From: an uncultured Latescibacterota bacterium
GTDB taxonomy: Bacteria > Latescibacterota > UBA2968
Direction of reading: 5' to 3'
Assembly: GCA_951812755.1 (NCBI GenBank)
Contig: OX638329.1
Span: 6,129,107-6,193,106, forward strand
Length of the DNA stretch: 64,000 nt
The position numbers were made by a program, and so were the translations under genes. How positions within the stretch are numbered: position 1 is the first letter of the stretch; each line of letters opens with the position of its first letter. Positions 1 through 64,000 of this stretch are shown here, one piece after another. The notes below the pieces were generated by a model. It was not told the DNA's origin and did not search any database. It was given only the letters and a program-made list of their open reading frames with translations.

Positions 1-415
1 GCAAAGCTTTGGGGGCAGTTACCACGACGAGTACATCGACAATTTTTTTCGGATCGCCGCGCTCGACGAGCAGGGCGGCATCCACAACTACGGGCCGCGC
101 GGATTCTCTATCCAGAGCCGCGTGAATTTTGTCCAGCAATAACTGCCGAAGCGGTTGCCATACGATGGCGTTGAGTTTTTCGCGGTTTTTGTCAGATACA
201 AATGCCCGTTTGCCCAATTCCCGGCGTGCGATCTGCCCGTCGGGATCCAGGATCTCCCGCCCAAACACATCGGCCAGGTTGCGAATCACGATGGGATCGC
301 GGAGTACTTCGTGACCTACTGCATCGGCATCAATTACGCGCGCGCCGGCTTCTTCAAAGACTTCGCATACGGTACTCTTGCCCGCGCCAATGCCTCCTGT
401 TACGCCTATGATCAC
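1..415 (-). CDS. coaE: Dephospho-CoA kinase, 3' part cut by window edge
   Basis: Last enzyme of coenzyme A synthesis: it phosphorylates dephospho-CoA at the 3' hydroxyl using ATP, in the cytoplasm. Reading the minus strand from a GTG at 413-415 gives an N-terminus with the P-loop GVTGGIGAGKST, then the family-typical VIDADAVGHEV and, further on, DAALLVERG. About 138 residues are visible and the stop lies beyond position 1, so the gene is incomplete here, not broken. The GTG overlaps the TGA of the upstream metallopeptidase gene (GTGA), which points to translational coupling. The frame has no ATG near this point, so GTG is the best start. Identification is firm from the P-loop and context-free motifs. 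Confidence 0.9.
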   Translation of the reverse strand, partial: MIIGVTGGIGAGKSTVCEVFEEAGARVIDADAVGHEVLRDPIVIRNLADVFGREILDPDGQIARRELGKRAFVSDKNREKLNAIVWQPLRQLLLDKIHAALDRESARPVVVDAALLVERGDPKKIVDVLVVVTAPKAL

Positions 416-1344
416 TGCTCGTCCTCTCGGCGATATACGCGCAATTGCAGGGTTAATTCCTCGGCTGCGTCTTCGGCTTCCCACCGCCGCAAGGTCGCGC
501 GATTACGCAGTCTCACGCATATATAGGCGAGCAGCAAGAGCAAGGTGAGATACAGCCAGATCAAATCGGGCGAAAAGAGTAGGGTCATCAGACTGAATCG
601 TCCCTGCACATCATCGCGCCATCGCCGTTCAAATTCGCGGGGCGTTTCGCCAGTTACGCGAAATAGTGCGACTTCAAAGGGCGCGTCTGCTTCCAGTTCG
701 GAAAGCATGACGACCACGGCGTTGGGACCGCCTAAACGGATCAAAAACGAGACTGCCAGCAAACTTTCCGTGTAGGCCAGATCGGCTTTTGCCGACGGGA
801 ACGATAGGACTTCATCAATTTCGGAAAGAGGGATTAAGCTTTCGGAAAAGACCGCGTAAAACACAGCCGCGCTTTGTCGCAAGCGCCACTCGTGCGACGC
901 CCACATTGCCACGCCCTCGTGAAACCAGACGGGCACGCGCGATGGTGCGATGGCGTGCAAAAATATGTGGGCAAATTCGTGCCGTGCAACCTGTAGCAAA
1001 TTGTCGGCGCTGGCTTGCAGAACAATGGTGCGCGATTCGAGAAATGCAACCCCCGCACTCCAATGCGGCAAGCGCCCGTGTGTCAATTCTCGAAAAATAG
1101 CTTCGCTCGGTGCGAGATAAACCTCTATCGGTATTTCGGGCGCGCCGCCCAGTTTGCGCCGGATTTCATTGCGCCCAATCAGGAGCGCGTTCAACAATTC
1201 CTGTGCCCGAACCGCATCGTTATACGCGAGGTATAAGGCGAGGTTATCGCGTTCAAATCTGTGCCATTCGGTCGCGTTTGCTGCGGAAAAAGAGAAGAGG
1301 AGGAGAATGCAGAGATACGAGATTTTCGTTGAACGGGCGGACAT
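412..1344 (-). CDS. Membrane-anchored HEXXH metallopeptidase (gluzincin-like)
   Basis: A predicted exported zinc peptidase of about 310 residues. I chose the ATG at 1342-1344 because a hydrophobic signal-like segment follows it (residues 9-24, ending near SAANA) and a GAGG ribosome site lies about 8 nt upstream; the longer reading frame starts inside a hairpin repeat. The zinc motif HEFAH is at residues 122-126, followed by WFHEGVA near 140-146, whose Glu would be the third ligand, as in gluzincins. A second hydrophobic segment (LLLLLAYIC, near residues 270-290) suggests a C-terminal membrane anchor with a short cytoplasmic tail. Its stop overlaps coaE. The fold resembles the 'peptidase MA-like' group; the substrate is unknown. 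Confidence 0.75.
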   Translation of the reverse strand: MSARSTKISYLCILLLFSFSAANATEWHRFERDNLALYLAYNDAVRAQELLNALLIGRNEIRRKLGGAPEIPIEVYLAPSEAIFRELTHGRLPHWSAGVAFLESRTIVLQASADNLLQVARHEFAHIFLHAIAPSRVPVWFHEGVAMWASHEWRLRQSAAVFYAVFSESLIPLSEIDEVLSFPSAKADLAYTESLLAVSFLIRLGGPNAVVVMLSELEADAPFEVALFRVTGETPREFERRWRDDVQGRFSLMTLLFSPDLIWLYLTLLLLLAYICVRLRNRATLRRWEAEDAAEELTLQLRVYRREDEQ

Positions 1345-1362
1345 GGGGTTGCCTCGTTGAGG

Positions 1363-1394
1363 CGCAGGTGCGGGTTTAAAAATCCGCACCTGCG
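1363..1394. repeat. Perfect 11-bp inverted repeat between hflC and the peptidase gene
   Basis: The arms are CGCAGGTGCGG and CCGCACCTGCG, separated by a short AT-rich loop (GTTTAAAAAT). It fills the gap between the hflC stop and the peptidase ribosome site. The layout (GC-rich arms around a TTTAAA-like loop) resembles the element at 8451-8511, so it is probably a dispersed intergenic palindrome that could attenuate read-through from hflC. There is no T-run, so I do not call it a terminator. Confidence 0.6.
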
Positions 1395-1402
1395 GTCCAT
1401 CC

Positions 1403-2263
1403 CTACCGCGGACGCTTTTGGGTCAGGTATTTGAAGAAATCGCTGGTGGGTGGCATCACGATGGTCGTTCCTTCGCTCAGAGTTTTTTCATAGGCTTCGA
1501 GGGTGCGCCAAAATTGAAAAAAGCGAGGGTCTTGTTCAAAGGCATCGGCATAGATACGCAATGCCTCGGCATCGCCTTCGCCGCGGATCAACTGCGATTT
1601 TTGAAAGGCGTCAGATGTGAGGCGCGTTACTTCGAGGTCGGTTTCCGCGCGAATTTTCAGGGCCATTTCCTCGCCTTCAGCCCGGTATTCTTTGGCTTGC
1701 CGCGTGCGTTCGGCGCGCATGCGTTCAAACACGTTATTTTTGTTTTCTCGCGGCAAATCTGCGCGCTTAATCCGCACATCGAGGATATCAATGCCCAGTC
1801 CGAGTGCTGAATCGTGGGAGCGCTCTGTCACTTTTTCCATGATTTCTTCGCGGTGCGACGCTACTATCTCGACCAGCGTGCGTTGGCCGAGTTCTTCTCG
1901 AACAGCAGAAAAAATGATGTCGTCCAGGCGCGATTGTGCGTAAGAAACATTTTGCACAGATACCAAAAATTTGAGTGGATCTGTGATGCGCCAGCGGGCG
2001 AAATTATCGACGATGAGGTTTTTCTTGTCCTGTGTGTAAATCTGTCTGGGATCGGCATCGCTGTAGAGCAGGCGATCTTCGAAGGTGTGTAATTGTTGGA
2101 TAAACGGAATCTTAAAATGCAGGCCCGGAGACTGTACGGTGCGTACGGGTTGCCCAAATTCTGTGACGACGACCTGTTCGCGTTCATCCACGATATAACA
2201 CGACGCATTTAATAAAATACTCGCTGCGATCAAGATGACCGCCAGAGTTACGAGGTTGCGCAT
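1403..2263 (-). CDS. hflC: HflC, stomatin/prohibitin-family membrane protease modulator
   Basis: Partner of HflK; together they form a large periplasmic-facing membrane complex that surrounds the FtsH protease and tunes its activity. The product of about 286 residues begins MRNLVTLAVILIAASI, a single N-terminal membrane segment, followed by the band-7/SPFH domain (DEREQVVVTEFG near residue 25) and the charged coiled-coil part rich in RAERTRQAKEYRAEGEE. The start at 2261-2263 was chosen because GGAGGA sits just upstream, inside the end of hflK; the longer frame would run back into hflK. Stop of hflK and start of hflC are separated by one base, so the two are co-translated. Confidence 0.93.
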   Translation of the reverse strand: MRNLVTLAVILIAASILLNASCYIVDEREQVVVTEFGQPVRTVQSPGLHFKIPFIQQLHTFEDRLLYSDADPRQIYTQDKKNLIVDNFARWRITDPLKFLVSVQNVSYAQSRLDDIIFSAVREELGQRTLVEIVASHREEIMEKVTERSHDSALGLGIDILDVRIKRADLPRENKNNVFERMRAERTRQAKEYRAEGEEMALKIRAETDLEVTRLTSDAFQKSQLIRGEGDAEALRIYADAFEQDPRFFQFWRTLEAYEKTLSEGTTIVMPPTSDFFKYLTQKRPR

Positions 2264-2264
2264 A

Positions 2265-3239
2265 TCAATTTCCTCCTCCAACTGGCTTTTGCAGGTTGAG
2301 AACGTTGAGGATACCGCCCTTGCCGTCGGATTCAACGACGTATTTTTGCATGCCGGGCAGAATTTTTTCCATTGTTTCGAGGTACATTCGCGTTTCGGTC
2401 ACGTCTTTTGCGTTGCGATATTCTTTGAGTACCTCGACGAATCGGTCTGCATCGCCTTGAGAGCGCTTGACTCGCTCCACTGTATAGGCTTCGGCTTCTC
2501 GGATCATTTTTTCGGCTTCACCGCGTGTTTTTGGGATAATATCGTTGCGATAGGCTTCGGCTTCATTGCGGAGTTTTTCGCGGTCTTCTCGCGCGTTGGC
2601 AACGTCCTTAAATGCGTGATCAACTTCCTGGGGTACAGACACGGTTTGCAACTTGGCTTGATCGACGCGCACACCGATTTTGTAGAGATCCAGGACCGCC
2701 TGAATCTGTTTCAGAATCTCTTCTTGAATTTCCAGCTTGCCCTCTGTGAGAGCCTCATCGATGGTGCGTTGCCCAACGACCTGACGCAATGCGGCCTCGG
2801 TCACGTCTTTGATGGCTTTTCGCTGGTCGTTGACCTGGAACAAGTAGTCCTCTAAATCGCGGATGCGATATTGTACGATCAGTTCTACATCGACGATATT
2901 CTCGTCGCCGGTCAACATCGCGGATTCAGCTGAGACCTTCTGGTATCTCGGCGTGGGACTCACGCTGATGGTGCGAAAGCCGACTTCGAGACGTTTTACT
3001 TCTGATACGCGCTCTTTCTCAACGCGCTCGATGGGTGTGGGCCAGTGGTAGTGGATGCCAGGATCTTTCAGGCTCACCGCTCGTCCGAATCGAAATACCA
3101 CTGCTTGCTCATCTTGTCGCACCGTGTAGATGCCACTGGCCAACCAGAGCAACGCCAGTACAATTAACCCGTAATAGATGAACTTGGGGTTGAATTGCAA
3201 ATCGAAATTTGGACGATTTGGAAATTGATATTCTTGCAT
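2265..3239 (-). CDS. hflK: HflK, stomatin/prohibitin-family partner of HflC
   Basis: About 324 residues: a short hydrophilic N-terminus, one membrane segment (residues ~23-40, YYGLIVLALLWLASGIY), then the SPFH domain with QDEQAVVFRFGRAV and a long helical C-terminal region (AEKMIREAEAYTVERV). The conserved QRTIDEALTEGK segment is present. AAGGAGGG lies just upstream of the ATG. It directly precedes hflC, the usual order. With HflC it assembles around FtsH in the inner membrane. Unlike many proteobacterial HflK proteins, it lacks a long glycine-rich N-terminus. Confidence 0.93.
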   Translation of the reverse strand: MQEYQFPNRPNFDLQFNPKFIYYGLIVLALLWLASGIYTVRQDEQAVVFRFGRAVSLKDPGIHYHWPTPIERVEKERVSEVKRLEVGFRTISVSPTPRYQKVSAESAMLTGDENIVDVELIVQYRIRDLEDYLFQVNDQRKAIKDVTEAALRQVVGQRTIDEALTEGKLEIQEEILKQIQAVLDLYKIGVRVDQAKLQTVSVPQEVDHAFKDVANAREDREKLRNEAEAYRNDIIPKTRGEAEKMIREAEAYTVERVKRSQGDADRFVEVLKEYRNAKDVTETRMYLETMEKILPGMQKYVVESDGKGGILNVLNLQKPVGGGN

Positions 3240-3251
3240 CAGGCCCTCCTT

Positions 3252-4247
3252 TCAGGACCGGGGGGAATGCCGTTTAACACGGCAGTGACCTGTCTGAGTG
3301 TCCTGCATAGGCAGGTCGTCGGGGTTTAAGAATTGGCTTATTTTTGCAATGCCTTCAATGCCGCGCAAACACACGTTGATACCCGCCACCCGATTGGCAA
3401 ATTGGCTGGCAAAGGCGCGATTGCCCGTTTGTAAGAAGGCCCAGGTGTATCCCATTAAAAAGGTGTCGCCACATCCGGTTTCGTCACAGGGTTCGGCTAT
3501 GGGCGCGGGATCGAATTTGTCGATTACAATGTCTGAGTGGTCATTCTGAAAAATTGTCTCAGAACCGCGATTGCTACGCGTGATCATCAATACCGAGGGT
3601 CCCGCGCACAACACTTGCTTTGCAAAACGGCGTGTTGCGCCTTTTTTTTCCAGTGTTTCGCCGGCGAGCAAAGCGCCTTCTTGCTCATTCATTTGTACGA
3701 CATCTACGCATCCCATCCATTTTTTCCACTGCGGGGGCACGCGCCAGAACCGACGGCGTTTTTCATCCATGCCCAGGGTTAAGCTGTGGACATCCATCAA
3801 TAGCAAACCAGTGGCAGAACGACGCACGCGTTGCGCGGTTTCGAGGGCGAGTTCCATTCCGGTGATAAAATTAAAGCATATCGCATCGCAGTCTAAAAAG
3901 GGTTCGATTTGGGAAAAAGAGATTTGCGGGACATCGTTGTGCAGGGTTTCGCGTTTGCGCCCTTTTGCGTCGTAATCCAAAAAGCAATGGGGATTTTTGC
4001 CCGATACAAATTGGATGCCGTCGAATTTGACGTGTGGGTATGGCGCGAGTTTTTTTCGCACCACGGTTTCCATGTCGGCACCTACATTGCAGATGGGGTA
4101 AATCGCCACTTGAGAAGATGCGATCTCGGCCAATGCCAGGATGCTGTACAACAAACCGCCGTAGCTTTCGGTTGTCACGCCATCGGCGGTGTAAATTGTG
4201 TCGCGGTTAATCGTGCCAAGCAACGCAATGCGCAGCTCATGATTCAT
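3252..4247 (-). CDS. PfkB-family carbohydrate kinase
   Basis: A ribokinase-fold kinase of 331 residues, expected to phosphorylate a sugar or nucleoside with ATP. The N-terminus MNHELRIALLGTINRDTIY matches the opening strand of the family. The second PfkB signature appears as DETGCGDTFLMGY near residues 255-267: the anion-hole glycines and catalytic Asp are kept, with Cys in place of the usual Ala in GAGD. The first signature region is less canonical (GGLLYSILALAEI near residues 30-43). It is 12 nt upstream of hflK on the same strand, so it may be co-transcribed, but no functional link to HflKC is evident. The substrate cannot be told from sequence. Confidence 0.8.
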   Translation of the reverse strand: MNHELRIALLGTINRDTIYTADGVTTESYGGLLYSILALAEIASSQVAIYPICNVGADMETVVRKKLAPYPHVKFDGIQFVSGKNPHCFLDYDAKGRKRETLHNDVPQISFSQIEPFLDCDAICFNFITGMELALETAQRVRRSATGLLLMDVHSLTLGMDEKRRRFWRVPPQWKKWMGCVDVVQMNEQEGALLAGETLEKKGATRRFAKQVLCAGPSVLMITRSNRGSETIFQNDHSDIVIDKFDPAPIAEPCDETGCGDTFLMGYTWAFLQTGNRAFASQFANRVAGINVCLRGIEGIAKISQFLNPDDLPMQDTQTGHCRVKRHSPRS

Positions 4248-4285
4248 CAGTCAGTTTCCGGGTAATGGTGGTAAAGAATATTATC

Positions 4286-4320
4286 CGCAGATGGACGCAG
4301 ATGGACACAGATGGACGCAT
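4286..4320. repeat. Short tandem repeat, 10-bp unit ATGGACGCAG
   Basis: Three successive 10-bp units (ATGGACGCAG, ATGGACACAG, ATGGACGCAT) follow CCGCAG in the gap between recG and the PfkB kinase. The opposite-strand form (CATCTGCGTTCATCTGCG) recurs near 21289-21307, so it belongs to a dispersed family of intergenic repeats. No coding role. Confidence 0.6.
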
Positions 4321-4380
4321 AAGAAAGCCGAATCAATCTACCATAATACAATATGGGTGTCAACTATTAGCGGTTAGCAG

Positions 4381-6474
4381 TTACCCCGCTTCTACAATTT
4401 GCATGTCGTGGAGCGCGGTTGCGTCTAATTCTCGCCTCAATACAGTGTGCACGGTCAAATTTGGGTCGCGGGATAGGAGTGTTTCTGCTTCTCGACGGGC
4501 GGCGGTGATTAAGGCGCTATCGCGTACGAGGTCGGCAAAGTGAAATTTGGGGAAGCCGGCTTGTTGGGTGCCAAAAATATGTCCGGGTCCCCGGATGCAC
4601 AAGTCGGCTTCTGAAATTTCGAATCCGTCCGTTGTCCGCGCCATGGCGTCGAGGCGTTCATGTGCATCATCCGATAGCGCGTCCTGGGGATCTGCAATTA
4701 AGATGCAGTAGGATTGATGTTGACCTCGACCCACGCGTCCGCGCAATTGGTGCAATTGAGACAGTCCAAAGCGCTCGGCGTGTTCGACCATCATGACTGT
4801 GGCATTGGGTATATCGACGCCGACTTCGATGACTGTTGTGGTGACGAGGGCATCCAGGTCGCCGCGCCTGAAAGCGGACATTGTGGTCTCTTTTTCGTCG
4901 CGTTTTAGGCGGCCGTGAAGCAAGCCCAGTTGAAAGTTGGAGAGTGCGCCTTTTTGCAGGTCTTCAAAGGCGGCGGTGGCGGCTTGCAGGTCGCTTTTTT
5001 CGGATTCGGATACGAGTGGATAGACAATATATGCCTGACGCTTCTGTTGCAGTTCGCTGCGCAAAAATTGCAGTGCGCGGTCGCGGTCTTGTGCAGGTCG
5101 CCATCCGGTGCGTACAGGGATGCGACCGGGCGGCAGGGCGTCGATGATGGTGACATCCAGATCGCCGTACAGGGTTAGCGATAGGGATCTGGGTATGGGG
5201 GTGGCGGTCATGACCAGAAGATGGGTCGCATTGCCTTTTTCCCGCAATAGGGCGCGCTGGACTACGCCAAAACGATGTTGTTCATCGACGACGATGAGTG
5301 CGAGATCGGCAAATGCGATGTCATTTTGCAACAGGGCATGTGTGCCTACTGTTAATTTTATTTTTCCAGAACCCAATCCGTCCAGTATTTTGGCGCGTTG
5401 CGCTTTTCGCATGCGTCCTGTCACCAATGCGATGTCTAAGCCCAATGGGGCGACGAGTTCCCGTATGGTATGGGCGTGTTGCTCGGCCAGGATTTCTGTA
5501 GGGGCCATTAAGGCGGCTTGTGCGCCGCTATCTGCGGCACACAGCATCGCGTGGAGGGCGACCAGGGTTTTGCCGGATCCCACGTCGCCCTGTAACAGGC
5601 GGTGCATGGCGACAGGTCGCTGTAAGTCGTGGCCGATTTCTGTAATGGCGTGCGTTTGCGCTTGTGTTAGTTTAAAGGGCAGATTTGCCACGAGTTGTCG
5701 CGTTAGTGGTCCGCTGGATGTCAGAACGCGCCCGGGCGTGCGCTGGCGTAGCTTTTTTGCGTGTCCAAGATAAAGCTGGATGTAGAAGATCTCGTCGAAA
5801 GATAGTCGCTGTCGCGCAGTGTCTATATCTGTTGTTGTATCTGGAAAATGTATTTTTTCAATTGCGTCTCGCAGGGGCATTATGCCACAGCGTTTGCGTA
5901 TGTTTTCGTTTAATGGGTCTTCGATTTGATCTCCAATAGCTTGTAGCGCGGCGAATAAGAGACGGCGAAGTGCGCGGGCTGTGAGGCGGTCTGCTTTCAT
6001 TTTTGATGTGGTCGAATACAGCGGAATGATGCGTCCGGTATGCAATCGCTGATTGTCGTCGTCTTCGTTTGCGAGAACTTCTATTTCGGGGTGTACCATT
6101 TGCAATGTGCGCCCAAACCGCGTCAATTTACCCCCGAGTGCTACGATGTCGCCTGCGCGATATGAATTTTTGAAATATTGAATTCCCCCAAACCACGTAC
6201 ACGCGACCGATCCGGTCTGGTCTTCGACTGTCATGACGAAGCGCCGACGCTTGCCGGGGATTGTCTGCATGCTCACTATTTCGCCTACTGCGGTGACTTC
6301 CCCATCCAGCGGCAAGTGTGCGATTCCGACTTCGGTGGAGCGATCTATATACCGATAGGGCACATACAATAGGAGATCGCCCACGGTGGCGATGCTGGCG
6401 TTTTCCAATACTTTTTCGCGCTTTAGTCCAATGCCCGGCAGTGTTCGCAGGGGCTGGTTTAAGTTTGAGAGCAT
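4381..6474 (-). CDS. recG: ATP-dependent DNA helicase RecG
   Basis: Branch-migration helicase that remodels stalled replication forks and Holliday junctions. About 697 residues, the normal size. It begins MLSNLNQPLRTLPGIGLKR, the usual N-terminal entry, followed by the OB/wedge domain (GEVTAVGEIVS near residue 60), Walker A GDVGSGKT near residue 298, the DEQH box of superfamily 2, and the C-terminal helicase motifs QLRGRVGRG. The frame stays open 96 nt further upstream, but that would overlap the end of the neighbouring gene and add a non-family extension, so I use the ATG at 6472-6474. There is no strong ribosome site at this start, so some doubt remains about it but none about identity. Confidence 0.95.
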   Translation of the reverse strand: MLSNLNQPLRTLPGIGLKREKVLENASIATVGDLLLYVPYRYIDRSTEVGIAHLPLDGEVTAVGEIVSMQTIPGKRRRFVMTVEDQTGSVACTWFGGIQYFKNSYRAGDIVALGGKLTRFGRTLQMVHPEIEVLANEDDDNQRLHTGRIIPLYSTTSKMKADRLTARALRRLLFAALQAIGDQIEDPLNENIRKRCGIMPLRDAIEKIHFPDTTTDIDTARQRLSFDEIFYIQLYLGHAKKLRQRTPGRVLTSSGPLTRQLVANLPFKLTQAQTHAITEIGHDLQRPVAMHRLLQGDVGSGKTLVALHAMLCAADSGAQAALMAPTEILAEQHAHTIRELVAPLGLDIALVTGRMRKAQRAKILDGLGSGKIKLTVGTHALLQNDIAFADLALIVVDEQHRFGVVQRALLREKGNATHLLVMTATPIPRSLSLTLYGDLDVTIIDALPPGRIPVRTGWRPAQDRDRALQFLRSELQQKRQAYIVYPLVSESEKSDLQAATAAFEDLQKGALSNFQLGLLHGRLKRDEKETTMSAFRRGDLDALVTTTVIEVGVDIPNATVMMVEHAERFGLSQLHQLRGRVGRGQHQSYCILIADPQDALSDDAHERLDAMARTTDGFEISEADLCIRGPGHIFGTQQAGFPKFHFADLVRDSALITAARREAETLLSRDPNLTVHTVLRRELDATALHDMQIVEAG

Positions 6475-6505
6475 AAGTAGGAGCGCATAGGAGTTATAGA
6501 CAACA

Positions 6506-7801
6506 CTAAAAACCACCGCCTGTAGAATATTGGTTGTATCTATCGAAAAAAAATTCCGATTTTCTACCAATATTGACGTCTTGCAATTTTTTGGGTATTA
6601 GAAAGTCATAATCGAGAATTGCGACAACTTCGATATCTTCATCGCCCACGATGACAACCAGGTTCTCATACCAATGAGCAGATGGGAATGTACGGACTTG
6701 CGTCGGTTCCTTTTTATATAATCTTCTCTTCCTAATTTTATCTATCAAAAGAACACCGGATGTTTCTTCAATGATCCATCCAAAAGTACCAATGAGCACA
6801 CGTTCTATATTGGGATTTAAAATAGTATAAGCTGAAAGCCCGTTTTGTTCGGGTTTAAGGTCGAATCCCCAGTGGAATGCCTGCACAGAGTGATCGGGTG
6901 ATACGGCCACAGCCCGTTCTCTACTACAGTAGAGTCGCTGAGATTTTCCGATATCAAGTGCGATCTCGCAAAAGGTAGAGTTCTTTTTTTCAGTAGGTAC
7001 TTCCTTCCCAGTAAAGTATTCCTCTAAAATTTGCTCGCGATTTGTATAGACTGGATCAGCATCCATGACATTTTGGGCTTTGACATTTTGGCGAGAGATA
7101 TGCATCCAGATACTGGTCTGAAAGTCGAAATCTGAGGTCATCACGACATCTCCCCAGTGCCATCCGATGTGGTTTGCTGAAATGGACAATGCCTTCTCTT
7201 TACCGAATTCCACTTTCACACGTCTCGGCGAAATATCGCGGATAGATATAACATGTACCAAATCGGGTGACGTGACCCATAGCGTTTCCGATCTTGCACC
7301 GAGAGAATAGGCACAATCATCGAGCACTCGATAGATATTGGAGCATTTTCCTTTAATATGTCCTGGCCCTGTCTTCACATAACTGACACTTTCTTCGCCG
7401 AGTAGCCATACATGAGAATAGTAAAGTTCAAGTGTGTGAAATCTCTCAGGTCCCAGGTCAAATTCATTGTATTCATTCTCTTCAGGGTAAAGAACAGTAC
7501 CATCCATCCCCTGAAGATTTTTGAGTGGCATGTTTTTGAACTCGTCATATTGAGTCCAATCTATGAGATTTCTATGTTTATCTATGAGATTCCTATGTTT
7601 ATGGACTAACGAATTATTGGTCCATATCATAGCAGATAGTGGATCAATTTCACTACCATTAGGCGCTGGGAAAACGCGTTCTATCAGTCTATTCCAGTTG
7701 AGCACTTGCAATGTGTTCTCTTCTGTAAGCAAATAGAGATGCCCTCGGTAAAAAAAGGCATCGAGATAAGCCCCTGGCAATTTGAGTTTTAAAAATTGCA
7801 T
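6506..7801 (-). CDS. Uncharacterised 431-residue protein, possible beta-propeller
   Basis: I do not recognise a family. The protein has no signal peptide or membrane segment. It is rich in short beta-strand-like stretches with Trp, Tyr and charged residues (for example RGHLYLLTEENTLQVLNW near the start; FGWIIEETSGVLLID and VVIVGDEDIEV near the end). This spacing would suit a WD40-like or Kelch-like propeller, an inference from pattern only. Codons use more A/T than recG next door. Near residues 63-82 a seven-residue unit (HRNLIDK) is duplicated, encoded by a 21-bp direct repeat at 7563-7605. It stops 31 nt upstream of the chosen recG start and may share its transcript. Confidence 0.6.
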   Translation of the reverse strand: MQFLKLKLPGAYLDAFFYRGHLYLLTEENTLQVLNWNRLIERVFPAPNGSEIDPLSAMIWTNNSLVHKHRNLIDKHRNLIDWTQYDEFKNMPLKNLQGMDGTVLYPEENEYNEFDLGPERFHTLELYYSHVWLLGEESVSYVKTGPGHIKGKCSNIYRVLDDCAYSLGARSETLWVTSPDLVHVISIRDISPRRVKVEFGKEKALSISANHIGWHWGDVVMTSDFDFQTSIWMHISRQNVKAQNVMDADPVYTNREQILEEYFTGKEVPTEKKNSTFCEIALDIGKSQRLYCSRERAVAVSPDHSVQAFHWGFDLKPEQNGLSAYTILNPNIERVLIGTFGWIIEETSGVLLIDKIRKRRLYKKEPTQVRTFPSAHWYENLVVIVGDEDIEVVAILDYDFLIPKKLQDVNIGRKSEFFFDRYNQYSTGGGF

Positions 7802-8039
7802 CGTCTCCCCCTTAATAATTTCACAACTTTGGCTTTAGAAAGAGGACGGTACCGCGCCCATCGTATGTGTATGATGATATCGGCGTGAAGGATTGCGATG
7901 TACAGGATTGCTTTCATAATCGAGTTTCAGAGGTGGCGGGGTGGTTCGTTTTACTGAATGACAATCTCCTAATCAATGGTATTTGCAGCGATTTTTTTAA
8001 TTATTTATCGTCGATGGATTTATTGTCGATGCGCGGTTG

Positions 8040-8426
8040 TTATTCTTTTTTCTCTTCACTGCCGTCGTTCTCTTCTTTCTGTTTTTTGCGCTTATCCTTA
8101 AATGTTTTAATTTTTTCAAGTACATCGGGTGCGTATTTGAGCAAGTCGGCGATGGACATGCTTTTGTCTTCTATGGGTAGAAGCTGTGCTTTGCCTTTTT
8201 GTATGACGATGAATGCCACGGGTTGCACAGAGCCGCCTCCGCCCGTGCCACTGCTGCCGTCGTCTTTTTTTCCCTGCCCGCCTCCCGCGCCAAATCCAAA
8301 GGATATTTTGGATACGGGGATGAGGGTGACTTCGCCCACAATAACAGGCTCGCCTACCACGGTTTCGGTTTTTACGATTTCACGCAGTTCGTTTAGCATT
8401 GTTCGCACCATGTCTTCTATAGCCAT
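8040..8426 (-). CDS. GerW/YtfJ-family protein
   Basis: A 128-residue protein of the Spore_YtfJ (GerW) family. It opens with a helix (MAIEDMVRTMLNELREIV) followed by TVVGEPVIVGEVTLIPVSKISFGFG, the characteristic strand pair. A glycine-rich stretch (GAGGGQGKKDDGSSGTGGGG, residues ~46-65) precedes the conserved PVAFIVIQKGKAQLLPI. The C-terminus is a highly charged tail. In Bacillus the founding member acts in spore germination, but homologues occur widely in non-sporulating bacteria, and nothing else here suggests sporulation. The next gene upstream on the same strand encodes a DUF2953 protein (YtfI), the pairing known from Bacillus, which supports the call. Confidence 0.85.
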   Translation of the reverse strand: MAIEDMVRTMLNELREIVKTETVVGEPVIVGEVTLIPVSKISFGFGAGGGQGKKDDGSSGTGGGGSVQPVAFIVIQKGKAQLLPIEDKSMSIADLLKYAPDVLEKIKTFKDKRKKQKEENDGSEEKKE

Positions 8427-8450
8427 ATTCCCTCCGATAAATAAAGTCGC

Positions 8451-8511
8451 GATAGGGGCGGGTTTTAAACCCGCCCGTACGTCAGCGGGCGACCACAGGG
8501 GGTCGCCCCTA
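8451..8511. repeat. Palindromic intergenic element (GGGCGGGTTTTAAACCCGCCC type)
   Basis: It contains a near-perfect hairpin GGGCGGGTTT/TAAACCCGCCC and an outer pair AGGGGCG...CGCCCCT, giving a nested fold about 60 nt long. It lies between the DUF2953 and GerW genes, both read on the minus strand, so it would be transcribed. The palindrome at 1363-1394 has a similar layout. Probably a dispersed REP-like element; there is no T-run for termination. Confidence 0.6.
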
Positions 8512-8517
8512 CAAAAA

Positions 8518-9276
8518 TCACAATATCATCGTAGGAGACGGCCCCTGTGCCGTCCCAACTTCGCGCCTGATTTTGCGTTTTGTCCACCAGATTTTTGCGC
8601 GCATGAGTCCGCCGCGCAGGATCAGAGCGAGTGCGGCGAATATCAAACGGTGAAGATAAATGGAGAGTTTCAAGGATCCCGATCCGGCAAAGCGCGGTTG
8701 CAAAAAATCAGGGGTAAGTGAGATGCGGATGCGTTTGCCAAAGATGCGTTTGGTCGCTTCAATATATCCAAATAGACGTCCGGTGAAGGCGGGATCGTCT
8801 GTCCCCAATTCCAGATTCAATTCCGCGTGTTGAAGTGCTATTGTTTTCAGCAACCGTTTTATAAATCGCGTCAGAATGGGGCGCGCTTCGGTGGCATAGT
8901 TCAGATATTGTTTTATTTTTACGTGCAAGGTCTCTGTTGGATATGATTTTTTTTTCGGTCTGTCCCGTTGTGGTTCGGTGGAGATATCTCTTTCGGATTC
9001 TGTTGTCGGCTCTGATGATGGAGGTTTTTCCCTGGGTCGCCACGCGGTCCAGCGTCCGATAACGACGCGCAATTGTATCCCCTTTTTGTCAATGTCACAA
9101 ATAATACCACATAGCCCGGCGCAACCGCGCGCAGAACCGGATATGTTGTAGTCGTTTTCTCGGTAGTATCCCGTTGCGCGTATGCGAATTGGCAGGCATA
9201 AGAAAAGCGCTAGAATAGCGAGGGGGATACCCAGCACAAGGCCAATGGCGATGAGGATTGTTGTAAGCATTTTCAA
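8518..9276 (-). CDS. DUF2953 (YtfI-like) membrane-anchored protein
   Basis: 252 residues. A strong N-terminal membrane segment (residues ~3-30, TILIAIGLVLGIPLAILALF) is followed by a beta-rich domain (IRATGYYRENDYNISGSARG) and a charged linker rich in Pro, Ser and Glu (residues ~82-110). The C-terminal half has the DUF2953 features: hydrophobic helices and TDDPAFTGRLFGYIEATK, near residues 165-182. DUF2953 proteins are encoded next to YtfJ/GerW in Bacillus, and the same order is kept here (DUF2953 first, GerW second). The molecular function of the pair outside spores is not known. The product is probably anchored in the inner membrane with its soluble part outside. Confidence 0.8.
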   Translation of the reverse strand: MKMLTTILIAIGLVLGIPLAILALFLCLPIRIRATGYYRENDYNISGSARGCAGLCGIICDIDKKGIQLRVVIGRWTAWRPREKPPSSEPTTESERDISTEPQRDRPKKKSYPTETLHVKIKQYLNYATEARPILTRFIKRLLKTIALQHAELNLELGTDDPAFTGRLFGYIEATKRIFGKRIRISLTPDFLQPRFAGSGSLKLSIYLHRLIFAALALILRGGLMRAKIWWTKRKIRREVGTAQGPSPTMIL

Positions 9277-9360
9277 AATAGGGCATAAATGAGGGTTAAA
9301 GTCAAGTAGTTTTGCCTATGCACTTGACACAAGGGCGTGTAGATTGCAATATTTGGCAAC

Positions 9361-9551
9361 AAAAGCGCGAATAGACGAATAGACGGAGCGGGGTATGAAG
9401 GCGAGTAATTCGAGCATGACTGGCCGATTCTCAGGCCAGTTCATAGACGAATAGACGAGAAAAGCGCGAATAGACGAATAGACGGAGCGGGGTATGAAGG
9501 CGAGTAATTCGAGCATGACTGGCCGATTCTCAGGCCAGTTCATAGACGAAT
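9361..9551. repeat. Tandem duplication, 92-bp unit with 99-bp period
   Basis: 9361-9452 and 9460-9551 are near-identical. Each copy starts AAAAGCGCGAATAGACG and ends in TTCATAGACGAAT. Each carries a perfect hairpin ACTGGCC-GATTCTCA-GGCCAGT. Within a unit the 10-bp motif ATAGACGAAT also recurs. The block lies in the 422-bp divergent gap (9277-9698) between the DUF2953 and phosphohexomutase genes. Apart from this block, a REP-like copy and an 8-bp tandem run, I see nothing else in that gap. No function is evident. Confidence 0.85.
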
Positions 9552-9594
9552 CAACAGCCAGTGGTCAAAAATGAGCAATCAGTCCCCATCCATC

Positions 9595-9634
9595 GTCATT
9601 GCGGCATGCTTAAAGCCGCAATCCAGAGGTTTTG
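9595..9634. repeat. Dispersed REP-like palindrome, copy 1
   Basis: GTCATTGCGGCATG, a short TTAAA loop, then GCCGCAATCCAGAGGTTTT. The arms TTGCGGC/GCCGCAA pair perfectly. It is the same element as at 21237-21275, 22613-22655 and 63581-63621, where the arms are TCGCGGC/GCCGCGA. The compensated base change here (C:G to T:A, both arms altered) keeps the hairpin, so the fold seems to be what matters. It lies about 65 bp before the phosphohexomutase start. Confidence 0.8.
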
Positions 9635-9645
9635 GGGTGGCGGGG

Positions 9646-9681
9646 TTCGTTGATTCGTTGATTCGTTGATTCGTTGATTCG
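9646..9681. repeat. 8-bp tandem repeat TTCGTTGA, four units
   Basis: Four consecutive copies of TTCGTTGA lie just upstream of the phosphohexomutase ribosome site. Such a run can change length by slipped-strand replication, and its position in the leader means length changes could alter expression; that is an inference. Confidence 0.75.
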
Positions 9682-9698
9682 CAGAACAAGGAGCATTT

Positions 9699-11543
9699 AT
9701 GACGATTCACCAGCAGGTCAAAAACTGGGCGGCAGAGAATAGGATTTCTGTCCCGGCATTTCGAGCAATTTCGCAATGGCTTATCGAACCGGAATTTGTC
9801 GATTTTGTACCGGAAATTCAATTGCTTATTGAAAATGAAGATATAGACGAGCTCGAGGATGCTTTTCGCACCCATATCGAGTTTGGTACGGGGGGTATTC
9901 GCGGCAAGATGGGTCCGGGTCCCAATCGTATCAATTTGAGGACGATTGGAGAAGCGGCGCAGGGTTTGGCGCAGTATATTCTCAAATCGGGTATTGAAGA
10001 TGCCAGAGATAAGGGTGTGGTGATCGCGCACGATACGCGCAATAATTCGGATGTGTTCGCGCGGGAGACGGCTTCGATTATTGAGGGCAATGGTATTGTA
10101 GCGCGTCTGTTTGACGGTCCTCGCGCAACGCCTCATCTTTCTTTTGCGCTCCGCCAGACGGGTGCTGTTGCAGGGGTGGTGATCAGCGCGAGTCACAATC
10201 CTCCGTCGGATAATGGTTTTAAGGCGTATTGGATAGATGGCGGGCAGGTTGTTCCACCGCACGATAAGAATATTATTGCCGAGGTTGGTGCGGTTAAGCG
10301 TCTCAATAGTGTTGATTATGAGGAGGGGATAGAACGGGGGCTGATTCAGGTGCTCGATGCAGGGCTCGACGCGCAATATATTGAGAAGCTGGTCAATTTG
10401 TCTCTTTGCGATGCCCGCGATATAAGTGTCGTATATACGCCGCTACACGGCGTTGGTGCAACGAGTGTTGTGCCCGCGTTGCGGGAGCTGGGCTATGCCC
10501 ATCTTCGCGTTGTTGAGGCGCAAGATGTTCCGGATGGCAATTTTCCGACGGTGGCAGGGGGTGTGGCAAATCCCGAAGATCCGGGCGCGCTTTCTCTATC
10601 TATTGAAGAAGCAAGACAGGTTCGGGCTGATATTGTTCTGGCGAGCGATCCAGATGCGGACCGCCTGGGGTGTGCGTTGCCCCATCCACAGAAGGGCTGG
10701 GATGCTGCTCCCGAAGATCTCGCGATTAATGGCAATCAGATCGGCGCTATTTTGTGTTATTATATTTTGACTTCGCTTCAGGAGGAGAATAAATTGTCCG
10801 ATAGGGGTGTTGTGTGCAAGACGATTGTCACGACAGATCTCATCAGTCTTATTGCGAGGGATTTTGGTCTGACACCGGTTGACAATCTGCTCGTCGGGTT
10901 CAAATATATCGGCGATGTGATTAACAATTTGTCAGATGATGAGTCTTTTGTGTTTGGTACGGAAGAGAGTCACGGTTATTTGTTTACGGATTTTGTGCGC
11001 GATAAGGATGCGGCTGTTGCTGCGGTTTTGCTCGCGGAGTGCGCGGCCAAACTCAAGAGGCAGGGTCGCACGTTGCGGGATTATCTGGATGATATTTATC
11101 GCGCGTTCGGATATTTTTGCGAGGTACAGAAATCCACGTATCGAGAAGGTGCGCGGGGCAATGAGGAGATTGCCCAGATTATGAATGGTCTGCGTCAAAA
11201 TCCGCCCGCTGAAATTGGCGGGCACAAGGTGGTTGAGGTTATTGATCGCCAGACCAATACTGTGCGTAATCTTCAGACGGGGAATACGCGCACAATTGAG
11301 GGGAGTACGGGCAATGTTCTCGCGTTTACGTTGACGAAAGAGGGGCATACCCGGGTTACGGCTCGGCCTTCTGGTACAGAACCCAAGATCAAGTATTATG
11401 TTTCGGCGACTTCGGCTGATTGCGCGGATCTGGCTGGGGAGGATCTGGCTCAGACGCGGAAAAATGTCGATCAGTTCGCCTATGAGATTGTCAATGGCAT
11501 GCTTGTTTCAGCAGAGCACGCGCTTCTTTCAGTGACATCATGA
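9699..11543 (+). CDS. Alpha-D-phosphohexomutase (phosphoglucomutase/phosphopentomutase type)
   Basis: 614 residues, close to the PGM2/PgcA subgroup length. It interconverts sugar 1- and 6- (or 5-) phosphates in the cytoplasm through a phosphoserine. The active-site loop is VVISASHNPPSDNGFK with the phosphorylated Ser at about residue 165. The N-terminal FGTGGIRGKMG, the metal loop DPDADRLG, the sugar loop GTEESHGY and the phosphate loop RPSGTEPKIKYY are all present. An AAGGAG site lies 6 nt before the ATG. The stop overlaps the next start (ATGA at 11540-11543), so it is coupled to the IlvD/Edd dehydratase. Which sugar phosphate it uses is not settled by sequence. Confidence 0.92.
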   Translation: MTIHQQVKNWAAENRISVPAFRAISQWLIEPEFVDFVPEIQLLIENEDIDELEDAFRTHIEFGTGGIRGKMGPGPNRINLRTIGEAAQGLAQYILKSGIEDARDKGVVIAHDTRNNSDVFARETASIIEGNGIVARLFDGPRATPHLSFALRQTGAVAGVVISASHNPPSDNGFKAYWIDGGQVVPPHDKNIIAEVGAVKRLNSVDYEEGIERGLIQVLDAGLDAQYIEKLVNLSLCDARDISVVYTPLHGVGATSVVPALRELGYAHLRVVEAQDVPDGNFPTVAGGVANPEDPGALSLSIEEARQVRADIVLASDPDADRLGCALPHPQKGWDAAPEDLAINGNQIGAILCYYILTSLQEENKLSDRGVVCKTIVTTDLISLIARDFGLTPVDNLLVGFKYIGDVINNLSDDESFVFGTEESHGYLFTDFVRDKDAAVAAVLLAECAAKLKRQGRTLRDYLDDIYRAFGYFCEVQKSTYREGARGNEEIAQIMNGLRQNPPAEIGGHKVVEVIDRQTNTVRNLQTGNTRTIEGSTGNVLAFTLTKEGHTRVTARPSGTEPKIKYYVSATSADCADLAGEDLAQTRKNVDQFAYEIVNGMLVSAEHALLSVTS

Positions 11544-13228
11544 TCCAATCGACAGACACAGGTATCAACCGAAGTTTGACGAGCTACGGCGATCCGGAAT
11601 TTAGCAAATATATTCGCAGGGCGTTTCTCGCTGCTGCGGGATATGATGGCGAGGATGTGGATCGTCCCGTTATTGGGATTGCCTCGACGGCGTCTGATTA
11701 TAATCCCTGTCACGGGCATATGCCCGATTTGATCGAAGCGGTCAAACGCGGGGTTTTCGAGGGCGGTGGCCTACCTTTTGTGTTTCCCACGATTTCGCTG
11801 AATGAGATTTTCTTTTCGCCTACGACAATGCTTTTTCGAAATTTGCTGTCTATGGAGACCGAAGAGCTGATTACGGCGCAACCTATGGATGCCGTGGTAC
11901 TGATGGGGGGCTGCGATAAGACTGTGCCGGCGCAGTTGATGGCTGCGGCTTCGGCAAATATTCCCGCTGTTCAGGTTGTGTCGGGTGCGATGCGAACGGG
12001 TTCGTGGCAAGGCGAGAGGTTGGGTGCGTGTACGGATTGCCGACGTTATTGGGCGCAATATCGCGCTGGGGAACTGAGCGAGCAGCAAATCGAAGGTGTG
12101 ACGCAGTCGCTTTGCAGTACGCCCGGGACCTGTATGGTTATGGGGACTGCTTCGACGATGGCGAGTGTGGTGGAGACGCTCGGTTTGATGGTTTCCGGTG
12201 GGGCGACACCGCTTTCGGGTACGGGAGATCGATTGCGCGTGGGCGTGCGGTCTGGACGAATGGCTGTTGCGCTGGCTCGTGCAGGACGGTGTCCTGTACA
12301 ATTGCTCACACGGGCGTCATTTCTCAATGCGCTCGCGGTGCTCCACGCGCTGGGTGGTTCAACGAATGCGATTGTGCATCTTCTGGCGATTGCGCGACGG
12401 GCGGGGACCGAACTTACTCTGGAAGATATGCACGAGGTGTCGGAACGGGTACCTTTGCTCGTGGATTGCAAGCCCGCAGGTGTGGGGTATATGGAGGATT
12501 TTCACGAGGCAGGTGGCGTTCCCGCATTGCTCAAGGCATTGGAGTCTTTGCTGGATTGTTCTGTGCCGACGATTGCGGGGCAAACGCTGGGTGATTATTT
12601 GAAGACGGTTCAATCTCCTCAGCCCTGGCAAAGTACTATTCGCACGCTGGATAATCCTCTCGGTGCGACGGGCGCGTTGATTGTGATTCGCGGCAATCTG
12701 GCGCCGGATGGGGCTGTGCTGAAGGTTGCAGCGGCGTCTCCGGAATTGCTCGCGCACCGCGGTCCCGCGGTTGTTTTTGATTCTGCCGAGGATGCATCGG
12801 CGCGTATTGATGATCCTTCTCTTAGTCTTACGCCGGATCATGTGATGATTTTGCGAAATGCCGGTCCCGTGGGAGATGGGTTCCCGGAGGCGGGGTCTCT
12901 TCCCATTCCCAGATATCTGGCGCAACAAGGGGTCAAAGATATGGTGCGGATTTCCGATGCGCGTATGAGTGGGACGTCTTATGGCACGGTGGTGTTGCAC
13001 TGTTCTCCCGAGGCTGCGACAGGGGGACCACTTGCTTTTGTGCGCGATGGTGATATGGTTGAGTTGAATGCAAAAGAACGCCGCATTGATTTGCTGGTCA
13101 ATGCGACAGAGCTTGCGCGCCGCCGCGAGGCTTTTGTGCCTCTTCCAATTCCCGAGCGCGGATGGCGACATCTGTATGCCAAATGCGTTTTGCCCGCTCA
13201 CCTCGGTGCGGATCTGGATTTTTTGTGA
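11540..13228 (+). CDS. IlvD/Edd-family dehydratase (sugar acid or dihydroxy-acid)
   Basis: 562 residues of the Fe-S dehydratase family. The cluster and catalytic segments are visible: MGGCDKTVPAQL near residue 120, STPGTCMVMGTASTM near residue 195, and SDARMSGTSYGTV near residue 475. The family includes dihydroxy-acid dehydratase (branched-chain amino acids), 6-phosphogluconate dehydratase and pentonate dehydratases. Coupling to a phosphohexomutase and a following metallohydrolase, with no other ilv gene nearby, makes a sugar-acid dehydratase more likely than IlvD; that is an inference. Translation is coupled to the upstream gene through ATGA. The long open frame on the opposite strand is a codon-bias shadow. 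Confidence 0.85.
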   Translation: MIQSTDTGINRSLTSYGDPEFSKYIRRAFLAAAGYDGEDVDRPVIGIASTASDYNPCHGHMPDLIEAVKRGVFEGGGLPFVFPTISLNEIFFSPTTMLFRNLLSMETEELITAQPMDAVVLMGGCDKTVPAQLMAAASANIPAVQVVSGAMRTGSWQGERLGACTDCRRYWAQYRAGELSEQQIEGVTQSLCSTPGTCMVMGTASTMASVVETLGLMVSGGATPLSGTGDRLRVGVRSGRMAVALARAGRCPVQLLTRASFLNALAVLHALGGSTNAIVHLLAIARRAGTELTLEDMHEVSERVPLLVDCKPAGVGYMEDFHEAGGVPALLKALESLLDCSVPTIAGQTLGDYLKTVQSPQPWQSTIRTLDNPLGATGALIVIRGNLAPDGAVLKVAAASPELLAHRGPAVVFDSAEDASARIDDPSLSLTPDHVMILRNAGPVGDGFPEAGSLPIPRYLAQQGVKDMVRISDARMSGTSYGTVVLHCSPEAATGGPLAFVRDGDMVELNAKERRIDLLVNATELARRREAFVPLPIPERGWRHLYAKCVLPAHLGADLDFL

Positions 13229-13261
13229 GATACACACCCCATAAAAGAAAGGATACCTGTC

Positions 13262-15736
13262 ATGGCAGACTATCAACCTCTCGATTTGTCGGCGTTGTGC
13301 AGTGCGGGGCTGGAAGTGCTGGGCGCAAATGTGAATGCCCCTATAGGCAAACAATCCTTCCGCGGTTTGCCGTTTTTGGTAAATGACGACGGTTCGAATT
13401 GTTTTATCGCGCTGGATGGTGCTTCTGATAGCGTGACCATTCCAATCAACGAGTCGGCACGCTACATGATCATTGCCCATCGCTTGCTGGAATCCGATCT
13501 GATGGAGGGCGGTCCCTTGGGAGAGACCGTGGCGCATTATCTGTTTCGGATGGCGGAGGGTGAAGAGATCCGTATCCCCGTCCGCGAGCGATTTGAGATT
13601 GCACATTTGTCCGGCGGCGGCGCGCCCTTTGTCGCACTTCCGGACCAGAACGACCGGTTGTTGCCGCGTTACGAAGGGAAGTGGGCGGATATGGGGCGAC
13701 GTCAGACCGAGGTGTCGCGCGGCTCGGCACGCGGTTACTTTTTGTGGGCCTGGGAGAATCCTTTGCCGGATGGCACAATCAAGTCGCTGGAGATTATCCC
13801 GAATGGTCCGCGTTTTATTATTGCCGGTGTCACGCTTTCGCATCTCGACGAACATCCCTTTGTGCGACACGGGAAGCGGGAAGCGCGCCTGATCTTAACT
13901 CATCCCGAAGACGCGGAAAAACCGTTTGACCTTAGCGTGGAAGTAGATCGGGGGACAGCAACTTATGTGCATCCCTTGCCCGAAGCGTCTGCCGATGAGT
14001 TCGTCAATGATGATTTCGCCGGTTGGGGAGAAGCGCAGAATCCCAAATCAAGTCCGGCTTATGTCGAGGTCGCTGCCACGCCTTCGGCTACGATGACGGT
14101 GAAGCAAGGCGAGGAAAAGGTGGGCGAGGTCAAGTGGGGCGATGTCGAGGAGAAGAAGGTGGTCGAGACCCCGCGAATGCGCGTGGAACTCCTGGATCGG
14201 GGACGGAACTGGGTTCACGTCACTGTGCTTGATGACGATACGGGTAAGCCTATTCCCTGCCGCGTCCACTTTCGCTCGCCGGAGGGGATTCCCTATCAGC
14301 CTTATGGGCATCACAATCAGGTCAATTCCAATCTCGATAGCTGGCATATTGATATCGGCGGAGATCTTCGACTTGGACAAATCACCTACGCGTATATCGA
14401 CGGTCGTTGCCAGGGGTGGCTGCCGCGCGGCGAGGTCATCGTGGATGTCGCCCGGGGATTTGAGTATGAGCCGATGCGGACGCGGGTGAAGATTGAACCG
14501 GGACAACGCGAACTGACTTTGCGTCTCAAGCGATGGATACACATGAATGCGGAGGGATGGTACAGCGGCGATTCGCATGTTCACTTCCTCTCGACGCAGG
14601 GCAGTCATACGGAGTCTCAGGGAGAGGATCTCAATATCGTTAATTTGCTCCCGTCGCAGTGGGGTAACCTTTTTACCAATACGGAGGATTTCACGGGCAG
14701 ACCGAGTATTTCGCAAGATGGGAACAATATTGTCTATGTGGGCCAGGAGAATAGGCAGCACTTTCTGGGGCATCTCATCCTCTGGGGCCTCAAAGAGCCG
14801 GTGATGCCGTGGTGCAGTGATGGTCCCGGTGAGTCCGAACTGGGTGGTACGCTGGAGATCACGATGAGTGATTGGGCGGATCAGTGTCATGCACAGGGCG
14901 GCTCGGTCATTGTCCCGCATCTTCCGAATCCAAATGGCGAACCCGCGGCGCTGATTGCCACGGGGCGCGTAGATGGCGTGGAGATGCTGCGTCATGCGCC
15001 GTTCAATCATTTGGAATACTACCGCTATCTCAACTGCGGTTACCGCTTGCCGCTGGTCGGTGGAACGGATAAGATGAGTAGCGATGTGCCCGTTGGTATT
15101 TACCGCACGTACGCCTATTTGCCCGACGAAGAATTTACCTACGATAATTGGTGCAAAAGTGTAGCGCAGGGACGAACATTTCACAGCGGTGGTCCCCTCA
15201 TTCATCTCACTGCAGATGGACACCAGGTTGGCGATACAATGCAGTTGTCGGGGGCCGGTACAGTGGAGGTCGAAGCGTGGGCGGAGAGTATTTTTCCGAT
15301 CCATACGCTCGAGATCGTTCAGGCAGGGCGCGTCGTTGCTTCGACGGAAGACAATAAAGGTGCGCGGCGGCTGGCGTTGAAGGCACAGGTGAAGGTGGAT
15401 GGGCATACATGGATTGCCGCCCGATGTGCCGGTCCCAACTATACCAGTGTTCCCCATCACGATGGCTGGGGGCGGGGGATATTCGCCCATACGTCGCCGA
15501 TTTACATTGCCTGCGGTGGCGAGTGGTGGATGTTCGATCTGGAAGCCGCCCAGTATATGCTGACGCTTATCGATGGCGACCTGGCGTATATCCGTCAAAC
15601 CGCTGCCCGGCACGCCCCCGGTACGGCGACGCACCATCACGGCGAGCTGGATCATCTCGCGTACCTGGAACGTCCTTTCATCGAAGCCCGTACAGCGATT
15701 CACCGGCGGATGCATCAGTTGGGGATACCGCATTGA
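13262..15736 (+). CDS. Large CehA/McbA-type metallohydrolase
   Basis: 824 residues with no obvious signal peptide. The first ~430 residues are beta-rich (SGGGAPFVALPDQ, VTVLDDDTGKPIPCRVHF), resembling carboxypeptidase-regulatory or sandwich domains. A PHP-like hydrolase domain starts at about residue 430 with AEGWYSGDSHVHFLS, the HxH metal site of the CehA/McbA group. Further metal-site candidates are VIVPHLPNP near residue 555 and LPLVGGTDKMSSD near residue 605. CehA and McbA hydrolyse carbaryl ester bonds, but most relatives are unassigned. A ribosome site (AAAGAAAGGA) precedes the ATG by about 8 nt. It follows the dehydratase by 33 nt and probably shares its transcript. Confidence 0.75.
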   Translation: MADYQPLDLSALCSAGLEVLGANVNAPIGKQSFRGLPFLVNDDGSNCFIALDGASDSVTIPINESARYMIIAHRLLESDLMEGGPLGETVAHYLFRMAEGEEIRIPVRERFEIAHLSGGGAPFVALPDQNDRLLPRYEGKWADMGRRQTEVSRGSARGYFLWAWENPLPDGTIKSLEIIPNGPRFIIAGVTLSHLDEHPFVRHGKREARLILTHPEDAEKPFDLSVEVDRGTATYVHPLPEASADEFVNDDFAGWGEAQNPKSSPAYVEVAATPSATMTVKQGEEKVGEVKWGDVEEKKVVETPRMRVELLDRGRNWVHVTVLDDDTGKPIPCRVHFRSPEGIPYQPYGHHNQVNSNLDSWHIDIGGDLRLGQITYAYIDGRCQGWLPRGEVIVDVARGFEYEPMRTRVKIEPGQRELTLRLKRWIHMNAEGWYSGDSHVHFLSTQGSHTESQGEDLNIVNLLPSQWGNLFTNTEDFTGRPSISQDGNNIVYVGQENRQHFLGHLILWGLKEPVMPWCSDGPGESELGGTLEITMSDWADQCHAQGGSVIVPHLPNPNGEPAALIATGRVDGVEMLRHAPFNHLEYYRYLNCGYRLPLVGGTDKMSSDVPVGIYRTYAYLPDEEFTYDNWCKSVAQGRTFHSGGPLIHLTADGHQVGDTMQLSGAGTVEVEAWAESIFPIHTLEIVQAGRVVASTEDNKGARRLALKAQVKVDGHTWIAARCAGPNYTSVPHHDGWGRGIFAHTSPIYIACGGEWWMFDLEAAQYMLTLIDGDLAYIRQTAARHAPGTATHHHGELDHLAYLERPFIEARTAIHRRMHQLGIPH

Positions 15737-15785
15737 TGCGGCAAGAGTTGCCATAATACATTTATTTACAAGAGGATATATTCAA

Positions 15786-16133
15786 ATGAATATAGATGTT
15801 AAGTGGGTGCGGAAAGACGGTGTCTTGATTGTTGTGCTCAATGGTATTATCGACAGTAGCAGTGCCCCTCAATTGCAACGTGCCCTGGAATCTGGAATTG
15901 GTCCGGCAGATCAGGCATTGCTCCTGGACTTTGAGCAGGTATCTTTTCTCAGCAGTGCAGGGCTTGGGATCTTCCTGATATTTTCCAGGAAATTTGACGC
16001 ACCGGGCAAGCAATTTGGCGTTTGTGCCCTCTCTGATTCAGTCCGCAATGTTATCACCATCAGCGGTTTTGATAAGTTTCTCAAGGTTTATAACTCTCAG
16101 GCAGAGGCAGTCAATGCATTCACGAGCAGTTGA
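15786..16133 (+). CDS. STAS-domain protein (anti-sigma-factor antagonist type)
   Basis: 115 residues that are almost exactly one STAS domain. The N-terminal strand (VLIVVLNGIIDSSSAPQLQ) leads to the phosphorylation loop VSFLSSAGLGIFLIF near residues 55-69, which keeps the serine targeted by kinases in SpoIIAA/RsbV-type proteins. The ATG at 15786 follows a weak AAGAGGA site by about 9 nt. No serine kinase, phosphatase or sigma factor is adjacent. The next gene, 23 nt on, encodes an ankyrin protein, and the two may be co-transcribed. Such proteins relay signals by partner switching; the partner here is unknown. Confidence 0.88.
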   Translation: MNIDVKWVRKDGVLIVVLNGIIDSSSAPQLQRALESGIGPADQALLLDFEQVSFLSSAGLGIFLIFSRKFDAPGKQFGVCALSDSVRNVITISGFDKFLKVYNSQAEAVNAFTSS

Positions 16134-16156
16134 GCTACCGATAGGAGGATAGTGTT

Positions 16157-16879
16157 GTGTTTGATTATCGCGAATCCGATGTCAACGCACGGGACCCCGA
16201 TAGTGGTCGGACGCCGCTACACTTTGCGGTAGAGAATAGTGATTGTGAAGTGGTTGAGCAATTGCTTGACCGAGGTGCCGATGTCAATGTGCAGGAAAAA
16301 ACGGGCAATACGCCACTACACTTTGCGGCGATTAGTAATGCTTCTGAGGTGGTCGATCTATTGCTTGAGCGAGGTGCGTATGTCAACGCGCAGGACAATG
16401 GTGGCACGACGCCGCTACACAATGCGGCGATTGGTAATGCTTCTGAAGTAGTCGAGCAATTGCTTAAATGGAGTGCCGATGTCAATGTGCAGGACAGTGG
16501 TGGCACGACGCCGCTACACAATGCGGCGATTAGTAATGCTTCTGAAGTGGCCGAGTTATTACTGAATCGCGGTGCCGATGTCAATGTACGGGATGTGGTT
16601 GGCAATACGCCGCTACACAATGCGGCGAGTAATAATGCTTCTTCTGAAATAGCCGAGGTGTTGCTGGGCCATGATGCCGATGTCAATGTGCAGAATAATG
16701 ATGGCAATACGCCGCTGGATCTGGCGAGGCGAGGAGATGCTACTGAAACAGTAGAACTATTGATCAACCGGGGTGCTATCACTCCGGTGCAACCAAAAAT
16801 CCGTCGAGTTGGTGTGATTCTGAGCGTGATTATTCTCTTGTTTCTATGTTTTGTGATATTTGTTGTCGTCAGCCCATAG
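16157..16879 (+). CDS. Ankyrin-repeat protein with C-terminal membrane tail
   Basis: 240 residues from a GTG at 16157, with AGGAGG about 8 nt upstream. Six ankyrin units of about 33 residues are visible, each with the (G)xTPLHxAA core (GRTPLHFAVENS, GNTPLHFAAIS, GTTPLHNAAIG and so on) and a closing GADVN. One unit is a residue longer (NNASSEIAEVLL). A hydrophobic segment (VGVILSVIILLFLCFVIFVV) ends the protein, so it is probably tail-anchored with the repeats in the cytoplasm. Neighbouring units are very similar at DNA level, a sign of recent internal duplication. It may work with the STAS protein upstream; no enzymatic domain is present. Confidence 0.88.
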   Translation: MFDYRESDVNARDPDSGRTPLHFAVENSDCEVVEQLLDRGADVNVQEKTGNTPLHFAAISNASEVVDLLLERGAYVNAQDNGGTTPLHNAAIGNASEVVEQLLKWSADVNVQDSGGTTPLHNAAISNASEVAELLLNRGADVNVRDVVGNTPLHNAASNNASSEIAEVLLGHDADVNVQNNDGNTPLDLARRGDATETVELLINRGAITPVQPKIRRVGVILSVIILLFLCFVIFVVVSP

Positions 16880-17007
16880 CATATTGGTAAAAGAAAAAAA
16901 TATTTGAACTGTCGGTATTGAAAAACTGCCAAATGTGCTTTAATTGAAAAGAGTTTCCCATGTTTATGAATGTGGAATTGTAGTCAGTACTGTGGAGGTT
17001 TATAATA

Positions 17008-17463
17008 ATGAGACAGGCCGATATTGCGGTATATGATCCGGATGGACAACTTCAACTGGTCGTCGAAATCAAAAACAGACCTGGCGCGTCCGCCGAATGG
17101 GCCACCCGCCTGCGCCACAATTTATTGGTCCATTCGTTCATACCGCGTGCGCCATACTTCCTGCTCGCGCTCCCTGATTTTTTTTATTTATGGACAGAGG
17201 CTATGTCTGCGAGCAGTCTGGCAAAACCCGACTATAAAATAAACGCCACGAAAATACTGGCTCCATATCTTAACCAATTAACCCAGCCCCTTAATGGTCT
17301 AAGCGGGTATGGCTTCGAGATGATTATGACTTCGTGGCTGGCTGGCATTGTACATACAGACCTTCAAATAGATGAAGCTGGTCCAAATCTCCAATGGCTC
17401 TTTGACTCAGGATTATACGAAGCAATTTCACATGGTTCTGTTGCGATTGAAGCGACAGTATGA
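17008..17463 (+). CDS. Small PD-(D/E)XK nuclease-like protein
   Basis: 151 residues. The N-terminal half has the core signature of the restriction-endonuclease-like fold: ADIAVYDPDG (Asp near residue 4-10) followed by LQLVVEIKN (E-x-K near residues 21-23). The usual first helix is short or missing, so it may be a minimal or N-terminally shortened member. GGAGG lies about 10 nt before the ATG. The stop overlaps the ATG of a PIN-like remnant (ATGA at 17460-17463), so it was once coupled to a second nuclease-type gene, an arrangement reminiscent of toxin-antitoxin or defence pairs. Catalytic activity is uncertain. Confidence 0.6.
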   Translation: MRQADIAVYDPDGQLQLVVEIKNRPGASAEWATRLRHNLLVHSFIPRAPYFLLALPDFFYLWTEAMSASSLAKPDYKINATKILAPYLNQLTQPLNGLSGYGFEMIMTSWLAGIVHTDLQIDEAGPNLQWLFDSGLYEAISHGSVAIEATV

Positions 17464-17543
17464 TTGTGTACGTAGAATCAAATTTCGTCCTTGAATTGGC
17501 AAAGTTTACTGATGGTTTGGGGTATATTCGCAATCGATTGTAA
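17460..17543 (+). pseudogene. Remnant of a PIN-domain gene
   Basis: A 27-codon frame opens MIVYVESNFVLELA, the typical first strand of a PIN ribonuclease with its metal-binding acidic residue, then runs AKFTDGLGYIRNRL and stops. A working PIN domain needs about 120 residues, so most is missing. The second half could be the natural C-terminal tail joined to the N-terminus by an internal deletion; that is an inference. The ATG overlaps the stop of the PD-(D/E)XK-like gene. Confidence 0.5.
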
Positions 17544-17595
17544 AATGCAGCATTGGCGCAGACAGCCCACTGCGCTGATTTCCTATTTATATGAT

Positions 17596-17873
17596 AAAAG
17601 CCCCAACCAATGAGGAAGGGGCATTCGCATCAAGTTAAGCGTTAAAAGCCATATTCTGACCCGTTCCATTGCTCTGTCATTCTGAGCGGAGCGAAGCGGA
17701 GTCGAAGAATCTGCTGCCTGAGTGGTGTTTATGGGTAAAAGATGCTTCGTCAGCCTATCGGCTTCCTCAGCATGACAGCCTATCTGAGCGTGATATGTCG
17801 CTGACTATCTCTTGTTCACCTCTTAGCTTGATGTGTATACCCCAACCAATGAGGAAGGGGCTTTTGTTTTTTT
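17596..17873. repeat. Duplicated CCCCAACCAATGAGGAAGGGGC hairpin motif
   Basis: The segment (22 nt; CCCC and GGGG arms) occurs at 17600-17621 and again at 17840-17861. The second copy is followed by CTTTTGTTTTTTT, so it could stop plus-strand transcription; the first keeps the AAAAG left arm but lacks a T-run. They flank a MITE-like element. The rest of the 554-bp gap 17464-18017 holds only repeat elements; I see no gene. Confidence 0.5.
17675..17777. repeat. Dispersed palindromic element TGTCATTCTGAG...CTCAGCATGACA
   Basis: The ends are imperfect inverted repeats: TGTCATTCTGAGCGGAGCG at the left and CCTCAGCATGACA at the right, with GTCGAAGAATCT and AAAAGATGCTTCGTC inside. A related sequence forms the core of the element at 26756-26901. 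Elements of this style are scattered through many uncultured bacterial genomes. No coding capacity. Confidence 0.7.
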
Positions 17874-18014
17874 GACGTTACGCACAGGAACAATATAATG
17901 CACCTATTACTACGGGAGTAAAAGATGCTTCGTCAACCTGATGGGTGTTGGGCGCAGGTGATTCATTGCGCCCGCCTTAGCATGACAGAAACGCGAGACA
18001 TGCATAACATCAGT
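17871..18014. repeat. MITE-like element, diverged copy with TGACGTTACGCA ends
   Basis: The left end TGACGTTACGCACAGG matches the left end of the element at 26756-26901, and the right end TGCATAACATCAGT matches its right end with two changes. The middle contains AAAGATGCTTCGTC and CTTAGCATGACA, also shared. Length (144 bp) is close to that of the intact copy (146 bp). It sits right after the stop of the PIN-like cassette gene (18018), so it borders the cassette on its 3' side. Confidence 0.65.
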
Positions 18015-18017
18015 TTT

Positions 18018-18896
18018 TTATGGAACAGGAGGAGTTTGTCCGCCGGAATTTACAAAGGCCATTTCTGAGGGATACTTTTTGTGTTTTTTCTGTAGATACT
18101 CACAAAGATAATCAAAGGAATTATCTATATGCTCAAGCCTCATGGATTGTGGCATATCAATTGCAATCACACTATCTCCAACAGATCCACAAAAGTTACA
18201 GGTACAATTTTCCCCATTTTTATCTATGATTTCTTGGAGCCGTTGTCCAATTTTGTAAGCTGGATTAGACCTTCCTAAGGTCTGTGATTCGCTAATTATT
18301 TTATCTATTGAAGCTCTGTTGTTTTTGAGAAAATACGTATCAATTATACATTTTTTTCTACACGCCTCAGTGTCGCAAAACGATTCCTGAAAAGTTCTAA
18401 AGAAATTTCGCTGTTCGCTCAGATCAGATGAAAAGTGCAAAGGTACTATGCCACGCGCACACTTTGTTTTGTCACATTGAATCAATTTGAAATAGTTCTT
18501 AAACTTTACTTCGAGCCTCCAGATTGCATCCGCAAGAGCCCGCTGCCCCTTGGCTTTATTCGTTTGATGATTTAAATCAAATTCTTTTAGATTAAATATC
18601 ACGTTAATTATCTGTATGGCAGCTTTGAGATTTTGTGGCTCAAATTTATTACTCCAGACTTCAAAAGCTTCTCCGAGAGTCTGGATGTGGTTCATATCAA
18701 GAAGAAAGAAAAACGAAATCAGGTTATTTATAAGGCTTCGGCGAAATTCCATCACCACGTAGGATGAAACATTTGGCTTACGATCACCAAATTCTTTCTT
18801 AAACATTTCTTGATAAGTGGAAATGCCTAATACTCGAGTTCGCGCAACCGAGGTGTCTAAAAAAAGTTCAATTTTATCCTGTTTCTGTCCAGTCAT
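18018..18896 (-). CDS. Cys-rich PIN-like protein, last gene of a three-gene cassette
   Basis: About 292 residues. KIELFLDTSVAR at residues ~8-19 matches the first strand and metal-binding Asp of PIN ribonucleases. The C-terminal part GDSVIAIDMP...HIDNSFDYL resembles the family's closing D-x-x-IA and (T/D)-D-x-x-F signals. Between them lies a long insert with three Cys clusters: CDKTKC, CDTEACRKKC and CTCNFC. These suggest a zinc or Fe-S site, unusual for PIN domains. The chosen ATG (18894-18896) lies 23 nt inside the previous gene; a TTG at 18908 in the same frame is the alternative. DNA is clearly more AT-rich than the flanking genes. The PIN assignment is by eye and moderate. Confidence 0.55.
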   Translation of the reverse strand: MTGQKQDKIELFLDTSVARTRVLGISTYQEMFKKEFGDRKPNVSSYVVMEFRRSLINNLISFFFLLDMNHIQTLGEAFEVWSNKFEPQNLKAAIQIINVIFNLKEFDLNHQTNKAKGQRALADAIWRLEVKFKNYFKLIQCDKTKCARGIVPLHFSSDLSEQRNFFRTFQESFCDTEACRKKCIIDTYFLKNNRASIDKIISESQTLGRSNPAYKIGQRLQEIIDKNGENCTCNFCGSVGDSVIAIDMPQSMRLEHIDNSFDYLCEYLQKKHKKYPSEMAFVNSGGQTPPVP

Positions 18897-19527
18897 CCAT
18901 AATTCCAAAAGGCGTTGTGTTTAATCCTAAATCTTCTAAAGCAATTACACCTTCCTCAACCGACTTTAATACAATTCTTTGCTTACGCGAAATTTTAGCG
19001 ATAATTTCCCAGATACCTGCATATTGTTCAGGTGTACAGCTTGCCCACATATCGTCAAACACCAGTGAGTCGTGGAGGGAACTAAATAATAGTCGCAGGG
19101 GATCAGCATCTCCAAATTGGTCATAATCTCTTAATTTTTTAATGACTTCTGATGCTGGACCCGCAACTTGTGGAGTTTCGGCTCTATCTTTCAACTTCTG
19201 TAGAAGTTCTAAAAGCTCATTGCAAAAGTGAACCCTTATTATTTTAGTATAATCTCGGCTATGTCCTTCAGAAATCTGAGAACCGTCTTCTCTGTTACGC
19301 TGTCTCGCGGCTATACTTAAAGTATTTGTTCCGTTGTCCGTAAATTCCTTGCTGTCAGCAATAATGTCTTTTTGTGGAGTAATATTCTGATCTGGCACCA
19401 CATAATTTTCGATGGTCAGCCGATGGGGGACCGAAAAATCTTTGGGTGGCTGATGGGAGGTAGTAGAATCTTCTAAAGTCGGTGTATGGACAGTCTCGTT
19501 CGTCTCCAAGTGATCAGTTGACATCAT
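18874..19527 (-). CDS. Unknown middle protein of the three-gene cassette
   Basis: 217 residues, no family recognised. The first ~85 residues are polar and probably disordered (many Thr, Ser, Asn and Gln). The rest is helical, with NELLELLQKLKDRAE near residue 100 and LFSSLHDSLVFDDMWA near 145. A further stretch, EQYAGIWEIIAKISRKQR, lies near 168. There are no signal or membrane segments and no clear helix-turn-helix. Its ATG overlaps the stop of the gene before it (ATGA), and its own end overlaps the PIN-like gene, so all three are translationally linked. By position it could be an antitoxin or adaptor for the PIN-like protein; this is inference only. Confidence 0.6.
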   Translation of the reverse strand: MMSTDHLETNETVHTPTLEDSTTSHQPPKDFSVPHRLTIENYVVPDQNITPQKDIIADSKEFTDNGTNTLSIAARQRNREDGSQISEGHSRDYTKIIRVHFCNELLELLQKLKDRAETPQVAGPASEVIKKLRDYDQFGDADPLRLLFSSLHDSLVFDDMWASCTPEQYAGIWEIIAKISRKQRIVLKSVEEGVIALEDLGLNTTPFGIMDDWTETG

Positions 19528-20267
19528 GTTGTTATCTCCGATTTGAGTAAATAATCGGCGAGCAAATCTATCCAGGACTCAGCTCTGTCCTTGAGCTTTA
19601 AAACTGTATCTTGGCATTTTGATATTGGAGATTCGCCTTCCTGATAAACATCAATATCCACAAATATAGCTACTCCGGGATAGCCAGAATAAATTTCAGG
19701 CAGTGGGTTCTCACTATTAGGGTCAATATGCTGACCTTCGTTAAATTCAATTCTATGGGGAATTTCGGTTTGATCTACGGGCCCTACAGTGAGATGAGCA
19801 TCGAATTCTCCATCAATTAAGTCAACTCGATACATCATATCTTTGACTTCGGGAAACCCTGCAAGGTTTCTTAAAGGATCAGAATACACCTTGAGATTCA
19901 TCAAAGAATTAAGCTCCGCAAAGGACATGCTCACAGGGATTAGGTATCGGCGTCTATATCCTATTCGAGTAGATTCGACTAAATCCAGTTCTGGAGGTAA
20001 AATACCGATAATGTGGTTGATATTCCTTGTCTCCAAATTTTCATTACTCGAGTCTTGTTCATACGTAAAGGTGTTATGACGTATGGCTATACTACAGTAC
20101 TCATTGTAGTCTTTCAGTGTCACATGGAACCGGTCTGTGCTCCAATCAGGAAAATTTTTTATTTTTGCTGCAGCTCCATATAACAGATTATAAAAAGTCA
20201 GTTCTGGTTTATATCTGACCTGCATAATCACTTTGTAAAGATTTTTTTCGTAATTTCTAACATTCAT
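19524..20267 (-). CDS. First cassette protein, possibly TIGR04255-like
   Basis: 247 residues with no signal peptide. It opens MNVRNYEKNLYKVIMQVRYKPEL and has mixed strand and helix pattern, including STRIGYRRRYLIPVSM near residue 105 and a C-terminal helix (KCQDTVLKLKDRAESWIDLL). Overall it resembles the sporadically distributed TIGR04255 proteins, whose function is unknown, but I hold that match loosely. It is the promoter-proximal gene: a sigma-70-type promoter and an 11-bp palindrome lie just upstream. It couples to the middle gene through ATGA. Base composition is AT-rich, unlike the SDR gene upstream, consistent with acquisition by transfer. Confidence 0.55.
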   Translation of the reverse strand: MNVRNYEKNLYKVIMQVRYKPELTFYNLLYGAAAKIKNFPDWSTDRFHVTLKDYNEYCSIAIRHNTFTYEQDSSNENLETRNINHIIGILPPELDLVESTRIGYRRRYLIPVSMSFAELNSLMNLKVYSDPLRNLAGFPEVKDMMYRVDLIDGEFDAHLTVGPVDQTEIPHRIEFNEGQHIDPNSENPLPEIYSGYPGVAIFVDIDVYQEGESPISKCQDTVLKLKDRAESWIDLLADYLLKSEITT

Positions 20268-20278
20268 TGCCTATTTCC

Positions 20279-20319
20279 ATATAGATGCGAAAAATAAGAA
20301 GTTTTTGCCGCATCTATAT
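20279..20319. promoter_or_regulatory. Perfect 11-bp palindrome at the cassette promoter, operator candidate
   Basis: ATATAGATGCG (20279-20289) and CGCATCTATAT (20309-20319) are exact inverted repeats, with AAAAA and TTTTT inside extending the stem around a 2-nt bulge. It begins 12 nt before the first ATG of the cassette and its distal arm overlaps the -10 region. Such placement is typical of self-regulated toxin-antitoxin operons; alternatively the transcript could form a hairpin that blocks the first ribosome site. Confidence 0.6.
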
Positions 20320-20344
20320 TATATTTGGGGTATATGGAAGTCAA
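20316..20344 (-). promoter_or_regulatory. Sigma-70-type promoter of the three-gene cassette
   Basis: On the minus strand TTGACT (20344-20339) is followed after 15 nt by a perfect TATAAT (20323-20318), or after 17 nt by TAATAT. The -10 overlaps the outer arm of the palindrome. This gives the cassette its own start, separate from the SDR gene upstream on the same strand. Confidence 0.6.
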
Positions 20345-20380
20345 GACATTTTGACCGTATTCAAAAGCGTTCACTTGCAA

Positions 20381-21154
20381 TCAAAAAATAGACGCCATCC
20401 ATCCACCATCCACGGGCAGGGCGGTGCCGGTGATCCAGGCGGCGGCATCTGATGCGAAGAATACCGCGGCGTTGCCGATGTCCGATGGCAAGCCCAGGCG
20501 CGGTAGTGGGGTTTTTGCTTTGCTGTCTTCAATGTCCTGTGGTGTGAGATAGTCCTGTATGGGCGTTTCGATGTAGCCCGGGCAGATCGCGTTGACGGTT
20601 GCGCCAAAGGGGGCCAGTTCCAGGGCGGTATCTCGCGTGAGGTTGACGACGCCGGCTTTTGATGCGGCATAAGCGGGTCCGCCACCACCGCCATAAGCCT
20701 GTACAGATGAGATGTGGATGATTCTGCCGGAGGGTTTTTTCAGGTGTGGCATGGCGAGTTTGCTGGCTACATATAGTGCCCGAAGGTTTACGCCCATTAC
20801 TGTGTCGTAGTCGGCGATGGTTGTTTCTTCAATGCCGCCGGGTATGGTGATGCCCGCGTTGTTTACCAGTATGTCCAGTTTGCCAAATTCGGAGACAGTC
20901 CGTTCGATCAGATTGCGTACCGCTTCGTCATCGGATACGTCGGTTTGTAAGAAGATCCCTTTCCCACCGCGTTTTTCTATTTCCTCTACCGTAGAAGTGG
21001 TCAGGTCGGTGTCGTGATAGATGCCCTTTTTGGGCGCTTCCCGAATATCGGCCACTGCCACATGCGCGCCTTCCCCTGCAAGTGCCAGTGCAATGCCCCG
21101 CCCAATGCCAGAGCTTGCTCCGGTGACGATTGCCACGCGATCTTTGAGTGTCAT
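20381..21154 (-). CDS. SDR-family NAD(P)-dependent oxidoreductase
   Basis: 257 residues, the classical short-chain dehydrogenase length. The cofactor loop TGASSGIGRG is near residues 12-21, the NNAG motif (ILVNNAGI) near residue 95, and the catalytic Tyr-Lys in PAYAASKAG near residues 162-170. The C-terminal GTALPVDGGW is typical. Start ATG at 21152-21154 has AAGGAG 8 nt upstream; the longer frame adds residues unlike the family. It probably oxidises or reduces a hydroxy or keto substrate in the cytoplasm; sequence does not define which. It is separated from the aminotransferase gene upstream by about 230 bp of repeats. Confidence 0.9.
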   Translation of the reverse strand: MTLKDRVAIVTGASSGIGRGIALALAGEGAHVAVADIREAPKKGIYHDTDLTTSTVEEIEKRGGKGIFLQTDVSDDEAVRNLIERTVSEFGKLDILVNNAGITIPGGIEETTIADYDTVMGVNLRALYVASKLAMPHLKKPSGRIIHISSVQAYGGGGGPAYAASKAGVVNLTRDTALELAPFGATVNAICPGYIETPIQDYLTPQDIEDSKAKTPLPRLGLPSDIGNAAVFFASDAAAWITGTALPVDGGWMASIF

Positions 21155-21190
21155 GATTTCTCCTTGGAAAGGCTCCTGCGCTATAGAGCC

Positions 21191-21275
21191 GTCATCGCGG
21201 CCCCTGCTTAAATCATGCAGGGGCAGGCTCCCGTCTGTCATCGCGGCATGGTGTTAGCCGCGATCCAGAGGTGTT
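21191..21275. repeat. REP-like palindrome, copy 2, with a degenerate neighbour
   Basis: 21237-21275 reads GTCATCGCGGCATGG, then TGTTA and GCCGCGATCCAGAGG, the dispersed element. Immediately before it, 21191-21225 has GTCATCGCGGCCCCTGC with a matching GCAGGGGC arm, a variant with a different loop. A CATCTGCGTTCATCTGCG run follows near 21289-21307. Together these fill the gap between the SDR and aminotransferase genes. Confidence 0.75.
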
Positions 21276-21384
21276 GCCTTTTGCCTTTCATCTGCGTTCA
21301 TCTGCGAAAAACGCTCGAATGAACGGGCCTGAGAGGCGGCCATTTGTACACCGCTCACTCGCGTTTTTTTCTGCGGATGCTTTT

Positions 21385-22581
21385 TTAATCCCTCAGTACT
21401 TCCGCTATCGCGTCGCACAACGGCCCGATGTTGTCTTCTGTCATGCCCGCCACATTGATCCGCCCTGAACTGACGATGTATATCGCAAATCGCTCGCGCA
21501 ACACATCTACTTGCTCGGGTGTTAGTCCGGAGAAAGAGAACATTCCCCTCTGGTGTGCGATAAACGAGAAATCGCGCCGCACGCCTTTTGTTTCGAGGGT
21601 ATCCACAAATAGGGTGCGCATGGTGTTGATGCGGTCGCGCATGGCTTTTACTTCGCCGTCCCATTGTGTCCGCAAGTCGGGGTCGTTGAGGACTGTTGCG
21701 ACTGCCTGTGCGCCGTGAGATGGCGGGTTGGAGTAATTTGTGCGGATGCAGATTTTGATGTGGCTCATGGCTTTTTCAACGGTGGTGGCGTTTTTTCCCA
21801 CGATGGTCAATGCGCCCGTGCGCTCGCGGTAGAGGCCAAAGTTTTTGGAGAAGGAACTGGCGACGAGGAGTTCGCAGCCGGGTCGGCTAAGGGATAGGAG
21901 GCCGACTGCGTCTTCAGCAAGGCCATTGCCCAGGCCCTGATAGGCAAAATCTACGAGTGGGATGATACCGCGGTCGGTTATGATGTCGGCTATTTGTGCC
22001 CATTGTTCGGCGGAGGGATCAACGCCGGTGGGATTGTGACAACATCCGTGTAGCAAGACCACATCGCCTGCGGGGATTTGTTCGAGGTCCTGGATGAGTG
22101 CACCAAAGTCCAGGCCAAAAGATGCGGGGTTGTAATAGCGGTAGGTCGCTGTGGGTACGCTGGCAGATTCAAAAATTTTGGGGTGATTTGCCCAGGTGGG
22201 GTCGCTCAGCCATACGCGGGCATGGGGATAGTGCTGATGAATAAAGTCACCGGCTATGCGCAATGCGCCAGTGCCCCCTGGTGCCTGGGCTGTTCCCGCG
22301 CGACCGCTGGTGAGTATTTCGTGATCTGTTCCCCAGAGGAGTTCTTGAACGGCTTTGTTATATGCTTCGTCGCCTTCAATGCCCAGATAATTTTTGGTGT
22401 CTTCATGTGTCAGAAGGCGTTCTTCTGCTGTTTTTACAGAGGCAAATATTGGCGTGTTGCCGTCGCCGTCTTTGTACACGCCAACGCCGAGGTTTATTTT
22501 GTTGGGATTTGGGTCATTTTTGAATGCTTCGGTCAATCCTATAATGGGATCCGCAGGCGCCATTGTCAGGGTTTCAAACAT
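21385..22581 (-). CDS. Aspartate/aromatic amino acid aminotransferase (class I, PLP)
   Basis: 398 residues, the normal size for AspC/TyrB-type enzymes, which transfer amino groups between aspartate or aromatic amino acids and 2-oxoglutarate. NKINLGVGVYKDGDGNTPI near residues 25-43 is the family N-terminus; CHNPTGVDPS and the PLP-lysine segment SSFSKNFGLYRERTG are clear; the C-terminal region keeps GRINVAGM with the substrate carboxylate Arg. I start at MFETLTMAP (ATG 22579-22581, AAAGGA upstream). The 93 extra codons in the open frame upstream run through a REP-like repeat and are not coding. Confidence 0.93.
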   Translation of the reverse strand: MFETLTMAPADPIIGLTEAFKNDPNPNKINLGVGVYKDGDGNTPIFASVKTAEERLLTHEDTKNYLGIEGDEAYNKAVQELLWGTDHEILTSGRAGTAQAPGGTGALRIAGDFIHQHYPHARVWLSDPTWANHPKIFESASVPTATYRYYNPASFGLDFGALIQDLEQIPAGDVVLLHGCCHNPTGVDPSAEQWAQIADIITDRGIIPLVDFAYQGLGNGLAEDAVGLLSLSRPGCELLVASSFSKNFGLYRERTGALTIVGKNATTVEKAMSHIKICIRTNYSNPPSHGAQAVATVLNDPDLRTQWDGEVKAMRDRINTMRTLFVDTLETKGVRRDFSFIAHQRGMFSFSGLTPEQVDVLRERFAIYIVSSGRINVAGMTEDNIGPLCDAIAEVLRD

Positions 22582-22612
22582 TATTTTTTCCTTTGGGTTG
22601 TCGGTTTTGCAT

Positions 22613-22655
22613 GTCATCGCGGCAGGGTGTAAGCCGCGATCCAGAAGGGTTTTGC
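22613..22655. repeat. REP-like palindrome, copy 3
   Basis: GTCATCGCGGCAGGG, TGTAA, GCCGCGATCCAGAAGGG. It lies about 30 bp upstream of the aminotransferase start. Same arms as copies at 21237 and 63581. Confidence 0.8.
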
Positions 22656-22755
22656 TTATTATTCGCGGGCAAAGATACATACGCACGCTGTAAAACGCAA
22701 GCCTGCGCGCGTCCATCGTGCGATGCGGGTGTTTTTCAAAGACTCGCCCATGCAG

Positions 22756-22910
22756 ATGCTCGAAAAGAAATACGTCGTTTGAGTGCAGATATAATTGTGC
22801 GTGTAAATGAGAAGTTAAAGGAGTTTTCAGAAACATTTGATATTCAGACACCTGTATCACTGGGAGGAAATCTGAAAGGATTGTTCAAGTTGCGTGTAGG
22901 TGATTATTGA
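22756..22910 (+). pseudogene. Truncated duplicate of the RelE-type toxin gene
   Basis: Codons from RKEIRRLSADIIVRVNEKL through GGNLKGLFKLRVGDY match the toxin frame at 23298-23570, but the start is missing and a TGA follows GDY, so the last ~25 residues are absent. It has TTA (Leu) where the downstream copy has a TAA stop, so it preserves the older sequence at that codon. It is a fragment without a start of its own. The remaining gap to 23023 shows nothing I can name. Confidence 0.75.
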
Positions 22911-23023
22911 AAGCAAAAGAATTTTTTGAGATCGGGATTGCTTTTGCTCTGTTGATGAAGCACATGGTATCACCCTGTTTCCTGATCCTGCTATAACGGG
23001 CGATGCCTCATCTGCAAGGCATG

Positions 23024-23052
23024 TTGACAGGCCCATAGAAATCGGCTACTTT
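23024..23052 (+). promoter_or_regulatory. Sigma-70-type promoter for the antitoxin-toxin pair
   Basis: A consensus TTGACA (23024-23029) is followed after 17 nt by TACTTT (23047-23052), which matches TATAAT at three of six positions. The expected start would leave a leader of about 45 nt before the antitoxin ATG. Confidence 0.45.
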
Positions 23053-23103
23053 TGAGCTAGTATGGGTTTAAATTGCAAAGAGTTTTATTTCAGGAGGCAT
23101 GAA

Positions 23104-23301
23104 ATGCCTGTTAAACGACAAGAGGATGTAGAACAGCAGGAGGCGCGTGCCTTGATTCAAAAAGAGGCTGACGATCCTGATGAAGGGCTTGAACTGCGTG
23201 AAGAATTTGTAGAAGAATTGCGTGAAGAAGAGGCGAAGATTGATGCGGGTATTGGGTTAAAAAAATGGTCGGATTTTATGAAGAAATTGGGTATTGAGTG
23301 A
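23104..23301 (+). CDS. Antitoxin-like small acidic protein (RelB/ParD position)
   Basis: 65 residues, very rich in Glu and Asp (EQQEARALIQKEADDPDEG, EEFVEELREEEAKIDAG), ending KKWSDFMKKLGIE. The charge and size suit an antitoxin that wraps a basic toxin; the N-terminus does not show a clear DNA-binding fold. CAGGAGG lies 8 nt before the ATG. Its stop overlaps the GTG of the toxin frame (GTGA at 23298-23301), the standard antitoxin-toxin coupling. The toxin is interrupted, so this antitoxin may now be orphaned or may guard against related toxins elsewhere. Confidence 0.7.
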   Translation: MPVKRQEDVEQQEARALIQKEADDPDEGLELREEFVEELREEEAKIDAGIGLKKWSDFMKKLGIE

Positions 23302-23570
23302 GATATACGATAATTATTGGTTCAAGTGCTCAAAAAGAAATACGTCGTTTGAGTTCAAATATAATTGTGCGTATAAATGAAAAATAAAAGAAGTTTTCAG
23401 AAACATTTGAGATTCAGACACCTGTACCACTGGGAGGAAATTTGAAAGGGTTATTCAAGTTGCGTGTAGGTGATTATCGCATCGTGTATAAATATGATAG
23501 ATCAAAACGGCAGATAATTGTTGTGAGTGTAAAACATCGAAGTGCGGTATATAGAGTTCTGCGCCCTTAA
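23298..23570 (+). pseudogene. RelE/ParE-type toxin interrupted by one stop codon
   Basis: The frame from the GTG is open for 90 codons apart from a single TAA at 23385-23387 (codon 30). Before it: SAQKEIRRLSSNIIVRINEK. After it: GGNLKGLFKLRVGDYRIVYK and VSVKHRSAVYRVLRP, the classic RelE/ParE core and C-terminus (R-x-L/V-x-x-x-Y-R). The upstream partial duplicate has TTA at the same codon, so one T-to-A change made the stop. RelE toxins cleave mRNA on the ribosome. The product should be inactive unless the stop is read through. A terminator follows. Confidence 0.85.
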
Positions 23571-23617
23571 CCCGATGAGCAATTTTTTCAACTGATACTT
23601 GATTTTAACTGATACAC

Positions 23618-23659
23618 AAAACGCCCCGGCACAACGATGCTGAGGCGTTTTCTTTTTTT
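23618..23659 (+). terminator. Intrinsic terminator after the toxin pseudogene
   Basis: AAAACGCC and GGCGTTTT form the outer stem, CGGCA and TGCTG the inner stem around CAACGA, with one C/A mismatch between. CTTTTTTT follows directly. It separates the toxin pair from hpnC, 54 bp downstream. Confidence 0.8.
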
Positions 23660-23712
23660 GTTGTAGAAGTCAACATATTGATTTTCCCACCCCCCTGTCG
23701 TATCTTCACAAT

Positions 23713-24597
23713 ATGTCACAGACTGCATACAAAACCCGCGGGATTGCGATTGCAGAGGCTTATGCCCATTGCGAGGCACTTACCCGCGCGCATTACGAGA
23801 ATTTTCCGGTTGGTTCGGTGCTTATCCCCAGGCGGGTGCGGCCCCATGTGTATAGTATCTATGCGTTTGCGCGCACGGCGGATGATTTTGCCGATGAGCC
23901 GGGTTTGACGGTGCAGGAGCGACTCAACCATCTCGCCGAGTGGGAAACGCGGCTCGATGCGTGTCTTTCAGATCCGGCAGGTCCGATATTTACGGCGCTT
24001 GCAGAAACGATTCGCGTGCATGATTTGCCCGTGCAATTGCTCAGGGATTTGCTCGCGGCGTTTCGCATGGATGTGACGACCAATCGCCATCAGACATATC
24101 GGGATTTGCTGGCGTATTGCACGTTTTCTGCCAATCCCGTGGGGCGGCTCATTCTCCATTTGTTTGGATATCGCGGCGAGCGGTATGCGCGGCATTCCGA
24201 CGCCTTATGTAGCGCGCTGCAACTCGCCAATTTTTGGCAGGATATTGCGATTGATTTTTCGCGTGGTCGCATTTATCTCCCGCAGGAGGATCTCAAACGG
24301 TTTGGCGTGGGGATTTCAGATCTGGGTGAGCAGCGCGTCACGCCGCAATTTTGCGAACTTCTGGATTATCTCATCAACCGCACACGGGATCTCTTTTTGG
24401 AAGGTTATCCCCTGCTGGATATGGTGAGAGGACGATTGCGCTTTGAACTGCGATTGACCTGTTTGGGGGGTATGCATATTCTGAAAAAGATTCGCGACAA
24501 TGATTGCGATGTTTTTCATCGACGGCCTACGGTTACAAAACGCGATTTGCCCACCTTGTTGTTCAAGACGGTTTTTTTTAGAGGCTACCACTCATGA
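23713..24597 (+). CDS. hpnC: Squalene synthesis protein HpnC
   Basis: 294 residues of the trans-isoprenyl diphosphate synthase (squalene/phytoene) family. In the HpnCDE route HpnC turns presqualene diphosphate into hydroxysqualene. The first Asp-rich motif is YAFARTADDFADE near residues 50-62, the second is ANFWQDIAIDFSRGRIYLP near residues 175-193. The C-terminal GGMHILKKI helix fits. The gene opens a three-gene set with hpnD and hpnE; its stop overlaps the hpnD ATG (ATGA at 24594-24597). No clear ribosome site is seen before the ATG. Confidence 0.92.
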   Translation: MSQTAYKTRGIAIAEAYAHCEALTRAHYENFPVGSVLIPRRVRPHVYSIYAFARTADDFADEPGLTVQERLNHLAEWETRLDACLSDPAGPIFTALAETIRVHDLPVQLLRDLLAAFRMDVTTNRHQTYRDLLAYCTFSANPVGRLILHLFGYRGERYARHSDALCSALQLANFWQDIAIDFSRGRIYLPQEDLKRFGVGISDLGEQRVTPQFCELLDYLINRTRDLFLEGYPLLDMVRGRLRFELRLTCLGGMHILKKIRDNDCDVFHRRPTVTKRDLPTLLFKTVFFRGYHS

Positions 24598-25442
24598 ACC
24601 TCAAAAGACACGTTGCCAAAATTGTGCGAGGTGCCCGAACTAATTTTTTTTTCGCCTTTGTTTTTTTGCCGCGCAAAAAACGCGAGGCCATTTTTTCGGC
24701 TTATGCGTTTAGCCGGCATACCGATGATATAGTGGATGATGCGGCTTCGCCAGAGGAAGCCCGGTGTCACCTCGATGCATGGCGCGAGCAACTCCACGCC
24801 TGTTATAAGGGCAATGCCACCCATCCAATCGCGCAGAATCTGCAGGCTGTTCTGCGGGATTTTCCCATTCCCAAAGCGCATTTTCTGGCGCTTATTGAGG
24901 GTGTTGAGATGGATTTGACAAAAAATCGGTATGGCACGTTTGACGAGTTGCGCGAATACTGCTATCGGGTCGCATCGGTTGTGGGGTTAATTTGTATTGA
25001 GATTTTTGGGTACCGCAATCCGCAGACCCGTGAATACGCCATCAATCTGGGTCTCGCGCTTCAACTCACCAATATCCTGAGAGATGTGCATACGGATTGG
25101 CAACAGAACCGCATTTATCTCCCGCAGGAAGAGATGGCGCGATTTGGCTATACGGAAAAGGCACTTGCTCGGGGAGATTATAACGCCGCGTTTATCGATT
25201 TGATGCGGTTTCAAGCGCAACGCGCATGGGACTATTATCAAACAGCCGAAAAATTGCTTCCCGCCGAAGACCGGACTGCCATGTTTTCGGCACAGATTAT
25301 GGGCAAAATTTACGCCCAGTTGCTCGTGAAGATCCAGCGCGCCAACTACGATGTTTTTGGCACGTCTGTTCGCCTCAACAATTTGCACAAACTGGGCATT
25401 GCACTGCGCTATTGGCTGGGCAGTCGTCTCGCCTGGGGGTAA
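24594..25442 (+). CDS. hpnD: Presqualene diphosphate synthase HpnD
   Basis: 282 residues. It condenses two farnesyl diphosphates into presqualene diphosphate. Motifs: AYAFSRHTDDIVDD near residues 39-52 and LTNILRDVHTDWQQNRIYLP near residues 159-178, both Asp-rich sites intact. The stop TAA is followed after one base by the GTG of hpnE. HpnC and HpnD are distant paralogues, as usual for this pathway. The pathway leads to squalene for hopanoids or related lipids, but no squalene-hopene cyclase is in the window. Confidence 0.93.
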   Translation: MNLKRHVAKIVRGARTNFFFAFVFLPRKKREAIFSAYAFSRHTDDIVDDAASPEEARCHLDAWREQLHACYKGNATHPIAQNLQAVLRDFPIPKAHFLALIEGVEMDLTKNRYGTFDELREYCYRVASVVGLICIEIFGYRNPQTREYAINLGLALQLTNILRDVHTDWQQNRIYLPQEEMARFGYTEKALARGDYNAAFIDLMRFQAQRAWDYYQTAEKLLPAEDRTAMFSAQIMGKIYAQLLVKIQRANYDVFGTSVRLNNLHKLGIALRYWLGSRLAWG

Positions 25443-25443
25443 T

Positions 25444-26760
25444 GTGAAACGCGTAACGATAATCGGGGGGGGATTTGCTGGCCTTGCTGCGGGTGTCCGC
25501 CTTTGCGATGCCGGATATTCCGTTACACTTTTGGAGCGGCGGCAACAATTGGGAGGGCGCACCTTTTCGTTTACAGATCCCGTCACGGGCGATACTGTTG
25601 ACAATGGGCAGCATCTGTTGATGAAATGCTATCGGGAGACTCTCGATTTTCTCGATCGGATTGGTGCGCGCGATGATGTGGTGTTTCAACCTCAGTTCAG
25701 GATAGACTTTCGTCACGCCGTTGATGGCGCGTACACATTGAGGTTCCCATCCTTTTTGCCCGTGCCGCTGAATCTGCTATTTGGATTTTGGCGATTTGGC
25801 GCGGTTCACTGGACAGATATTCCGCCGTTGAGAAAAATTGTGGCGGAGTTGCACAGAGATCTCGATACCCGTCTCACGGTGGATGCCTGGCTCAACCATT
25901 GCGGTCAAAAACCGCGCATGAGGAAGGCTTTCTGGGATCCGCTTTGCATTGCGGCCCTCAACCAACGACCACAAAATGCCAGTGCGCGATATCTTCAAGC
26001 CGTGCTGCGAGAAGCTTTTTGGGGCGAACCAGATGGCGCGCGTTTGGGATATGCGCGGACGGGACTGAGCGGCTTATTTGTCAATCGCGCACGGGAATAT
26101 ATCTCAAAACGGGGTGGCGAGGTCCTGTGCGGAAAAGCCGTGAGATCTATTGTGCCTGCATCTTCGGATATTCGCATCCATACCCGTTCGGGAGATGTGA
26201 TAGACACAGATATGTGCATTGCGGCGGTTCCTCCGCTACAGCTCGCCAGGATGATTTGCGCGAAGACCTTTGCCGAACTCCATCACACCCTCTGTCAATA
26301 CGAGCCATCGCCGATTCTTTCTGTAAACTTGTGGTTTGATCGGCCCATTATGCGTGAACCTATGTGCGGCTTGCTCGGCACGACAATGGAATGGGTTTTT
26401 AACAAGCCCGTGCTCTATGGCGACCATGACCGCGCTTCTGAAGGCTATCTCACCCTGGTTGCCTCTGCAGCGCACCATCTTTTACACATGTCAAATGATG
26501 ACCTCATTGACCTATCTTGTAGAGAACTTCATCAGGTCTTTCCCGCAAGTCGCCGGGCCGAGGTATTACACGCCAAAGTGATATGCGAGCACGCGGCGAC
26601 TTGCGCGTTGCCATTTTCTTATGCAGTGCCCAAAACCCAGACGCCACACCCCCGTCTGTTTCTCGCGGGCGATTGGACTGATACTGGATTGCCGCCGACT
26701 ATTGAAGGTGCTGTCAGGAGCGGGTACGCGGCAGCAGAAGCTGTCTTACTGAAATACTGA
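25444..26760 (+). CDS. hpnE: Hydroxysqualene dehydroxylase HpnE (FAD-dependent)
   Basis: 438 residues from the GTG at 25444, which opens KRVTIIGGGFAGLAAGVRL, the dinucleotide-binding GxGxxG fold, followed by LERRQQLGGRTFSF. The C-terminal FAD motif LFLAGDWTDTGLPPTIEGAV, near residues 405-424, is complete. The enzyme reduces hydroxysqualene to squalene, completing the HpnCDE route. The last codons and the stop TGA lie inside the left inverted repeat of a MITE-like insertion; without it, the frame would stop one codon earlier at TAG, so the protein gained only one residue. Confidence 0.93.
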   Translation: MKRVTIIGGGFAGLAAGVRLCDAGYSVTLLERRQQLGGRTFSFTDPVTGDTVDNGQHLLMKCYRETLDFLDRIGARDDVVFQPQFRIDFRHAVDGAYTLRFPSFLPVPLNLLFGFWRFGAVHWTDIPPLRKIVAELHRDLDTRLTVDAWLNHCGQKPRMRKAFWDPLCIAALNQRPQNASARYLQAVLREAFWGEPDGARLGYARTGLSGLFVNRAREYISKRGGEVLCGKAVRSIVPASSDIRIHTRSGDVIDTDMCIAAVPPLQLARMICAKTFAELHHTLCQYEPSPILSVNLWFDRPIMREPMCGLLGTTMEWVFNKPVLYGDHDRASEGYLTLVASAAHHLLHMSNDDLIDLSCRELHQVFPASRRAEVLHAKVICEHAATCALPFSYAVPKTQTPHPRLFLAGDWTDTGLPPTIEGAVRSGYAAAEAVLLKY

Positions 26761-26901
26761 CGTTACGCACAGGTACAATATCATACGCCTGTCATTTTGA
26801 GCGGAGCGCAGCGGAGTCGAAAAATCTACTACCAACGCAGGTGGAACAGATGCTTCGGCTCCGCTCAGCATGACAAAACCACAGATCTGCGTAACGTCAG
26901 T
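26756..26901. mobile_element. MITE-like element with 14-bp inverted ends and 5-bp target duplication
   Basis: The ends ACTGACGTTACGCA (26756-26769) and TGCGTAACGTCAGT (26888-26901) are perfect inverted repeats. GAAAT is present directly before (26751-26755) and after (26902-26906), as expected for a 5-bp target duplication. The 146-bp body holds a TGTCATTTTGAGCGGAGC...GCTCAGCATGACA palindrome and no gene, so it would need a transposase in trans. Both convergent neighbours, hpnE and threonine synthase, end within its terminal repeats. A diverged copy is at 17871-18014. Confidence 0.8.
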
Positions 26902-28063
26902 GAAATAGTTCGATGTATTTTAAGCCCGTTCCCGTGTTGAATAATACGATACGCTCGCGCTCGCTAACCAGATTTTGTTCTATGAGTTTCTCAAGAGCAG
27001 TAAGGGTGGCCGCGCCTTCGGGAGCGGGAAATGAACCCACGGCAGCAGCCATTTTTGATGCGGATGCCATCAGTTCTTCATCTGTGACGGAAAGCGCGCA
27101 TCCACCGCTGTCGCGTATGGCTTTTAGCATCAAAAAATCGCCTACGGCAGCGGGGACGCGCAGACCCGCCGCAATTGTTTCTGCATCGGTCCATGGTTCG
27201 GCGTGTTCATCTCCCGCGCGATAAGCCCGAACAATGGGCGCGCATCCCGCCGCTTGTACAGAAATCATGCGGGGGCGTTCTGAGCCAATCCATCCCATTT
27301 GTTCCATTTCGTCAAATGCCTTCCACATGCCAATTAATCCCGTGCCACCTCCGGTTGGATAAATGACGACTTCTGGCAATTCCCAATCAAATTGTTCTGC
27401 CAATTCATAGCCCATCGTTTTTTTGCCTTCCACGCGGTATGGTTCTTTCAGGGTCGAGATATCAAACCATCCCTCAGCTTCTTTGCGCGATGCCACAATT
27501 TTTCCGCAATCTGAAATCAGACCATCGATCAATTCAACATGCGCGCCCAGGACCTTGCATTCGATGTAATTGGCCTGCGGCACATCTTTGGGCATAAAAA
27601 TATGCGCTGGCAAGCCCGCTCGCGCAGCATAAGCGGCTGTTGCGCCACCTGCATTGCCGGCTGAGGGTATGGCAATGGCCTGAGCACCCAATTCCGCAGC
27701 TCTTGAAATTGCCGCCGACATGCCTCGCGCTTTAAATGATCCCGTCGGATTTAAGCCTTCGTCTTTGATGTACAGTTTTGGCACGCCGATTTCTCGCCCC
27801 AGTGATGTCGCTTGTAACAATGGGGTAAATCCTTCGCCGAGACTTACCTGAAATTGCTCGTCTTCTACTGGCAAAACTTCGGCATAACGCCACATTGTTG
27901 GTATTCGTTCTGCGAGTTTTTCCCGGCGCATGACTTTTGCAACTGCATCGAGATCATATCGGGCAAATAGCGGCGCATCTGCTTCTGGGCTCAAATTCCA
28001 GAGCTGGTCTTTGGAATAGGCTTTGTCAGTTTTTGTGCAGACCAGGTCAATGAGAAATCCCAT
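26897..28063 (-). CDS. thrC: Threonine synthase
   Basis: 388 residues. A PLP enzyme that converts O-phosphohomoserine to threonine. The cofactor lysine segment NPTGSFKARGMS is near residues 105-116, the phosphate-binding SAGNAGGATAAYAARAG near residues 135-151, and YPTGGGTGLIGMWK near residues 231-244. A short N-terminal region without an evident Cys zinc finger places it in the shorter class. AGAGAGG lies upstream of the ATG. The TGA stop is inside the right end of the MITE-like element; before insertion it would have ended at TAA at the same codon position. Confidence 0.9.
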   Translation of the reverse strand: MGFLIDLVCTKTDKAYSKDQLWNLSPEADAPLFARYDLDAVAKVMRREKLAERIPTMWRYAEVLPVEDEQFQVSLGEGFTPLLQATSLGREIGVPKLYIKDEGLNPTGSFKARGMSAAISRAAELGAQAIAIPSAGNAGGATAAYAARAGLPAHIFMPKDVPQANYIECKVLGAHVELIDGLISDCGKIVASRKEAEGWFDISTLKEPYRVEGKKTMGYELAEQFDWELPEVVIYPTGGGTGLIGMWKAFDEMEQMGWIGSERPRMISVQAAGCAPIVRAYRAGDEHAEPWTDAETIAAGLRVPAAVGDFLMLKAIRDSGGCALSVTDEELMASASKMAAAVGSFPAPEGAATLTALEKLIEQNLVSERERIVLFNTGTGLKYIELFH

Positions 28064-28119
28064 AAATACCTCTCTATAAAAAAGTTAAAAACTCGTCATA
28101 GTATGGGTCGTACCTTTTC

Positions 28120-29469
28120 TCAAGTCAAGGTCGAACTCACCTGACCATTTTTTTCTCTTTCAAACGCGTATCGGCGTATTTTCCGTCTCAACGTAGGTCT
28201 CGATATCCCGAGCAACTCACAGGCTCGCCCCTGATTGCCACCAGTGACGAGCATCACCCGCTCAATATGCGCCTGCTCAATTTCATTCAGGGTTTCAATT
28301 TTGTCCGGTGCGCTGGACTGTGACGACTTGAGTACATCGAGATGTTCAGGTCGAATTACCCCTTTCTGACAGGCCAGGGCTGCACGGTAAATGGCGTGTT
28401 GCAATTCTCGTAAATTTCCCGGCCATTCACATTCTGCCAGATATGTAACCGCCGCTTCAGATACCCCTTGGACCTCCACGCCCGTATCGGTTTTCAAACG
28501 CGTTAGCATTGCTTGAACAATGTGTGGAATATCTTCGCTGCGTTCTCGCAGAGGGGGGAGAGATATGGTCACGGCGCTGAGCCTGTAAAACAAATCCAGA
28601 CGAAATTCGCTTTGTTCGATCATGGAATCGAGGTCGCGGTTGGTGGCAGCAATTACTCGAACCTGCGTTTGTACAGGGGATTGTCCGCCAACTCTGACAA
28701 ATTCACCGCGGTCTAACACCCGCAACAGCTTGGCTTGAAATGCAGGCGAAGCCTCGCCAATTTCGTCGAGAAAAAGCGTGCCGCCGTCGGCTTGTTCAAA
28801 ACACCCTGCTCGACGGGTTATGGCGCCGGTAAAAGCTCCTCTTTCATGCCCAAAAAGTTCACTTTCGGCAATGCTTTCTGCTATTGCCGCACAATTGAGT
28901 GCTACAAATGTCCCCGACCGCCCCGAAGCCCGATGGATTTCTCGCGCCATCAACTCTTTTCCGGTTCCACTTTCACCATAAATCAGGACGGAAGCCGATG
29001 TTCGCGCTGATAGGCCCGCGCGCTTGAGCGCGAATAACATGTCTGGACACGACCCAATCACCATCCCCGTAGGTGACTCGCCTCTGGGATTTTGAGACAG
29101 ATAGTGCAGCGCGATTTTGCCCCCAACCTGCAATTGAGAGATGAGAATATCCAGCGTCTGCCGCTCAATGGGATGTACGAGAAAATCGCGTGCGCCCAAT
29201 GACAAAGCCTCGATTATTCTATCAGATGCCATATATTCACCGACAATTACGACGGGACATAGATCATCAAATACGGGAAGTAATTTTAGTCCCTGTCCGT
29301 CGGGAAGCATTTCGGCGACAAGGGCGAGATCGGGGATTCTTTCTTCAATGCGTTTCAAGCAGTGAAAAAAAGAACCCGCTATGCGCGCGTTTGCGCCCAG
29401 TTCTTTTAGTAGTTGCGCCAATTGCATTGCGCGTTGCGGGTTTCCATCAACAATCAGTATGTCTCCCAT
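28120..29469 (-). CDS. Sigma-54-dependent activator with a degenerate receiver domain
   Basis: 449 residues, NtrC-type layout: receiver-like domain (1-120), AAA+ domain (~145-370) and DNA-binding helix-turn-helix at the C-terminus ([20 protein letters not shown]). The AAA+ part has Walker A GESGTGKE, the sigma-54 contact motif GAFTGA and the arginine-finger region; it should activate RpoN promoters. In the receiver, the acidic pair is changed (VDGN) and the phosphorylated Asp is replaced: [15 protein letters not shown] has Ala where Asp is expected. So it is unlikely to be controlled by ordinary phosphotransfer. No histidine kinase is adjacent. GGAGG precedes the ATG. Confidence 0.9.
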
Positions 29470-29607
29470 AAATCCTCCAGTGTGTAAGTTTTATAAGAGA
29501 CATCATGCATATTTTGTGCCAGAGCTGACGAAATTTATAACATGTTGATAAATAATAATTTGAAAAGAGTATGGAAATTTTTGACTCGTACATCTGACGC
29601 ATGAAAG

Positions 29608-29640
29608 GCGACAGATGGCTCTCTATCTGTCGCTATTTTT
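29608..29640 (+). terminator. Hairpin GCGACAGAT/ATCTGTCGC with a T-rich tail
   Basis: A perfect 9-bp stem with an 8-nt loop followed by TATTTTTA. It lies in the 228-bp gap between the FN3 lipoprotein gene and the sigma-54 activator gene, both on the minus strand. On the plus strand it has terminator form, although no plus-strand gene precedes it; it may work with the next hairpin as a bidirectional stop. Confidence 0.45.
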
Positions 29641-29641
29641 A

Positions 29642-29683
29642 TAAAAAAAATAGCGTCCTTCAAAAGAAGAACGCCATTTTTTT
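29642..29683 (-). terminator. Terminator of the FN3 lipoprotein gene
   Basis: Stem GCGTCCTTC/GAAGAACGC (one wobble pair) around AAAA, flanked by an A-run on one side and a T-run on the other. Read on the minus strand it lies just after the stop codon of the giant lipoprotein gene and ends in TATTTTTTTT. Confidence 0.75.
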
Positions 29684-29697
29684 GTCTGCTGCTGGCT

Positions 29698-32600
29698 TTA
29701 TGGAACCACGACAATCACGATATTGGAAGGATCGCTGATCCGGCCGGAAAGATTCGTGCGGACCCGGTACACATAGGTGACACCACTTTGTATATCTGTA
29801 TCGCTATAAGAAGTGGCCTGATATGTGCCGTCCAAAGCCGTATAATCTTCATCTGCCAAATCCTGGCTGGAAGCACCTGGGGCGAGTACTGCCCGTTGGA
29901 CCGCAAAACTGTCGTACTCCTGAGGGGCTGTCCAGTTCAAAATGACCTCGGGTCCACTGCCATTATAAGAAGCCAGGAGGTTCAATGGAGGCACAACGAT
30001 ATTATCAGTTGTGGTCACCGTCCTGATGGATGATAGCGCACTCTCATTGTCATCGTTGTCAATGGCAGAGATCTGATACCTGTAAGTCGTGCGGTTTTCC
30101 AGGTCGGTATCTCGATATGTTCGATATGACCCATCTACGGTTGTTAGATAAGCCAGCACATTATTATTCAATGGGTCTGCGCGATAAATCACAAAGCCGC
30201 CAAGTCCAGTCAAGGGTCCGCCATTTGCATCTCTTATGGGGGCGTCCCAACTCAACTCGATTGTTGTACCGCTACTCGCCAAAACAGCGGCAAAATTGCC
30301 GGGGGTAGCAGGTGGAATATCATCGATCAGTACCGTTGCAGAGGCAAATAGCGATGGTTCGCTTTCTGTGTTATTTACACCAATCGCCTGTACGCGATAG
30401 ACATAGGTCTGCTCCGCTACCAGCGGCGAATCGACATAAGTCGTATGCACGGTCGTGAAGGTCGCTTCGGCCACTGTCTGTGCCGGATCTGTATAGCGCA
30501 TGACGCGATACCCGGTCAGTTCTGCTTCTGTATTGGCAGACCAGGTGATGGCAATGTACTCAATTCCAGCAGTCGCGCGCACATTGCGCGGTGCTGCCAA
30601 AACAGGCGCAGGCGCAGTGGCCTGTTCAAAGACGGGAGCCGAGAGTTCGCTCTTCACATTGGAAGGACCAACCGCACGCACGCGATACACAAAGGGCTGA
30701 TCTGCTGTGACAGGTGTATCCACATACGTCGTCAACACAGAAGAGAAGATCCGGTCAGGTGTTTCGTGCGTGGGATCTGTAAAGCGGAGTATCTCATAGC
30801 CCACCAGTTCCGGCTCAGTGTTTGCCGCCCAGGTCAAGGTGATTTTCTGCTCACCAGCAGTGGCTTGCACGTTGCGCGGGATGGCAAAGCCCTTCGTTGT
30901 CACAGATACTGGCTGTGACCGAGGTCCGGCATTGCCTGCCTGATCCACTGCCCTGATTGCATAGAAATAAGTCGTGAGCAATTCGACAGAAGTATCCACA
31001 AAACTCACCTGATCACTCGATACTGTGGTGACCAGTGCAAAGGATGTGTTGTTCCCGCGTGAGCGGTAGATCTCGAAGGAGGCCAATCCAGTCAACTCAT
31101 TGCCATTGGTGTCTCTTGTGGGAGCCGTCCAACTGAGCATCACGCGCTGGAAATTATCATCGTCCAGGCTGAGGATGAGATCTGAAGGCGCGCCAGGAGC
31201 ACTCTGATCCGCTGAAACGGTCGCAGAGGCATACAGCGACAGTTCGCTTTCTTCGTTATTGGTGCCAACAGCCTGCACGCGATAGACATAGGTCTGTCCC
31301 GATACCAGCGGCGAATCGACGTAAGTCGTCTGCACAGTCATAAAGGTCGCATCAGCCTCGGTTTGCGCCGGGTCTGTATAGCGCAGCACGCGATACCCGG
31401 TCAGTTCTGCTTCTGTATTGGCAGACCAGGTGATGGTAATCTGATTAATCCCACCCCTTGCCTGCACATTGCGCGGTGCTGCCAAAACAGGCGCAGATTC
31501 AATGGCCTGGGCAGAGACGGGAGCCGAGAGTTCACTCTTGACATTAGAAGGACCAACCGCACGCACGCGATACACAAAGGGCTGATCTGCTGTGACAGGT
31601 GTATCCACATACGTCGTCAACACAGAAGAGAAGATCCGGTCAGGTGTTTCGTGCGTGGGATCTGTAAAGCGGAGTATCTCATAGCCCACCAGTTCCGGCT
31701 CAGTGTTTGCCGCCCAGGTCAAGGTGATTTTCTGCTCACCAGCAGTGGCTTGCACGTTGCGCGGGATGGCAAAGCCCTTCGTTGTCACAGATACTGGCTG
31801 TGAACGAGGTCCGGCATTGCCTGCCTGATCCACTGCCCTGATTGCATAGAAATACGCGGTGAGCAATTCGACAGAGGTATCTACATAGCTCACATGATCG
31901 CTGGATACTGTGGCGATCAGCGCAAAGGATGCATTGTTCCCACGTGAGCGATAGATCTCGAAGGAGGCCAATCCAGTCAACTCATTGTTATTGGTGTCTC
32001 TTGTGGGAGCCGTCCAACTGAGCATCACGCGCTGGAAATTATCATCGTCCAGGCTGAGGATGAGATCTGAAGGCGCGCCAGGAGCACTCTGATCCGCTGA
32101 AACGGTCGCAGAGGCATACAGCGACAGTTCGCTTTCTTCGTTGTTGGTGCCAACAGCCTGCACGCGATAGACATAGGTCTGTCCCGATACCAGCGGCGAA
32201 TCGACGTAAGTCGTCTGCACAGTCATAAAGGTCGCATCAGCCTCGGTTTGCGCCGGGTCTGTATAGCGCAACACGCGATACCCGGTCAGTTCTGCTTCTG
32301 TATTGGCAGACCAGGTGATGGTAATCTGATTAATCCCACCCCTTGCCTGCACATTGCGCGGTGCTGCCAAAACAGGCGCAGATTCATTGGCCTGGGCAGA
32401 GACAAAGGCAGATAGTTCGCTCTTCACGTTGGAAGGACCAACCGCACGCACGCGATACACAAAGGGCTGATCTGCTGTGACAGGTGTATCCACATACGTC
32501 GTCAACACAGAAGAGAAGGTCTTGTCGGGTGTTTCGTGCGTGGGATCTGTAAAGCGGAGTATCTCATAGCCCACCAGTTCCGGCTCAGTGTTTGCCGCCC

Positions 32601-35600
32601 AGGTCAAGGTGATTTTCTGCTCACCAGCAGTGGCTTGCACGTTGCGCGGGATGGCAAAGCCTTTCGTTGTCACAGATACTGGCTGTGACCGAGGTCCGGC
32701 ATTGCCTGCCTGATCCACTGCCCTGATTGCATAGAAATACGCGGTGAGCAATTCGACAGAGGTATCTACATAGCTCACATGATCACTCGATACTGTGGCG
32801 ATCAGCGCAAAGGATGCATTGTTCCCACGTGAGCGGTATATCTCGAAGGAGGCCAATCCAGTCAACTCATTGTTATTGCTGTCTCTCGTGGGAGCCGTCC
32901 AACTAAGCATCACGCGCTGGAAATTATCATCGTCCAGGCTGAGGATGAGATCTGAAGGCGCGCCAGGAGCACTCTGATCCGCTGAAACGGTCGCAGAGGC
33001 ATACAGCGACAGTTCGCTTTCTTCGTTGTTGGTGCCAACAGCCTGCACGCGATAGACATAGGTCTGTCCCGATACCAGCGGCGAATCGACGTAAGTCGTC
33101 TGCACAGTCATAAAGGTCGCATCAGCCTCGGTTTGCGCCGGGTCTGTATAGCGCAACACGCGATACCCGGTCAGTTCTGCTTCTGTATTGGCAGACCAGG
33201 TGATGGTAATCTGATTAATCTCACCCCTTGCCTGCACATTGCGCGGTGGGGCAAAGCCTTTGGTCGTCACGGAAACCGGCTGTGACCGGGGTCCAGCGTT
33301 GCCTGCCTGATCCACTGCCCTGATTGCATAGAAATACGCGGTGAGTAATTCGACAGAGGTATCTACATAGCTCACATGATCGCTGGATACTGTGGCCAGT
33401 AGCGCAAAAGAGGTATTGTTCCCGCGTGAGCGGTATATCTCGAAGGAGGCCAGGCCAGTCAACTCATTGCCATTGGTGTCTCTTGTGGGAGCCGTCCAAC
33501 TGAGCATCACGCGCTGGAAATTCGCGTCATCCAGGCTGAGGATGAGGTCTGAAGGCGCGCCAGGAGCACTCTGATCCGCTGAAACGGTCGCAGAGGCATA
33601 TAGTGACCGTTCGCTTTCTTCGTTATTGGTGCCAACAGCCTGCACGCGATAGACATAGGTCTGCTCCGCTACCAGCGGCGAATCGACGTAAGTCGTCTGC
33701 ACAGTCGTGAAGGTCGCTTCGGCCTCGGTTTGTGCGGGATCTGTATAGCGCATGACGCGATACCCGGTCAGTTCTGCTTCTGTATTGGCAGACCAGGTGA
33801 CGGTAATCTGATTAATCCCACCCCTTGCCTGCACATTGCGCGGTGCTGCCAAAACAGGCGCAGATTCATTGGCCTGAGCTGAGATGGGGGCCGACAATTC
33901 GCTCTTCACATTGGCGGTGCCAACCGCACGCACCCGATAGACAAAGGGTTGATCTGCTGTGACGGGCGTATCCACATACGTCGTCAACACAGAAGAGAAG
34001 GTCTTGTCGGGTGTTTCGTGCGTGGGATCTGTAAAGCGCAAGATCTCATATCCCGTTAATTCAGGCTCAGTGTTCGCCACCCATGTCAAGGTGATTTTCT
34101 GCTCACCAGGAGTTGCCTGCACATTGCGCGGAATGGCAAATCCTTTGGTCGTCACAGATATCGGCTGAGACCGGGGTCCGGCATTGCCAGCTTGATCCAA
34201 TGCTCTGATTGCATAGAAATACGTGGTGAGCAATTCGACAGAAGTATCCACAAAACTCACCTGGTCGCTCGATACTGTGGCGATTAGCGCAAAGGATGTA
34301 TTGTTATCGCGTGACCGGTAGATTTCAAAGGAGGCCAATCCGGTCAACTCATTGCCATTTCTGTCTGTGACAGGTGCAGTCCAGTTCAGCATCACCCGCT
34401 GGAAATTATCATCGTCCAGGCTGACGATGAGGTCTGAGGGTGCGCCAGGAGCACTCTGATCGGCAAGTGCCTGTCCGTCGGTGAAAGTGGAAGTATCACT
34501 GCGCAACAGCCCAAGCTGAGGATCTTGCACAACGGTCTGAACTTTGTAGAAATACACTTGATCGGTGGCGACAAGCGAATCGACATAGGTCGTCTGCCCG
34601 GTGGTAAAGAGCGTATCGCTTGTTACGGATGTGAAGGGACCTTGTGTCGATTGTGACCGCAAGACCAGATAGCCCAGCAAATTGGGATCGTTTACGGGAT
34701 TCCAGGATATGACAATGCGCGCCTGTTCATTTTTCGTCGCGCGCAAGCCAGCAGGCACTGGCACGTTCGCGCCCGGTGCGCTTATGGTCACTAAAGTAAG
34801 TGCTGGCGGCCCTGTGTTGCCATCTGAATCAACAGCGATGACCACATAAACGTGAAGTACGTCAGCTTCGAGTCCATCGGTATCGAGAAAATAAGTCTGG
34901 CCGGCTGGCACTGTCCCAAGTTCAACAAAAATATCCTTCAAATCGTCGGATATTTCTCCCAGATTATCGAGGTCAATGCCCAGTTCTGTTGCGAGTTGGA
35001 CCAGAGCTGTTTGCGAACCCTGTATCTGGAGTTTGCCCTGCGAATCTTTAATCCTGAAAATTCTGTACCCGGACAAGCCGGTCAATTCCTGATTACCCTC
35101 ATCCGTTTCTGGCGCTGACCAGCCCAGTGTCACCTGTTTGCCATCGGCATCGGTGATAGCGACGAGATTTGTCGGCATAGCTGGTGCGCGCGTGTCATCG
35201 AGGACTTCTGCGCTCACAAATGCGGACAACTCGCTTGATTGTCCATCTACATCTACGGTGCTGAGTTTGTAAAAATATATTTTCGATACATTGGCATCTA
35301 TTGTTGAATCCACATAAGTCGTCCGTGCTGTCGTCACGTCGGAGACGGATGATTCGCCGCGCAATAGCACGAAGTCGGCCGTAGCCGATGTTGACCGCCA
35401 TATCCCGTATCCCGCAAGGGTGGTGCTGTTTACCGGATTCCAGTTCAAAGTGATCCGTCCGATACCGCCCTGGGCGCGAATATTGCCCGGCGCATTCAGA
35501 GTTACGCCTCCCTCGCCCTCATATTGTGAGTCAATTGGATTTACGCGCTCGCGTCCGCATCCCCACATCGTAATTAAAATTATCGCAATCCCCAAAAGGC

Positions 35601-35634
35601 CGACTTGTAGTCGGCGCGTCCACCGGTGATTCAT
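29698..35634 (-). CDS. Giant lipoprotein with about 19 fibronectin type III domains
   Basis: About 1978 residues. The ATG at 35632-35634 (GAGGAG upstream) opens a lipoprotein signal: basic N-terminus, VGLLGIAIILITMW, then a lipobox ending GC with Cys26. The remainder is FN3 modules of about 95-105 residues with the ITLTW...L.GY.ILR pattern. Three types recur in the order C-A-B: C (SAPGAPSDLILSLDDDNFQR), A (IPRNVQATAGEQKITLTW) and B (APRNVQARGGINQITITW). The DNA repeats with an 885-nt period, except one 597-nt interval where an A module is lost. It is probably exposed on the outer membrane for adhesion or scaffolding. No enzyme domain is seen. Confidence 0.88.
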   Translation of the reverse strand: MNHRWTRRLQVGLLGIAIILITMWGCGRERVNPIDSQYEGEGGVTLNAPGNIRAQGGIGRITLNWNPVNSTTLAGYGIWRSTSATADFVLLRGESSVSDVTTARTTYVDSTIDANVSKIYFYKLSTVDVDGQSSELSAFVSAEVLDDTRAPAMPTNLVAITDADGKQVTLGWSAPETDEGNQELTGLSGYRIFRIKDSQGKLQIQGSQTALVQLATELGIDLDNLGEISDDLKDIFVELGTVPAGQTYFLDTDGLEADVLHVYVVIAVDSDGNTGPPALTLVTISAPGANVPVPAGLRATKNEQARIVISWNPVNDPNLLGYLVLRSQSTQGPFTSVTSDTLFTTGQTTYVDSLVATDQVYFYKVQTVVQDPQLGLLRSDTSTFTDGQALADQSAPGAPSDLIVSLDDDNFQRVMLNWTAPVTDRNGNELTGLASFEIYRSRDNNTSFALIATVSSDQVSFVDTSVELLTTYFYAIRALDQAGNAGPRSQPISVTTKGFAIPRNVQATPGEQKITLTWVANTEPELTGYEILRFTDPTHETPDKTFSSVLTTYVDTPVTADQPFVYRVRAVGTANVKSELSAPISAQANESAPVLAAPRNVQARGGINQITVTWSANTEAELTGYRVMRYTDPAQTEAEATFTTVQTTYVDSPLVAEQTYVYRVQAVGTNNEESERSLYASATVSADQSAPGAPSDLILSLDDANFQRVMLSWTAPTRDTNGNELTGLASFEIYRSRGNNTSFALLATVSSDHVSYVDTSVELLTAYFYAIRAVDQAGNAGPRSQPVSVTTKGFAPPRNVQARGEINQITITWSANTEAELTGYRVLRYTDPAQTEADATFMTVQTTYVDSPLVSGQTYVYRVQAVGTNNEESELSLYASATVSADQSAPGAPSDLILSLDDDNFQRVMLSWTAPTRDSNNNELTGLASFEIYRSRGNNASFALIATVSSDHVSYVDTSVELLTAYFYAIRAVDQAGNAGPRSQPVSVTTKGFAIPRNVQATAGEQKITLTWAANTEPELVGYEILRFTDPTHETPDKTFSSVLTTYVDTPVTADQPFVYRVRAVGPSNVKSELSAFVSAQANESAPVLAAPRNVQARGGINQITITWSANTEAELTGYRVLRYTDPAQTEADATFMTVQTTYVDSPLVSGQTYVYRVQAVGTNNEESELSLYASATVSADQSAPGAPSDLILSLDDDNFQRVMLSWTAPTRDTNNNELTGLASFEIYRSRGNNASFALIATVSSDHVSYVDTSVELLTAYFYAIRAVDQAGNAGPRSQPVSVTTKGFAIPRNVQATAGEQKITLTWAANTEPELVGYEILRFTDPTHETPDRIFSSVLTTYVDTPVTADQPFVYRVRAVGPSNVKSELSAPVSAQAIESAPVLAAPRNVQARGGINQITITWSANTEAELTGYRVLRYTDPAQTEADATFMTVQTTYVDSPLVSGQTYVYRVQAVGTNNEESELSLYASATVSADQSAPGAPSDLILSLDDDNFQRVMLSWTAPTRDTNGNELTGLASFEIYRSRGNNTSFALVTTVSSDQVSFVDTSVELLTTYFYAIRAVDQAGNAGPRSQPVSVTTKGFAIPRNVQATAGEQKITLTWAANTEPELVGYEILRFTDPTHETPDRIFSSVLTTYVDTPVTADQPFVYRVRAVGPSNVKSELSAPVFEQATAPAPVLAAPRNVRATAGIEYIAITWSANTEAELTGYRVMRYTDPAQTVAEATFTTVHTTYVDSPLVAEQTYVYRVQAIGVNNTESEPSLFASATVLIDDIPPATPGNFAAVLASSGTTIELSWDAPIRDANGGPLTGLGGFVIYRADPLNNNVLAYLTTVDGSYRTYRDTDLENRTTYRYQISAIDNDDNESALSSIRTVTTTDNIVVPPLNLLASYNGSGPEVILNWTAPQEYDSFAVQRAVLAPGASSQDLADEDYTALDGTYQATSYSDTDIQSGVTYVYRVRTNLSGRISDPSNIVIVVVP

Positions 35635-35664
35635 AATAATCTCCTCATGGCCCATTATTGATGA

Positions 35665-36102
35665 TTAAAATTTTTTCTTTAACACAATCCCAACAGACTT
35701 TTTGCGAATATCACTGTTGAGATCAATTTTGATTCGTCGATCAATTTTGGGCATTTTATCATCCACCCCGCTGTGCATGAGCAAACGCAAACCACTGATC
35801 AACAAAATTGCGGAAAATCCAATACTCATCTGGCTCTTGGTATCTCGATCACTTGTGCGGTCAAAAAGCCGTTCGGCTTCCCGAGCATCAGTTGCCGCCT
35901 TGTAGGCTTTATAAATGTCGTTTGCATCGCGCTTATAATCAATGGCACGCTTGGCCATAAACGCACTGCCACCGAGAAATAAGACACCAAATGTGCGCCG
36001 TGCAGTAAAAAAAGACCGCGCTTCGGCAACAGGGGCCAAACACCCCAAAAAAAATGCGGTTGCCAGCACGACACAACACACTTTATACATCCGCCTGTAC
36101 AT
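35665..36102 (-). CDS. Small exported protein of unknown function
   Basis: 145 residues, family not recognised. The N-terminus MYRRMYKVCCVVLATAFFLG is a signal sequence; FLGC near residue 21 could be a lipobox, or cleavage may follow AEA near residue 28. After it come a short hydrophobic stretch (TFGVLFLGGSAFMAK), a charged helix (DIYKAYKAATDAREAERLF) and a second hydrophobic segment (SIGFSAILLISGLRLLM). It ends with a very basic tail. GAAGGAG lies before the ATG. It is 30 nt upstream of the FN3 lipoprotein gene and probably shares its transcript, so it may help in export or anchoring; that is a guess. Confidence 0.7.
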   Translation of the reverse strand: MYRRMYKVCCVVLATAFFLGCLAPVAEARSFFTARRTFGVLFLGGSAFMAKRAIDYKRDANDIYKAYKAATDAREAERLFDRTSDRDTKSQMSIGFSAILLISGLRLLMHSGVDDKMPKIDRRIKIDLNSDIRKKSVGIVLKKKF

Positions 36103-36120
36103 ACTGACTCCTTCTCATAT

Positions 36121-36275
36121 AATACTAATTAAAAATTAAGAATTGAGAATTAGGAATTGGCCCCACCCGACCACATGCTGCACATGGGAAGCTAACGCGC
36201 TCTGCAAGCGTGCGATGGTTTCAACGCCGTATTCTCATTTTTTAATTTTTAATTTTTAATTTTTAATTCTAATAT
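36121..36275. repeat. AT-rich inverted repeat flanking a 70-bp core
   Basis: AATTAAAAATTAAGAATTGAG (36124 on) and, on the other side, repeated TTTTTAATTTTTAATTTTTAAT up to about 36272 are inverted relatives. The core between them (CCCCACCCGACCACATGC onward) is GC-rich. The arms could pair over ~30 nt. It sits in the 227-bp gap between the small exported protein and RDD genes. No gene seen. Confidence 0.5.
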
Positions 36276-36329
36276 TTCGAGGGTTTAGACGAGAGCACAT
36301 GACCAAAAGTTTCGGATAACTGATATATT

Positions 36330-37154
36330 CTATTCAAATCTTCTCTCAGCTTCTATTTTTTCCCAGGTACGCACCACGCGGACGAGCCTTGTGCCGAGAA
36401 TTTTATCGTGAAGTGCTCGGCTGTCGCGATCCCATAGCATCCACAGACCACTAAGCCCCAGTGTCGCGATGAAAATCAGAGGCTGGAGAACAAATCTACC
36501 CACCGCCTGTGACCAGGTTGGAACACCGCCTCCAACGCGCTCGACTCGAATGCCCAATTCGCGCATTCCAGGGGTAAATCCAGAACGCGCCCACCCCGCT
36601 AGGGTCATGAAGACTCGGAAAACGAGTAAAATGACCAGGATGATGCCAAAATCGTTCCAGATAAGCATCGCCCTGCTCTGTGCTGCGGGATCCCCTTCAA
36701 TCAATCCAACAGCGATGTCCTTCGCACTTCCCACAAAACCCGCGATGTCTGACCAGAGATCATCGGATTGATTGCCGCCACCGCCACCACCTCGCCCGCC
36801 GCGTCCACCGCCGCGTCCACCACCGCCGCGTCCACCGCCGGCACTTGCGGTTGGGGCGCTTGGAAAAAGAACGCTTTTGAGCAGAAAAAAAATTAAAAAG
36901 GGAACGAGCACTTGCATGGAGAAATCAATCGCGCTCGACGTGAGGCGTCTCAAGATCCCTGGTGGATCCGTCAGCGAACTTATGTCCGTAGCTTTTGAAT
37001 CAAAGTCCTTTAAGCGCGCTTCAATTTCGTCCCTGACTTGATCGAATCGCTCTGGAAACAGGTCTCGGTCCAGATGTGCATAAATATCTTCGAGTTCTGA
37101 AAGCGAATAGTTCTGTAGCGATTCCACAAACGCTTCATTTCGGCTCTGATCCAT
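36330..37154 (-). CDS. RDD-family membrane protein with a glycine/arginine-rich insert
   Basis: 274 residues. The N-terminal ~60 residues are soluble. The RDD domain begins RLTSSAIDFSMQVLVPFLIFF near residue 70, with the first membrane segment. Two further segments follow (FGIILVILLVFRVFMTLAGW and LIFIATLGLSGLWMLW), then DRDSRALHDKILGTRLV, typical of the family end. Between segments 1 and 2 lies an odd low-complexity stretch of Gly and Arg, roughly residues 104-128. RDD proteins are linked to ion or small-molecule transport, mostly unproven. The ribosome site AAGGAG is within the last codons of the RND permease gene, so it is the last gene of that operon. Confidence 0.8.
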   Translation of the reverse strand: MDQSRNEAFVESLQNYSLSELEDIYAHLDRDLFPERFDQVRDEIEARLKDFDSKATDISSLTDPPGILRRLTSSAIDFSMQVLVPFLIFFLLKSVLFPSAPTASAGGGRGGGGRGGGRGGRGGGGGGNQSDDLWSDIAGFVGSAKDIAVGLIEGDPAAQSRAMLIWNDFGIILVILLVFRVFMTLAGWARSGFTPGMRELGIRVERVGGGVPTWSQAVGRFVLQPLIFIATLGLSGLWMLWDRDSRALHDKILGTRLVRVVRTWEKIEAERRFE

Positions 37155-37156
37155 CG

Positions 37157-40100
37157 CTACTCCTTGCGGTCGGTTAGCGAATACAGCGTTGGGATCAGTA
37201 CCAGGGTCACCAGCGTTGATACGACCAGACCGCCGATAACGGTAATAGCCATAGGCGCGCGTATCTCTGCGCCCTGTCCCACCGGGAATATCATACCTAC
37301 CACAGTCATGACCGCGGTGAATATCTCTCCAGACAAGACGCTGCCCAACGCGCCTTCGATGCTTTTGACAAGGGGCTGAAAATTGAAAATGCCCAGTGCC
37401 ATGGGCAACAAACCGAGCACGGTTGTCGAGGTGGTCATCAAAATGGGACGCAGGCGCACTTTGCCCCCTTCTGCTATGGCCTCCATTTTGGGCATGCCCT
37501 GCTCTCGCCGAAGCGTGTTGATATAATCGATGAGCACAATGGCATTGTTGACCACAATGCCGGCGAGCATAATCAAACCGATGAGCACGACCACACTGAT
37601 GGTCTGCCCGGTCAGGAGGAGCATGGCAAAAACACCTACCAGCGCAAAAGGGATGGCAAACATGATCACGAAGGGGTGAACGAGCGATTCAAACTGCGAT
37701 GCCATTACCAGATAAACGAGAAAGATCGCCAATCCAATCGCCAATTGCATACTTTCAAACGACCGCTGTTGCTCTTCATTTTGTCCACCCACTTTAATGG
37801 CAAAATCGGCGGGCAACTCCATTCGATCGATTTCGCGTTCGAGGTCTGCGACAACAGCACTCAGACTTCGACCCACGAGGTTGGCCGAAATCAATGCCAC
37901 GCGCTCCTGGTCAATTCTGCGAATTTCAGCGGGTCCCATTTCCACCTGTAAATCGGCGACCACACTCAAAGGAACTGGCGATGGGGCATTGTTGGGGCTG
38001 ATGATTAACCGACGCAGATCATCTACTGTGCTTCGGTGTTCCTCTTCCGCGCGGACGCGAATATCGACCCGCCGATCTCCTCGGGTAAATTGTGTGGCAA
38101 CTTCCCCTTGAACCTGATTGCGGATAATTTCACCGATGGCATTAATCGTCGTACCCATTTGCGCCACGCGCTTGCGGTCAAACCGAATTTGCACTTCGGG
38201 TGTACCGCCCTCGCTCGTTGTTTTTATATCTGTCAATCCCGGAATGGTTTGCATGCGCGCTATCATTTCTCCGGAGACCATCTGTAGCGACTGCAAATTA
38301 TAACCGGCGACCTCCACTTCGATGGGCGTTCGGGACGAAAAAAGCGATGGGCGGGTAAATTTTGTATCCACGGCGGGAATTTCCATGATCATCTGGCGCA
38401 AGCGATCCATTACGGCAATTTCGCGATCTCGAATAATGCCTTCGTGGAGTACGACATTGACTTCGCCCACATTTTCCCTTTCTTCTCCGCCGCTTCCTCC
38501 AGATGCCGATTGCGTGCCGACGATGCTGTAAACCAGGCGCACTTCGGGTTGGCTGCGAACAATTCTTTCAATGGATTGAATGGATTGCGTGGTTGCGGCA
38601 AGGGGCGAGCCCAGCGGCATTTCGACTGAAATTGAGAATTCTCCCTGGCTCATTTCGGGGATCAGTTCACTGCCCAATCTATTGCCAAGTGTCGCAGTGC
38701 CGCCCAGGAGGGCTATTGCCAACCCAATTACATACAGGCGATGCCTGAGTGCCCACCGGATAATGTGCGGATAGATGAGATAAGCTCGTCCAATTACCCT
38801 GTCAAAAATCCAAAATAAAGGTGCCAGACAGGCCAGAATACCGCGCCCCAGCCATCCCGCAACGGTGCCCAACAACCCCACGGCACGGGCGGGTGCTTCT
38901 ACACCACCCTTGTGTCCACTTTCCTTTTTTCGTTTTTCTACGGCGGCAAATTCGCCGATCCATGAAAATTCCAACGAAGCCAGCATGGGAATGACCGTGA
39001 GGGCAACGAGCAGGGAGGCGACGAGGGAATAGGTCACGGTGAGCGCCTGATCTCGGAAGAGTTGTCCAGCAATGCCTTCTACAAAGACAATGGGGACAAA
39101 TACGCATATTGTCGTCATTGTAGAAGCCACCACAGCCTGCCCCACTTCAGAACCTCCTTTATTGGTGGCTTCACGCGGACTCATGCCCCTATCCTGGTAA
39201 CGCTGTACGCTTTCGAGTACGACAATTGAGTTGTCAACCAGCATGCCTATTCCCAGGGCGAGTCCACCCAATGACATGATATTGAGACTTACATCCGATG
39301 CGTACATCAGGAAAAATGTGGCAACAACTGAAATGGGAATAGATACGCTGATGATGCCCGTGCTTTTGGGGCTTTGCAAAAACAGATAGAGGACGATGAT
39401 GGCCAAAAAACCGCCCAAAATAGCGGTGTTGAGGACCTCGGACACGGAGTCCCGAATGAATGTCGATTGATCAGAGACGACCTCCATACGCGAATTACCC
39501 AACAAATCGCCAGATGTGCGGCGGAATTGCGCGACGGCTTCTTTTACGGCTTGTGCAACTGTTACAGTGTTGGCATCGCCTTCTTTGTATATGGCCAGTT
39601 CGACGCTTTCTTGCCCGTCAATGCGCGTAATCACCGTGCGTTCGCGATGCCCTCGACTCACCAGTCCCACATCGGCTAATGTGATAACTGTGCCCTGCCG
39701 CTGGCCCACCACAATATCCTGAATTTCTTCTATTGTTTTAAATTCGTTGAATGTGCGAACCAGGTATTCCGCCTCGCCATCTTTGAGTTCTCCACCCGTC
39801 AAGTTCACATTTTCTTGAGCCAGGCGGTTGACGACCTGAGCCAGTGGAATGCGCAATGCAGCCAGTTTGGGTTGGTCAATCTCAACTTGAATTTCTTCTT
39901 CCAGCCCGCCATTGACGCGCACAGATGCGACTCCTTCGAGACTTTCCAACTCGGGCTTAATTTCTTCTTCGGACAGGAGGCGCAGCGAAATCAAACTTTC
40001 TTCGCCGTAGAGGCCGATACGCATGATCGGATCGAGCGAAGGGTCAAATCTCAGCAGTACGGGTTTTCTCACGTCCTGTGGCAGGCGCACCTGATCGAGT

Positions 40101-40432
40101 TTTTCTCGGATATCGAGGGACGCAAAATCCATGTCTGTGCCCCAGGCGAATTCCACAACGACATCCGATATGCCGGGGCGCGAGGCCGAAGTTACCCGGA
40201 TAACCCCGTTTACCACACCCACAGACCCTTCAATCGGCTCGGTGATTAAGCGTTCCATCTCTGAGGGCGCTGTGCCTTCGTATTCTGTGCGCACAGTCAG
40301 GGTGGGATAGGTGATATCGGGCAGCAGGTTAATCGATAGGCGTTGAAAAGCCACCATGCCGAATAGCACTGCCGCAGCCACAAACATCGTTACTGTTACC
40401 CGTCGCCGGGTCGAAAATTCAATGAGTTTCAT
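37157..40432 (-). CDS. RND efflux transporter permease (AcrB/MexB-like)
   Basis: 1091 residues, full length for the HAE-1/HME type. The N-terminus STRRRVTVTMFVAAAVLFG is the first membrane segment. The proton-relay region of segment 4 is seen in GGLALGIGMLVDNSIVVLE near residue 390. The duplicated second half has VLIGLIMLAGIVVNNAIVLIDY near residue 975. It exports compounds from periplasm to exterior using proton flow, together with the adaptor encoded just upstream. No outer-membrane TolC gene is adjacent. An insert of about 50 residues after EFSWIGEFAAVEKRKK (near residue 505) extends the central cytoplasmic loop. Confidence 0.93.
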   Translation of the reverse strand: MKLIEFSTRRRVTVTMFVAAAVLFGMVAFQRLSINLLPDITYPTLTVRTEYEGTAPSEMERLITEPIEGSVGVVNGVIRVTSASRPGISDVVVEFAWGTDMDFASLDIREKLDQVRLPQDVRKPVLLRFDPSLDPIMRIGLYGEESLISLRLLSEEEIKPELESLEGVASVRVNGGLEEEIQVEIDQPKLAALRIPLAQVVNRLAQENVNLTGGELKDGEAEYLVRTFNEFKTIEEIQDIVVGQRQGTVITLADVGLVSRGHRERTVITRIDGQESVELAIYKEGDANTVTVAQAVKEAVAQFRRTSGDLLGNSRMEVVSDQSTFIRDSVSEVLNTAILGGFLAIIVLYLFLQSPKSTGIISVSIPISVVATFFLMYASDVSLNIMSLGGLALGIGMLVDNSIVVLESVQRYQDRGMSPREATNKGGSEVGQAVVASTMTTICVFVPIVFVEGIAGQLFRDQALTVTYSLVASLLVALTVIPMLASLEFSWIGEFAAVEKRKKESGHKGGVEAPARAVGLLGTVAGWLGRGILACLAPLFWIFDRVIGRAYLIYPHIIRWALRHRLYVIGLAIALLGGTATLGNRLGSELIPEMSQGEFSISVEMPLGSPLAATTQSIQSIERIVRSQPEVRLVYSIVGTQSASGGSGGEERENVGEVNVVLHEGIIRDREIAVMDRLRQMIMEIPAVDTKFTRPSLFSSRTPIEVEVAGYNLQSLQMVSGEMIARMQTIPGLTDIKTTSEGGTPEVQIRFDRKRVAQMGTTINAIGEIIRNQVQGEVATQFTRGDRRVDIRVRAEEEHRSTVDDLRRLIISPNNAPSPVPLSVVADLQVEMGPAEIRRIDQERVALISANLVGRSLSAVVADLEREIDRMELPADFAIKVGGQNEEQQRSFESMQLAIGLAIFLVYLVMASQFESLVHPFVIMFAIPFALVGVFAMLLLTGQTISVVVLIGLIMLAGIVVNNAIVLIDYINTLRREQGMPKMEAIAEGGKVRLRPILMTTSTTVLGLLPMALGIFNFQPLVKSIEGALGSVLSGEIFTAVMTVVGMIFPVGQGAEIRAPMAITVIGGLVVSTLVTLVLIPTLYSLTDRKE

Positions 40433-40437
40433 AAATT

Positions 40438-42120
40438 TTAATTACCTCGTCCGCCTCGTGCTGGTATTAACCCTTTTTCTCGCATCTCAGCTACAAAAGC
40501 GCGGAGTTTTTCCATATTTGTTGCGAGTTCGGGGTCGTCTTTCACGCGCTTTTCGTATTCGGCTTTGACTTCGGGGAGGCGCTCGATCATGCGTTTCATG
40601 CGGTCGGTGAGATCACCACCGCCTTGTCCACCACCTGCAAAGCCTCTGCCGCCCTGTCCACCTTGTCGTCCACCTTGACCCATTTGATCACCGCCACCTC
40701 GTTGTCCACCTTGTCCCATCTGCCCACGACCAGCGCGTCCCTGTCCACCTTCACCCATCTGCCCACGTCCAGCGCGTCCCTCACCTTGTCCCATCTGCCC
40801 GCGACCAGCGCGTCCCTGTCCACCTTCACCCATCTGCCCACGTCCAGCGCGTCCCTCACCTTGTCCCATTTGTCCGCGTCCAGCGCGTCCCTGTCCACCT
40901 TCACCCATCTGTCCACGTCCCTGCCTGCCCTGTCCACCTTCACCCATCTGCCCACGTCCAGCGCGTCCCTGTCCAGCGCGTCCCTGTCCAGCGCGTCCGG
41001 CAAATGCGGGAGGTGCAGCTTCCCCTACGAGGCGCACGGGAGAACCGGGCCGCAATCCTTCCTGCCCTACGGTAATGACTTGCTCTCCCTGGGAAAGGCC
41101 ATTGAGAATTTCTAAGCGATCACTGTCTGTAAAGCCGATTTCAATGCGCCTGCGTTGCGCCTGACCTCGTCCGCTTTCGGGATCGGTTTCAAAGGTAAAT
41201 ACCTGGTTGCCTTCTCCTTCGAGTACGAGGGCTTTTTTGGGAATAACCAGGGTGTTTTGTCGGGTTTCCGTGATGATATAAACCGAGGCAAACATTCCGG
41301 GACGCAGCAGGGATTTATCTGTTCGGGGTATCTCGACGGTTACTTTGACTGTGCCGCTTTCGGGATCCACCACCGGGCTGATCATTTTTACTGTGCCCGT
41401 AAATTCTTTTTCAGGTGCGGCTTCAACAGTAATGCGTGCAATTTGCCCTACGGTGATTTTACCGAAGTCCTTTTCTGTCACCTGGATGCGTGCAAGCAGG
41501 GGATCAAATTTGGCTACAGAGGCCACCACCTGATTGTTGGTGACCATATTGCCCACTTCGATATTTCTCAGTGTCATAATGCCTTCAATAGGTGCTCTGA
41601 TCGCCGTATAACTCAAATCGAGTTTGGCCTGTTCGAGTTGCGCTTTGGACGATTCGAACTGGGTTTTGGCACTTTCGTAAGTTTGTTTGCTGCCCAGATT
41701 GCGCTGAAATAAGGCATCTTCGCGTTCATACCGCTGTTTGGCTTCACGATACGAAATTTCTCGCTGTGAAACACTGATTTGGGCAGCGTCGGCGTCGAGC
41801 CGCGCCAGGACGGTACCCGCGCGTACGGGGTCGCCTTCTTCTTTCAGTAGCGCGATGACCTGCCCGGCTCTGCGCGCTCGAACGTCAATCCATCTTTCGG
41901 CTTCGAGGGTCGTGTTTTTGAGAATATATGCAGAAATATTCCCTCGTTGTACAGTCTCGACCTTGACGGGCGCAGCAGCACCACCACCGCGTCCAGCACG
42001 TCCGCCGCGTCCAGCGCGTCCGCCTTGTCCCTCTGTCTGTTGTGCTTCTTCTTCGCCACAGGCAAAGAGCGCGAAAAAAAGCAGCATGAACCATCGGCAA
42101 TTAGCTATTTTTTTTATCAT
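40438..42120 (-). CDS. RND periplasmic adaptor lipoprotein with a long G/R/Q-rich tail
   Basis: 560 residues. Lipobox LFAC gives a lipid-bearing Cys21. A short G/R-rich linker precedes the barrel/lipoyl core (APVKVETVQRGNISAY near residue 50; VRAGTVLARLDAD near residue 100). The core ends near residue 375 and is followed by about 120 residues of repeats such as GRAGRGQMGEGGQ (13 residues) and GRAGRGQMGQGE (12). Last comes a normal helical end (RMKRMIERLPEVKAEYEKR). The tail is encoded by 75-nt tandem units at about 40620-41005. Such a tail is not usual in AcrA/CusB adaptors. It overlaps no gene and precedes the permease by 5 nt. Confidence 0.88.
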   Translation of the reverse strand: MIKKIANCRWFMLLFFALFACGEEEAQQTEGQGGRAGRGGRAGRGGGAAAPVKVETVQRGNISAYILKNTTLEAERWIDVRARRAGQVIALLKEEGDPVRAGTVLARLDADAAQISVSQREISYREAKQRYEREDALFQRNLGSKQTYESAKTQFESSKAQLEQAKLDLSYTAIRAPIEGIMTLRNIEVGNMVTNNQVVASVAKFDPLLARIQVTEKDFGKITVGQIARITVEAAPEKEFTGTVKMISPVVDPESGTVKVTVEIPRTDKSLLRPGMFASVYIITETRQNTLVIPKKALVLEGEGNQVFTFETDPESGRGQAQRRRIEIGFTDSDRLEILNGLSQGEQVITVGQEGLRPGSPVRLVGEAAPPAFAGRAGQGRAGQGRAGRGQMGEGGQGRQGRGQMGEGGQGRAGRGQMGQGEGRAGRGQMGEGGQGRAGRGQMGQGEGRAGRGQMGEGGQGRAGRGQMGQGGQRGGGDQMGQGGRQGGQGGRGFAGGGQGGGDLTDRMKRMIERLPEVKAEYEKRVKDDPELATNMEKLRAFVAEMREKGLIPARGGRGN

Positions 42121-42190
42121 TCTTCCGTCCTCTCAAATCTTTGAAGAAAGTAAATAATTACTCACTTATTTTTGCACAAAATTCTTTTTA

Positions 42191-42577
42191 TCACTCGGCT
42201 TGATTGCCGGGGGTCCTGTTTTTGCGCTGATGCTGCCGCCGAGCCTCTTGTTCGGCCATCATCTCATCAAATTCTTTGCGCTGATCAGGCGTCAAGATTT
42301 CCCGAATTTGAGCGCGGGTTGTGTTTCTCACTTTTCCAAACTCAGAGCGATAGGTCGTGTTGATATCGACCATGCATTTGCGCCCTTGTTCGAGGATCGT
42401 GTCCAGCTGCGCTTTCTGTTCATTTGACAGGTCGAGCTTTGCCACCATTTCAGACAGGCGCACTCGTCTCTTTCCAGAATCACCAGACGCAAGACTTTCG
42501 TACACAGTCCCTATGACCGCGCCGAGTAAGAGACACAAAACGATCAGGCATATAAAGCGGAAACGCGAGATAAACAT
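42191..42577 (-). CDS. CpxP/Spy-like periplasmic protein
   Basis: 128 residues. An N-terminal signal or anchor (FICLIVLCLLLGAVIGTVY) is followed by helices with DLSNEQKAQLDTILEQGR and EILTPDQRKEFDEMM. The last carries the LTPxQ motif found in Spy/CpxP and in metal-resistance sensors (CnrX-like). Such proteins buffer envelope stress or sense metals in the periplasm. It is placed after the ECF sigma/anti-sigma genes and before the RND pump, so it fits a stress-responsive export operon. AGAAGG lies before the ATG. Confidence 0.8.
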   Translation of the reverse strand: MFISRFRFICLIVLCLLLGAVIGTVYESLASGDSGKRRVRLSEMVAKLDLSNEQKAQLDTILEQGRKCMVDINTTYRSEFGKVRNTTRAQIREILTPDQRKEFDEMMAEQEARRQHQRKNRTPGNQAE

Positions 42578-42589
42578 AGTAAAAACCTT

Positions 42590-43063
42590 CTAACGCGTGT
42601 TGTCTGATAAGACGAGGTCGAGCACGCGGTCTTTGGAAAAATCATCTTCGGTCAAACTTACAACTTCTCGAACCTCGCGGTCGAGTGACCCCTGTAAGAA
42701 AGCATCCAGTGTGACAGGTTCAACATTTCTGTCCAGGCGCTGGGTCAAAAATGCCAGTGAGCCAATGGAGATCAGCAATATTGCGGCAGTGGCGAATTTT
42801 TGAAGCCCCCATCTGTTCTTCATTCGCGCCACTTCTTCCTGGATTTTTATATCTACACGCCGCACAAAAAATCGGTCAGGTGCAGGTGGAGACCAGGCAG
42901 CAAATAGTTGTCGCACCCGTACCATCTCGGCCAGTTCACGCCTGAGACTGTCAGACACGCGCAACAGCATTTCAATCCTGGTCCGTTCTGCTTCTGTCAG
43001 CGCATCGTCGAGATAAGCCGACAACAATTCGCGGTTGATGTCAACGGTGTTGTCTGCGTCCAT
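42590..43063 (-). CDS. Anti-sigma-factor-like membrane protein
   Basis: 157 residues. The N-terminal region (ELLSAYLDDALTEAERTRIE) matches the helical zinc-finger-type anti-sigma domain, but the usual H-x3-C-x2-C ligands are absent. A single membrane segment (FATAAILLISIGSLAFL, near residues 95-111) is followed by a short outer tail. It directly follows the ECF sigma gene (2 nt apart), as expected for a regulator that holds the sigma factor at the membrane until a signal comes. The lack of Cys ligands means it is probably not redox- or zinc-controlled. Confidence 0.78.
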   Translation of the reverse strand: MDADNTVDINRELLSAYLDDALTEAERTRIEMLLRVSDSLRRELAEMVRVRQLFAAWSPPAPDRFFVRRVDIKIQEEVARMKNRWGLQKFATAAILLISIGSLAFLTQRLDRNVEPVTLDAFLQGSLDREVREVVSLTEDDFSKDRVLDLVLSDNTR

Positions 43064-43065
43064 AT

Positions 43066-43674
43066 TTACGCCTCAATCCAGTTGTCGTATTGTACTTGCA
43101 AAATTTCGCGGAGTTTTGTTCGTCCTCGAAACAGGCGAGATTTAACGGTTCCTATCGAGCATTTGAGCATTTCGGCAATTTCTTCGTAGGCCAGACCCTC
43201 TATTTCTCTCAAAACGAAGGTTACGCGATATTCTTCCGATAGATCATTCAGGGCGCGTTCGAGAATTTCCTGAAGTTCTCGTCGTTCAACGCGCACATCT
43301 GCATTTTGGGGCTGAACCGTCCAGATGCGCGGTGCATCCCAATTTTCTCGATATTCATCCAGAGAAACAAAGCTGCGCCGATGTCTGGATTTGAGGTGAT
43401 CTAAGCAGCAATTGACAGCGATGCGGTGCAGCCATGTTGAAAATAGCGATTGCCCCCGAAATCGTTTCAGGGCGTGAAATGCCTTGAGAAATGCTTCTTG
43501 CGCCAAATCGTCGGCTTCGTCGAGATCGCCAATGAAACTGTAAACTGTATTGTACACGCGTTCATGGTGTCGCTGAACCAGCACGGAAAAAGCCTCTGTG
43601 TTGCCTTCTAAAACTCGGGCAACGATTTGGATATCTTCAATATGTGAAAAATTGGACGATTTGGAATCGCGCAT
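43066..43674 (-). CDS. ECF-type RNA polymerase sigma factor
   Basis: 202 residues. Region 2 is clear (GDLDEADDLAQEAFLKAFHALKRF near residues 50-73, and STWLHRIAVNCCLDHLKSR). Region 4 has SEEYRVTFVLREIEGLAYEE and the helix-turn-helix IAEMLKCSIGTVKSRLFRGR. It lacks regions 1 and 3, as ECF factors do. It should direct transcription of its own operon: anti-sigma, CpxP/Spy-like protein, RND adaptor and permease. The start follows TCTAAAGGG. The upstream gene (ExbD) is only 26 nt away, so co-transcription with the TonB/ExbBD set is possible. Confidence 0.92.
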   Translation of the reverse strand: MRDSKSSNFSHIEDIQIVARVLEGNTEAFSVLVQRHHERVYNTVYSFIGDLDEADDLAQEAFLKAFHALKRFRGQSLFSTWLHRIAVNCCLDHLKSRHRRSFVSLDEYRENWDAPRIWTVQPQNADVRVERRELQEILERALNDLSEEYRVTFVLREIEGLAYEEIAEMLKCSIGTVKSRLFRGRTKLREILQVQYDNWIEA

Positions 43675-43700
43675 TGTTCCGACCCTTTAGACCTGAACCG

Positions 43701-44111
43701 CTATTTATCGGGTTCCGCTGTGGCATTGGTAATCCGTCTGATTCCCACACCTCTGACGAGGTCCAGAATCGACATCACATCGCCATAAGGCAATTGGCGG
43801 TCTGCCCGCAAAATCAGGCCTCCACTTTCATCGATATCTGTCACGTGTTGTTTTAATAATTCCCGCAATGTCGGTTGATCGACGATCTGACCATCCAACG
43901 CCATTTGACCATCTGCCGATAGGTTGAGAATATAACGCCTCGCGTGCTGCGTTTTTTCCGCGTGTGCCATGGTGGGCAGTTCGACTTTGAGCGCGGATTG
44001 ATCGATAAATTGCGTGGTGACGAGAAAAAATGTAAGCAATAAAAACAGGACGTCAATCAAAGAGGTCACATTGATGGCCGGGCGGCGCTTGAGGGGCATT
44101 TGCAATCGCAT
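43701..44111 (-). CDS. exbD: ExbD/TolR-family biopolymer transport protein
   Basis: 136 residues from the ATG at 44109-44111; a GTG three bases earlier also fits. Layout: short cytoplasmic N-terminus (MPLKRRPAINVTSLIDVLFL) with the conserved membrane Asp needed for proton use, one membrane segment (residues ~18-37), then a periplasmic domain ending VRGVGIRRITNATAEP. With ExbB it powers TonB or a Tol-like partner. Coupled directly to exbB, whose TAG stop is adjacent. Confidence 0.9.
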   Translation of the reverse strand: MRLQMPLKRRPAINVTSLIDVLFLLLTFFLVTTQFIDQSALKVELPTMAHAEKTQHARRYILNLSADGQMALDGQIVDQPTLRELLKQHVTDIDESGGLILRADRQLPYGDVMSILDLVRGVGIRRITNATAEPDK

Positions 44112-44113
44112 CA

Positions 44114-44737
44114 CTATCCACCTTCGGAGCCTTGAAACCCTCGGAGCTTTTTCAAAAGGGTGTTGGCGTATTTTTCAATTTCCAAAATCAGGCTTTCTGC
44201 CCGACTGCTGTATAAATTGTAAAATACGAGTGATGGAATCGCAATAAAAAGTCCGGCGGCAGTTGTTAGAATCGCTTCGGAAATGCCCCCTGCCAAAAGA
44301 TTGGCCTGTCCTACGCCCACTTCTGAAACCTGTTGAAAAACTTTAATCATGCCCAAAACAGTGCCCAAAAGTCCCAAAAGCGGCGAAACGCCCGCTACGG
44401 TTTCCAGCACTACCAGTCCCTTTTGTAATACCCCCATCTCTTGACGTCCCTGATCCAGAATACTTTCTCGGATCTCTTCTAAGGACAAATGTCGATTGTC
44501 TAACCCCGCGCGCATCACTGCTGAGAAAGGACCTTTGTGTTGCCGACAGACGCTCAGAGCCAGCCCAATGTCTTCGGATCCTTGAATATTGTCGATCACA
44601 CTGACAATTTCGGATCGGATGATGGCGCGGCGGCGCAATGCAAACCCGCGCTCAATCGCAATGCCCAAAGCCAGTACTGAGCACAAAGTCAGAGGATACA
44701 TCATGAGACCACCCTGTTCAAATAGTGCCCAGCCCAT
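44114..44737 (-). CDS. exbB: ExbB/TolQ-family proton channel
   Basis: 207 residues with three membrane segments: MYPLTLCSVLALGIAIERG, VLETVAGVSPLLGLLGTVLG, and ISEAILTTAAGLFIAIPSLV. The conserved GLLGTVLGMIKVFQ and LTTAAGLFIAIP motifs line the proton path. It forms the motor with ExbD for TonB-dependent transport across the outer membrane. It is preceded by a tonB-like gene 4 nt away and followed by exbD. Confidence 0.93.
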   Translation of the reverse strand: MGWALFEQGGLMMYPLTLCSVLALGIAIERGFALRRRAIIRSEIVSVIDNIQGSEDIGLALSVCRQHKGPFSAVMRAGLDNRHLSLEEIRESILDQGRQEMGVLQKGLVVLETVAGVSPLLGLLGTVLGMIKVFQQVSEVGVGQANLLAGGISEAILTTAAGLFIAIPSLVFYNLYSSRAESLILEIEKYANTLLKKLRGFQGSEGG

Positions 44738-44741
44738 ATTA

Positions 44742-45593
44742 TTATCGCCTTTGTCCTTTTCTAAAAATTAAATATTCAAAAGTACCCACAATGTCGAGGT
44801 ACTCATCCGGAAAATCGGGTGGTAGTGCCTTGAATGGCGCCGAGAGTTCAACAGCTTTCAGGCTCGTATCGCGCAATAGGCCATGGCCCTCATAGTCGAT
44901 CAACTCGGGACCTTCAAGCCGACCATCGCGCCAGATTCTAAACTTCACCACGGTCCTGCCATCAATTATACCCAATTCGAATGCGCGGGGCGGATAAATA
45001 TGCCGGTCAATATGTCGCTTGAGATATTGCATATAGGGCGCGAAATCCCAGGCATACGTGCTCAGTTGCAAGCCACCGCGTTCGAGTGCGCGGGTTTTGC
45101 TGTTGTCCATATCTGTGCGCGATTGGGGCAGTTCCCCACCCAGCACCGCGCGTTCTCGCTCTTTTCGCGCTTCTTCGGGATTTTTCTGCAATACCTCCAC
45201 AAAGCTAAAGGAATTGTCGGTGGTTTCCTGCGTGCGTTCTGCGCTCTGTGTCTCACTGCGTGGCCTACCCGGCGCTGGCGCCGCTATATTCTTTGCCCGC
45301 GATATGCCCTCGGAAAATGGCGTGTGGCTCTCGGGCAAGGGAGCCGTTTGTTGATCGCGAGAGATATTGTCGCGCGCTGCGAGCAACGAGGTTTCTTCGG
45401 GCGGGGCGTCGTCTCGATTTTGGGGCACATCGACAAATTCAAATGTCAGGGGCGGTGATGTGGGTATTTTTTCTGGTTGCGGTACAATGATCGCAGCCCG
45501 CCACAGCGGGTTTTCCAGAAGCAGGAACAGGATGTGCAACAGTATGGCTGCGGTATATGCCCAGAGATATGGATTGTCGAGTCGCATTACCAT
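44742..45593 (-). CDS. TonB-like energy transducer
   Basis: 283 residues. N-terminal membrane segment (YLWAYTAAILLHILFLLLE), a proline- and charge-rich periplasmic linker (residues ~35-165), and a TonB-like C-terminal domain (HIYPPRAFELGIIDGRTVVK, FRIWRDGRL near 195-230). It would carry energy from ExbBD to outer-membrane receptors, though no TonB-dependent receptor is in the window. The domain ends DEYLDIVGTFEYLIFRK. Placement before exbB and exbD supports the role. A TolA-like function is the main alternative. Confidence 0.8.
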   Translation of the reverse strand: MVMRLDNPYLWAYTAAILLHILFLLLENPLWRAAIIVPQPEKIPTSPPLTFEFVDVPQNRDDAPPEETSLLAARDNISRDQQTAPLPESHTPFSEGISRAKNIAAPAPGRPRSETQSAERTQETTDNSFSFVEVLQKNPEEARKERERAVLGGELPQSRTDMDNSKTRALERGGLQLSTYAWDFAPYMQYLKRHIDRHIYPPRAFELGIIDGRTVVKFRIWRDGRLEGPELIDYEGHGLLRDTSLKAVELSAPFKALPPDFPDEYLDIVGTFEYLIFRKGQRR

Positions 45594-45613
45594 GTGCCTA
45601 TTCCACCTTTGTT

Positions 45614-47134
45614 TTAGTTTGCTTCCGCGACTTCAATTGACTGCGAATGCATCTTCGCCCAAATACCCTGGAACAAAGACAGGCACCCTACATAAAAAAA
45701 ACCAGAGGCAAACAAAATCAGGAATGGTACGGGGAAATACAGTCCTTTCGCAATCGAATACGCCATGGCGGCCAGCAAATAAAAACCGAGTCCAATTTCC
45801 AAAAATGCAGTTATATTTTTTTTCAGGGCGTAATTTTTGCGATACCAATTTCCATTCCGTCCGATAACGCGATACTTAGGGGTGCGGTTAAATGCAGTCT
45901 CGTGCCCTCGCAGAGCCTGAATTACTCCGCGCGCGTTGTTCAATGAAATTCCCATGCCCAGGGCGAGTACAAATGGCAAATACAGGATGCGCGATTTCCA
46001 ATCCGAATAAATTTCTCGTTGCGAGTGGATATAGTATCTCGAGATCACGCCCGTTGCGCCTACAAATAGGGGAAAATCGATTATTACCACCCTGAGCCAT
46101 CCCAGGTCTTCCCGCAGGACAATTGCGGGAAAAATGAGAATGGCGATCATTGCCATCAAACAATATGCGAAATTGGTTACCAGATGAAAAGCGGCTTCGC
46201 CCTTCACGCGCCAGGGAAGATGACTTTTCAACAGGGTCTTTAGTGTTTTTTTTGCGGTCTGAACAGAGCCTTTTGCCCACCGAAATTGCTGTGACTTCCA
46301 GGCATTTACTTCCACGGGGATTTCCGCTGGTGTTACGGTATTCTCAAGATAGACAAATCGCCAGCCCGCCAATTGCGCGCGATAGCTCAAATCGAGGTCT
46401 TCGGTTAAGGTATCGTGCTGCCAACCGCCGGCTTCATCGATACAAGCCCGGCGCCAGACGCCTGCTGTGCCGTTAAAATTGAAGAACAAACCCGAGCGGC
46501 TTCGCGCACCGTGTTCCATAACAAAATGGCCGTCGAGATAAATGGCCTGTACGCGTGTCAAAATGGAGTAGTCCCGATTCAGATGCCCCCAGCGCGTTTG
46601 AACCATGCCGACCTGCGGTTCGACGAAGTGCGGGATGGTTTTGTTCAAAAAGTCTGGTGGCGGCAGAAAATCGGCGTCAAAAATTGCGATCAATTCACCC
46701 CGTGCAACCCGCAATCCCTCCGCGAGAGCACCGGCTTTATACCCGGTGCGCGTTTTGCGGTGTATCAGCGCGATATCCAGTCCCGAACGCCGAAGTTCAT
46801 CCACGCACCGTCTGGCAATGGCGGTTGTTTCATCGGTTGAGTCGTCCAGAACCTGAATTTCGAGGCGGTCGGTTGGATAATCCATTTTCGCGACCGCGCG
46901 AATCAGTCGCTCAACCACATAGCGTTCATTAAATATGGGCAATTGCACTGTCACAACGGGTAATTCACCAAAGGTGCCGCGGGGACCGGGTTGTTTGCGA
47001 CGGTGCTTGTAATAGAGGTGTACCATCAAGTGTCGATGCATGCTTACGATCATCAGCAATGCAAACACAAGGCTGTAAGTGGCCAGCAAAACGGATTGCC
47101 ACCAGGCCATACAGATCTCCAAAATGAAAGTCAA
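45614..47134 (-). CDS. Family 2 glycosyltransferase, cellulose-synthase-like
   Basis: 506 residues. An N-terminal membrane segment (SVLLATYSLVFALLMIV) leads to the GT-A domain with VTVQLPIFNERYVVERL, LDDSTDETT, the metal-binding FDADFLPPP and the acceptor motif QQFRWAKGSVQT (QxxRW). Several membrane segments follow. This is the processive, membrane-bound type that makes and extrudes a beta-glycan or transfers sugar to lipid. Start alternatives are 47134 and the ATG at 47110, eight codons in. It diverges from the ExeA-type ATPase gene, with 253 bp between in which I see no clear signal. Confidence 0.88.
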   Translation of the reverse strand: MTFILEICMAWWQSVLLATYSLVFALLMIVSMHRHLMVHLYYKHRRKQPGPRGTFGELPVVTVQLPIFNERYVVERLIRAVAKMDYPTDRLEIQVLDDSTDETTAIARRCVDELRRSGLDIALIHRKTRTGYKAGALAEGLRVARGELIAIFDADFLPPPDFLNKTIPHFVEPQVGMVQTRWGHLNRDYSILTRVQAIYLDGHFVMEHGARSRSGLFFNFNGTAGVWRRACIDEAGGWQHDTLTEDLDLSYRAQLAGWRFVYLENTVTPAEIPVEVNAWKSQQFRWAKGSVQTAKKTLKTLLKSHLPWRVKGEAAFHLVTNFAYCLMAMIAILIFPAIVLREDLGWLRVVIIDFPLFVGATGVISRYYIHSQREIYSDWKSRILYLPFVLALGMGISLNNARGVIQALRGHETAFNRTPKYRVIGRNGNWYRKNYALKKNITAFLEIGLGFYLLAAMAYSIAKGLYFPVPFLILFASGFFYVGCLSLFQGIWAKMHSQSIEVAEAN

Positions 47135-47387
47135 ACAGATGTATCACCAGCGCAGTGCAGCAAAATATAGGGTTTGGATACGTTCCGTCAAAGTATTTTG
47201 TGCCAATGTCTCCATGTTGTCTAAAATACTCGGATGCCCTCCAATCGCTTTGCCGATTACTTGACACAGACCGTTTGAGGTAACTATATTTGGATTGCGA
47301 TAAAAAAGGTGCAATGAGCAGCTTTAAACCACGACTCCGATTGGGCTGTAAAGACCATGGTCGGATTTAAAATAAAGGGTTAAAACC

Positions 47388-48185
47388 GTGTACCAGGAAT
47401 ATTGGAATCTGACAGAATTGCCGTTTGAAAGTGTGCCGGATCCGCGTTTTTTTTATTCTTCGGCAGATCACCAGAGAGCACTGTTGCAAATGTTTTACGC
47501 GATCAATACCCGCATGGGGGCTGCCGTGCTCACGGGCGACGTGGGCTGTGGCAAAACCGTTGTGAGTCGCATGCTCATCCATGAACTGTCATCTGACAGG
47601 TATAAAATCGCGCTTATGAATAGACCCGGTCTTGCGCCGGAAGACTTTCTTCGGGATATGCTCGAGCAATTGGGTGTTGAGGACCAATCGAATGGAAAAT
47701 TGCAACGCGCACTTGAGGTTCAGACTGTCAAAAGTGCCAATGCGGGCAAATATACGGTTGTCATTGTCGATGATGCCGATGCAATAGAAGACGACAATAC
47801 ATTTGAAGAGTTGCAATCTCTGTTCAGCTTTCAACGCAACGGGCGTTTTTTTCTCACCCTTCTCCTCGTTGGCCAGGCAGGTCTCAAGGACCGGGTCGAG
47901 GGCATTGAGTCGTTGGCGCAACAGGTCGCGCGCCAATATCACCTCGCGCCGTTCAAGCGTGAAGAAACCCTATCTTATGTGCAAACACGTCTGGAAAAAG
48001 CGGGAGCCGATCGATCCTTGTTCGACGAGGCCGCGCTCGACGCGCTCTATCAAGCGTCCAATGGTGTTCCACGAGATATAAACAATATTTGCGATATTGC
48101 CCTGTTGCTCGGTTTTGATGCAAAGGCTAAAACCGTCGGAGAGGAACAGATAGAGAAAGCAGTTTATGCGGTTCATAATCTGTAA
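47388..48185 (+). CDS. ExeA/GspA-type AAA ATPase
   Basis: 265 residues from a GTG. It has the family opening YWNLTELPFESVPDPRFFY, Walker A LTGDVGCGKTVVSR near residues 45-58, Walker B VVIVDDADAI near residue 123, and NGVPRDINNICDIALLLGF near the end. ExeA proteins help assemble the type II secretin in the cell wall; relatives also sit with polysaccharide export systems. This copy is the short AAA-only form without the peptidoglycan-binding C-terminus. It diverges from the glycosyltransferase gene, which would suit a role in exopolysaccharide or secretion. The PhyH gene begins right at its stop. Confidence 0.85.
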   Translation: MYQEYWNLTELPFESVPDPRFFYSSADHQRALLQMFYAINTRMGAAVLTGDVGCGKTVVSRMLIHELSSDRYKIALMNRPGLAPEDFLRDMLEQLGVEDQSNGKLQRALEVQTVKSANAGKYTVVIVDDADAIEDDNTFEELQSLFSFQRNGRFFLTLLLVGQAGLKDRVEGIESLAQQVARQYHLAPFKREETLSYVQTRLEKAGADRSLFDEAALDALYQASNGVPRDINNICDIALLLGFDAKAKTVGEEQIEKAVYAVHNL

Positions 48186-48202
48186 TGGAAACGGAGGTTA
48201 TT

Positions 48203-48958
48203 ATGACACCAGAAGAGAAATTTCGATTTGATTTGCAGGGGTTTTTGGTTGTCGAAAATGTGTTGAGTGCAGATGAGGTGGAGGCGTTGAATAAGTTGGC
48301 CGATGAGGTATGGCCCGCTGGCGAAGATGATGGCAATGGGAACCGCCGCACGAGTCGCGTTTCAATGTGGGGTCCAGAAACGCAGGCGTTGTTCGATCAT
48401 CCCAATGCGTTGCCGTATATGATTGAATTGCTGGGACCGACATTTCGCGTGGATCACGATTATTCTATCTTTATGAAGAAGGGCGCAAGACGCGGGCGAT
48501 TGCACGGTGGACCAACATTGCAGGCGGGTGTGCCGGGCGATCACTGGTACAAATACCGCGATGGCGTGATGCGCAATGGGTTGACGGTATTTACGTATAA
48601 TCTCGCGCCTGCGCGCAAAGGAGATGGCGGGTTTGCCTGTATTCCCGGGTCGCATAAGAGCAATTTTATCGCTGATATTCCCAGCGATGTACGCAATTTT
48701 GAGCGACCGGCGCACTATGTACATCAGCCCGAAGCTGAAGCCGGGGATATGATCATTTTTACGGAGGCGTTGGTGCATGGAACAATGCCCTGGGAAGGCG
48801 AGCACGAGCGCCGCTCATTGCTGTATAAGTTCAGTCCGGGGCATTCGGCGTGGTCGCAGAATTATTACGATCCGGATGATTATCCCAATTTGACAGATCA
48901 GCAGCGACGCATTATGGAGCCGCCGTCGGTTGGCGGGCGAAAAGCAGTGGTGATGTGA
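48203..48958 (+). CDS. PhyH-family oxygenase-like protein with HxG motif
   Basis: 251 residues, Fe(II)/2-oxoglutarate oxygenase fold. Start at 48203 has GGAGG 6-7 nt upstream; an ATG at 48185 also lies in frame but without such a site. The first metal position reads RLHGG (H101-G102-G103), where family enzymes usually have HxD, so the carboxylate ligand is missing. The distal His is in ALVHGTMPW (H192), the 2-oxoglutarate Arg in RRSLLYKF (near R204), and GDGGFACIPGSHKSNF is typical. Halogenases of this fold also lack the Asp. It heads the PhyH/sulfatase locus; substrate unknown. Confidence 0.85.
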   Translation: MTPEEKFRFDLQGFLVVENVLSADEVEALNKLADEVWPAGEDDGNGNRRTSRVSMWGPETQALFDHPNALPYMIELLGPTFRVDHDYSIFMKKGARRGRLHGGPTLQAGVPGDHWYKYRDGVMRNGLTVFTYNLAPARKGDGGFACIPGSHKSNFIADIPSDVRNFERPAHYVHQPEAEAGDMIIFTEALVHGTMPWEGEHERRSLLYKFSPGHSAWSQNYYDPDDYPNLTDQQRRIMEPPSVGGRKAVVM

Positions 48959-48974
48959 TCGGAAAGGAAATGCC

Positions 48975-49931
48975 ATGGGTCTCACAGCAGAAGAAGTTCG
49001 ACAATTCAAAGAGTTGGGTTATGTGGTTAAAGAAGCCATCTATTCTTCGGATGATTTGCAACTTCTGAAGGATGGGTTGACGGGTGCGGTTCAGGAGAAG
49101 TGCGATGAGTTGATTGCCGAGGGCGAGCTGGATCGCGATTTTGCCGAGGAGCCGTTTGAGACGCGGCTGACCCGGATCCATCAATACAACCCGGAGGCTG
49201 CTCACAAGGTGTTGATGTCGATCTGGTCGGGCAGGTTTCACGGGCCGGGGATTTTGAAGGCGTTGCGGCATCGTCCTTTGATTGCGTGTATTGAGGATAT
49301 TATCGGTCCCGATATTATGGGTACATCGATCTATCGCATACGCCCCAAAGTGCCGGGCTATTCGCGCGGGGAGGTGCCGTGGCATCAGGATGCGGGTTAT
49401 TCAATGGCGCATTGTTATGAGTATTTGATGGTGACGTGCTGGATACCGCTGGTGGATGCGACGCTGGAGAATGGGTGTTTGTGGGTGATTCCAAAGGTGC
49501 AGGATAAGGGGATTATCCGACATTATACGGGGGGTCACGCGGGCTTTTTGGAAATTGCACCTGAAAGTGTTCCCGAAGGCGCGATACCGGTGGAGATGTC
49601 GGCGGGGTCGGTTTTGTTTTTGACGAATCTGACGCCGCATGCCTCGTTTGAAAATGAGACGGATATTGTGCGGTGGAGTATGGATTTGCGATATCAGGAT
49701 TTTAGCGTGCCGAGCAATATCGGCGAGGTGCCCGAAGATTATACGCCAGAGCGCGAGCCAGTGACGATGGCGTGCCATCCGGGCGAGGCGTATTTCGTGA
49801 TTCAAGATACGCAAAATCCCGCGCGAGAGATGCGAGATCCAACAGCTTTTGCCGCGTTGCGGAGAGCATGGGATAGAAAGAAAGTTCATGCCCCCGGGCG
49901 CGGTTGGACGCCTTTGGGTGAGCGTCGTTGA
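48975..49931 (+). CDS. PhyH-family Fe(II)/2-oxoglutarate dioxygenase (HxD intact)
   Basis: 318 residues. Complete iron triad: PWHQDAGYS gives H137 and D139, LTPHASFEN gives H222, and the 2-oxoglutarate Arg follows (near R233 in IVRWSMDLRY). ENGCLWVIPKVQDKG is the standard strand after the metal site. It should hydroxylate an organic substrate. It is placed 16 nt after the HxG paralogue but is not closely similar to it, so the two probably act on different compounds. AAAGGAAA precedes the ATG. The C-terminal ~45 residues (DTQNPAREMRDPTAFAALRR) suggest an extended end. Confidence 0.9.
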   Translation: MGLTAEEVRQFKELGYVVKEAIYSSDDLQLLKDGLTGAVQEKCDELIAEGELDRDFAEEPFETRLTRIHQYNPEAAHKVLMSIWSGRFHGPGILKALRHRPLIACIEDIIGPDIMGTSIYRIRPKVPGYSRGEVPWHQDAGYSMAHCYEYLMVTCWIPLVDATLENGCLWVIPKVQDKGIIRHYTGGHAGFLEIAPESVPEGAIPVEMSAGSVLFLTNLTPHASFENETDIVRWSMDLRYQDFSVPSNIGEVPEDYTPEREPVTMACHPGEAYFVIQDTQNPAREMRDPTAFAALRRAWDRKKVHAPGRGWTPLGERR

Positions 49932-49945
49932 ATATGGAGGAATGC

Positions 49946-51028
49946 ATGAGTGAAGTAACTTATCGGGTTGAGAAATTACACTGCAGGCCAATTGTCGATG
50001 GAAGTGATGTACGGCGACTCAGGATTGGGGCGGATCCCAATCGTTCGCGATTGCGTGGCGATGCGATGTTTCCCACGGTGGTTCGGATTCCCGACTGGGT
50101 GCCCGCGGAAGATCGAGCACATCCGGATGCGAATTATTATCTCTATTGTGCATCGCATCACGGGACGAGTATTCACATGGCGTGGTCAGATCGGGTGGAT
50201 TCGGCGGATTGGACGCTTTTTAATGCCGGCAGGTTGGATGATCCGCGTTTTCCGGGGCGCGGGGTTTTTGATTTGCGGCTGGGAAATTCGACTGAGACGA
50301 TTGATGTGGTGGATGGTATTGTGTTGACGGGGCATGTGTCGTCTCCCGAGGTGATTGTGGATGAGGATAATCGGCATTTTATTATGGTGGTTCACGGGAG
50401 CAGCAATGATGGCCAGCGATCATTTGTGGCGACGTCGAAGTACGGGTTGAATTTTAACCGTCCCGAAGTGGGTGGGGAAGAAGGCCATGGATTGAAGCGG
50501 TTGAAATTTGCGGATCGAAATTATTTGCGCGTGTTTACCTATCATGGCGATTGGTACGGTTTTGCACAGCGCGGATTTTTTTTAGAGCCAGCTGATCCCG
50601 AACATCCGTGGGATGCACCAGCGGGTTGGAATACGAGCGATTCTTTGTGGGTGTCTGCTGAATCATCGCCTATTGAAGATGATCTCGTCGCCGATGGGTT
50701 GGCGGGCGATCATCTCCCCAATGGGGGTTTGGGTCTGCGCCACGGGTCGGTGCGGGTGATGGAAGATGGCGAGACACTGGAGGTGTTTTACAGTCGGAAA
50801 TGGGAAGAGCCGGAATATATTATGCGTTCGACTGTGGATTTGAGCGCGGGCGATTGGCAGACGTGGCAGACGAGCTATCCCCCCGAAGATATGATTCGCG
50901 CCGAGGAGGATTGGGAGGGCGATGTGGTACACGATTCGTATGTGTTGAAAGAAGATGGTCAGTTGTATTTGTTTTATACCTGTTGGGAAGAGGATGCGAT
51001 TGCGGTGGCGAAGCTACATTGTGAATAA
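49946..51028 (+). CDS. GH43/GH32-like five-bladed propeller protein
   Basis: 360 residues with no signal peptide. It has the repeated D-x-F/H and Trp-rich blade pattern: DANYYLYCASHHGTSIHMAW, VVDGIVLTGHVSSPEVIVDE, GHGLKRLKFADRNYLRVFTY, HGSVRVMEDGETLEVFYS and DSYVLKEDGQLYLFYTC. Such propellers include arabinanases, xylosidases and many non-catalytic relatives. The SSPEVIVDE segment could supply an acidic catalytic residue, but I cannot fix the full catalytic set by eye. The ATG at 49946 follows TGGAGGAATGC. It is flanked by PhyH genes, suggesting a shared glycan or glycoside substrate. Confidence 0.7.
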   Translation: MSEVTYRVEKLHCRPIVDGSDVRRLRIGADPNRSRLRGDAMFPTVVRIPDWVPAEDRAHPDANYYLYCASHHGTSIHMAWSDRVDSADWTLFNAGRLDDPRFPGRGVFDLRLGNSTETIDVVDGIVLTGHVSSPEVIVDEDNRHFIMVVHGSSNDGQRSFVATSKYGLNFNRPEVGGEEGHGLKRLKFADRNYLRVFTYHGDWYGFAQRGFFLEPADPEHPWDAPAGWNTSDSLWVSAESSPIEDDLVADGLAGDHLPNGGLGLRHGSVRVMEDGETLEVFYSRKWEEPEYIMRSTVDLSAGDWQTWQTSYPPEDMIRAEEDWEGDVVHDSYVLKEDGQLYLFYTCWEEDAIAVAKLHCE

Positions 51029-51078
51029 TAGGGAGATTGCTTTTGAAGCGACGTAGGTATTTTTGCAGCGGTACAATT

Positions 51079-51119
51079 GCCCCCAGTGATTTCGATTGGG
51101 ATCTGGGCACGCTGGGGGC
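51079..51119. repeat. Inverted repeat GCCCCCAG/CTGGGGGC
   Basis: An 8-bp perfect inverted repeat with a 25-nt loop (inner CCCAG/CTGGG adds alternatives) in the 130-bp gap after the propeller gene. There is no T-run. It may mark a transcript boundary or a leader structure for the next PhyH gene, whose AAAGGAGA site and ATG (51159) follow. Confidence 0.4.
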
Positions 51120-51158
51120 TTCAGTGTTTCATGTGAGTTTGCGGCGAAAGGAGAAGAT

Positions 51159-51995
51159 ATGATCTCTACACCCACCGAATGGGAGGACTATCTTTTTGAC
51201 CTTCAGGGATATCTCGTTCTGAAGAATGCGGTTTCTTCAGAGTTGATTGCGGAGATTAATGAGACGGTCGATGAATGGGTTGGTTTACACGAGGCTGGAC
51301 ACAAGTGGATCGGCCATGTTCGCTGTAGTGATCCCGAACCTGTACAGGGTCCCGATATTAAGTTTGCGAATATTATTGAGGGTGGACCAGCTTTTGAGGC
51401 ATTGATCGATAATCCCAACTGGCTCGAGTATGTGAAGCGCTATGTCGATAATGATGGGTTATACATCTGGGCTAACCATTTGTCTGTCAGTCGGAAAGGT
51501 AGTTATGTACCTGTTCATTCTGGCGGGCACAACAGGAGTTATCGCACCAGCTTTGTCTATCACAACGATAATTTCTATTGTGGCAATTTCAATGTTTTGC
51601 TCGCGCTGAACGATATTGGTCCAGGGGATGGGGGTACTATGATTGTGCCCGGGTCACATAAATGTAACCTTAAAAATCCCCTGATTTTTAAGGAGGAGAA
51701 TGGGCGACATAAGAATGTGGTTGAGCAGACGGAAATGACGCCCTTATTAAAAGAAATGCACCTCAATGCAGGAGATGCTGTTATTTTTACGGATGCCTGT
51801 ACACACGGTGCCAGTGTGCGGATCAATGAGGGGGAACGCAGGATACTAATCTATCGGTATTCTTCGTTTTGGACGAAAAATGCTCAAGGTTTTGAACCTT
51901 CGGAAGAATTGCTCGCCAGACTCACACCCGATCGCAGAAAAATTATCCGTCCTATTGTGCCGATAAGACCTCCTGCTCAATCTGTGACTGCATGA
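51159..51995 (+). CDS. PhyH-family protein with HxG motif (first of a tandem pair)
   Basis: 278 residues. Start MISTPTEWEDYLFDLQGYLV has AAAGGAGA 5 nt upstream. The metal-site segment is PVHSGGHNRSYRTSF: H120 is followed by Ser and Gly, so no HxD. The distal H216 (CTHGASVRI), the Arg in GERRILIYRY and GDGGTMIVPGSHKCN are intact. It is closely similar along its whole length to the next gene, so the two arose by tandem duplication. Absence of the Asp may mean a halogenase-like site, a water- or substrate-completed site, or loss of activity. Confidence 0.85.
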   Translation: MISTPTEWEDYLFDLQGYLVLKNAVSSELIAEINETVDEWVGLHEAGHKWIGHVRCSDPEPVQGPDIKFANIIEGGPAFEALIDNPNWLEYVKRYVDNDGLYIWANHLSVSRKGSYVPVHSGGHNRSYRTSFVYHNDNFYCGNFNVLLALNDIGPGDGGTMIVPGSHKCNLKNPLIFKEENGRHKNVVEQTEMTPLLKEMHLNAGDAVIFTDACTHGASVRINEGERRILIYRYSSFWTKNAQGFEPSEELLARLTPDRRKIIRPIVPIRPPAQSVTA

Positions 51996-52013
51996 TTTTT
52001 AAAGGATATGACT

Positions 52014-52868
52014 ATGACAGCCACGCCGAATGAATGGGATGACTATTGTTTTGACCTTGAAGGTTATCTCATTATAGAGAATGCTGTGCAGCCGGGACTC
52101 ATTGCCGAGATCAATGAGAAGGTCGATGAATGGCTTGCGTTAAGTGATGCTGGAGAGGAATGGCTGGGCAATGTTCATGTTGTGAAGAATGAAAATACCA
52201 GTGGTCACAGTGTGAGTTTTAGGAATGTTATCGAAGGGGGTTCGTGTTTTGAGGCGTTGATTGACAACCCCAACTGGATCGAGTTTGTCAAGCGTTACGT
52301 GGATAATCACGGGTTGCACATCTGGATGAATTTTCTTCCGATTATCCATCAAGGAAACCATGTGAGGTTGCATTCGGGCGGTCATAACAAGATGTATCGC
52401 ACGAGTTTTAAGTATCACGACAATAACTTTTTCTGTGGCAATTTGAATGTCATTTTAGCACTCAACGATATTGGTCCAGGGGATGGTGGGACACTGGTCG
52501 TTCCGGGGTCCCATAAGTCCAATCTTCCAAATCCGCTGGTGCATCAAAAAGGGCAGGGTAGGAAGGATTATGTTCTTGAGCCTGGTGATATGGCGCCCTA
52601 TCTCAAGGAGGTGCATCTCAAGGCGGGAGATGCCGTTGTGTTTACAGACGCGCTTATTCACGGTGCCAGCGTGCGGACCAACAAAGGGGAACGCCGCGCA
52701 TTGATTTATCGCTATTCTTCTCATTGGACCAGAGATCGTTTTGGGTATGAATACTCCGATGAATTGGTGGCGAGACTAACGCCTGCCCGCAGAAAGATTA
52801 TTCGCCCGATTGAGCCATCAAGACCACCGGTTACGCAGTTTGAGGACGGGATAAGGAGATCCGTATGA
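52014..52868 (+). CDS. PhyH-family protein with HxG motif (second of a tandem pair)
   Basis: 284 residues from the ATG at 52014, which aligns with its paralogue's start (MTATPNEWDDYCFDLEGYLI); an ATG at 52008 lies two codons earlier but too close to AAAGGA. Metal segment VRLHSGGHNKMYRTSF (H120, Gly at +2 and +3), distal LIHGASVRT (H216), GERRALIYRY and GDGGTLVVPGSHKSN all correspond to the paralogue. Both copies keep the same HSGGH pattern, so it is conserved and not a chance loss. The stop overlaps the sulfatase ATG (ATGA at 52865-52868). Confidence 0.85.
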   Translation: MTATPNEWDDYCFDLEGYLIIENAVQPGLIAEINEKVDEWLALSDAGEEWLGNVHVVKNENTSGHSVSFRNVIEGGSCFEALIDNPNWIEFVKRYVDNHGLHIWMNFLPIIHQGNHVRLHSGGHNKMYRTSFKYHDNNFFCGNLNVILALNDIGPGDGGTLVVPGSHKSNLPNPLVHQKGQGRKDYVLEPGDMAPYLKEVHLKAGDAVVFTDALIHGASVRTNKGERRALIYRYSSHWTRDRFGYEYSDELVARLTPARRKIIRPIEPSRPPVTQFEDGIRRSV

Positions 52869-54211
52869 CGTCGCCGAATATCATCTATATCATGCTGGAT
52901 GAGTGGGGATTCTTTGAGTGGTCCGCGATGGGGCATCCCATCCTTCAGACGCCCAATATCGACAAGATGGCGTCCGAGGGCATTCGGTTTACTCAGATAC
53001 TTGCGGGGGGTAATGTCTGTGCGCCAACGCGCTGTGCATTGATGACGGGTCAGCATACGGGCCATACAACGATCCGCGCAAATGGCGGCGGTCTGGCACT
53101 GCGTGAGGATGATGTGACGATCGCTGAGATGCTCAAAGCCGAGGGCTATGCGACCGGTGGCTTCGGCAAGTGGGGTTTGGGCGATGCCGGGACAACGGGT
53201 GTGCCGGAGAAACACGGCTTCGATACCTTCTTCGGTTATTATCATCAGGTGCATGCGCACACGTACTATCCGAGGTACCTTCTCCGCAACAGCGAGAAGA
53301 TGTATCTGGAGGGGAATACAGGTGATTTCCACACTGGGGAGGTGTTCTCCCATGATCTCATACATGAAGCAGGGCTGAAGTTTATACGAGAGAACAAAGA
53401 CCGTCCGTTCTTTGCCTATCTTCCGTGGACGCCTCCGCACGGTCAGTGGAAGATGCCCGAAGCGGATCCGGCATGGCAGAAGTACAGGGACGAGAAGTGG
53501 GATGCCAGGAACCAGAGGGGGCCTCACGACGCACAGATGTATGCGGCGATGGTCGAAATGGCAGATCGGCAGATCGGTGAGATTATGGATCTGCTAAAAG
53601 AGTTGGAGATTGACGAGAAGACGATCATTTTTGCTTGTGGCGACAATGGTGGCGCCCCTTATTTCGCAAATGAGAGCCATCCGCATGGCTTTTTTGCTCC
53701 CAATCTGAATCCCGGGACGGGCGAACGCTTCCGCGGGGGCAAGGGCAATTTCTATGAAGGCGGGCTGCGGGTTCCCTTCATTGTCCGGTGGCCGGGTCAG
53801 ATTGAGCCGGGTTCGGTTTCTGATCATCTGGGGTACTTTCCAGATGTGATGCCCACTCTGGCAGAGCTGACGGGGGCGAAGCCCGGGTCTGATATTGATG
53901 GTATTTCGCTTGCGCCCACATTGCTCGGTGGGGCCGGGCACAAGCAGGAGCAGCACGAGTACCTGTATTGGGAGGATATGAAAAGCTGCGCTGTTCGTAT
54001 GGGGAGTTGGAAAGCGGTGAGGCCAGACAAGGACGGGCCGTTTGAGTTGTATGACTTGAGCACAGATATTGAGGAACTGAACGATGTTGCGGCTCAGCAT
54101 TCTGACATTCTTGAGAAGATGATGCGGTATGCCGGGGAAGCTCATACCCGGATTCGCAGTGGTCAGATCCTCGACGCATCTATGGGATTTAAAGGACACG
54201 ATGAGGATTAG
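52865..54211 (+). CDS. Sulfatase, formylglycine type (CAPTR)
   Basis: 448 residues, alkaline-phosphatase/sulfatase fold. C52-A-P-T-R56 fits the C-x-P-x-R site in which Cys is converted to formylglycine by a maturase. The metal ligands are D12-E13 at the N-terminus (IYIMLDEWG) and CGDNGGAPYF in the middle; the calcium-site region NIDKMASEGIRF is normal. No signal peptide is present, so the enzyme is probably cytoplasmic, unlike most polysaccharide sulfatases of Bacteroidetes. It is translationally coupled to the second tandem PhyH gene, so sulfate removal and oxidation may act on one molecule. GGAG precedes the ATG. Confidence 0.92.
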   Translation: MTSPNIIYIMLDEWGFFEWSAMGHPILQTPNIDKMASEGIRFTQILAGGNVCAPTRCALMTGQHTGHTTIRANGGGLALREDDVTIAEMLKAEGYATGGFGKWGLGDAGTTGVPEKHGFDTFFGYYHQVHAHTYYPRYLLRNSEKMYLEGNTGDFHTGEVFSHDLIHEAGLKFIRENKDRPFFAYLPWTPPHGQWKMPEADPAWQKYRDEKWDARNQRGPHDAQMYAAMVEMADRQIGEIMDLLKELEIDEKTIIFACGDNGGAPYFANESHPHGFFAPNLNPGTGERFRGGKGNFYEGGLRVPFIVRWPGQIEPGSVSDHLGYFPDVMPTLAELTGAKPGSDIDGISLAPTLLGGAGHKQEQHEYLYWEDMKSCAVRMGSWKAVRPDKDGPFELYDLSTDIEELNDVAAQHSDILEKMMRYAGEAHTRIRSGQILDASMGFKGHDED

Positions 54212-54234
54212 GCTAAAACTGGAGGGAGATCAAA

Positions 54235-55623
54235 ATGAGTAAGCCGAACTTGCTGATTATTCACACCGATGAACACAATTTTCGCACATTGGGTTGCTAT
54301 CGCGATCTGATGACGGAAGATCAGGCTTTTGTCTGGGGACCGGGCGTTAAGGTAGATACGCCTCATATTGATTCGCTCGCCCGGGACGGCGCTATTTGCG
54401 ACAGTTATTATTCGTCGTCGCCTGTTTGCTCGCCTTCGCGTGCTTCTTTTGTTTCCGGTCTTTATCCGATTGCTACCGACGTGTATAAAAACGATATCCC
54501 CCTGAAAGAGGGGCTGATCACTTTTGCCGAGGTGCTCAAAAATCAGGGCTATGCCACCTCATATCTCGGCAAGTGGCATCTGGGTGGAGAAGCCAAGCCG
54601 GGTTTTGCGCCAGAGCAAAAATTTGGTTTTGAGGACAATCGGTATATGTGGAACCGTGGGCACTGGAAGAAACTCGGGTTGAGAGAGGACGACACACCTT
54701 ACGTTGCGGCGAGGAACAACAGGGGTGGGCCTGCCAGCAGAGTAGATGGTGCTGACGAAAAATCGTTTACAACTGATTGGTTGACTACCCGCACCCTGGA
54801 AATTATCGAGCGCGATCAGAATCAACCCTTTTGCATTATGGTCTCTATCCCGGATCCGCACGGGCCAAATACGGTTCGCGCGCCCTACGACACGATGTAC
54901 AAAGACATGGTTTTTCAAAATCCGCGCACGATGGATTTTCCCGTGGAGAAAATGCCGAAATGGCACCGGATTGGAGACAGGAATACGGCCCGTGAACTGA
55001 ATCAGGGTCAGATGCAGAGGTATTTTGGCATGGTCAAATGCATTGACGATAATGTGGGGCGCATTCTGGCAGATCTGGAAGCCGGGGGACTGGATCAGAA
55101 TACGATCGTAATTTTTACCGCCGATCACGGCGACCTGATGGGCGAACACAGACGCCACAACAAGGGGATGCCCTACGAGGGCAGTGCAAAAATTCCGTTT
55201 GTGATTCGCTGGCCCGAGAAGATCGCTCCGGGAAAAGTTGTGAATACCGCCTATACGACGGTTGATTTCGGCCCGACGATTCTGGGCATTATGGGGATTG
55301 AGGAGGAGATTCCAGATGCCCACGGGTTAAATGCTGCTGCGGCATTTCTCGGTGATGAAAAGGTGGTAGATGACGACCGCATTGTCTATATGACTACTTC
55401 AGCATCGCAGACCATTATGGCCGTTAACCGACGTTATAAACTGGTTCTCTCACAGGTCGATGATCCCTGGTTGTTCGATCTGCACAAGGACCCGGATGAG
55501 CTGGTCAACGTCTATTCCGATCCCGAATACAAAGAGGTTGCTGAGAACTTTAAAGCTGAGTTGATTGATCAGATGGCGCGCTACAATGAGCCTGCATTAC
55601 GCAAAGGTCGGCTCATTTATTAA
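54235..55623 (+). CDS. Sulfatase, formylglycine type (CSPSR)
   Basis: 462 residues. The modification site is C65-S-P-S-R69 in SSPVCSPSRASFVSG. IIHTDEHNFRTLG supplies the first metal ligands; TADHGDLMGEHRRHNKG carries the second Asp-His pair; SYLGKWHLGG is the typical Lys-His segment. No signal peptide. It resembles choline-sulfatase and iduronate-sulfatase relatives in the DHG-MGEH pattern, but substrate is unresolved. GGAGGG lies 9 nt before the ATG. It follows the previous sulfatase by 23 nt and precedes a broken GH43-like gene. Confidence 0.92.
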   Translation: MSKPNLLIIHTDEHNFRTLGCYRDLMTEDQAFVWGPGVKVDTPHIDSLARDGAICDSYYSSSPVCSPSRASFVSGLYPIATDVYKNDIPLKEGLITFAEVLKNQGYATSYLGKWHLGGEAKPGFAPEQKFGFEDNRYMWNRGHWKKLGLREDDTPYVAARNNRGGPASRVDGADEKSFTTDWLTTRTLEIIERDQNQPFCIMVSIPDPHGPNTVRAPYDTMYKDMVFQNPRTMDFPVEKMPKWHRIGDRNTARELNQGQMQRYFGMVKCIDDNVGRILADLEAGGLDQNTIVIFTADHGDLMGEHRRHNKGMPYEGSAKIPFVIRWPEKIAPGKVVNTAYTTVDFGPTILGIMGIEEEIPDAHGLNAAAAFLGDEKVVDDDRIVYMTTSASQTIMAVNRRYKLVLSQVDDPWLFDLHKDPDELVNVYSDPEYKEVAENFKAELIDQMARYNEPALRKGRLIY

Positions 55624-55658
55624 TCTCGATTCAGCAATCGAACAAAGTGGAGAAACCT

Positions 55659-56427
55659 ATGAACAATGAGAAGGACAAGAACGCAGCGGTTTTTCCGTAC
55701 GTTATGCCAAGAGAAAGACCAGATATGCCTTTGAGCCGTGCTATGGACCGGCTCTTTGCGAACTACAGTGAGCCTTCTACCTGGTGGAATGAGCTGTATT
55801 CCCAGTTTCGATATACGGCGCTCGAAGGGCTGGATTACCGGGGAGGAGATGGCAAGCTTACGAGGCGTGATCCGAGCAAGGTAATCAAAGCCGATGGCAA
55901 GTATTACGTATGGTACACGCGGCGCAGCACGGAAGCAAAACATCCGATTACAGGGATTGGCCATTGCCGACGATCCGCTGGGGCCGTTTGAAAAATGCCC
56001 GCTCAATCCCGTGTTGAATTCAGGACATGAAACGGGTCTGTTTCCCTTCAAGGAAGGGATTGCCGCGCTTGCGATTCGACATGGAAATGAGCACAATACG
56101 ATTCAGTTTGCCCCAGACGGAATCAATTTCGAGATCGCTTCCACCGTCAGCCTGATGCCCATCGCTCCGGGGCCTTACGTGCCGGATGCGTTTACCAATA
56201 CCGACAACGGACGTGGGATCACATGGGGGTTATGTCACTTTACAGGTGTTGGAAAGCACAGTATTCTGGCTCGATTTGACTGCGACTTGAGTCAGGACCA
56301 CGATGCTCCAAATATGCGACAGACAGAGCACTGGTGGCCGCCGGAATACTATTACAAAAGTGGATTGGGTGAGGCCATGCGTGGAGAAAGAGAGCAAATA
56401 GCCAGGGAAGATCTGAAAAAGACTTGA
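55659..56427 (+). pseudogene. GH43-like propeller gene with frameshift and internal deletion
   Basis: From ATG 55659 the frame encodes ERPDMPLSRAMDRLFANYS and then SKVIKADGKYYVWYTRR, a GH43-like first blade, and stops at 55991. A different frame (open over 55894-56427) then takes over near 55945 with LQGLAIADDPLGPFEKCPLN, NSGHETGLFPFKEGIAALAI and a normal end, matching later blades. The two parts together cover only about 255 codons against 350 or more for a full five-bladed domain, so a piece is missing as well as the frame being shifted. The gene is probably dead; a sequencing or assembly error is possible for the shift but would not restore the missing blades. Confidence 0.75.
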
Positions 56428-56455
56428 TTATTGTTCATTGAAAGGTGGAACTATT

Positions 56456-58255
56456 TTGAAAAAACGCGAATCATCGAGCCTGCACGCCGAATCACATTCC
56501 CGCCCCAATGTGATTTTGATCATTACCGACGACCAGGGGTATGGCGATCTGGGCTGTCATGGCAATCCCGTTGCCCGGACGCCAAACTTGGACAGCTTGC
56601 ACGGGGAAAGTATTCGGCTGATGGATTTTCACGTCGCGCCCATGTGTACGCCTACTCGCGGCCAATTACTGAGCGGACTTGATGCGGCACGCAATGGCGC
56701 TGTAAACGTGAGTAGCGGACGCTCGCTTCTGCGACCAGATTTGCCGACTCTGGCCGATATTTTCCGGTCAAACGGTTACCGAACTGGTGTGTTTGGCAAA
56801 TGGCATCTGGGCGACAACTATCCGTACCGTCCTCAGGACCGCGGTTTTGAGGAAAGTCTCTGGTTTCCATCTTCTCACATCAGTTCTGTGCCCGACTACT
56901 GGGAGAACGATTACTTCGACGATATATACTGTCACAATGGCACTCGCGTGCGACAGGAAGGGTACTGCACCGAGGTCTTTTTCAAAGCGGCAAAAGCGTG
57001 GATGCAAGCACGGATCGCGGCTTCAGAACCCTTTTTTACTTTCCTGCCGACCAATGCCCCTCACGCCCCACTTTTTGTGCCTGCCGAAGACCGCGAGGCC
57101 ATTGAGGCGGCATTTGCAGAGGATGAACACCAGTTGCCTGCACTTCCCGAAAATTTGCGAGAGAATATCATTCGCTTTCTCGCTATGATTCGAAATTTGG
57201 ATACTCAGGTCGGTGCGCTTCGACGCTTTCTGCAAGAACAGGATGTAGATAGGAATACGATCCTGATTTTTATGACTGATAATGGCAGTACTTTCGGTCC
57301 TGTCTATTACAATGCCGGGATGCGGGGTAAAAAGTGCGAGCTATGGGAAGGTGGGCACCGGGTACCGTTTTTCTTGCATTGGCCAAATGGTGATCTGGGC
57401 GGACCCCGGGAGATTGAGGGACTGACTCAGGTGCAGGACATTTTGCCGACTTTGATGGAGCTTTGTGGGCTGGAACCGCCAGCCGAATTGCGTTTGGACG
57501 GGATTAGCCTATCTCCGGTTTTGCGAGGTGCGGAGCAGGTGCCGGAAGATCGCATGTTGACGGTGAATTACAGCCGTATGCCCGGGGAACTGGACTACCC
57601 GACGCCTGACAGCCCTTCGTTCATAAGACGCGAGGGGGCCGCTGTGCTCTGGAAACGGTGGCGTTTGCTTGAAGGAACGGCACTGTATGATCTGGATAGC
57701 GACCCCGAACAGAATCTCGACGTTGCCGATCAGCACCCTGATATTGTCCGGCAGATGCGGGATTACCTAAATGCCTGGTGGCGTGAAGTGGAACCGGTCG
57801 CCAATCAAGTGCAGCGGATTACCATCGGCAGTGAAGCCGAAAATCCGATGACGCTATCGGCCTGCGAGTGGAGGGATGTCTTTGTGGATCAGCAGCGGCA
57901 GGTGAGGACGGCTGCGCGGAGGAATAGTTATTGGCATCTGCAGGTTGAAGCCGCTGGCAAGTACACTTTTGAACTGCGGCGCTGGCCAAGAGAGAGCGGC
58001 CTCAAGCTGAGAGAGGCTTGCCAGGCGGTTCAATTGACCGACGGCGAACTGGGAGCGGGAATTGCGCTACCGATTGCCAGAGCGCGTGTGCTGATCGGTG
58101 GGCAATTCTACACCAGGCCCGCTGAGCCAGACGATCAAGGTGTTGTGTTTACCGTAGATCTGGAGCCGGGTCCCACGCTTTTGCACACCTGGTTCGACGA
58201 CGAGCGCAACCAGCCCATCTGCGGTGCCTACTATGTTTACGTGGCACGTCAATGA
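56456..58255 (+). CDS. Sulfatase with C-terminal beta-sandwich extension (CTPTR)
   Basis: 599 residues, the longest sulfatase here. The start is TTG at 56456 (AAAGGTGG 7 nt upstream); no ATG or GTG fits. C64-T-P-T-R68 is the formylglycine site; NVILIITDDQGYGDLGCHGN holds the metal ligands and FMTDNGSTFGPVYYNAGMRG the second set. After about residue 450 an extra domain of ~140 residues follows (ANPMTLSACEWRD-like start, then KYTFELRRWPRESGLKL and VVFTVDLEPGPTLLHTWF), resembling a jelly-roll. Such extensions occur in arylsulfatases of Planctomycetes-like genomes. No signal peptide. It lies just after the broken GH43-like gene. Confidence 0.9.
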   Translation: MKKRESSSLHAESHSRPNVILIITDDQGYGDLGCHGNPVARTPNLDSLHGESIRLMDFHVAPMCTPTRGQLLSGLDAARNGAVNVSSGRSLLRPDLPTLADIFRSNGYRTGVFGKWHLGDNYPYRPQDRGFEESLWFPSSHISSVPDYWENDYFDDIYCHNGTRVRQEGYCTEVFFKAAKAWMQARIAASEPFFTFLPTNAPHAPLFVPAEDREAIEAAFAEDEHQLPALPENLRENIIRFLAMIRNLDTQVGALRRFLQEQDVDRNTILIFMTDNGSTFGPVYYNAGMRGKKCELWEGGHRVPFFLHWPNGDLGGPREIEGLTQVQDILPTLMELCGLEPPAELRLDGISLSPVLRGAEQVPEDRMLTVNYSRMPGELDYPTPDSPSFIRREGAAVLWKRWRLLEGTALYDLDSDPEQNLDVADQHPDIVRQMRDYLNAWWREVEPVANQVQRITIGSEAENPMTLSACEWRDVFVDQQRQVRTAARRNSYWHLQVEAAGKYTFELRRWPRESGLKLREACQAVQLTDGELGAGIALPIARARVLIGGQFYTRPAEPDDQGVVFTVDLEPGPTLLHTWFDDERNQPICGAYYVYVARQ

Positions 58256-58267
58256 GGAGAGAGAACC

Positions 58268-59551
58268 ATGAAGACCGTATTGTTGATGATGACCGTGCTT
58301 TTTATGACTGCGGTTGCGGAGGGGGCATATGTGGAGACCATGGATCCAAATGGTTTGACAATGAATCTGAGGACGGATTTCGGACTGGTTGATGATGGGG
58401 CTGAGAGCAATCAGAGTGAGCGATTGCAAAAAGCGATTGATGAGGTCTCGACAAAAGGTGGCGGACGTTTGATCGTTCCGAAAGGGGTCTATCGTTTTGC
58501 GGGTATCAACTTGAGATCCAATGTGCATCTGTTGATCGAGAAAGATACGGTCATCAAACCCTATTGGCCCAAAGGTACGAAGACCATCGTTTTTGGATTG
58601 GGTACGGGGAGAAATGCCGAATCCATAGAGAATGTCAGTATTCGCGGGCTGGGCGGTAAGTTTATTGTCGATTATTCAGATCGCGGAAGTGTGGCGGGGG
58701 AAGGCATACGGACCGTTAACTGCAGGAAGGTCAAAAATTTCCTGCTCTCCGATATTGATGTTAAGGATAGTTTTACCACCTATTGTGCAGTCATTTTTAC
58801 GCCATCCAGGGATACGGATGTCGAAAGCAGGGGCATCTTCAGGCCCACCGATGGTCTGGTGAGAAATCTGAGGAGTACGAATTCCAGCCCGGGATACGGT
58901 TTGGTCCAGATGCATGCGGGGGAGACCATCCATTTTGAAAATCTCGAAGCCATTGGTGGTGGGGTGACGTTTAGACTGGAGACGGGTGCCGGAGGACATA
59001 ACGGCGGGGTGCACGATATTACGGCAAAGAATTTATATTGTGAGAACGGCAGTACGGCGGTGTTGCTCGGGCCACACAAAGCTCAAAATGGCGTTGTCAA
59101 GATCGACGGTGTGACTGTGAAAAGCTGTGCTTTCGCGGTGACGATGGGACCTGGTTACGTGGAGAAACGAAATCAGAGTGACGAGCGTTACAAACCCGGT
59201 GTGTTTGCAGATGGGACTACGGTAAAGAATATCCATGCGATATTTGGGACAAATGCGGCCATTGCACTCAAAGGACTTGCGAATGTTCCGGAAGAATACC
59301 TGAAAGATCTACGGTTTGATGAGAATGACAGGAAGATCAAACGGGTTAGAGGTCCCTCAATTGGGGTTGTGAGAGATCGCACGGGGGATAGTTGGCATCC
59401 GATTATTGAGAATGTGACCAGCGAGGGTTTTACATACAACAAGGGCATTATGAGCCTTGCCGAAAAACAGCCTCGAAACTGGAAAGAACGGCTCAAAGGA
59501 TTGCCGCTTCTTGAAGAGATTTTGAGCAATCAACAAAAGCAGGCAGAATGA
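58268..59551 (+). CDS. Exported beta-helix protein, GH28/pectate-lyase-like
   Basis: 427 residues. The signal peptide MKTVLLMMTVLFMTAVAEGA is one of the few in this locus. The start of the helix has FGLVDDGAESNQSERLQKAI and GGGRLIVPKGVYRFAGINL, as in GH28 polygalacturonases and pectate-lyase-superfamily proteins, followed by repeated strand turns (NVSIRGLGGKFIV, NFLLSDIDVKDSF, VHDITAKNLYCENG). The usual GH28 catalytic NTD, DD and GHG motifs are not obvious to me, so activity is uncertain. It may bind or cut an acidic polysaccharide outside the cytoplasm. GAGGAGAGAG lies upstream. Confidence 0.75.
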   Translation: MKTVLLMMTVLFMTAVAEGAYVETMDPNGLTMNLRTDFGLVDDGAESNQSERLQKAIDEVSTKGGGRLIVPKGVYRFAGINLRSNVHLLIEKDTVIKPYWPKGTKTIVFGLGTGRNAESIENVSIRGLGGKFIVDYSDRGSVAGEGIRTVNCRKVKNFLLSDIDVKDSFTTYCAVIFTPSRDTDVESRGIFRPTDGLVRNLRSTNSSPGYGLVQMHAGETIHFENLEAIGGGVTFRLETGAGGHNGGVHDITAKNLYCENGSTAVLLGPHKAQNGVVKIDGVTVKSCAFAVTMGPGYVEKRNQSDERYKPGVFADGTTVKNIHAIFGTNAAIALKGLANVPEEYLKDLRFDENDRKIKRVRGPSIGVVRDRTGDSWHPIIENVTSEGFTYNKGIMSLAEKQPRNWKERLKGLPLLEEILSNQQKQAE

Positions 59552-59571
59552 TGAGATAAGGAGACCAGTCC

Positions 59572-60426
59572 ATGCGACCAGTCCATCCCCTCAGCGACAG
59601 CGAATTGGACGAACATCTCGCCAATCTCGATCGCGACGGCTACACCATTATACGAAACCAGATCGCACCTGAGTACCTCGATCCTTTGCGCGATATTGCC
59701 CAGCGTGCCGCCGATGACTACATTGCCGCCTGGCGTGGGGGGATGAAGCTGTCCGAGGTGCATATCGGCGACAAGTACGGGAACCGCAAATTCGACCTGA
59801 ATCCCAATGCCCGTGCTTGTTTCTTGTGGGGTGATGCGGCGATAGAATTGCTCGACCACGATACTGTTCACGCGATCAGCGAGCCTGCCCTGGGTACCTA
59901 TCACTTCTCTGATCTTGTCGCCAATACCCAACGCTACAACCCCGGAGAACAGTTGGGAGGCTTTCACCGCGATTTTCGCCCCGGCCTTACCGCAAATGGC
60001 AAGCACAGGGGCTTGTGGTTCTTTTTTTTGCTTGATGGCTATACCGCTGAAAACGGTGCTACTTCGGTGATACCGGGTACTCATTGCTTCAAGGCTGACG
60101 AAGACCCAGGGACACCGGATCCCAACCCCGATCACTACAGCAACAGGGTACAGGTCATCGGCGATCCCGGTGATCTGCTGGTGCTCAACGCGGCTGGTCT
60201 GCACTGTGCTGGCATGAACCAGACTCGGGAGCCACGCCGTACGTTGAATATCCGCGTGATGCAACCCGAAGGCAAATTTCACTACAATGCCTGGGATCTG
60301 GTCGGACCCGGACGCCAGGCCAAAGCCAGTGCCCGGGTTAAGCGTTTTATGCAACCACCGGCTGAACTCGTCGCGGAATTGCGTACCAATTGGGCAGTGA
60401 TGCCGAGCGAGTATGAAGCGGATTAG
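59572..60426 (+). CDS. PhyH-family Fe(II)/2-oxoglutarate dioxygenase (HxD intact)
   Basis: 284 residues. GGFHRDFRPG gives H132 and D134; the distal His is H211 in AGLHCAGMNQ; the 2-oxoglutarate Arg is in EPRRTLNIRVM. ENGATSVIPGTHCFKAD is the usual following strand. So this copy has a complete iron triad, in contrast to three paralogues at 48-53 kb. AAGGAG precedes the ATG by 10 nt. It follows the beta-helix protein by 20 nt and precedes a sulfatase by about 115 bp. Codon use is somewhat richer in C than its neighbours (for example CTCGCCAATCTC), hinting at a different origin. Confidence 0.9.
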   Translation: MRPVHPLSDSELDEHLANLDRDGYTIIRNQIAPEYLDPLRDIAQRAADDYIAAWRGGMKLSEVHIGDKYGNRKFDLNPNARACFLWGDAAIELLDHDTVHAISEPALGTYHFSDLVANTQRYNPGEQLGGFHRDFRPGLTANGKHRGLWFFFLLDGYTAENGATSVIPGTHCFKADEDPGTPDPNPDHYSNRVQVIGDPGDLLVLNAAGLHCAGMNQTREPRRTLNIRVMQPEGKFHYNAWDLVGPGRQAKASARVKRFMQPPAELVAELRTNWAVMPSEYEAD

Positions 60427-60540
60427 ACGCCGCGCATTGGATCTTTTTCTATTTTTCTGCACGCCATTTCAAACAGGTATTCGAACGGGGGGGCGATGAA
60501 TTCGGCATTGGGATTGACGCCGCTTGCAATGGAGGAGCGT

Positions 60541-61800
60541 ATGGCGAGACCAAATGTTGTGTTGATTATGGCAGATGATATGGGGTTTGAGTGTTTGAGT
60601 TGTTATGGGAGTACGACGTATGAGACGCCGGTGTTGGATGATCTGGCATCGCGGGGGATTCAGTTTTCGCATTGTTATTCGACGCCGCTGTGTACGCCTT
60701 CTCGCGTGGAGATTATGACGGGGCAGTACAATTTTCGGAATTACGACAGGTTCGCCTATTTGAATCCGAAAGAAAAGACGTTTGGCAATTTGTTAAGGGA
60801 TGCGGGGTATGCAACATGTGTTGCGGGTAAGTGGCAGTTGAGTAAGGATAATAAGATGCCGGCGCATTTTGGGTTTGACGAACATTGTTTGTGGAATATG
60901 ACGCAGCCGCCAGAAGATGGTGTGCGCATGGGTAAGAGACGATATGCGCATCCGCAAATTGAACGCAATGGCGAGTGGTTACCCGACGAGTATGTCGAAG
61001 ACCGGTATGGTCCCGATATTTGTTGTGATTATTTGCTGGATTTTATTGAGCGACATCGGGAGGTGCCTTTTTTTGCCTATTATCCGATGATTCTGGTTCA
61101 CGCGCCTTTTGTGCCTACGCCCGATAGCCCGGAGTGGCGGGATAGAGATCGGAGAGGTGAGCAGGATACGCGCTATTTTGCCGATATGGTGGCGTATGCG
61201 GATAAGCTGGTGGGTCGGATTGTGGAGAAGCTCGAGGCGCTCGGTTTGCTCGAAAATACACTGGTGATGTTCACAAGTGATAATGGTACGCATCGCACGA
61301 TTACATCTCAGCTTGAGGGCGGCGTCGAGATTGTGGGTGGTAAGGGTACGATGCCCGATGCGGGAACACATGTGCCTTTTATTGCTTTTTGGAAGGGTGT
61401 GGCGCCAGAGGGCGTGGTGTCAGATGATCTGGTGGATTTTAGCGATTTTTTACCTACGCTGATGGATTTGGCCGATGCGCCCATTCCAGAAGGGATGCCG
61501 TGTGATGGGCGCAGTTTTTTGCCCCAGTTGCGGGGCGAACGAGGCGATCCGAGGGATTGGATTTTTTGTCATTATAACCCGCGTTTTGGTTTTGGCCAGG
61601 ATCACGCGGGGCAGTTTGCGCGGGAACATCGGTTTAAAATTTATCACGATAGGCGTTTTTACGATGTGCCTGCGGATCGGCTGGAAGAATACGATATTGT
61701 TTTGGGGCAGGGCGATGTCGAATCTGAAGAGGCGCGTGAGCGCTTGCAGAAGGTGTTGGATTTGATGCCGGAGTTTGTTGATGATTATGTTCCGGAGTAA
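60541..61800 (+). CDS. Sulfatase, formylglycine type (CTPSR)
   Basis: 419 residues from the ATG at 60541, with GGAGGA 5 nt upstream; the frame runs back to 60496 but the extra residues are not family-like. C51-T-P-S-R55 is the modification site; NVVLIMADDMGFECLSCYG gives the first ligands, FTSDNGTHRTITSQ the second. VPFIAFWKGVAPEGV and the C-terminal YHDRRFYDVPADRLEEYD are normal. No signal peptide. Members with SCYGSTTYETP resemble arylsulfatase A-type enzymes of marine bacteria; substrate unresolved. Confidence 0.92.
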   Translation: MARPNVVLIMADDMGFECLSCYGSTTYETPVLDDLASRGIQFSHCYSTPLCTPSRVEIMTGQYNFRNYDRFAYLNPKEKTFGNLLRDAGYATCVAGKWQLSKDNKMPAHFGFDEHCLWNMTQPPEDGVRMGKRRYAHPQIERNGEWLPDEYVEDRYGPDICCDYLLDFIERHREVPFFAYYPMILVHAPFVPTPDSPEWRDRDRRGEQDTRYFADMVAYADKLVGRIVEKLEALGLLENTLVMFTSDNGTHRTITSQLEGGVEIVGGKGTMPDAGTHVPFIAFWKGVAPEGVVSDDLVDFSDFLPTLMDLADAPIPEGMPCDGRSFLPQLRGERGDPRDWIFCHYNPRFGFGQDHAGQFAREHRFKIYHDRRFYDVPADRLEEYDIVLGQGDVESEEARERLQKVLDLMPEFVDDYVPE

Positions 61801-61832
61801 AAAAAGGAAACCATTTAAGGGAGAAATTGGCG

Positions 61833-62135
61833 ATGTTGACAAAAGAAAAAATCACAGATATTCTCTCGGAAAACGGCCCGTATCTGGCATCTGAGTACGG
61901 GGTTAAGAGAATCGGTTTGTTTGGGTCTTATGCGAAAGGTACGGTCACTGAATCGAGTGACATTGACCTTGTTGTGGAATTTGAACATCCAATAGGTTTT
62001 CGGTTCATTGAGTTTAGCGAATATCTCGAGGCTATCCTGGGCAAACGGGTAGATATCTTGACAGATGCTGGTATTCAAGGGATTCGGATTCCGCATGTTG
62101 CTCAGAATATCAAAAAAAGTATCGTGTATGTCTAA
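61833..62135 (+). CDS. MNT-type minimal nucleotidyltransferase
   Basis: 100 residues. The signature IGLFGSYAKGTVTESSDIDLVV (shown in part: GSYAKG, then DIDL at residues ~44-47) is that of MNT antitoxins, which disable HEPN toxins by adding nucleotides. VDILTDAGIQ supplies the third acidic residue. GGGAGAA lies 8-9 nt before the ATG. Normally a HEPN gene sits next to it, but the flanking genes are sulfatases in both directions with only ~32-36 nt gaps, so this copy is an orphan. It may be a relict or act on a HEPN protein encoded elsewhere. Confidence 0.85.
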   Translation: MLTKEKITDILSENGPYLASEYGVKRIGLFGSYAKGTVTESSDIDLVVEFEHPIGFRFIEFSEYLEAILGKRVDILTDAGIQGIRIPHVAQNIKKSIVYV

Positions 62136-62171
62136 TCGGGAGGACTTCCCTTAACCAATGGAGGAATTTTA

Positions 62172-63548
62172 ATGTCTGATCCACGTCCTAATATTCTATA
62201 CATTATGTCTGATGATCACACTGTGAATGCCATTAGTTGTTATAACGGATGGCTGAAAGAGGTGGTGGATACACCGAATATTGACCGCATTGCCAATGAG
62301 GGCATGCGGTTTGACAATTGTATTTGCAATAATGCGCTGTGTTCGCCCAGCAGGGCGAGTATTATTACGGGGCAATATAGCCATAAAAATGGGGTGTTGC
62401 GGTTGAATCAACCGCTGAGTGACGATCATCCCAATTTTGTGCGGCAGTTGCAGGCTTCTGGATATCAAACGGGTATTGCGGGTAAGTGGCATTTGGGATC
62501 TGAGCCGGATGGGTTTGATTATTGGGAGGTGTTGCCGGGGCAGGGTGCTTATTTTGATCCGTCGTTTACGCGCAACGGCGAGCCAACGCAGTACGAGGGG
62601 TATGCGACGGATATTATTACGGATTTGTCGCTCAACTGGTTGAAGGCGCGCGATCCGGATAAGCCCTTTTTGATGCTGTGCCATCACAAAGCTCCCCATG
62701 GTTTGTGGGAGTACGCACCTCGTCATGCGGATTTGTTCACGGATGGGGATGTGCCCGAGCCGTCGAATTTGTATAAGCCGTTTGACAAAGTGTCCAGTGC
62801 GTTGGAGAATCACCACCGCACGATGCTCTCGCAGGCCGAGCGGATGGATGAGGGGGTCCGGGGAAGAGAGTGGCCCACCGGGCGGTTGGATACGACGGGG
62901 ATGAGTACGCAGGAGAAGATTCAGGCGGCGTATCAGAAGTATGTGAAGGATTATTTGCGGTGTATTACGGCGATTGATGAGGGTGTGGGGCGGTTGCTGG
63001 ATTATCTGGATGAGGAGGGGTTGACGGAGAATACGATTGTGGTATATACGTCTGATCAGGGTATGTTTTTGGGCGAGCATTCGTATTTTGATAAGCGGTT
63101 GATTTTGGAGGAGTCGCTTCTCATGCCTTATGTGATGCGGTATCCGAAGGTGATTGCACCGGGTTCGGTAAATGAGGATATTGTGGTGAATGTGGATTTT
63201 GGTGCGACGTATCTCGATTTTGCAGGGTTGCAACCCGATGCACAGGTGCAGGGCAGAAGTTTTCGCGCGCTGTGCGAGGGGGACACGCCAGAGGATTGGC
63301 GGCAGTCGGCTTTTTATGCGTATTGGGATGGGCCGACGAAGCACTATGGTGTGCGTACGCAAAATTATACGCTTGCAGTACATCGAACCGGCGAGCGCGA
63401 TTTGTTCGATTTGGAGAAAGACCCCTGGGAGATGACGAGTGTGTACGGCGATCCGGCGTATGCCGATGTGCAGGCAGAAGTGGAAGCAGATCTGGCGCGG
63501 TTGATCGAGGAGATCGATATCAGTGCCGAGGAATTGCCGCAGGAGTGA
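62172..63548 (+). CDS. Sulfatase, formylglycine type (CSPSR)
   Basis: 458 residues. C57-S-P-S-R61 in NALCSPSRASIITGQ; NILYIMSDDHTVNAIS gives the first ligands; YTSDQGMFLGEHSYFDKR the second Asp and His; IAGKWHLGSEPDGFDYW the Lys-His segment. The TSDQGMFLGEH form is typical of the subgroup containing mucin-desulfating and heparan N-sulfatase-like enzymes, though the actual substrate is unknown. No signal peptide. GGAGG lies 8 nt upstream. It is followed by a REP-like repeat, which probably separates it from the cupin gene. Confidence 0.92.
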   Translation: MSDPRPNILYIMSDDHTVNAISCYNGWLKEVVDTPNIDRIANEGMRFDNCICNNALCSPSRASIITGQYSHKNGVLRLNQPLSDDHPNFVRQLQASGYQTGIAGKWHLGSEPDGFDYWEVLPGQGAYFDPSFTRNGEPTQYEGYATDIITDLSLNWLKARDPDKPFLMLCHHKAPHGLWEYAPRHADLFTDGDVPEPSNLYKPFDKVSSALENHHRTMLSQAERMDEGVRGREWPTGRLDTTGMSTQEKIQAAYQKYVKDYLRCITAIDEGVGRLLDYLDEEGLTENTIVVYTSDQGMFLGEHSYFDKRLILEESLLMPYVMRYPKVIAPGSVNEDIVVNVDFGATYLDFAGLQPDAQVQGRSFRALCEGDTPEDWRQSAFYAYWDGPTKHYGVRTQNYTLAVHRTGERDLFDLEKDPWEMTSVYGDPAYADVQAEVEADLARLIEEIDISAEELPQE

Positions 63549-63580
63549 TGAGAAGTGTGAAGTGTGAGGAGGCGAAAGTC

Positions 63581-63621
63581 GTCATCGCGGCAGGGTTTTA
63601 GCCGCGATCCAGAGGTTTTGC
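63581..63621. repeat. REP-like palindrome, copy 4
   Basis: GTCATCGCGGCAGGG, TTTTA, GCCGCGATCCAGAGGTTTT, matching the copies at 9595, 21237 and 22613. It ends 13 nt before the cupin ATG, so the hairpin would lie very near the ribosome site. Confidence 0.8.
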
Positions 63622-63633
63622 AAGGAGTGCGCG

Positions 63634-64000
63634 ATGTCAAAGTCCGATGTACTCAGGTTTATCACGCAAGACGATGTGCAAGTGGAGGAATTGCCGTGGG
63701 GTCCGCATGAGTGGATCAGTCGGGAGGGGTTGACCGAGGCGGATCATTTGTTGCTGGTGCGGGTGACGATGCCGCCGGGCAAGGCGCACGCGTTTCATCG
63801 CCATCCGTGTATGGAAGAGATTATTTATGTGGTTGCGGGAACGGCGGAACAGTGGGTGGATAGGGATTCGCAAATTCTGGGTCCGGGTGATGCGGCGCAT
63901 ATTCCGATGGATATGGTACATGGGACGTATAATGCCGGGGATGAGGATCTGGTTTTTCTGGCGATTTTGTCTCCGGCTAAATTCGATGGTACGGTGCTGG
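63634..64000 (+). CDS. Cupin-domain protein, cut by window end
   Basis: About 122 residues are visible; the frame is still open at position 64000. CAAGGAG lies 7 nt before the ATG. The first cupin motif is GKAHAFHRHPCMEEIIYVVAG, shown here as HRHP followed by EE and the Gly of VVAG (near residues 52-68). The second motif is GDAAHIPMDMVHGTYN (residues ~89-104). The metal-site His and Glu are present. Cupins of this sort are sugar isomerases, dioxygenases or sensors; given the locus it may modify a product of the sulfatase and PhyH genes. No further judgment is possible from a partial gene. Confidence 0.8.
   Translation, partial: MSKSDVLRFITQDDVQVEELPWGPHEWISREGLTEADHLLLVRVTMPPGKAHAFHRHPCMEEIIYVVAGTAEQWVDRDSQILGPGDAAHIPMDMVHGTYNAGDEDLVFLAILSPAKFDGTVL

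Follow-up and report, generated by a model that had tools for sequence, protein, structure and literature searches.

A mobile three-gene cassette as a candidate toxin-antitoxin module with a Cys-rich PIN-like protein and a divergent TIGR04255-type protein

What a compact, AT-rich block of three genes encodes, and how it came to lie where it does, is the question raised by the locus analysed here. The window, meaning the whole 64-kb stretch of DNA under analysis, corresponds to positions 6,129,107-6,193,106 of a 6.53 Mb host genome present as a single contig and belonging to a small phylum. Three minus-strand ORFs, each overlapping its neighbour, were found in the order g1-g2-g3, with a 4-bp overlap (ATGA) between g1 and g2 and a 23-bp overlap between g2 and g3 (Table 1). 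The G+C content of the cassette is 38.6% vs 51.4% outside it, and none of the 2,250-bp stretches sampled from the window is as low. Three AT-rich overlapping genes with a composition unlike that of their neighbours, as described in the original prediction, were thus confirmed by the ORF coordinates and the G+C content. Searches of Pfam, NCBIfam, PADLOC, PHROGs and PDB sequences with g1, g2 and g3 gave nothing usable, no model of PADLOC-DB 2.0 matched g1 or g2, and scanning genome and viral contigs with one protein at a time revealed no relatives of the cassette proteins; no relatives were found when viral contigs were scanned with the g3 alignment. A PADLOC match of g3 to AbiTi (25 residues, E 0.0026) was set aside as too short.

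Table 1. Positions of the cassette genes, predicted motifs and surrounding features within the window
Feature	Positions	Strand	Description
g1	20267..19524	minus	247 aa; divergent TIGR04255-type protein, candidate regulator/sensor/adaptor
g2	19527..18874	minus	217 aa, pI 4.8; candidate antitoxin
g3	18896..18018	minus	292 aa from ATG 18896, pI 8.75; candidate PIN-like RNase toxin with Cys-rich insert
D14 codon (FLDTSV motif)	18855..18857	minus	first predicted PIN acidic residue
E50 codon (S-Y-V-x-M-E)	18747..18749	minus	second predicted PIN acidic residue
GD-x-VIA ... E-H-x-D-N-S-F motif	18123..18176	minus	D241 and D258, third and fourth predicted acidic residues
Cys-rich insert (C146, C179, C183, C231, C233, C236)	18189..18461	minus	from alignment; metal binding inferred
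Inverted repeat	20279..20319		operator or leader-hairpin candidate; overlaps -10 region, ends 11 bp before g1 start codon
Promoter-like TTGACT-17-TAATAT	20316..20344	minus	promoter scan, 9 of 12; weak, near chance rate
Variable cargo spot	15741..20378	no strand	15740 abuts 20379 directly in two congeners; other genes elsewhere

The flanks of the variable spot are joined directly, with the cassette wholly missing, in two congeners (L116 and L119), and a STAS/ankyrin segment or a different segment is held there in L117, L118 and L120. As the spot is variable and is empty in two congeners, the cassette is best read as an acquired element, and its description as self-contained was supported in the sense of a mobile unit. 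g3 was absent from all 63 other genomes of the host phylum searched, and no convincing g1 was found in these 63 genomes. The surroundings of the cassette in the window hold no evident defence island. Neighbouring variable segments with STAS/ankyrin genes (window 15741-17500), within which a possible nuclease-fold gene lies at 17008-17463, come and go independently in congeners at the same spot, and a short dispersed repeat at window 21180-21350 recurs dozens of times in the host genome and in congeners.

Relatives of g3 were detected in cyanobacteria, where they are 33-38% identical to it. By tblastn against plasmids, they were found on six Nostocales plasmid records and as a remnant on a seventh, with 36-38% identity over most of the length. 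Upstream of each intact relative whose neighbour on that side is complete lies a gene of 136 aa with homology to the C-terminal half of g2. Many of the pair loci on Nostocales plasmids lie beside parA/parB or integrases. An intact PIN-like gene is carried by 12 of 391 genomes of one cyanobacterial order, with a g2-type gene directly upstream in 12 of 12, and three more divergent intact pairs were found in the wider cyanobacterial class; a scan of 84,980 species, of limited sensitivity, gave 17 loci with g3 relatives. The g2-g3 order with tight spacing was observed at at least 26 distinct cyanobacterial loci (23 with both genes intact and the three divergent ones), where gaps of a few bases take the place of the overlap in the window. 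g2-g3 is an old pair. Its geometry, with adjacent and co-oriented genes and the g2-type gene first, is that of a type II toxin-antitoxin system, and the two proteins of the window are oppositely charged (Table 1).

The conserved part of g2 (residues about 96-217) is homologous to the gene of 126-167 aa upstream of the cyanobacterial PIN-like gene, and residues 1-95 form an extra low-complexity N-terminus, present only where g1 is, which suggests that g1 may interact with this N-terminus. Originally called an unknown helical protein, the middle protein better fits the description of a candidate antitoxin whose conserved domain is C-terminal. Divergent g2 relatives (L214 and L215) start with a DUF2281-like segment at sub-threshold E values of 0.0024 and 0.018, and g2 itself gave no match to PF10047 (DUF2281) in the Pfam search. 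The divergent pair of L215 (134-3782) is located between a probable type IIG restriction-modification gene, a VapBC-like pair and a possible endonuclease, all assigned by eye, and thus in what appears to be a defence/toxin-antitoxin island. Relatives of g1 were missing from the cyanobacterial g2-g3 loci, which consist of two genes only, and from plasmids. None of the other genomes searched showed the recurrence of the three-gene order that the original prediction had offered as a check: the exact trio occurs only here among about 840 genomes searched for g3 relatives and in the 84,980-species scan with its limited sensitivity.

Loss of the pair was observed to be one-sided. Among distinct cyanobacterial loci, 23 hold both genes intact, 14 keep the g2-type gene intact while their PIN gene is missing, cut short or has an internal deletion, and none holds an intact PIN gene without a g2-type partner (L006 being cut by the record start). 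The sole copy that keeps most of the PIN gene without a partner, L024, has lost the FLDTSV motif. At least nine distinct lesions of the PIN gene were recognized (L007, L009, L025, L026, L027, L066, L068, L082 and a class leaving residues 260-281). With a PIN gene twice as long as its partner, the probability that nine of nine independent lesions fall in it by chance is about 0.03 (0.675^9). The median dN/dS of orphan g2-type genes is 0.26 vs 0.25 for paired ones; the orphans are therefore kept under purifying selection. Such losses, together with kept orphans, are as expected for a toxin and its antitoxin and are hard to explain for unrelated genes, and the loss pattern strongly suggests that g2 is the antitoxin. 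On a Nostoc plasmid (L009:4965-7400), an orphan g2-type gene is immediately followed by a CBASS cyclase and effector and adjoins a type I restriction system. Of the three-component toxin-antitoxin or defence system originally proposed, the toxin-antitoxin-like pairing of g2 and g3 with its one-sided loss was retained, but the exact trio did not recur.

The last gene was originally read as a PIN ribonuclease with a Cys-rich insert. D14, E50, D241 and D258 are invariant across 21 aligned g3 proteins, and so are seven cysteines (C146, C179, C183, C231, C233, C236 and C265), the seventh of which lies beyond the last acidic motif. The motif series LDTS-V ... S-x-Y-x-x-x-E ... GD-x-VIA ... H-x-D-x-S-F follows the PIN motif order, the acidic residues stand in the D...E...D...D order required for a PIN domain (PF01850 and relatives), and the distance of 17 residues from D241 to D258 is near the spacing in the VapC proteins used for profile comparison. 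The reading thus held for the motif pattern and the invariant acidic residues and cysteines, but the comparison of profiles was not significant: hhalign of g3 against 25 VapC proteins did not score above shuffles, and likewise when g3 was taken in halves or with the insert removed. Neither g3 nor any of its relatives matched a Pfam family, PIN included, and g3 gave no NCBIfam match either. Structure prediction, also proposed as a check, yielded an AlphaFold model with pLDDT 42.6 from an alignment too shallow and with too little diversity, and the PIN fold was not confirmed.

For the first gene, thought to belong to a sporadic family, the evidence points to TIGR04255. g1 agrees with 13 phage/prophage TIGR04255 proteins at each of the six columns that never vary among them (P40, R101, G103, R105, D204 and D206), and the landmark segments of the family, namely the N-terminal strand, R-x-G-x-R and D-x-D, occur in order. 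With a profile of known TIGR04255 members, g1 ranks above about 612 non-family ORFs and reversed decoys, but with an E value of 0.021; hhalign of g1 against TIGR04255 scored 26.6 vs 20.4 for the best of 100 shuffles. No match to TIGR04255.1 itself was obtained, g1 being below the curated cut-off of 30 bits. The invariant columns, the profile rank and the hhalign score support the assignment, and g1 is probably a divergent TIGR04255 protein. A model of g1 built with viral TIGR04255 relatives reached pLDDT 62 and pTM 0.63, and the nearest solved structures to it are TATA-binding proteins (E about 2e-3, TM 0.3-0.47). Because this fit is loose, the likeness of the model is taken as a hint of nucleic-acid binding. 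A literature search found no mention of TIGR04255 and no described function for the family.

In host relatives, cyanobacteria, plasmids and prophages, TIGR04255 genes are usually followed by one or two genes on the same strand. Two- and three-gene cassettes led by TIGR04255 (L109-L115, L122, L124-L153 and L184-L212) hold very different third genes. The TIGR04255 gene overlaps the second gene by ATGA in 13 of the 31 cyanobacterial cassettes with a second gene found, the same arrangement as in g1-g2. The second genes have a low-complexity start and a variable rest, with a helix-turn-helix in several prophage loci. The third gene belongs in most cassettes to a family named 'CD' here (Q-G and C-D motifs), is a HEPN gene in L149 (PF05168, E 4e-8) and encodes a PtuB-like HNH protein in the prophage cassette L187 (E 5e-21); no other TIGR04255 cassette seen has second and third genes of the g2/g3 type. 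The host has a second, bona fide TIGR04255 cassette with a 'CD' third gene about 66 kb away (L113:5465-7130, about 6,215,500). An E. coli cassette of TIGR04255, XRE and hypothetical genes (L213:7022-9371) is present in a version of 90-95% DNA identity in 18 of 5,426 complete genomes, and the one copy examined is part of a P2-like prophage, where it sits between the replication and portal genes. This position in P2-like prophages is a hotspot holding defence systems (PMC9122126).

Taken as a group, the TIGR04255 cassettes look like an undescribed modular system. It is possible, at somewhat under an even chance, that a large class of modular conflict systems has gone unrecognised, each made of three genes with TIGR04255 as the constant part and an exchangeable effector, and that the window cassette is a divergent example of this class. 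The effectors of such a class would be PIN-like, HEPN, PtuB-like HNH and 'CD' proteins, and its carriers chromosomes, plasmids and prophages. TIGR04255 would then possibly be a nucleic-acid binder resembling TATA-binding proteins, as the model of g1 hints, and the window cassette would have recruited an antitoxin/PIN pair of cyanobacterial type.

An exact 11-bp palindrome and a TTGACT/TATAAT promoter had been described upstream of g1. Exact 11-bp arms were found (ATATAGATGCG at 20309-20319 and CGCATCTATAT at 20279-20289), but they stand 19 bp apart and form an inverted repeat, not a continuous palindrome. The repeat extends to 16-bp arms that are 88% complementary with 9 bp between them, its RNA folding gave z = -3.0, and just four sites with exact 11-bp arms and a gap of up to 40 occur in the 64 kb. 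Both promoter elements are present, but the promoter is weaker than described: their spacer is 15 bp, the scan prefers the alternative of Table 1, and 10 promoter-like matches were observed in the region vs 6.9 +/- 2.8 expected, which is near chance. The repeat is not general in the promoters of the cyanobacterial modules. In 1 of 43 upstream regions, that of a Calothrix antitoxin (L017:7480-7566), 14 bp (TTTTCGCATCTATA) are in common with the window repeat, and this promoter also has a TAGATG/CATCTA repeat of its own. An operator common to the window and the cyanobacterial modules was dropped and is not claimed, because the match was found in one locus only.

On balance, the cassette is probably a toxin-antitoxin or abortive-infection module gained by horizontal transfer, in which a TIGR04255-type protein would act as regulator or sensor. 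g3 would be a PIN-like ribonuclease toxin, the core of which holds an inserted, probably metal-binding Cys-rich segment. g2 would be an acidic antitoxin that neutralises g3 by binding it through the C-terminal domain, as the shorter version would do in cyanobacterial plasmids. The target bound by g1 would be the repeat at the promoter, the N-terminal extension of g2 or both, and g1 may make release of the toxin conditional on a trigger such as phage infection.

Other explanations were weighed against this module. As the trio is unique to the host genome, g1 might be a passenger, co-transcribed with but unrelated to a plain two-gene type II toxin-antitoxin system g2-g3 that maintains mobile DNA. 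The cyanobacterial loci, all of two genes without a g1 relative, and their plasmid setting next to partition genes agree with such a system, but the ATGA overlap of g1 and g2 that recurs in other TIGR04255 cassettes, the 95-residue extension of g2 only where g1 is present and the inverted repeat in front of g1 speak against it, and we regard it as unlikely. It is a doubtful proposal, and quite an unlikely one, that the cassette is a dedicated TIGR04255-type anti-phage system in which g1 senses, g2 links and g3 is the nuclease effector, with no toxin-antitoxin behaviour normally. Other TIGR04255 cassettes do swap their third genes, including for defence-type nucleases, and one occupies the P2 defence hotspot; against this stand the cyanobacterial g2-g3 pairs without g1, the one-sided loss that fits a toxin and antitoxin, the position of the cassette outside any evident defence island, and the PADLOC results, with no model for g1 or g2 and for g3 only the weak, short AbiTi match.

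The fold of g3 itself may be questioned. g3 might be a metal-binding, Cys-rich protein that folds differently, its likeness to PIN motifs having arisen by chance, and the seven invariant cysteines, the lack of a PIN profile match and the failed AlphaFold model are consistent with this; the invariance of D14 (LDTS-V), E50 (S-x-Y-x-x-x-E), D241 after its G and D258, in PIN order and spacing, renders it rather improbable. A chaperone-addicted toxin-antitoxin system of the SecB-like TAC type, with g1 as the chaperone needed by the extra N-terminus of g2, is very improbable. The window cassette resembles TAC systems in its three components and in an antitoxin with an extra tail, found in g2 only together with g1. 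The TAC family keeps the order toxin-antitoxin-chaperone, and the gene order of the cassette is the reverse of it. The predicted fold of g1 appears to differ as well: the case for g1 as a SecB-like chaperone weakened when its low-confidence model was compared with solved structures, since the model matched TATA-binding proteins and the 50 best PDB matches listed included no SecB.

Among known systems, the closest to the preferred toxin-antitoxin module are VapBC type II systems with DUF2281 antitoxins in Synechocystis and marine bacteria (PMC4963859, PMC12654330). The antitoxins listed for PIN toxins of Synechocystis include DUF2281 proteins (PMC4963859), and in E. coli a VapC/DUF2281 pair was shown to act as a toxin with its antitoxin (PMC12654330). 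The g2-g3 pair is like these systems in the g2-type gene upstream of and close to the PIN-like gene, the acidic candidate antitoxin, the plasmid or island setting and the DUF2281-like segment, matched below the cut-off, with which divergent g2 relatives begin. Unlike VapC of about 130 aa, proteins of the g3 family have 280-300 aa, an insert of about 160 residues with conserved cysteines and no Pfam PIN match; g2 differs from the DUF2281 antitoxins in carrying a further conserved domain, and a third gene, g1, precedes the pair in the window. The cassette is like those of sporadTIGR04255 (TIGR04255.1) in the invariant positions of g1 and in the ATGA-linked three-gene layout, but g1, unlike members of the family, scores below its cut-off. 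The PtuB HNH protein of Septu and retron systems has its likeness in the third gene of L187, not in the window cassette, and L187, unlike those systems, is without a PtuA ATPase or a reverse transcriptase.

The cassette would add a candidate toxin-antitoxin family, as yet unnamed, with a Cys-rich PIN-like toxin, for which the natural cases of toxin loss are ready-made tests. It also ties the uncharacterised family TIGR04255 to cassettes of three genes in which the third, nuclease-like one is swappable, and with one of these cassettes in a proven E. coli prophage defence hotspot the function of the family becomes directly testable in a laboratory strain.

Follow-up and report, generated by a model that had tools for sequence, protein, structure and literature searches.

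A PIN-like protein with four invariant cysteines in a small mobile gene cassette

The window that we analyzed, a stretch of 64,000 nucleotides, contains a real, well-conserved feature, which we read as a variant of the PIN toxin architecture not seen before, carried in a mobile and little-known cassette. The gene in question (gene C) is the last of an overlapping operon, A-B-C, on the minus strand. In our preferred reading, to which we assign a probability of roughly 0.55, it encodes a PIN endonuclease with a VapC fold, most probably an RNase, whose role would be that of toxic effector in a small, mobile toxin-antitoxin (TA) or defence cassette. Its cysteine tetrad would bind one metal, most likely Zn2+, and gene B is likely the antitoxin. 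The analysis establishes the sequence, the operon, its conservation, the fold match of one model and the mobility of the cassette. We infer the metal and the RNase, toxin and antitoxin roles; for the cleavage of RNA, the toxicity, the kind of metal and the trigger, we draw on what is established for PIN toxins.

18018..18896, minus strand: gene C, PIN-like, 292 amino acids, ATG start, with a cysteine-bearing insert of about 140 residues between E50 and D241
18874..19527, minus strand: gene B, 217 amino acids, putative antitoxin-type partner, overlapping the start of gene C by 23 nt
19524..20267, minus strand: gene A, 247 amino acids, divergent TIGR04255-like, overlapping gene B by 4 nt

Cysteines and acidic residues of gene C

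The translation of gene C contains every motif that the first-pass annotation had reported at 18018-18896: LFLDTS (residues 11-16), CDKTKC (141-146), CDTEACRKKC (174-183), CTCNFC (231-236), GDSVIAIDM (240-248) and HIDNSF (256-261). The number of cysteines had been called unusual for a PIN protein, and the counts bear this out. Cysteine accounts for 9 of the 292 residues (3.1%), 3.3 times the local rate of 0.93% (100 out of 10,709 residues in 19 large ORFs of the window; P-value = 0.002 for the excess, binomial), and in nine ordinary PIN proteins from the genome that contains the window, 10 of 1,276 residues are cysteines (0.78%). These nine are the aligned subset of the 26 PF01850 PIN matches in the own genome (G000). 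Since so many matches are found within one 6.5-Mb contig, the host can be considered rich in VapC-type genes.

We counted conservation over 31 intact unique gene C proteins, the window's included, with identity down to about 20%. The residues of interest are the following:

18855..18857, minus strand: Asp14, first PIN acid (LFLDTS), kept in 30/31, Glu in the phage copy L085
18747..18749, minus strand: Glu50, second PIN acid (VVMEFRR), 31/31, placed on the PIN Glu by hhalign
18459..18461, minus strand: Cys146, invariant, 31/31
18348..18350, minus strand: Cys183, invariant, 31/31
18189..18191, minus strand: Cys236, invariant, 31/31, five residues N-terminal of Asp241
18174..18176, minus strand: Asp241, third PIN acid (GDSVIA), 31/31
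18123..18125, minus strand: Asp258, fourth PIN acid (LEHIDNSF), kept in 30/31
18102..18104, minus strand: Cys265, invariant, 31/31, seven residues C-terminal of Asp258

An acidic cluster at the PIN site is thus present at the sequence level, with D14, E50, D241 and D258 kept in 30, 31, 31 and 30 of the 31 proteins, and because of this conservation the objection that such a cluster might be lacking fails at that level. G240 is invariant too, beside E50, D241 and the cysteine tetrad. Cysteines occupy 4 of the 21 invariant columns of alignment A8, compared with 9 of 292 residues in the protein (P-value = 0.002, hypergeometric test). Three more are nearly constant, C231 and C233 in 30 proteins each and C179 in 29; all seven are retained in the 28 intact copies other than those of the window, L057 and L085. 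The last two are the most distant homologues and both carry acid substitutions: in L085, from a phage, D14 is replaced by Glu, and an Ile is aligned with D258 in L057. Both are without C179, and L085 is also missing C231, L057 C233. Gene C as a whole has a median dN/dS of 0.118 (13 sequences; 44 of 78 pairs with dS < 2). One further copy, in L021 (5977-6960), carries an in-frame insert of about 37 residues immediately N-terminal of C179.

The first-pass annotation had described three cysteine clusters as pointing to a zinc or iron-sulfur site. All three clusters are present, but the conserved unit is a different one: C141 and C174 occur in the window protein only among the 31, and the invariant C265 was missing from the description, which also left out the partner genes and the mobile contexts. 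A metal site of either type would be compatible with the invariant tetrad. Two of its members, C146 and C183, belong to the insert, and the other two, C236 and C265, to the part of the PIN core that surrounds D241 and D258. Since C236 lies near Asp241 and C265 near Asp258, a metal common to the four would tie the insert down at the active-site edge. Judged from conservation, C146/C183/C236/C265 are most simply read as one predicted zinc site.

Fold of gene C

AlphaFold2, run on an alignment to which the phage sequence had been added, returned one confident model out of five (pLDDT 78.9, pTM 0.77); the other four had pLDDT of 47-59, and a first model built on an earlier alignment was discarded (pLDDT 40.4). 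In the confident model pLDDT is about 60 in the loops of C146, C179/C183 and C231-C236, and about 89 at C265. When this model was compared with known structures (VIA-align 2), rows 1-11 were VapC entries, with Z of 8.1-9.0, rmsd of 2.8-3.5 and 127-136 residues aligned. These matches run from residue 6 to residue 283 of the model and take in almost all of the VapC chain; for 5sv2 (VapC21), which has the best Z (9.0), 134 of 135 residues are aligned at an rmsd of 3.3. Row 12, a chain of the Cas9-PcrIIC1 complex (8wmm_G), has a Z of 7.9 and may count against the PIN reading. A further caveat is the tool's own warning that a Z near 8 can reflect a common arrangement. Lower rows include HARP-type RNase P chains (Z 5.3-6.2), VapC20 (5.8) and RohQ (9oq8; 5.6), and rows of unrelated look have Z of 4.3 and below. 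The Foldseek matches of the model are weak (every E > 0.9), with VapC and RNA-free RNase P chains recurring among them, and a structure search of BFVD gave no match with E up to 0.001.

The N-terminal half of gene C aligns in register with PIN profiles, scoring 31.1 where the best of 100 column shuffles scored 19.1; the C-terminal half alone scores 11.4, a value that 15 of the 100 shuffles reach. By manual count, 191 residues separate the E from the D in gene C, compared with 51 in a PIN protein of the own genome (L061), and it is because of this insert that sequence profiles fail. PF01850 gives no match to gene C up to E 1, and none of the 26 matches in the own genome is to this protein. We found no credible family for it in Pfam, NCBIfam or PHROGs, and nothing usable in a PDB sequence search. 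The best Pfam row, PilZNR (E 0.15), was rejected, and a PADLOC match to AbiTi over 25 residues only (E 0.0028, 15.9 bits) was taken as chance; apart from this, the PADLOC anti-phage profiles did not match A, B or C. The confident model compared with VapC, together with the profile match of the N-terminal half, supports the earlier proposal of a PIN fold interrupted by a cysteine-bearing insert. Gene C is therefore likely to be a PIN nuclease with a predicted VapC-like fold and about 140 inserted residues.

Partner genes and mobile contexts

The C-terminal part of gene B (about 125 amino acids) is homologous to a partner gene of about 136 amino acids that precedes gene C on cyanobacterial plasmids. 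We surveyed the pairing in 39 unique loci including the window, of which 31 have an intact gene C, seven a broken one (L007, L022, L023, L024, L025, L053 and L055) and one, L021, the copy with the insert. Gene B is detected by profile in 37 of the 39 loci. In 36 of these it abuts or overlaps gene C, and in the remaining one, L007, about 0.7 kb separates it from the gene C remnant that follows. An ORF occupies its position in the phage L085 and is unrecognised by the B profile, while L022 has lost gene B and the start of gene C and has a transposase-like ORF upstream. None of the 39 loci has an intact gene C with an empty B position. Conversely, a broken C stands beside an intact B in six loci (L007, L023, L024, L025, L053 and L055). 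If damage were proportional to length, the chance of six out of six breaks in C would be about 0.1 (our own arithmetic, with C about twice as long as B), and the asymmetry is suggestive only, since C is longer than B and the loci were found through the search for C.

Gene B has a median dN/dS of 0.243 (10 sequences; 39 of 45 pairs with dS < 2). Searches of Pfam and NCBIfam gave it no family above cut-off and no recognised DNA-binding domain, and a link to known antitoxins was not established. Only the gene B of L054 (988-1488) has an extra N-terminus that is VapB-like (NF050009, E 0.0039; 17.7 bits, below the cut-off of 60). Upstream of ten cyanobacterial B genes, little is conserved except the last bases before the start.

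The full order A-B-C recurs in the bacterial L057, where gene A is 27% identical, and in the phage L085. The TIGR04255 model (NCBIfam cut-off 30 bits) does not match the window's gene A (P0003) up to E 10, and the single TIGR04255 match of the own genome lies outside the window. With hhalign, the gene A profile aligns to 11 TIGR04255 proteins over 190-192 columns (probability 38-69), and the scores of 33.7 and 38.9 exceed the maxima of 21.3 and 19.4 obtained over 60 shuffles. Among single sequences, the window's gene A scores 21.1 (0 of 60 shuffles) and that of L057 19.7 (1 of 60), while that of L085 alone is not significant (13.7; 22 of 60). A match of gene A to phrog_25670 was rejected (E 0.0073 over 36 residues).

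We fetched 12 neighbourhoods from 21 TIGR04255 matches. In 11 of them a small ORF, as called mechanically, starts within about 50 nt of the TIGR04255 end. Six share one unrelated family close downstream (L117, L118, L119, L122, L126 and L128), of about 180 amino acids, with QGDI or QGEI, xCDL, and RxGLP near the end, which we refer to as the QGDI/QxCDL family. The L117 and L128 members are near-identical and from one genus, the L122 member follows without an intervening small ORF, and those of L118 and L126 have no Pfam or NCBIfam match above cut-off; membership of the genes behind TIGR04255 in L124 and L127 was not confirmed. The gene at this position in L120 is weakly HEPN-like (E 0.0036 in PADLOC, 0.064 in Pfam), and the cassette of L124 (1-6501) lies between PglX and PglZ-BrxA genes, in a BREX-3-type operon. 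The A, B and C profiles did not match the ORFs of the loci with the 21 TIGR04255 matches. Judged from these arrangements, A-B-C may be a type of cassette whose effectors can be exchanged.

A single-sequence search for gene C found it in none of 99 other genomes, profile A3 found it in one of 385 besides its own (G587), and a search among the relatives of G587 returned G587 itself only (1 of 386). Around Nostocales it is frequent, with at least 17 confirmed loci in the genome collection, and it is found in 43 of 387 genomes related to one cyanobacterium, partly full-length and partly as short remnants, of which there are many. Seven of 72,556 plasmid records contain it, six as near-full matches; the B-C pair lies for instance on plasmid B of Trichormus variabilis ATCC 29413 (L005). 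On the six cyanobacterial plasmids that we viewed, the pair or its remnant is within a few kb of parA/parB, and in five of them a tyrosine recombinase or integrase is within a few kb of the pair. A plasmid search with the gene C of L057 gave one match, judged to be chance, and plasmid searches with P0003 and with the gene A of L057 gave none. No relative of gene C was found by single-sequence scans of genome and viral contigs or by profile A1 in viral contigs. L085 was the one viral contig reached, by the more divergent profile A5; three later viral scans returned this contig alone, and in phage records there was no match at E 0.01, other matches being only near E 10. In L085 the cassette lies downstream of terminase (phrog_38) and portal (phrog_21) genes, and is followed by genes weakly matching head maturation protease and major head protein families.

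The site of the cassette in the window is variable among related species:

16903..20378, no strand: segment missing in three sister species, in which A-B-C is found together with the wreck of an older PIN cassette in the window

The three sister species with the empty site (L110, L112 and L114) join window position 16902 to 20379, while L109, L111 and L116 join 15740 to 20379; L113 has different cargo, and the sequence between the flanks in L115 has diverged too far to be aligned. The cassette is absent from the orthologous site in eight of ten other members of the genus, the two left out being G005, without a flanking-gene match, and G009, with a partial one only; profile A3 found no gene C in any of the ten. 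The interval 15740-20379 is a variable hot spot, bounded by a long conserved gene on one side and an SDR gene (so judged by eye) on the other, where the sister species carry an ankyrin-repeat gene, an LRR-type gene (both likewise by eye), PIN cassettes or nothing.

A second, wrecked PIN cassette adjoins A-B-C. On the plus strand, a gene of 151 amino acids (17008-17463), HSDR_N-like at E 0.24 only, comes first, and after it stands what is left of a second PIN gene, a stub of 27 codons (MIVYVESNFVLELA; 17460-17543). The copy of this stub in L113 (7436-7612) is longer and matches PIN_12 (PF16289) at E 2e-4, below the cut-off.

Proposed function and known systems

We propose that one metal, most likely Zn2+, would be held by C146, C183, C236 and C265 and would pin the insert next to the active site, to serve there as a lid or as an arm for substrate recognition, with C179, C231 and C233 extending the metal site in most members. 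The metal-anchored insert could shape the choice of substrate or gate access to the acids. Gene B, plus gene A where present, would keep gene C inactive; upon loss of gene B, through plasmid loss or phage shut-off of host expression, gene C would be freed and would cut RNA. Gene A, in the lineages of the window, L057 and L085, may be a TIGR04255-like accessory, such as a chaperone, a sensor or a second inhibitor. The cassette would be kept for its mobile host, either as plasmid addiction or as defence of the host or prophage against other phages.

The same PIN nuclease might instead use its cysteines as an Fe-S or redox-labile switch that responds to oxidation, metal or phage-induced stress. 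The seven cysteines kept in 28 intact copies exceed the need of one zinc, and a C-x-C-x2-C motif stands immediately N-terminal of an active-site Asp. However, the universal cysteines are only four, the simplest number for zinc, redox regulation is without support and the cysteine loops are poorly modelled; we hold such a switch to be unlikely. More generally, the sensing of RNA, metal or redox state, which the first-pass annotation had also raised, is unsupported, as nothing favours it over a structural metal.

That the protein is a DNA-targeting or tRNA-processing PIN enzyme for plasmid or phage replication or RNA metabolism, with B as a stimulatory subunit rather than an antitoxin, seems to us quite improbable. 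It would accord with the HARP-type RNase P chains among the fold matches (Z 5.3-6.2) and with parA/parB and integrases among the neighbours, yet VapC fits better (Z 8.1-9.0, VapC20 only reaching 5.8). The patchy distribution (0/99, 1/385 and 43/387 genomes, with many short remnants) and the six loci with a broken C beside an intact B also argue against it. The acid substitutions in the most distant homologues (D14E in L085; at D258 in L057) would fit a decayed, non-catalytic PIN scaffold of which the metal site is the conserved part, but neither the window copy nor any of the other 28 intact copies has lost one of the four acids, and the dN/dS of gene C is 0.118, making decay very unlikely. 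The reading as a metal-anchored VapC-fold effector could be extended to a new three-gene anti-phage or addiction cassette, found on plasmids, in a phage and in a BREX-3 locus. In it, gene A would be TIGR04255-like, gene B a coupler that diverges quickly and gene C an effector that can be swapped (a metal-stapled PIN RNase in the window, and in other cassettes an unrelated QGDI/QxCDL family member or a weakly HEPN-like protein), with the cysteine site setting when the nuclease is active. We offer this extension tentatively, as a possibility with the odds against it.

If our preferred reading is right, the repertoire of PIN toxins gains an insert that a metal anchors right at the active-site edge, and the orphan family TIGR04255 becomes tied to mobile toxin or defence cassettes. 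With known TIGR04255 cassettes, the window shares a gene A that is a distant relative and the same order with an abutting small ORF (11 of 12 regions). It differs from them in that gene A falls below the TIGR04255 model and that the downstream gene is of an unrelated family in 6 of 12 regions. In the literature searched, we found no paper containing the name TIGR04255, and no cysteine, zinc or Fe-S PIN toxin among the titles and abstract openings listed.

In zinc-ribbon PIN proteins such as NOB1 and Mut7-C, the PIN domain is accompanied by a separate zinc ribbon. Gene C likewise combines a PIN domain with metal-type cysteines, but some of these lie in an internal insert and the others in the PIN core. 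With VapC toxins (5sv2, VapC21; 3zvk, VapBC2; 6a7v, VapBC11; 3tnd, Shigella VapBC) gene C appears, from the model, to have the PIN fold in common. The likeness to VapBC extends to the four conserved acids, the small upstream partner that overlaps or abuts, and carriage on plasmids and in a chromosomal hot spot. Unlike VapC, gene C is about twice as long, has an invariant cysteine tetrad and 191 residues from E to D, and obtains no PF01850 score; unlike VapBC, its partner B is not a recognised VapB and three lineages have a third gene, A. In VapBC52 of Mycobacterium tuberculosis, a partly cysteine-coordinated zinc and a cysteine switch loop are reported to belong to the peptidase domain of the antitoxin (PMC13273310). 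On that description, zinc and cysteines are there a property of the antitoxin, whereas here the cysteines are found in the PIN protein.
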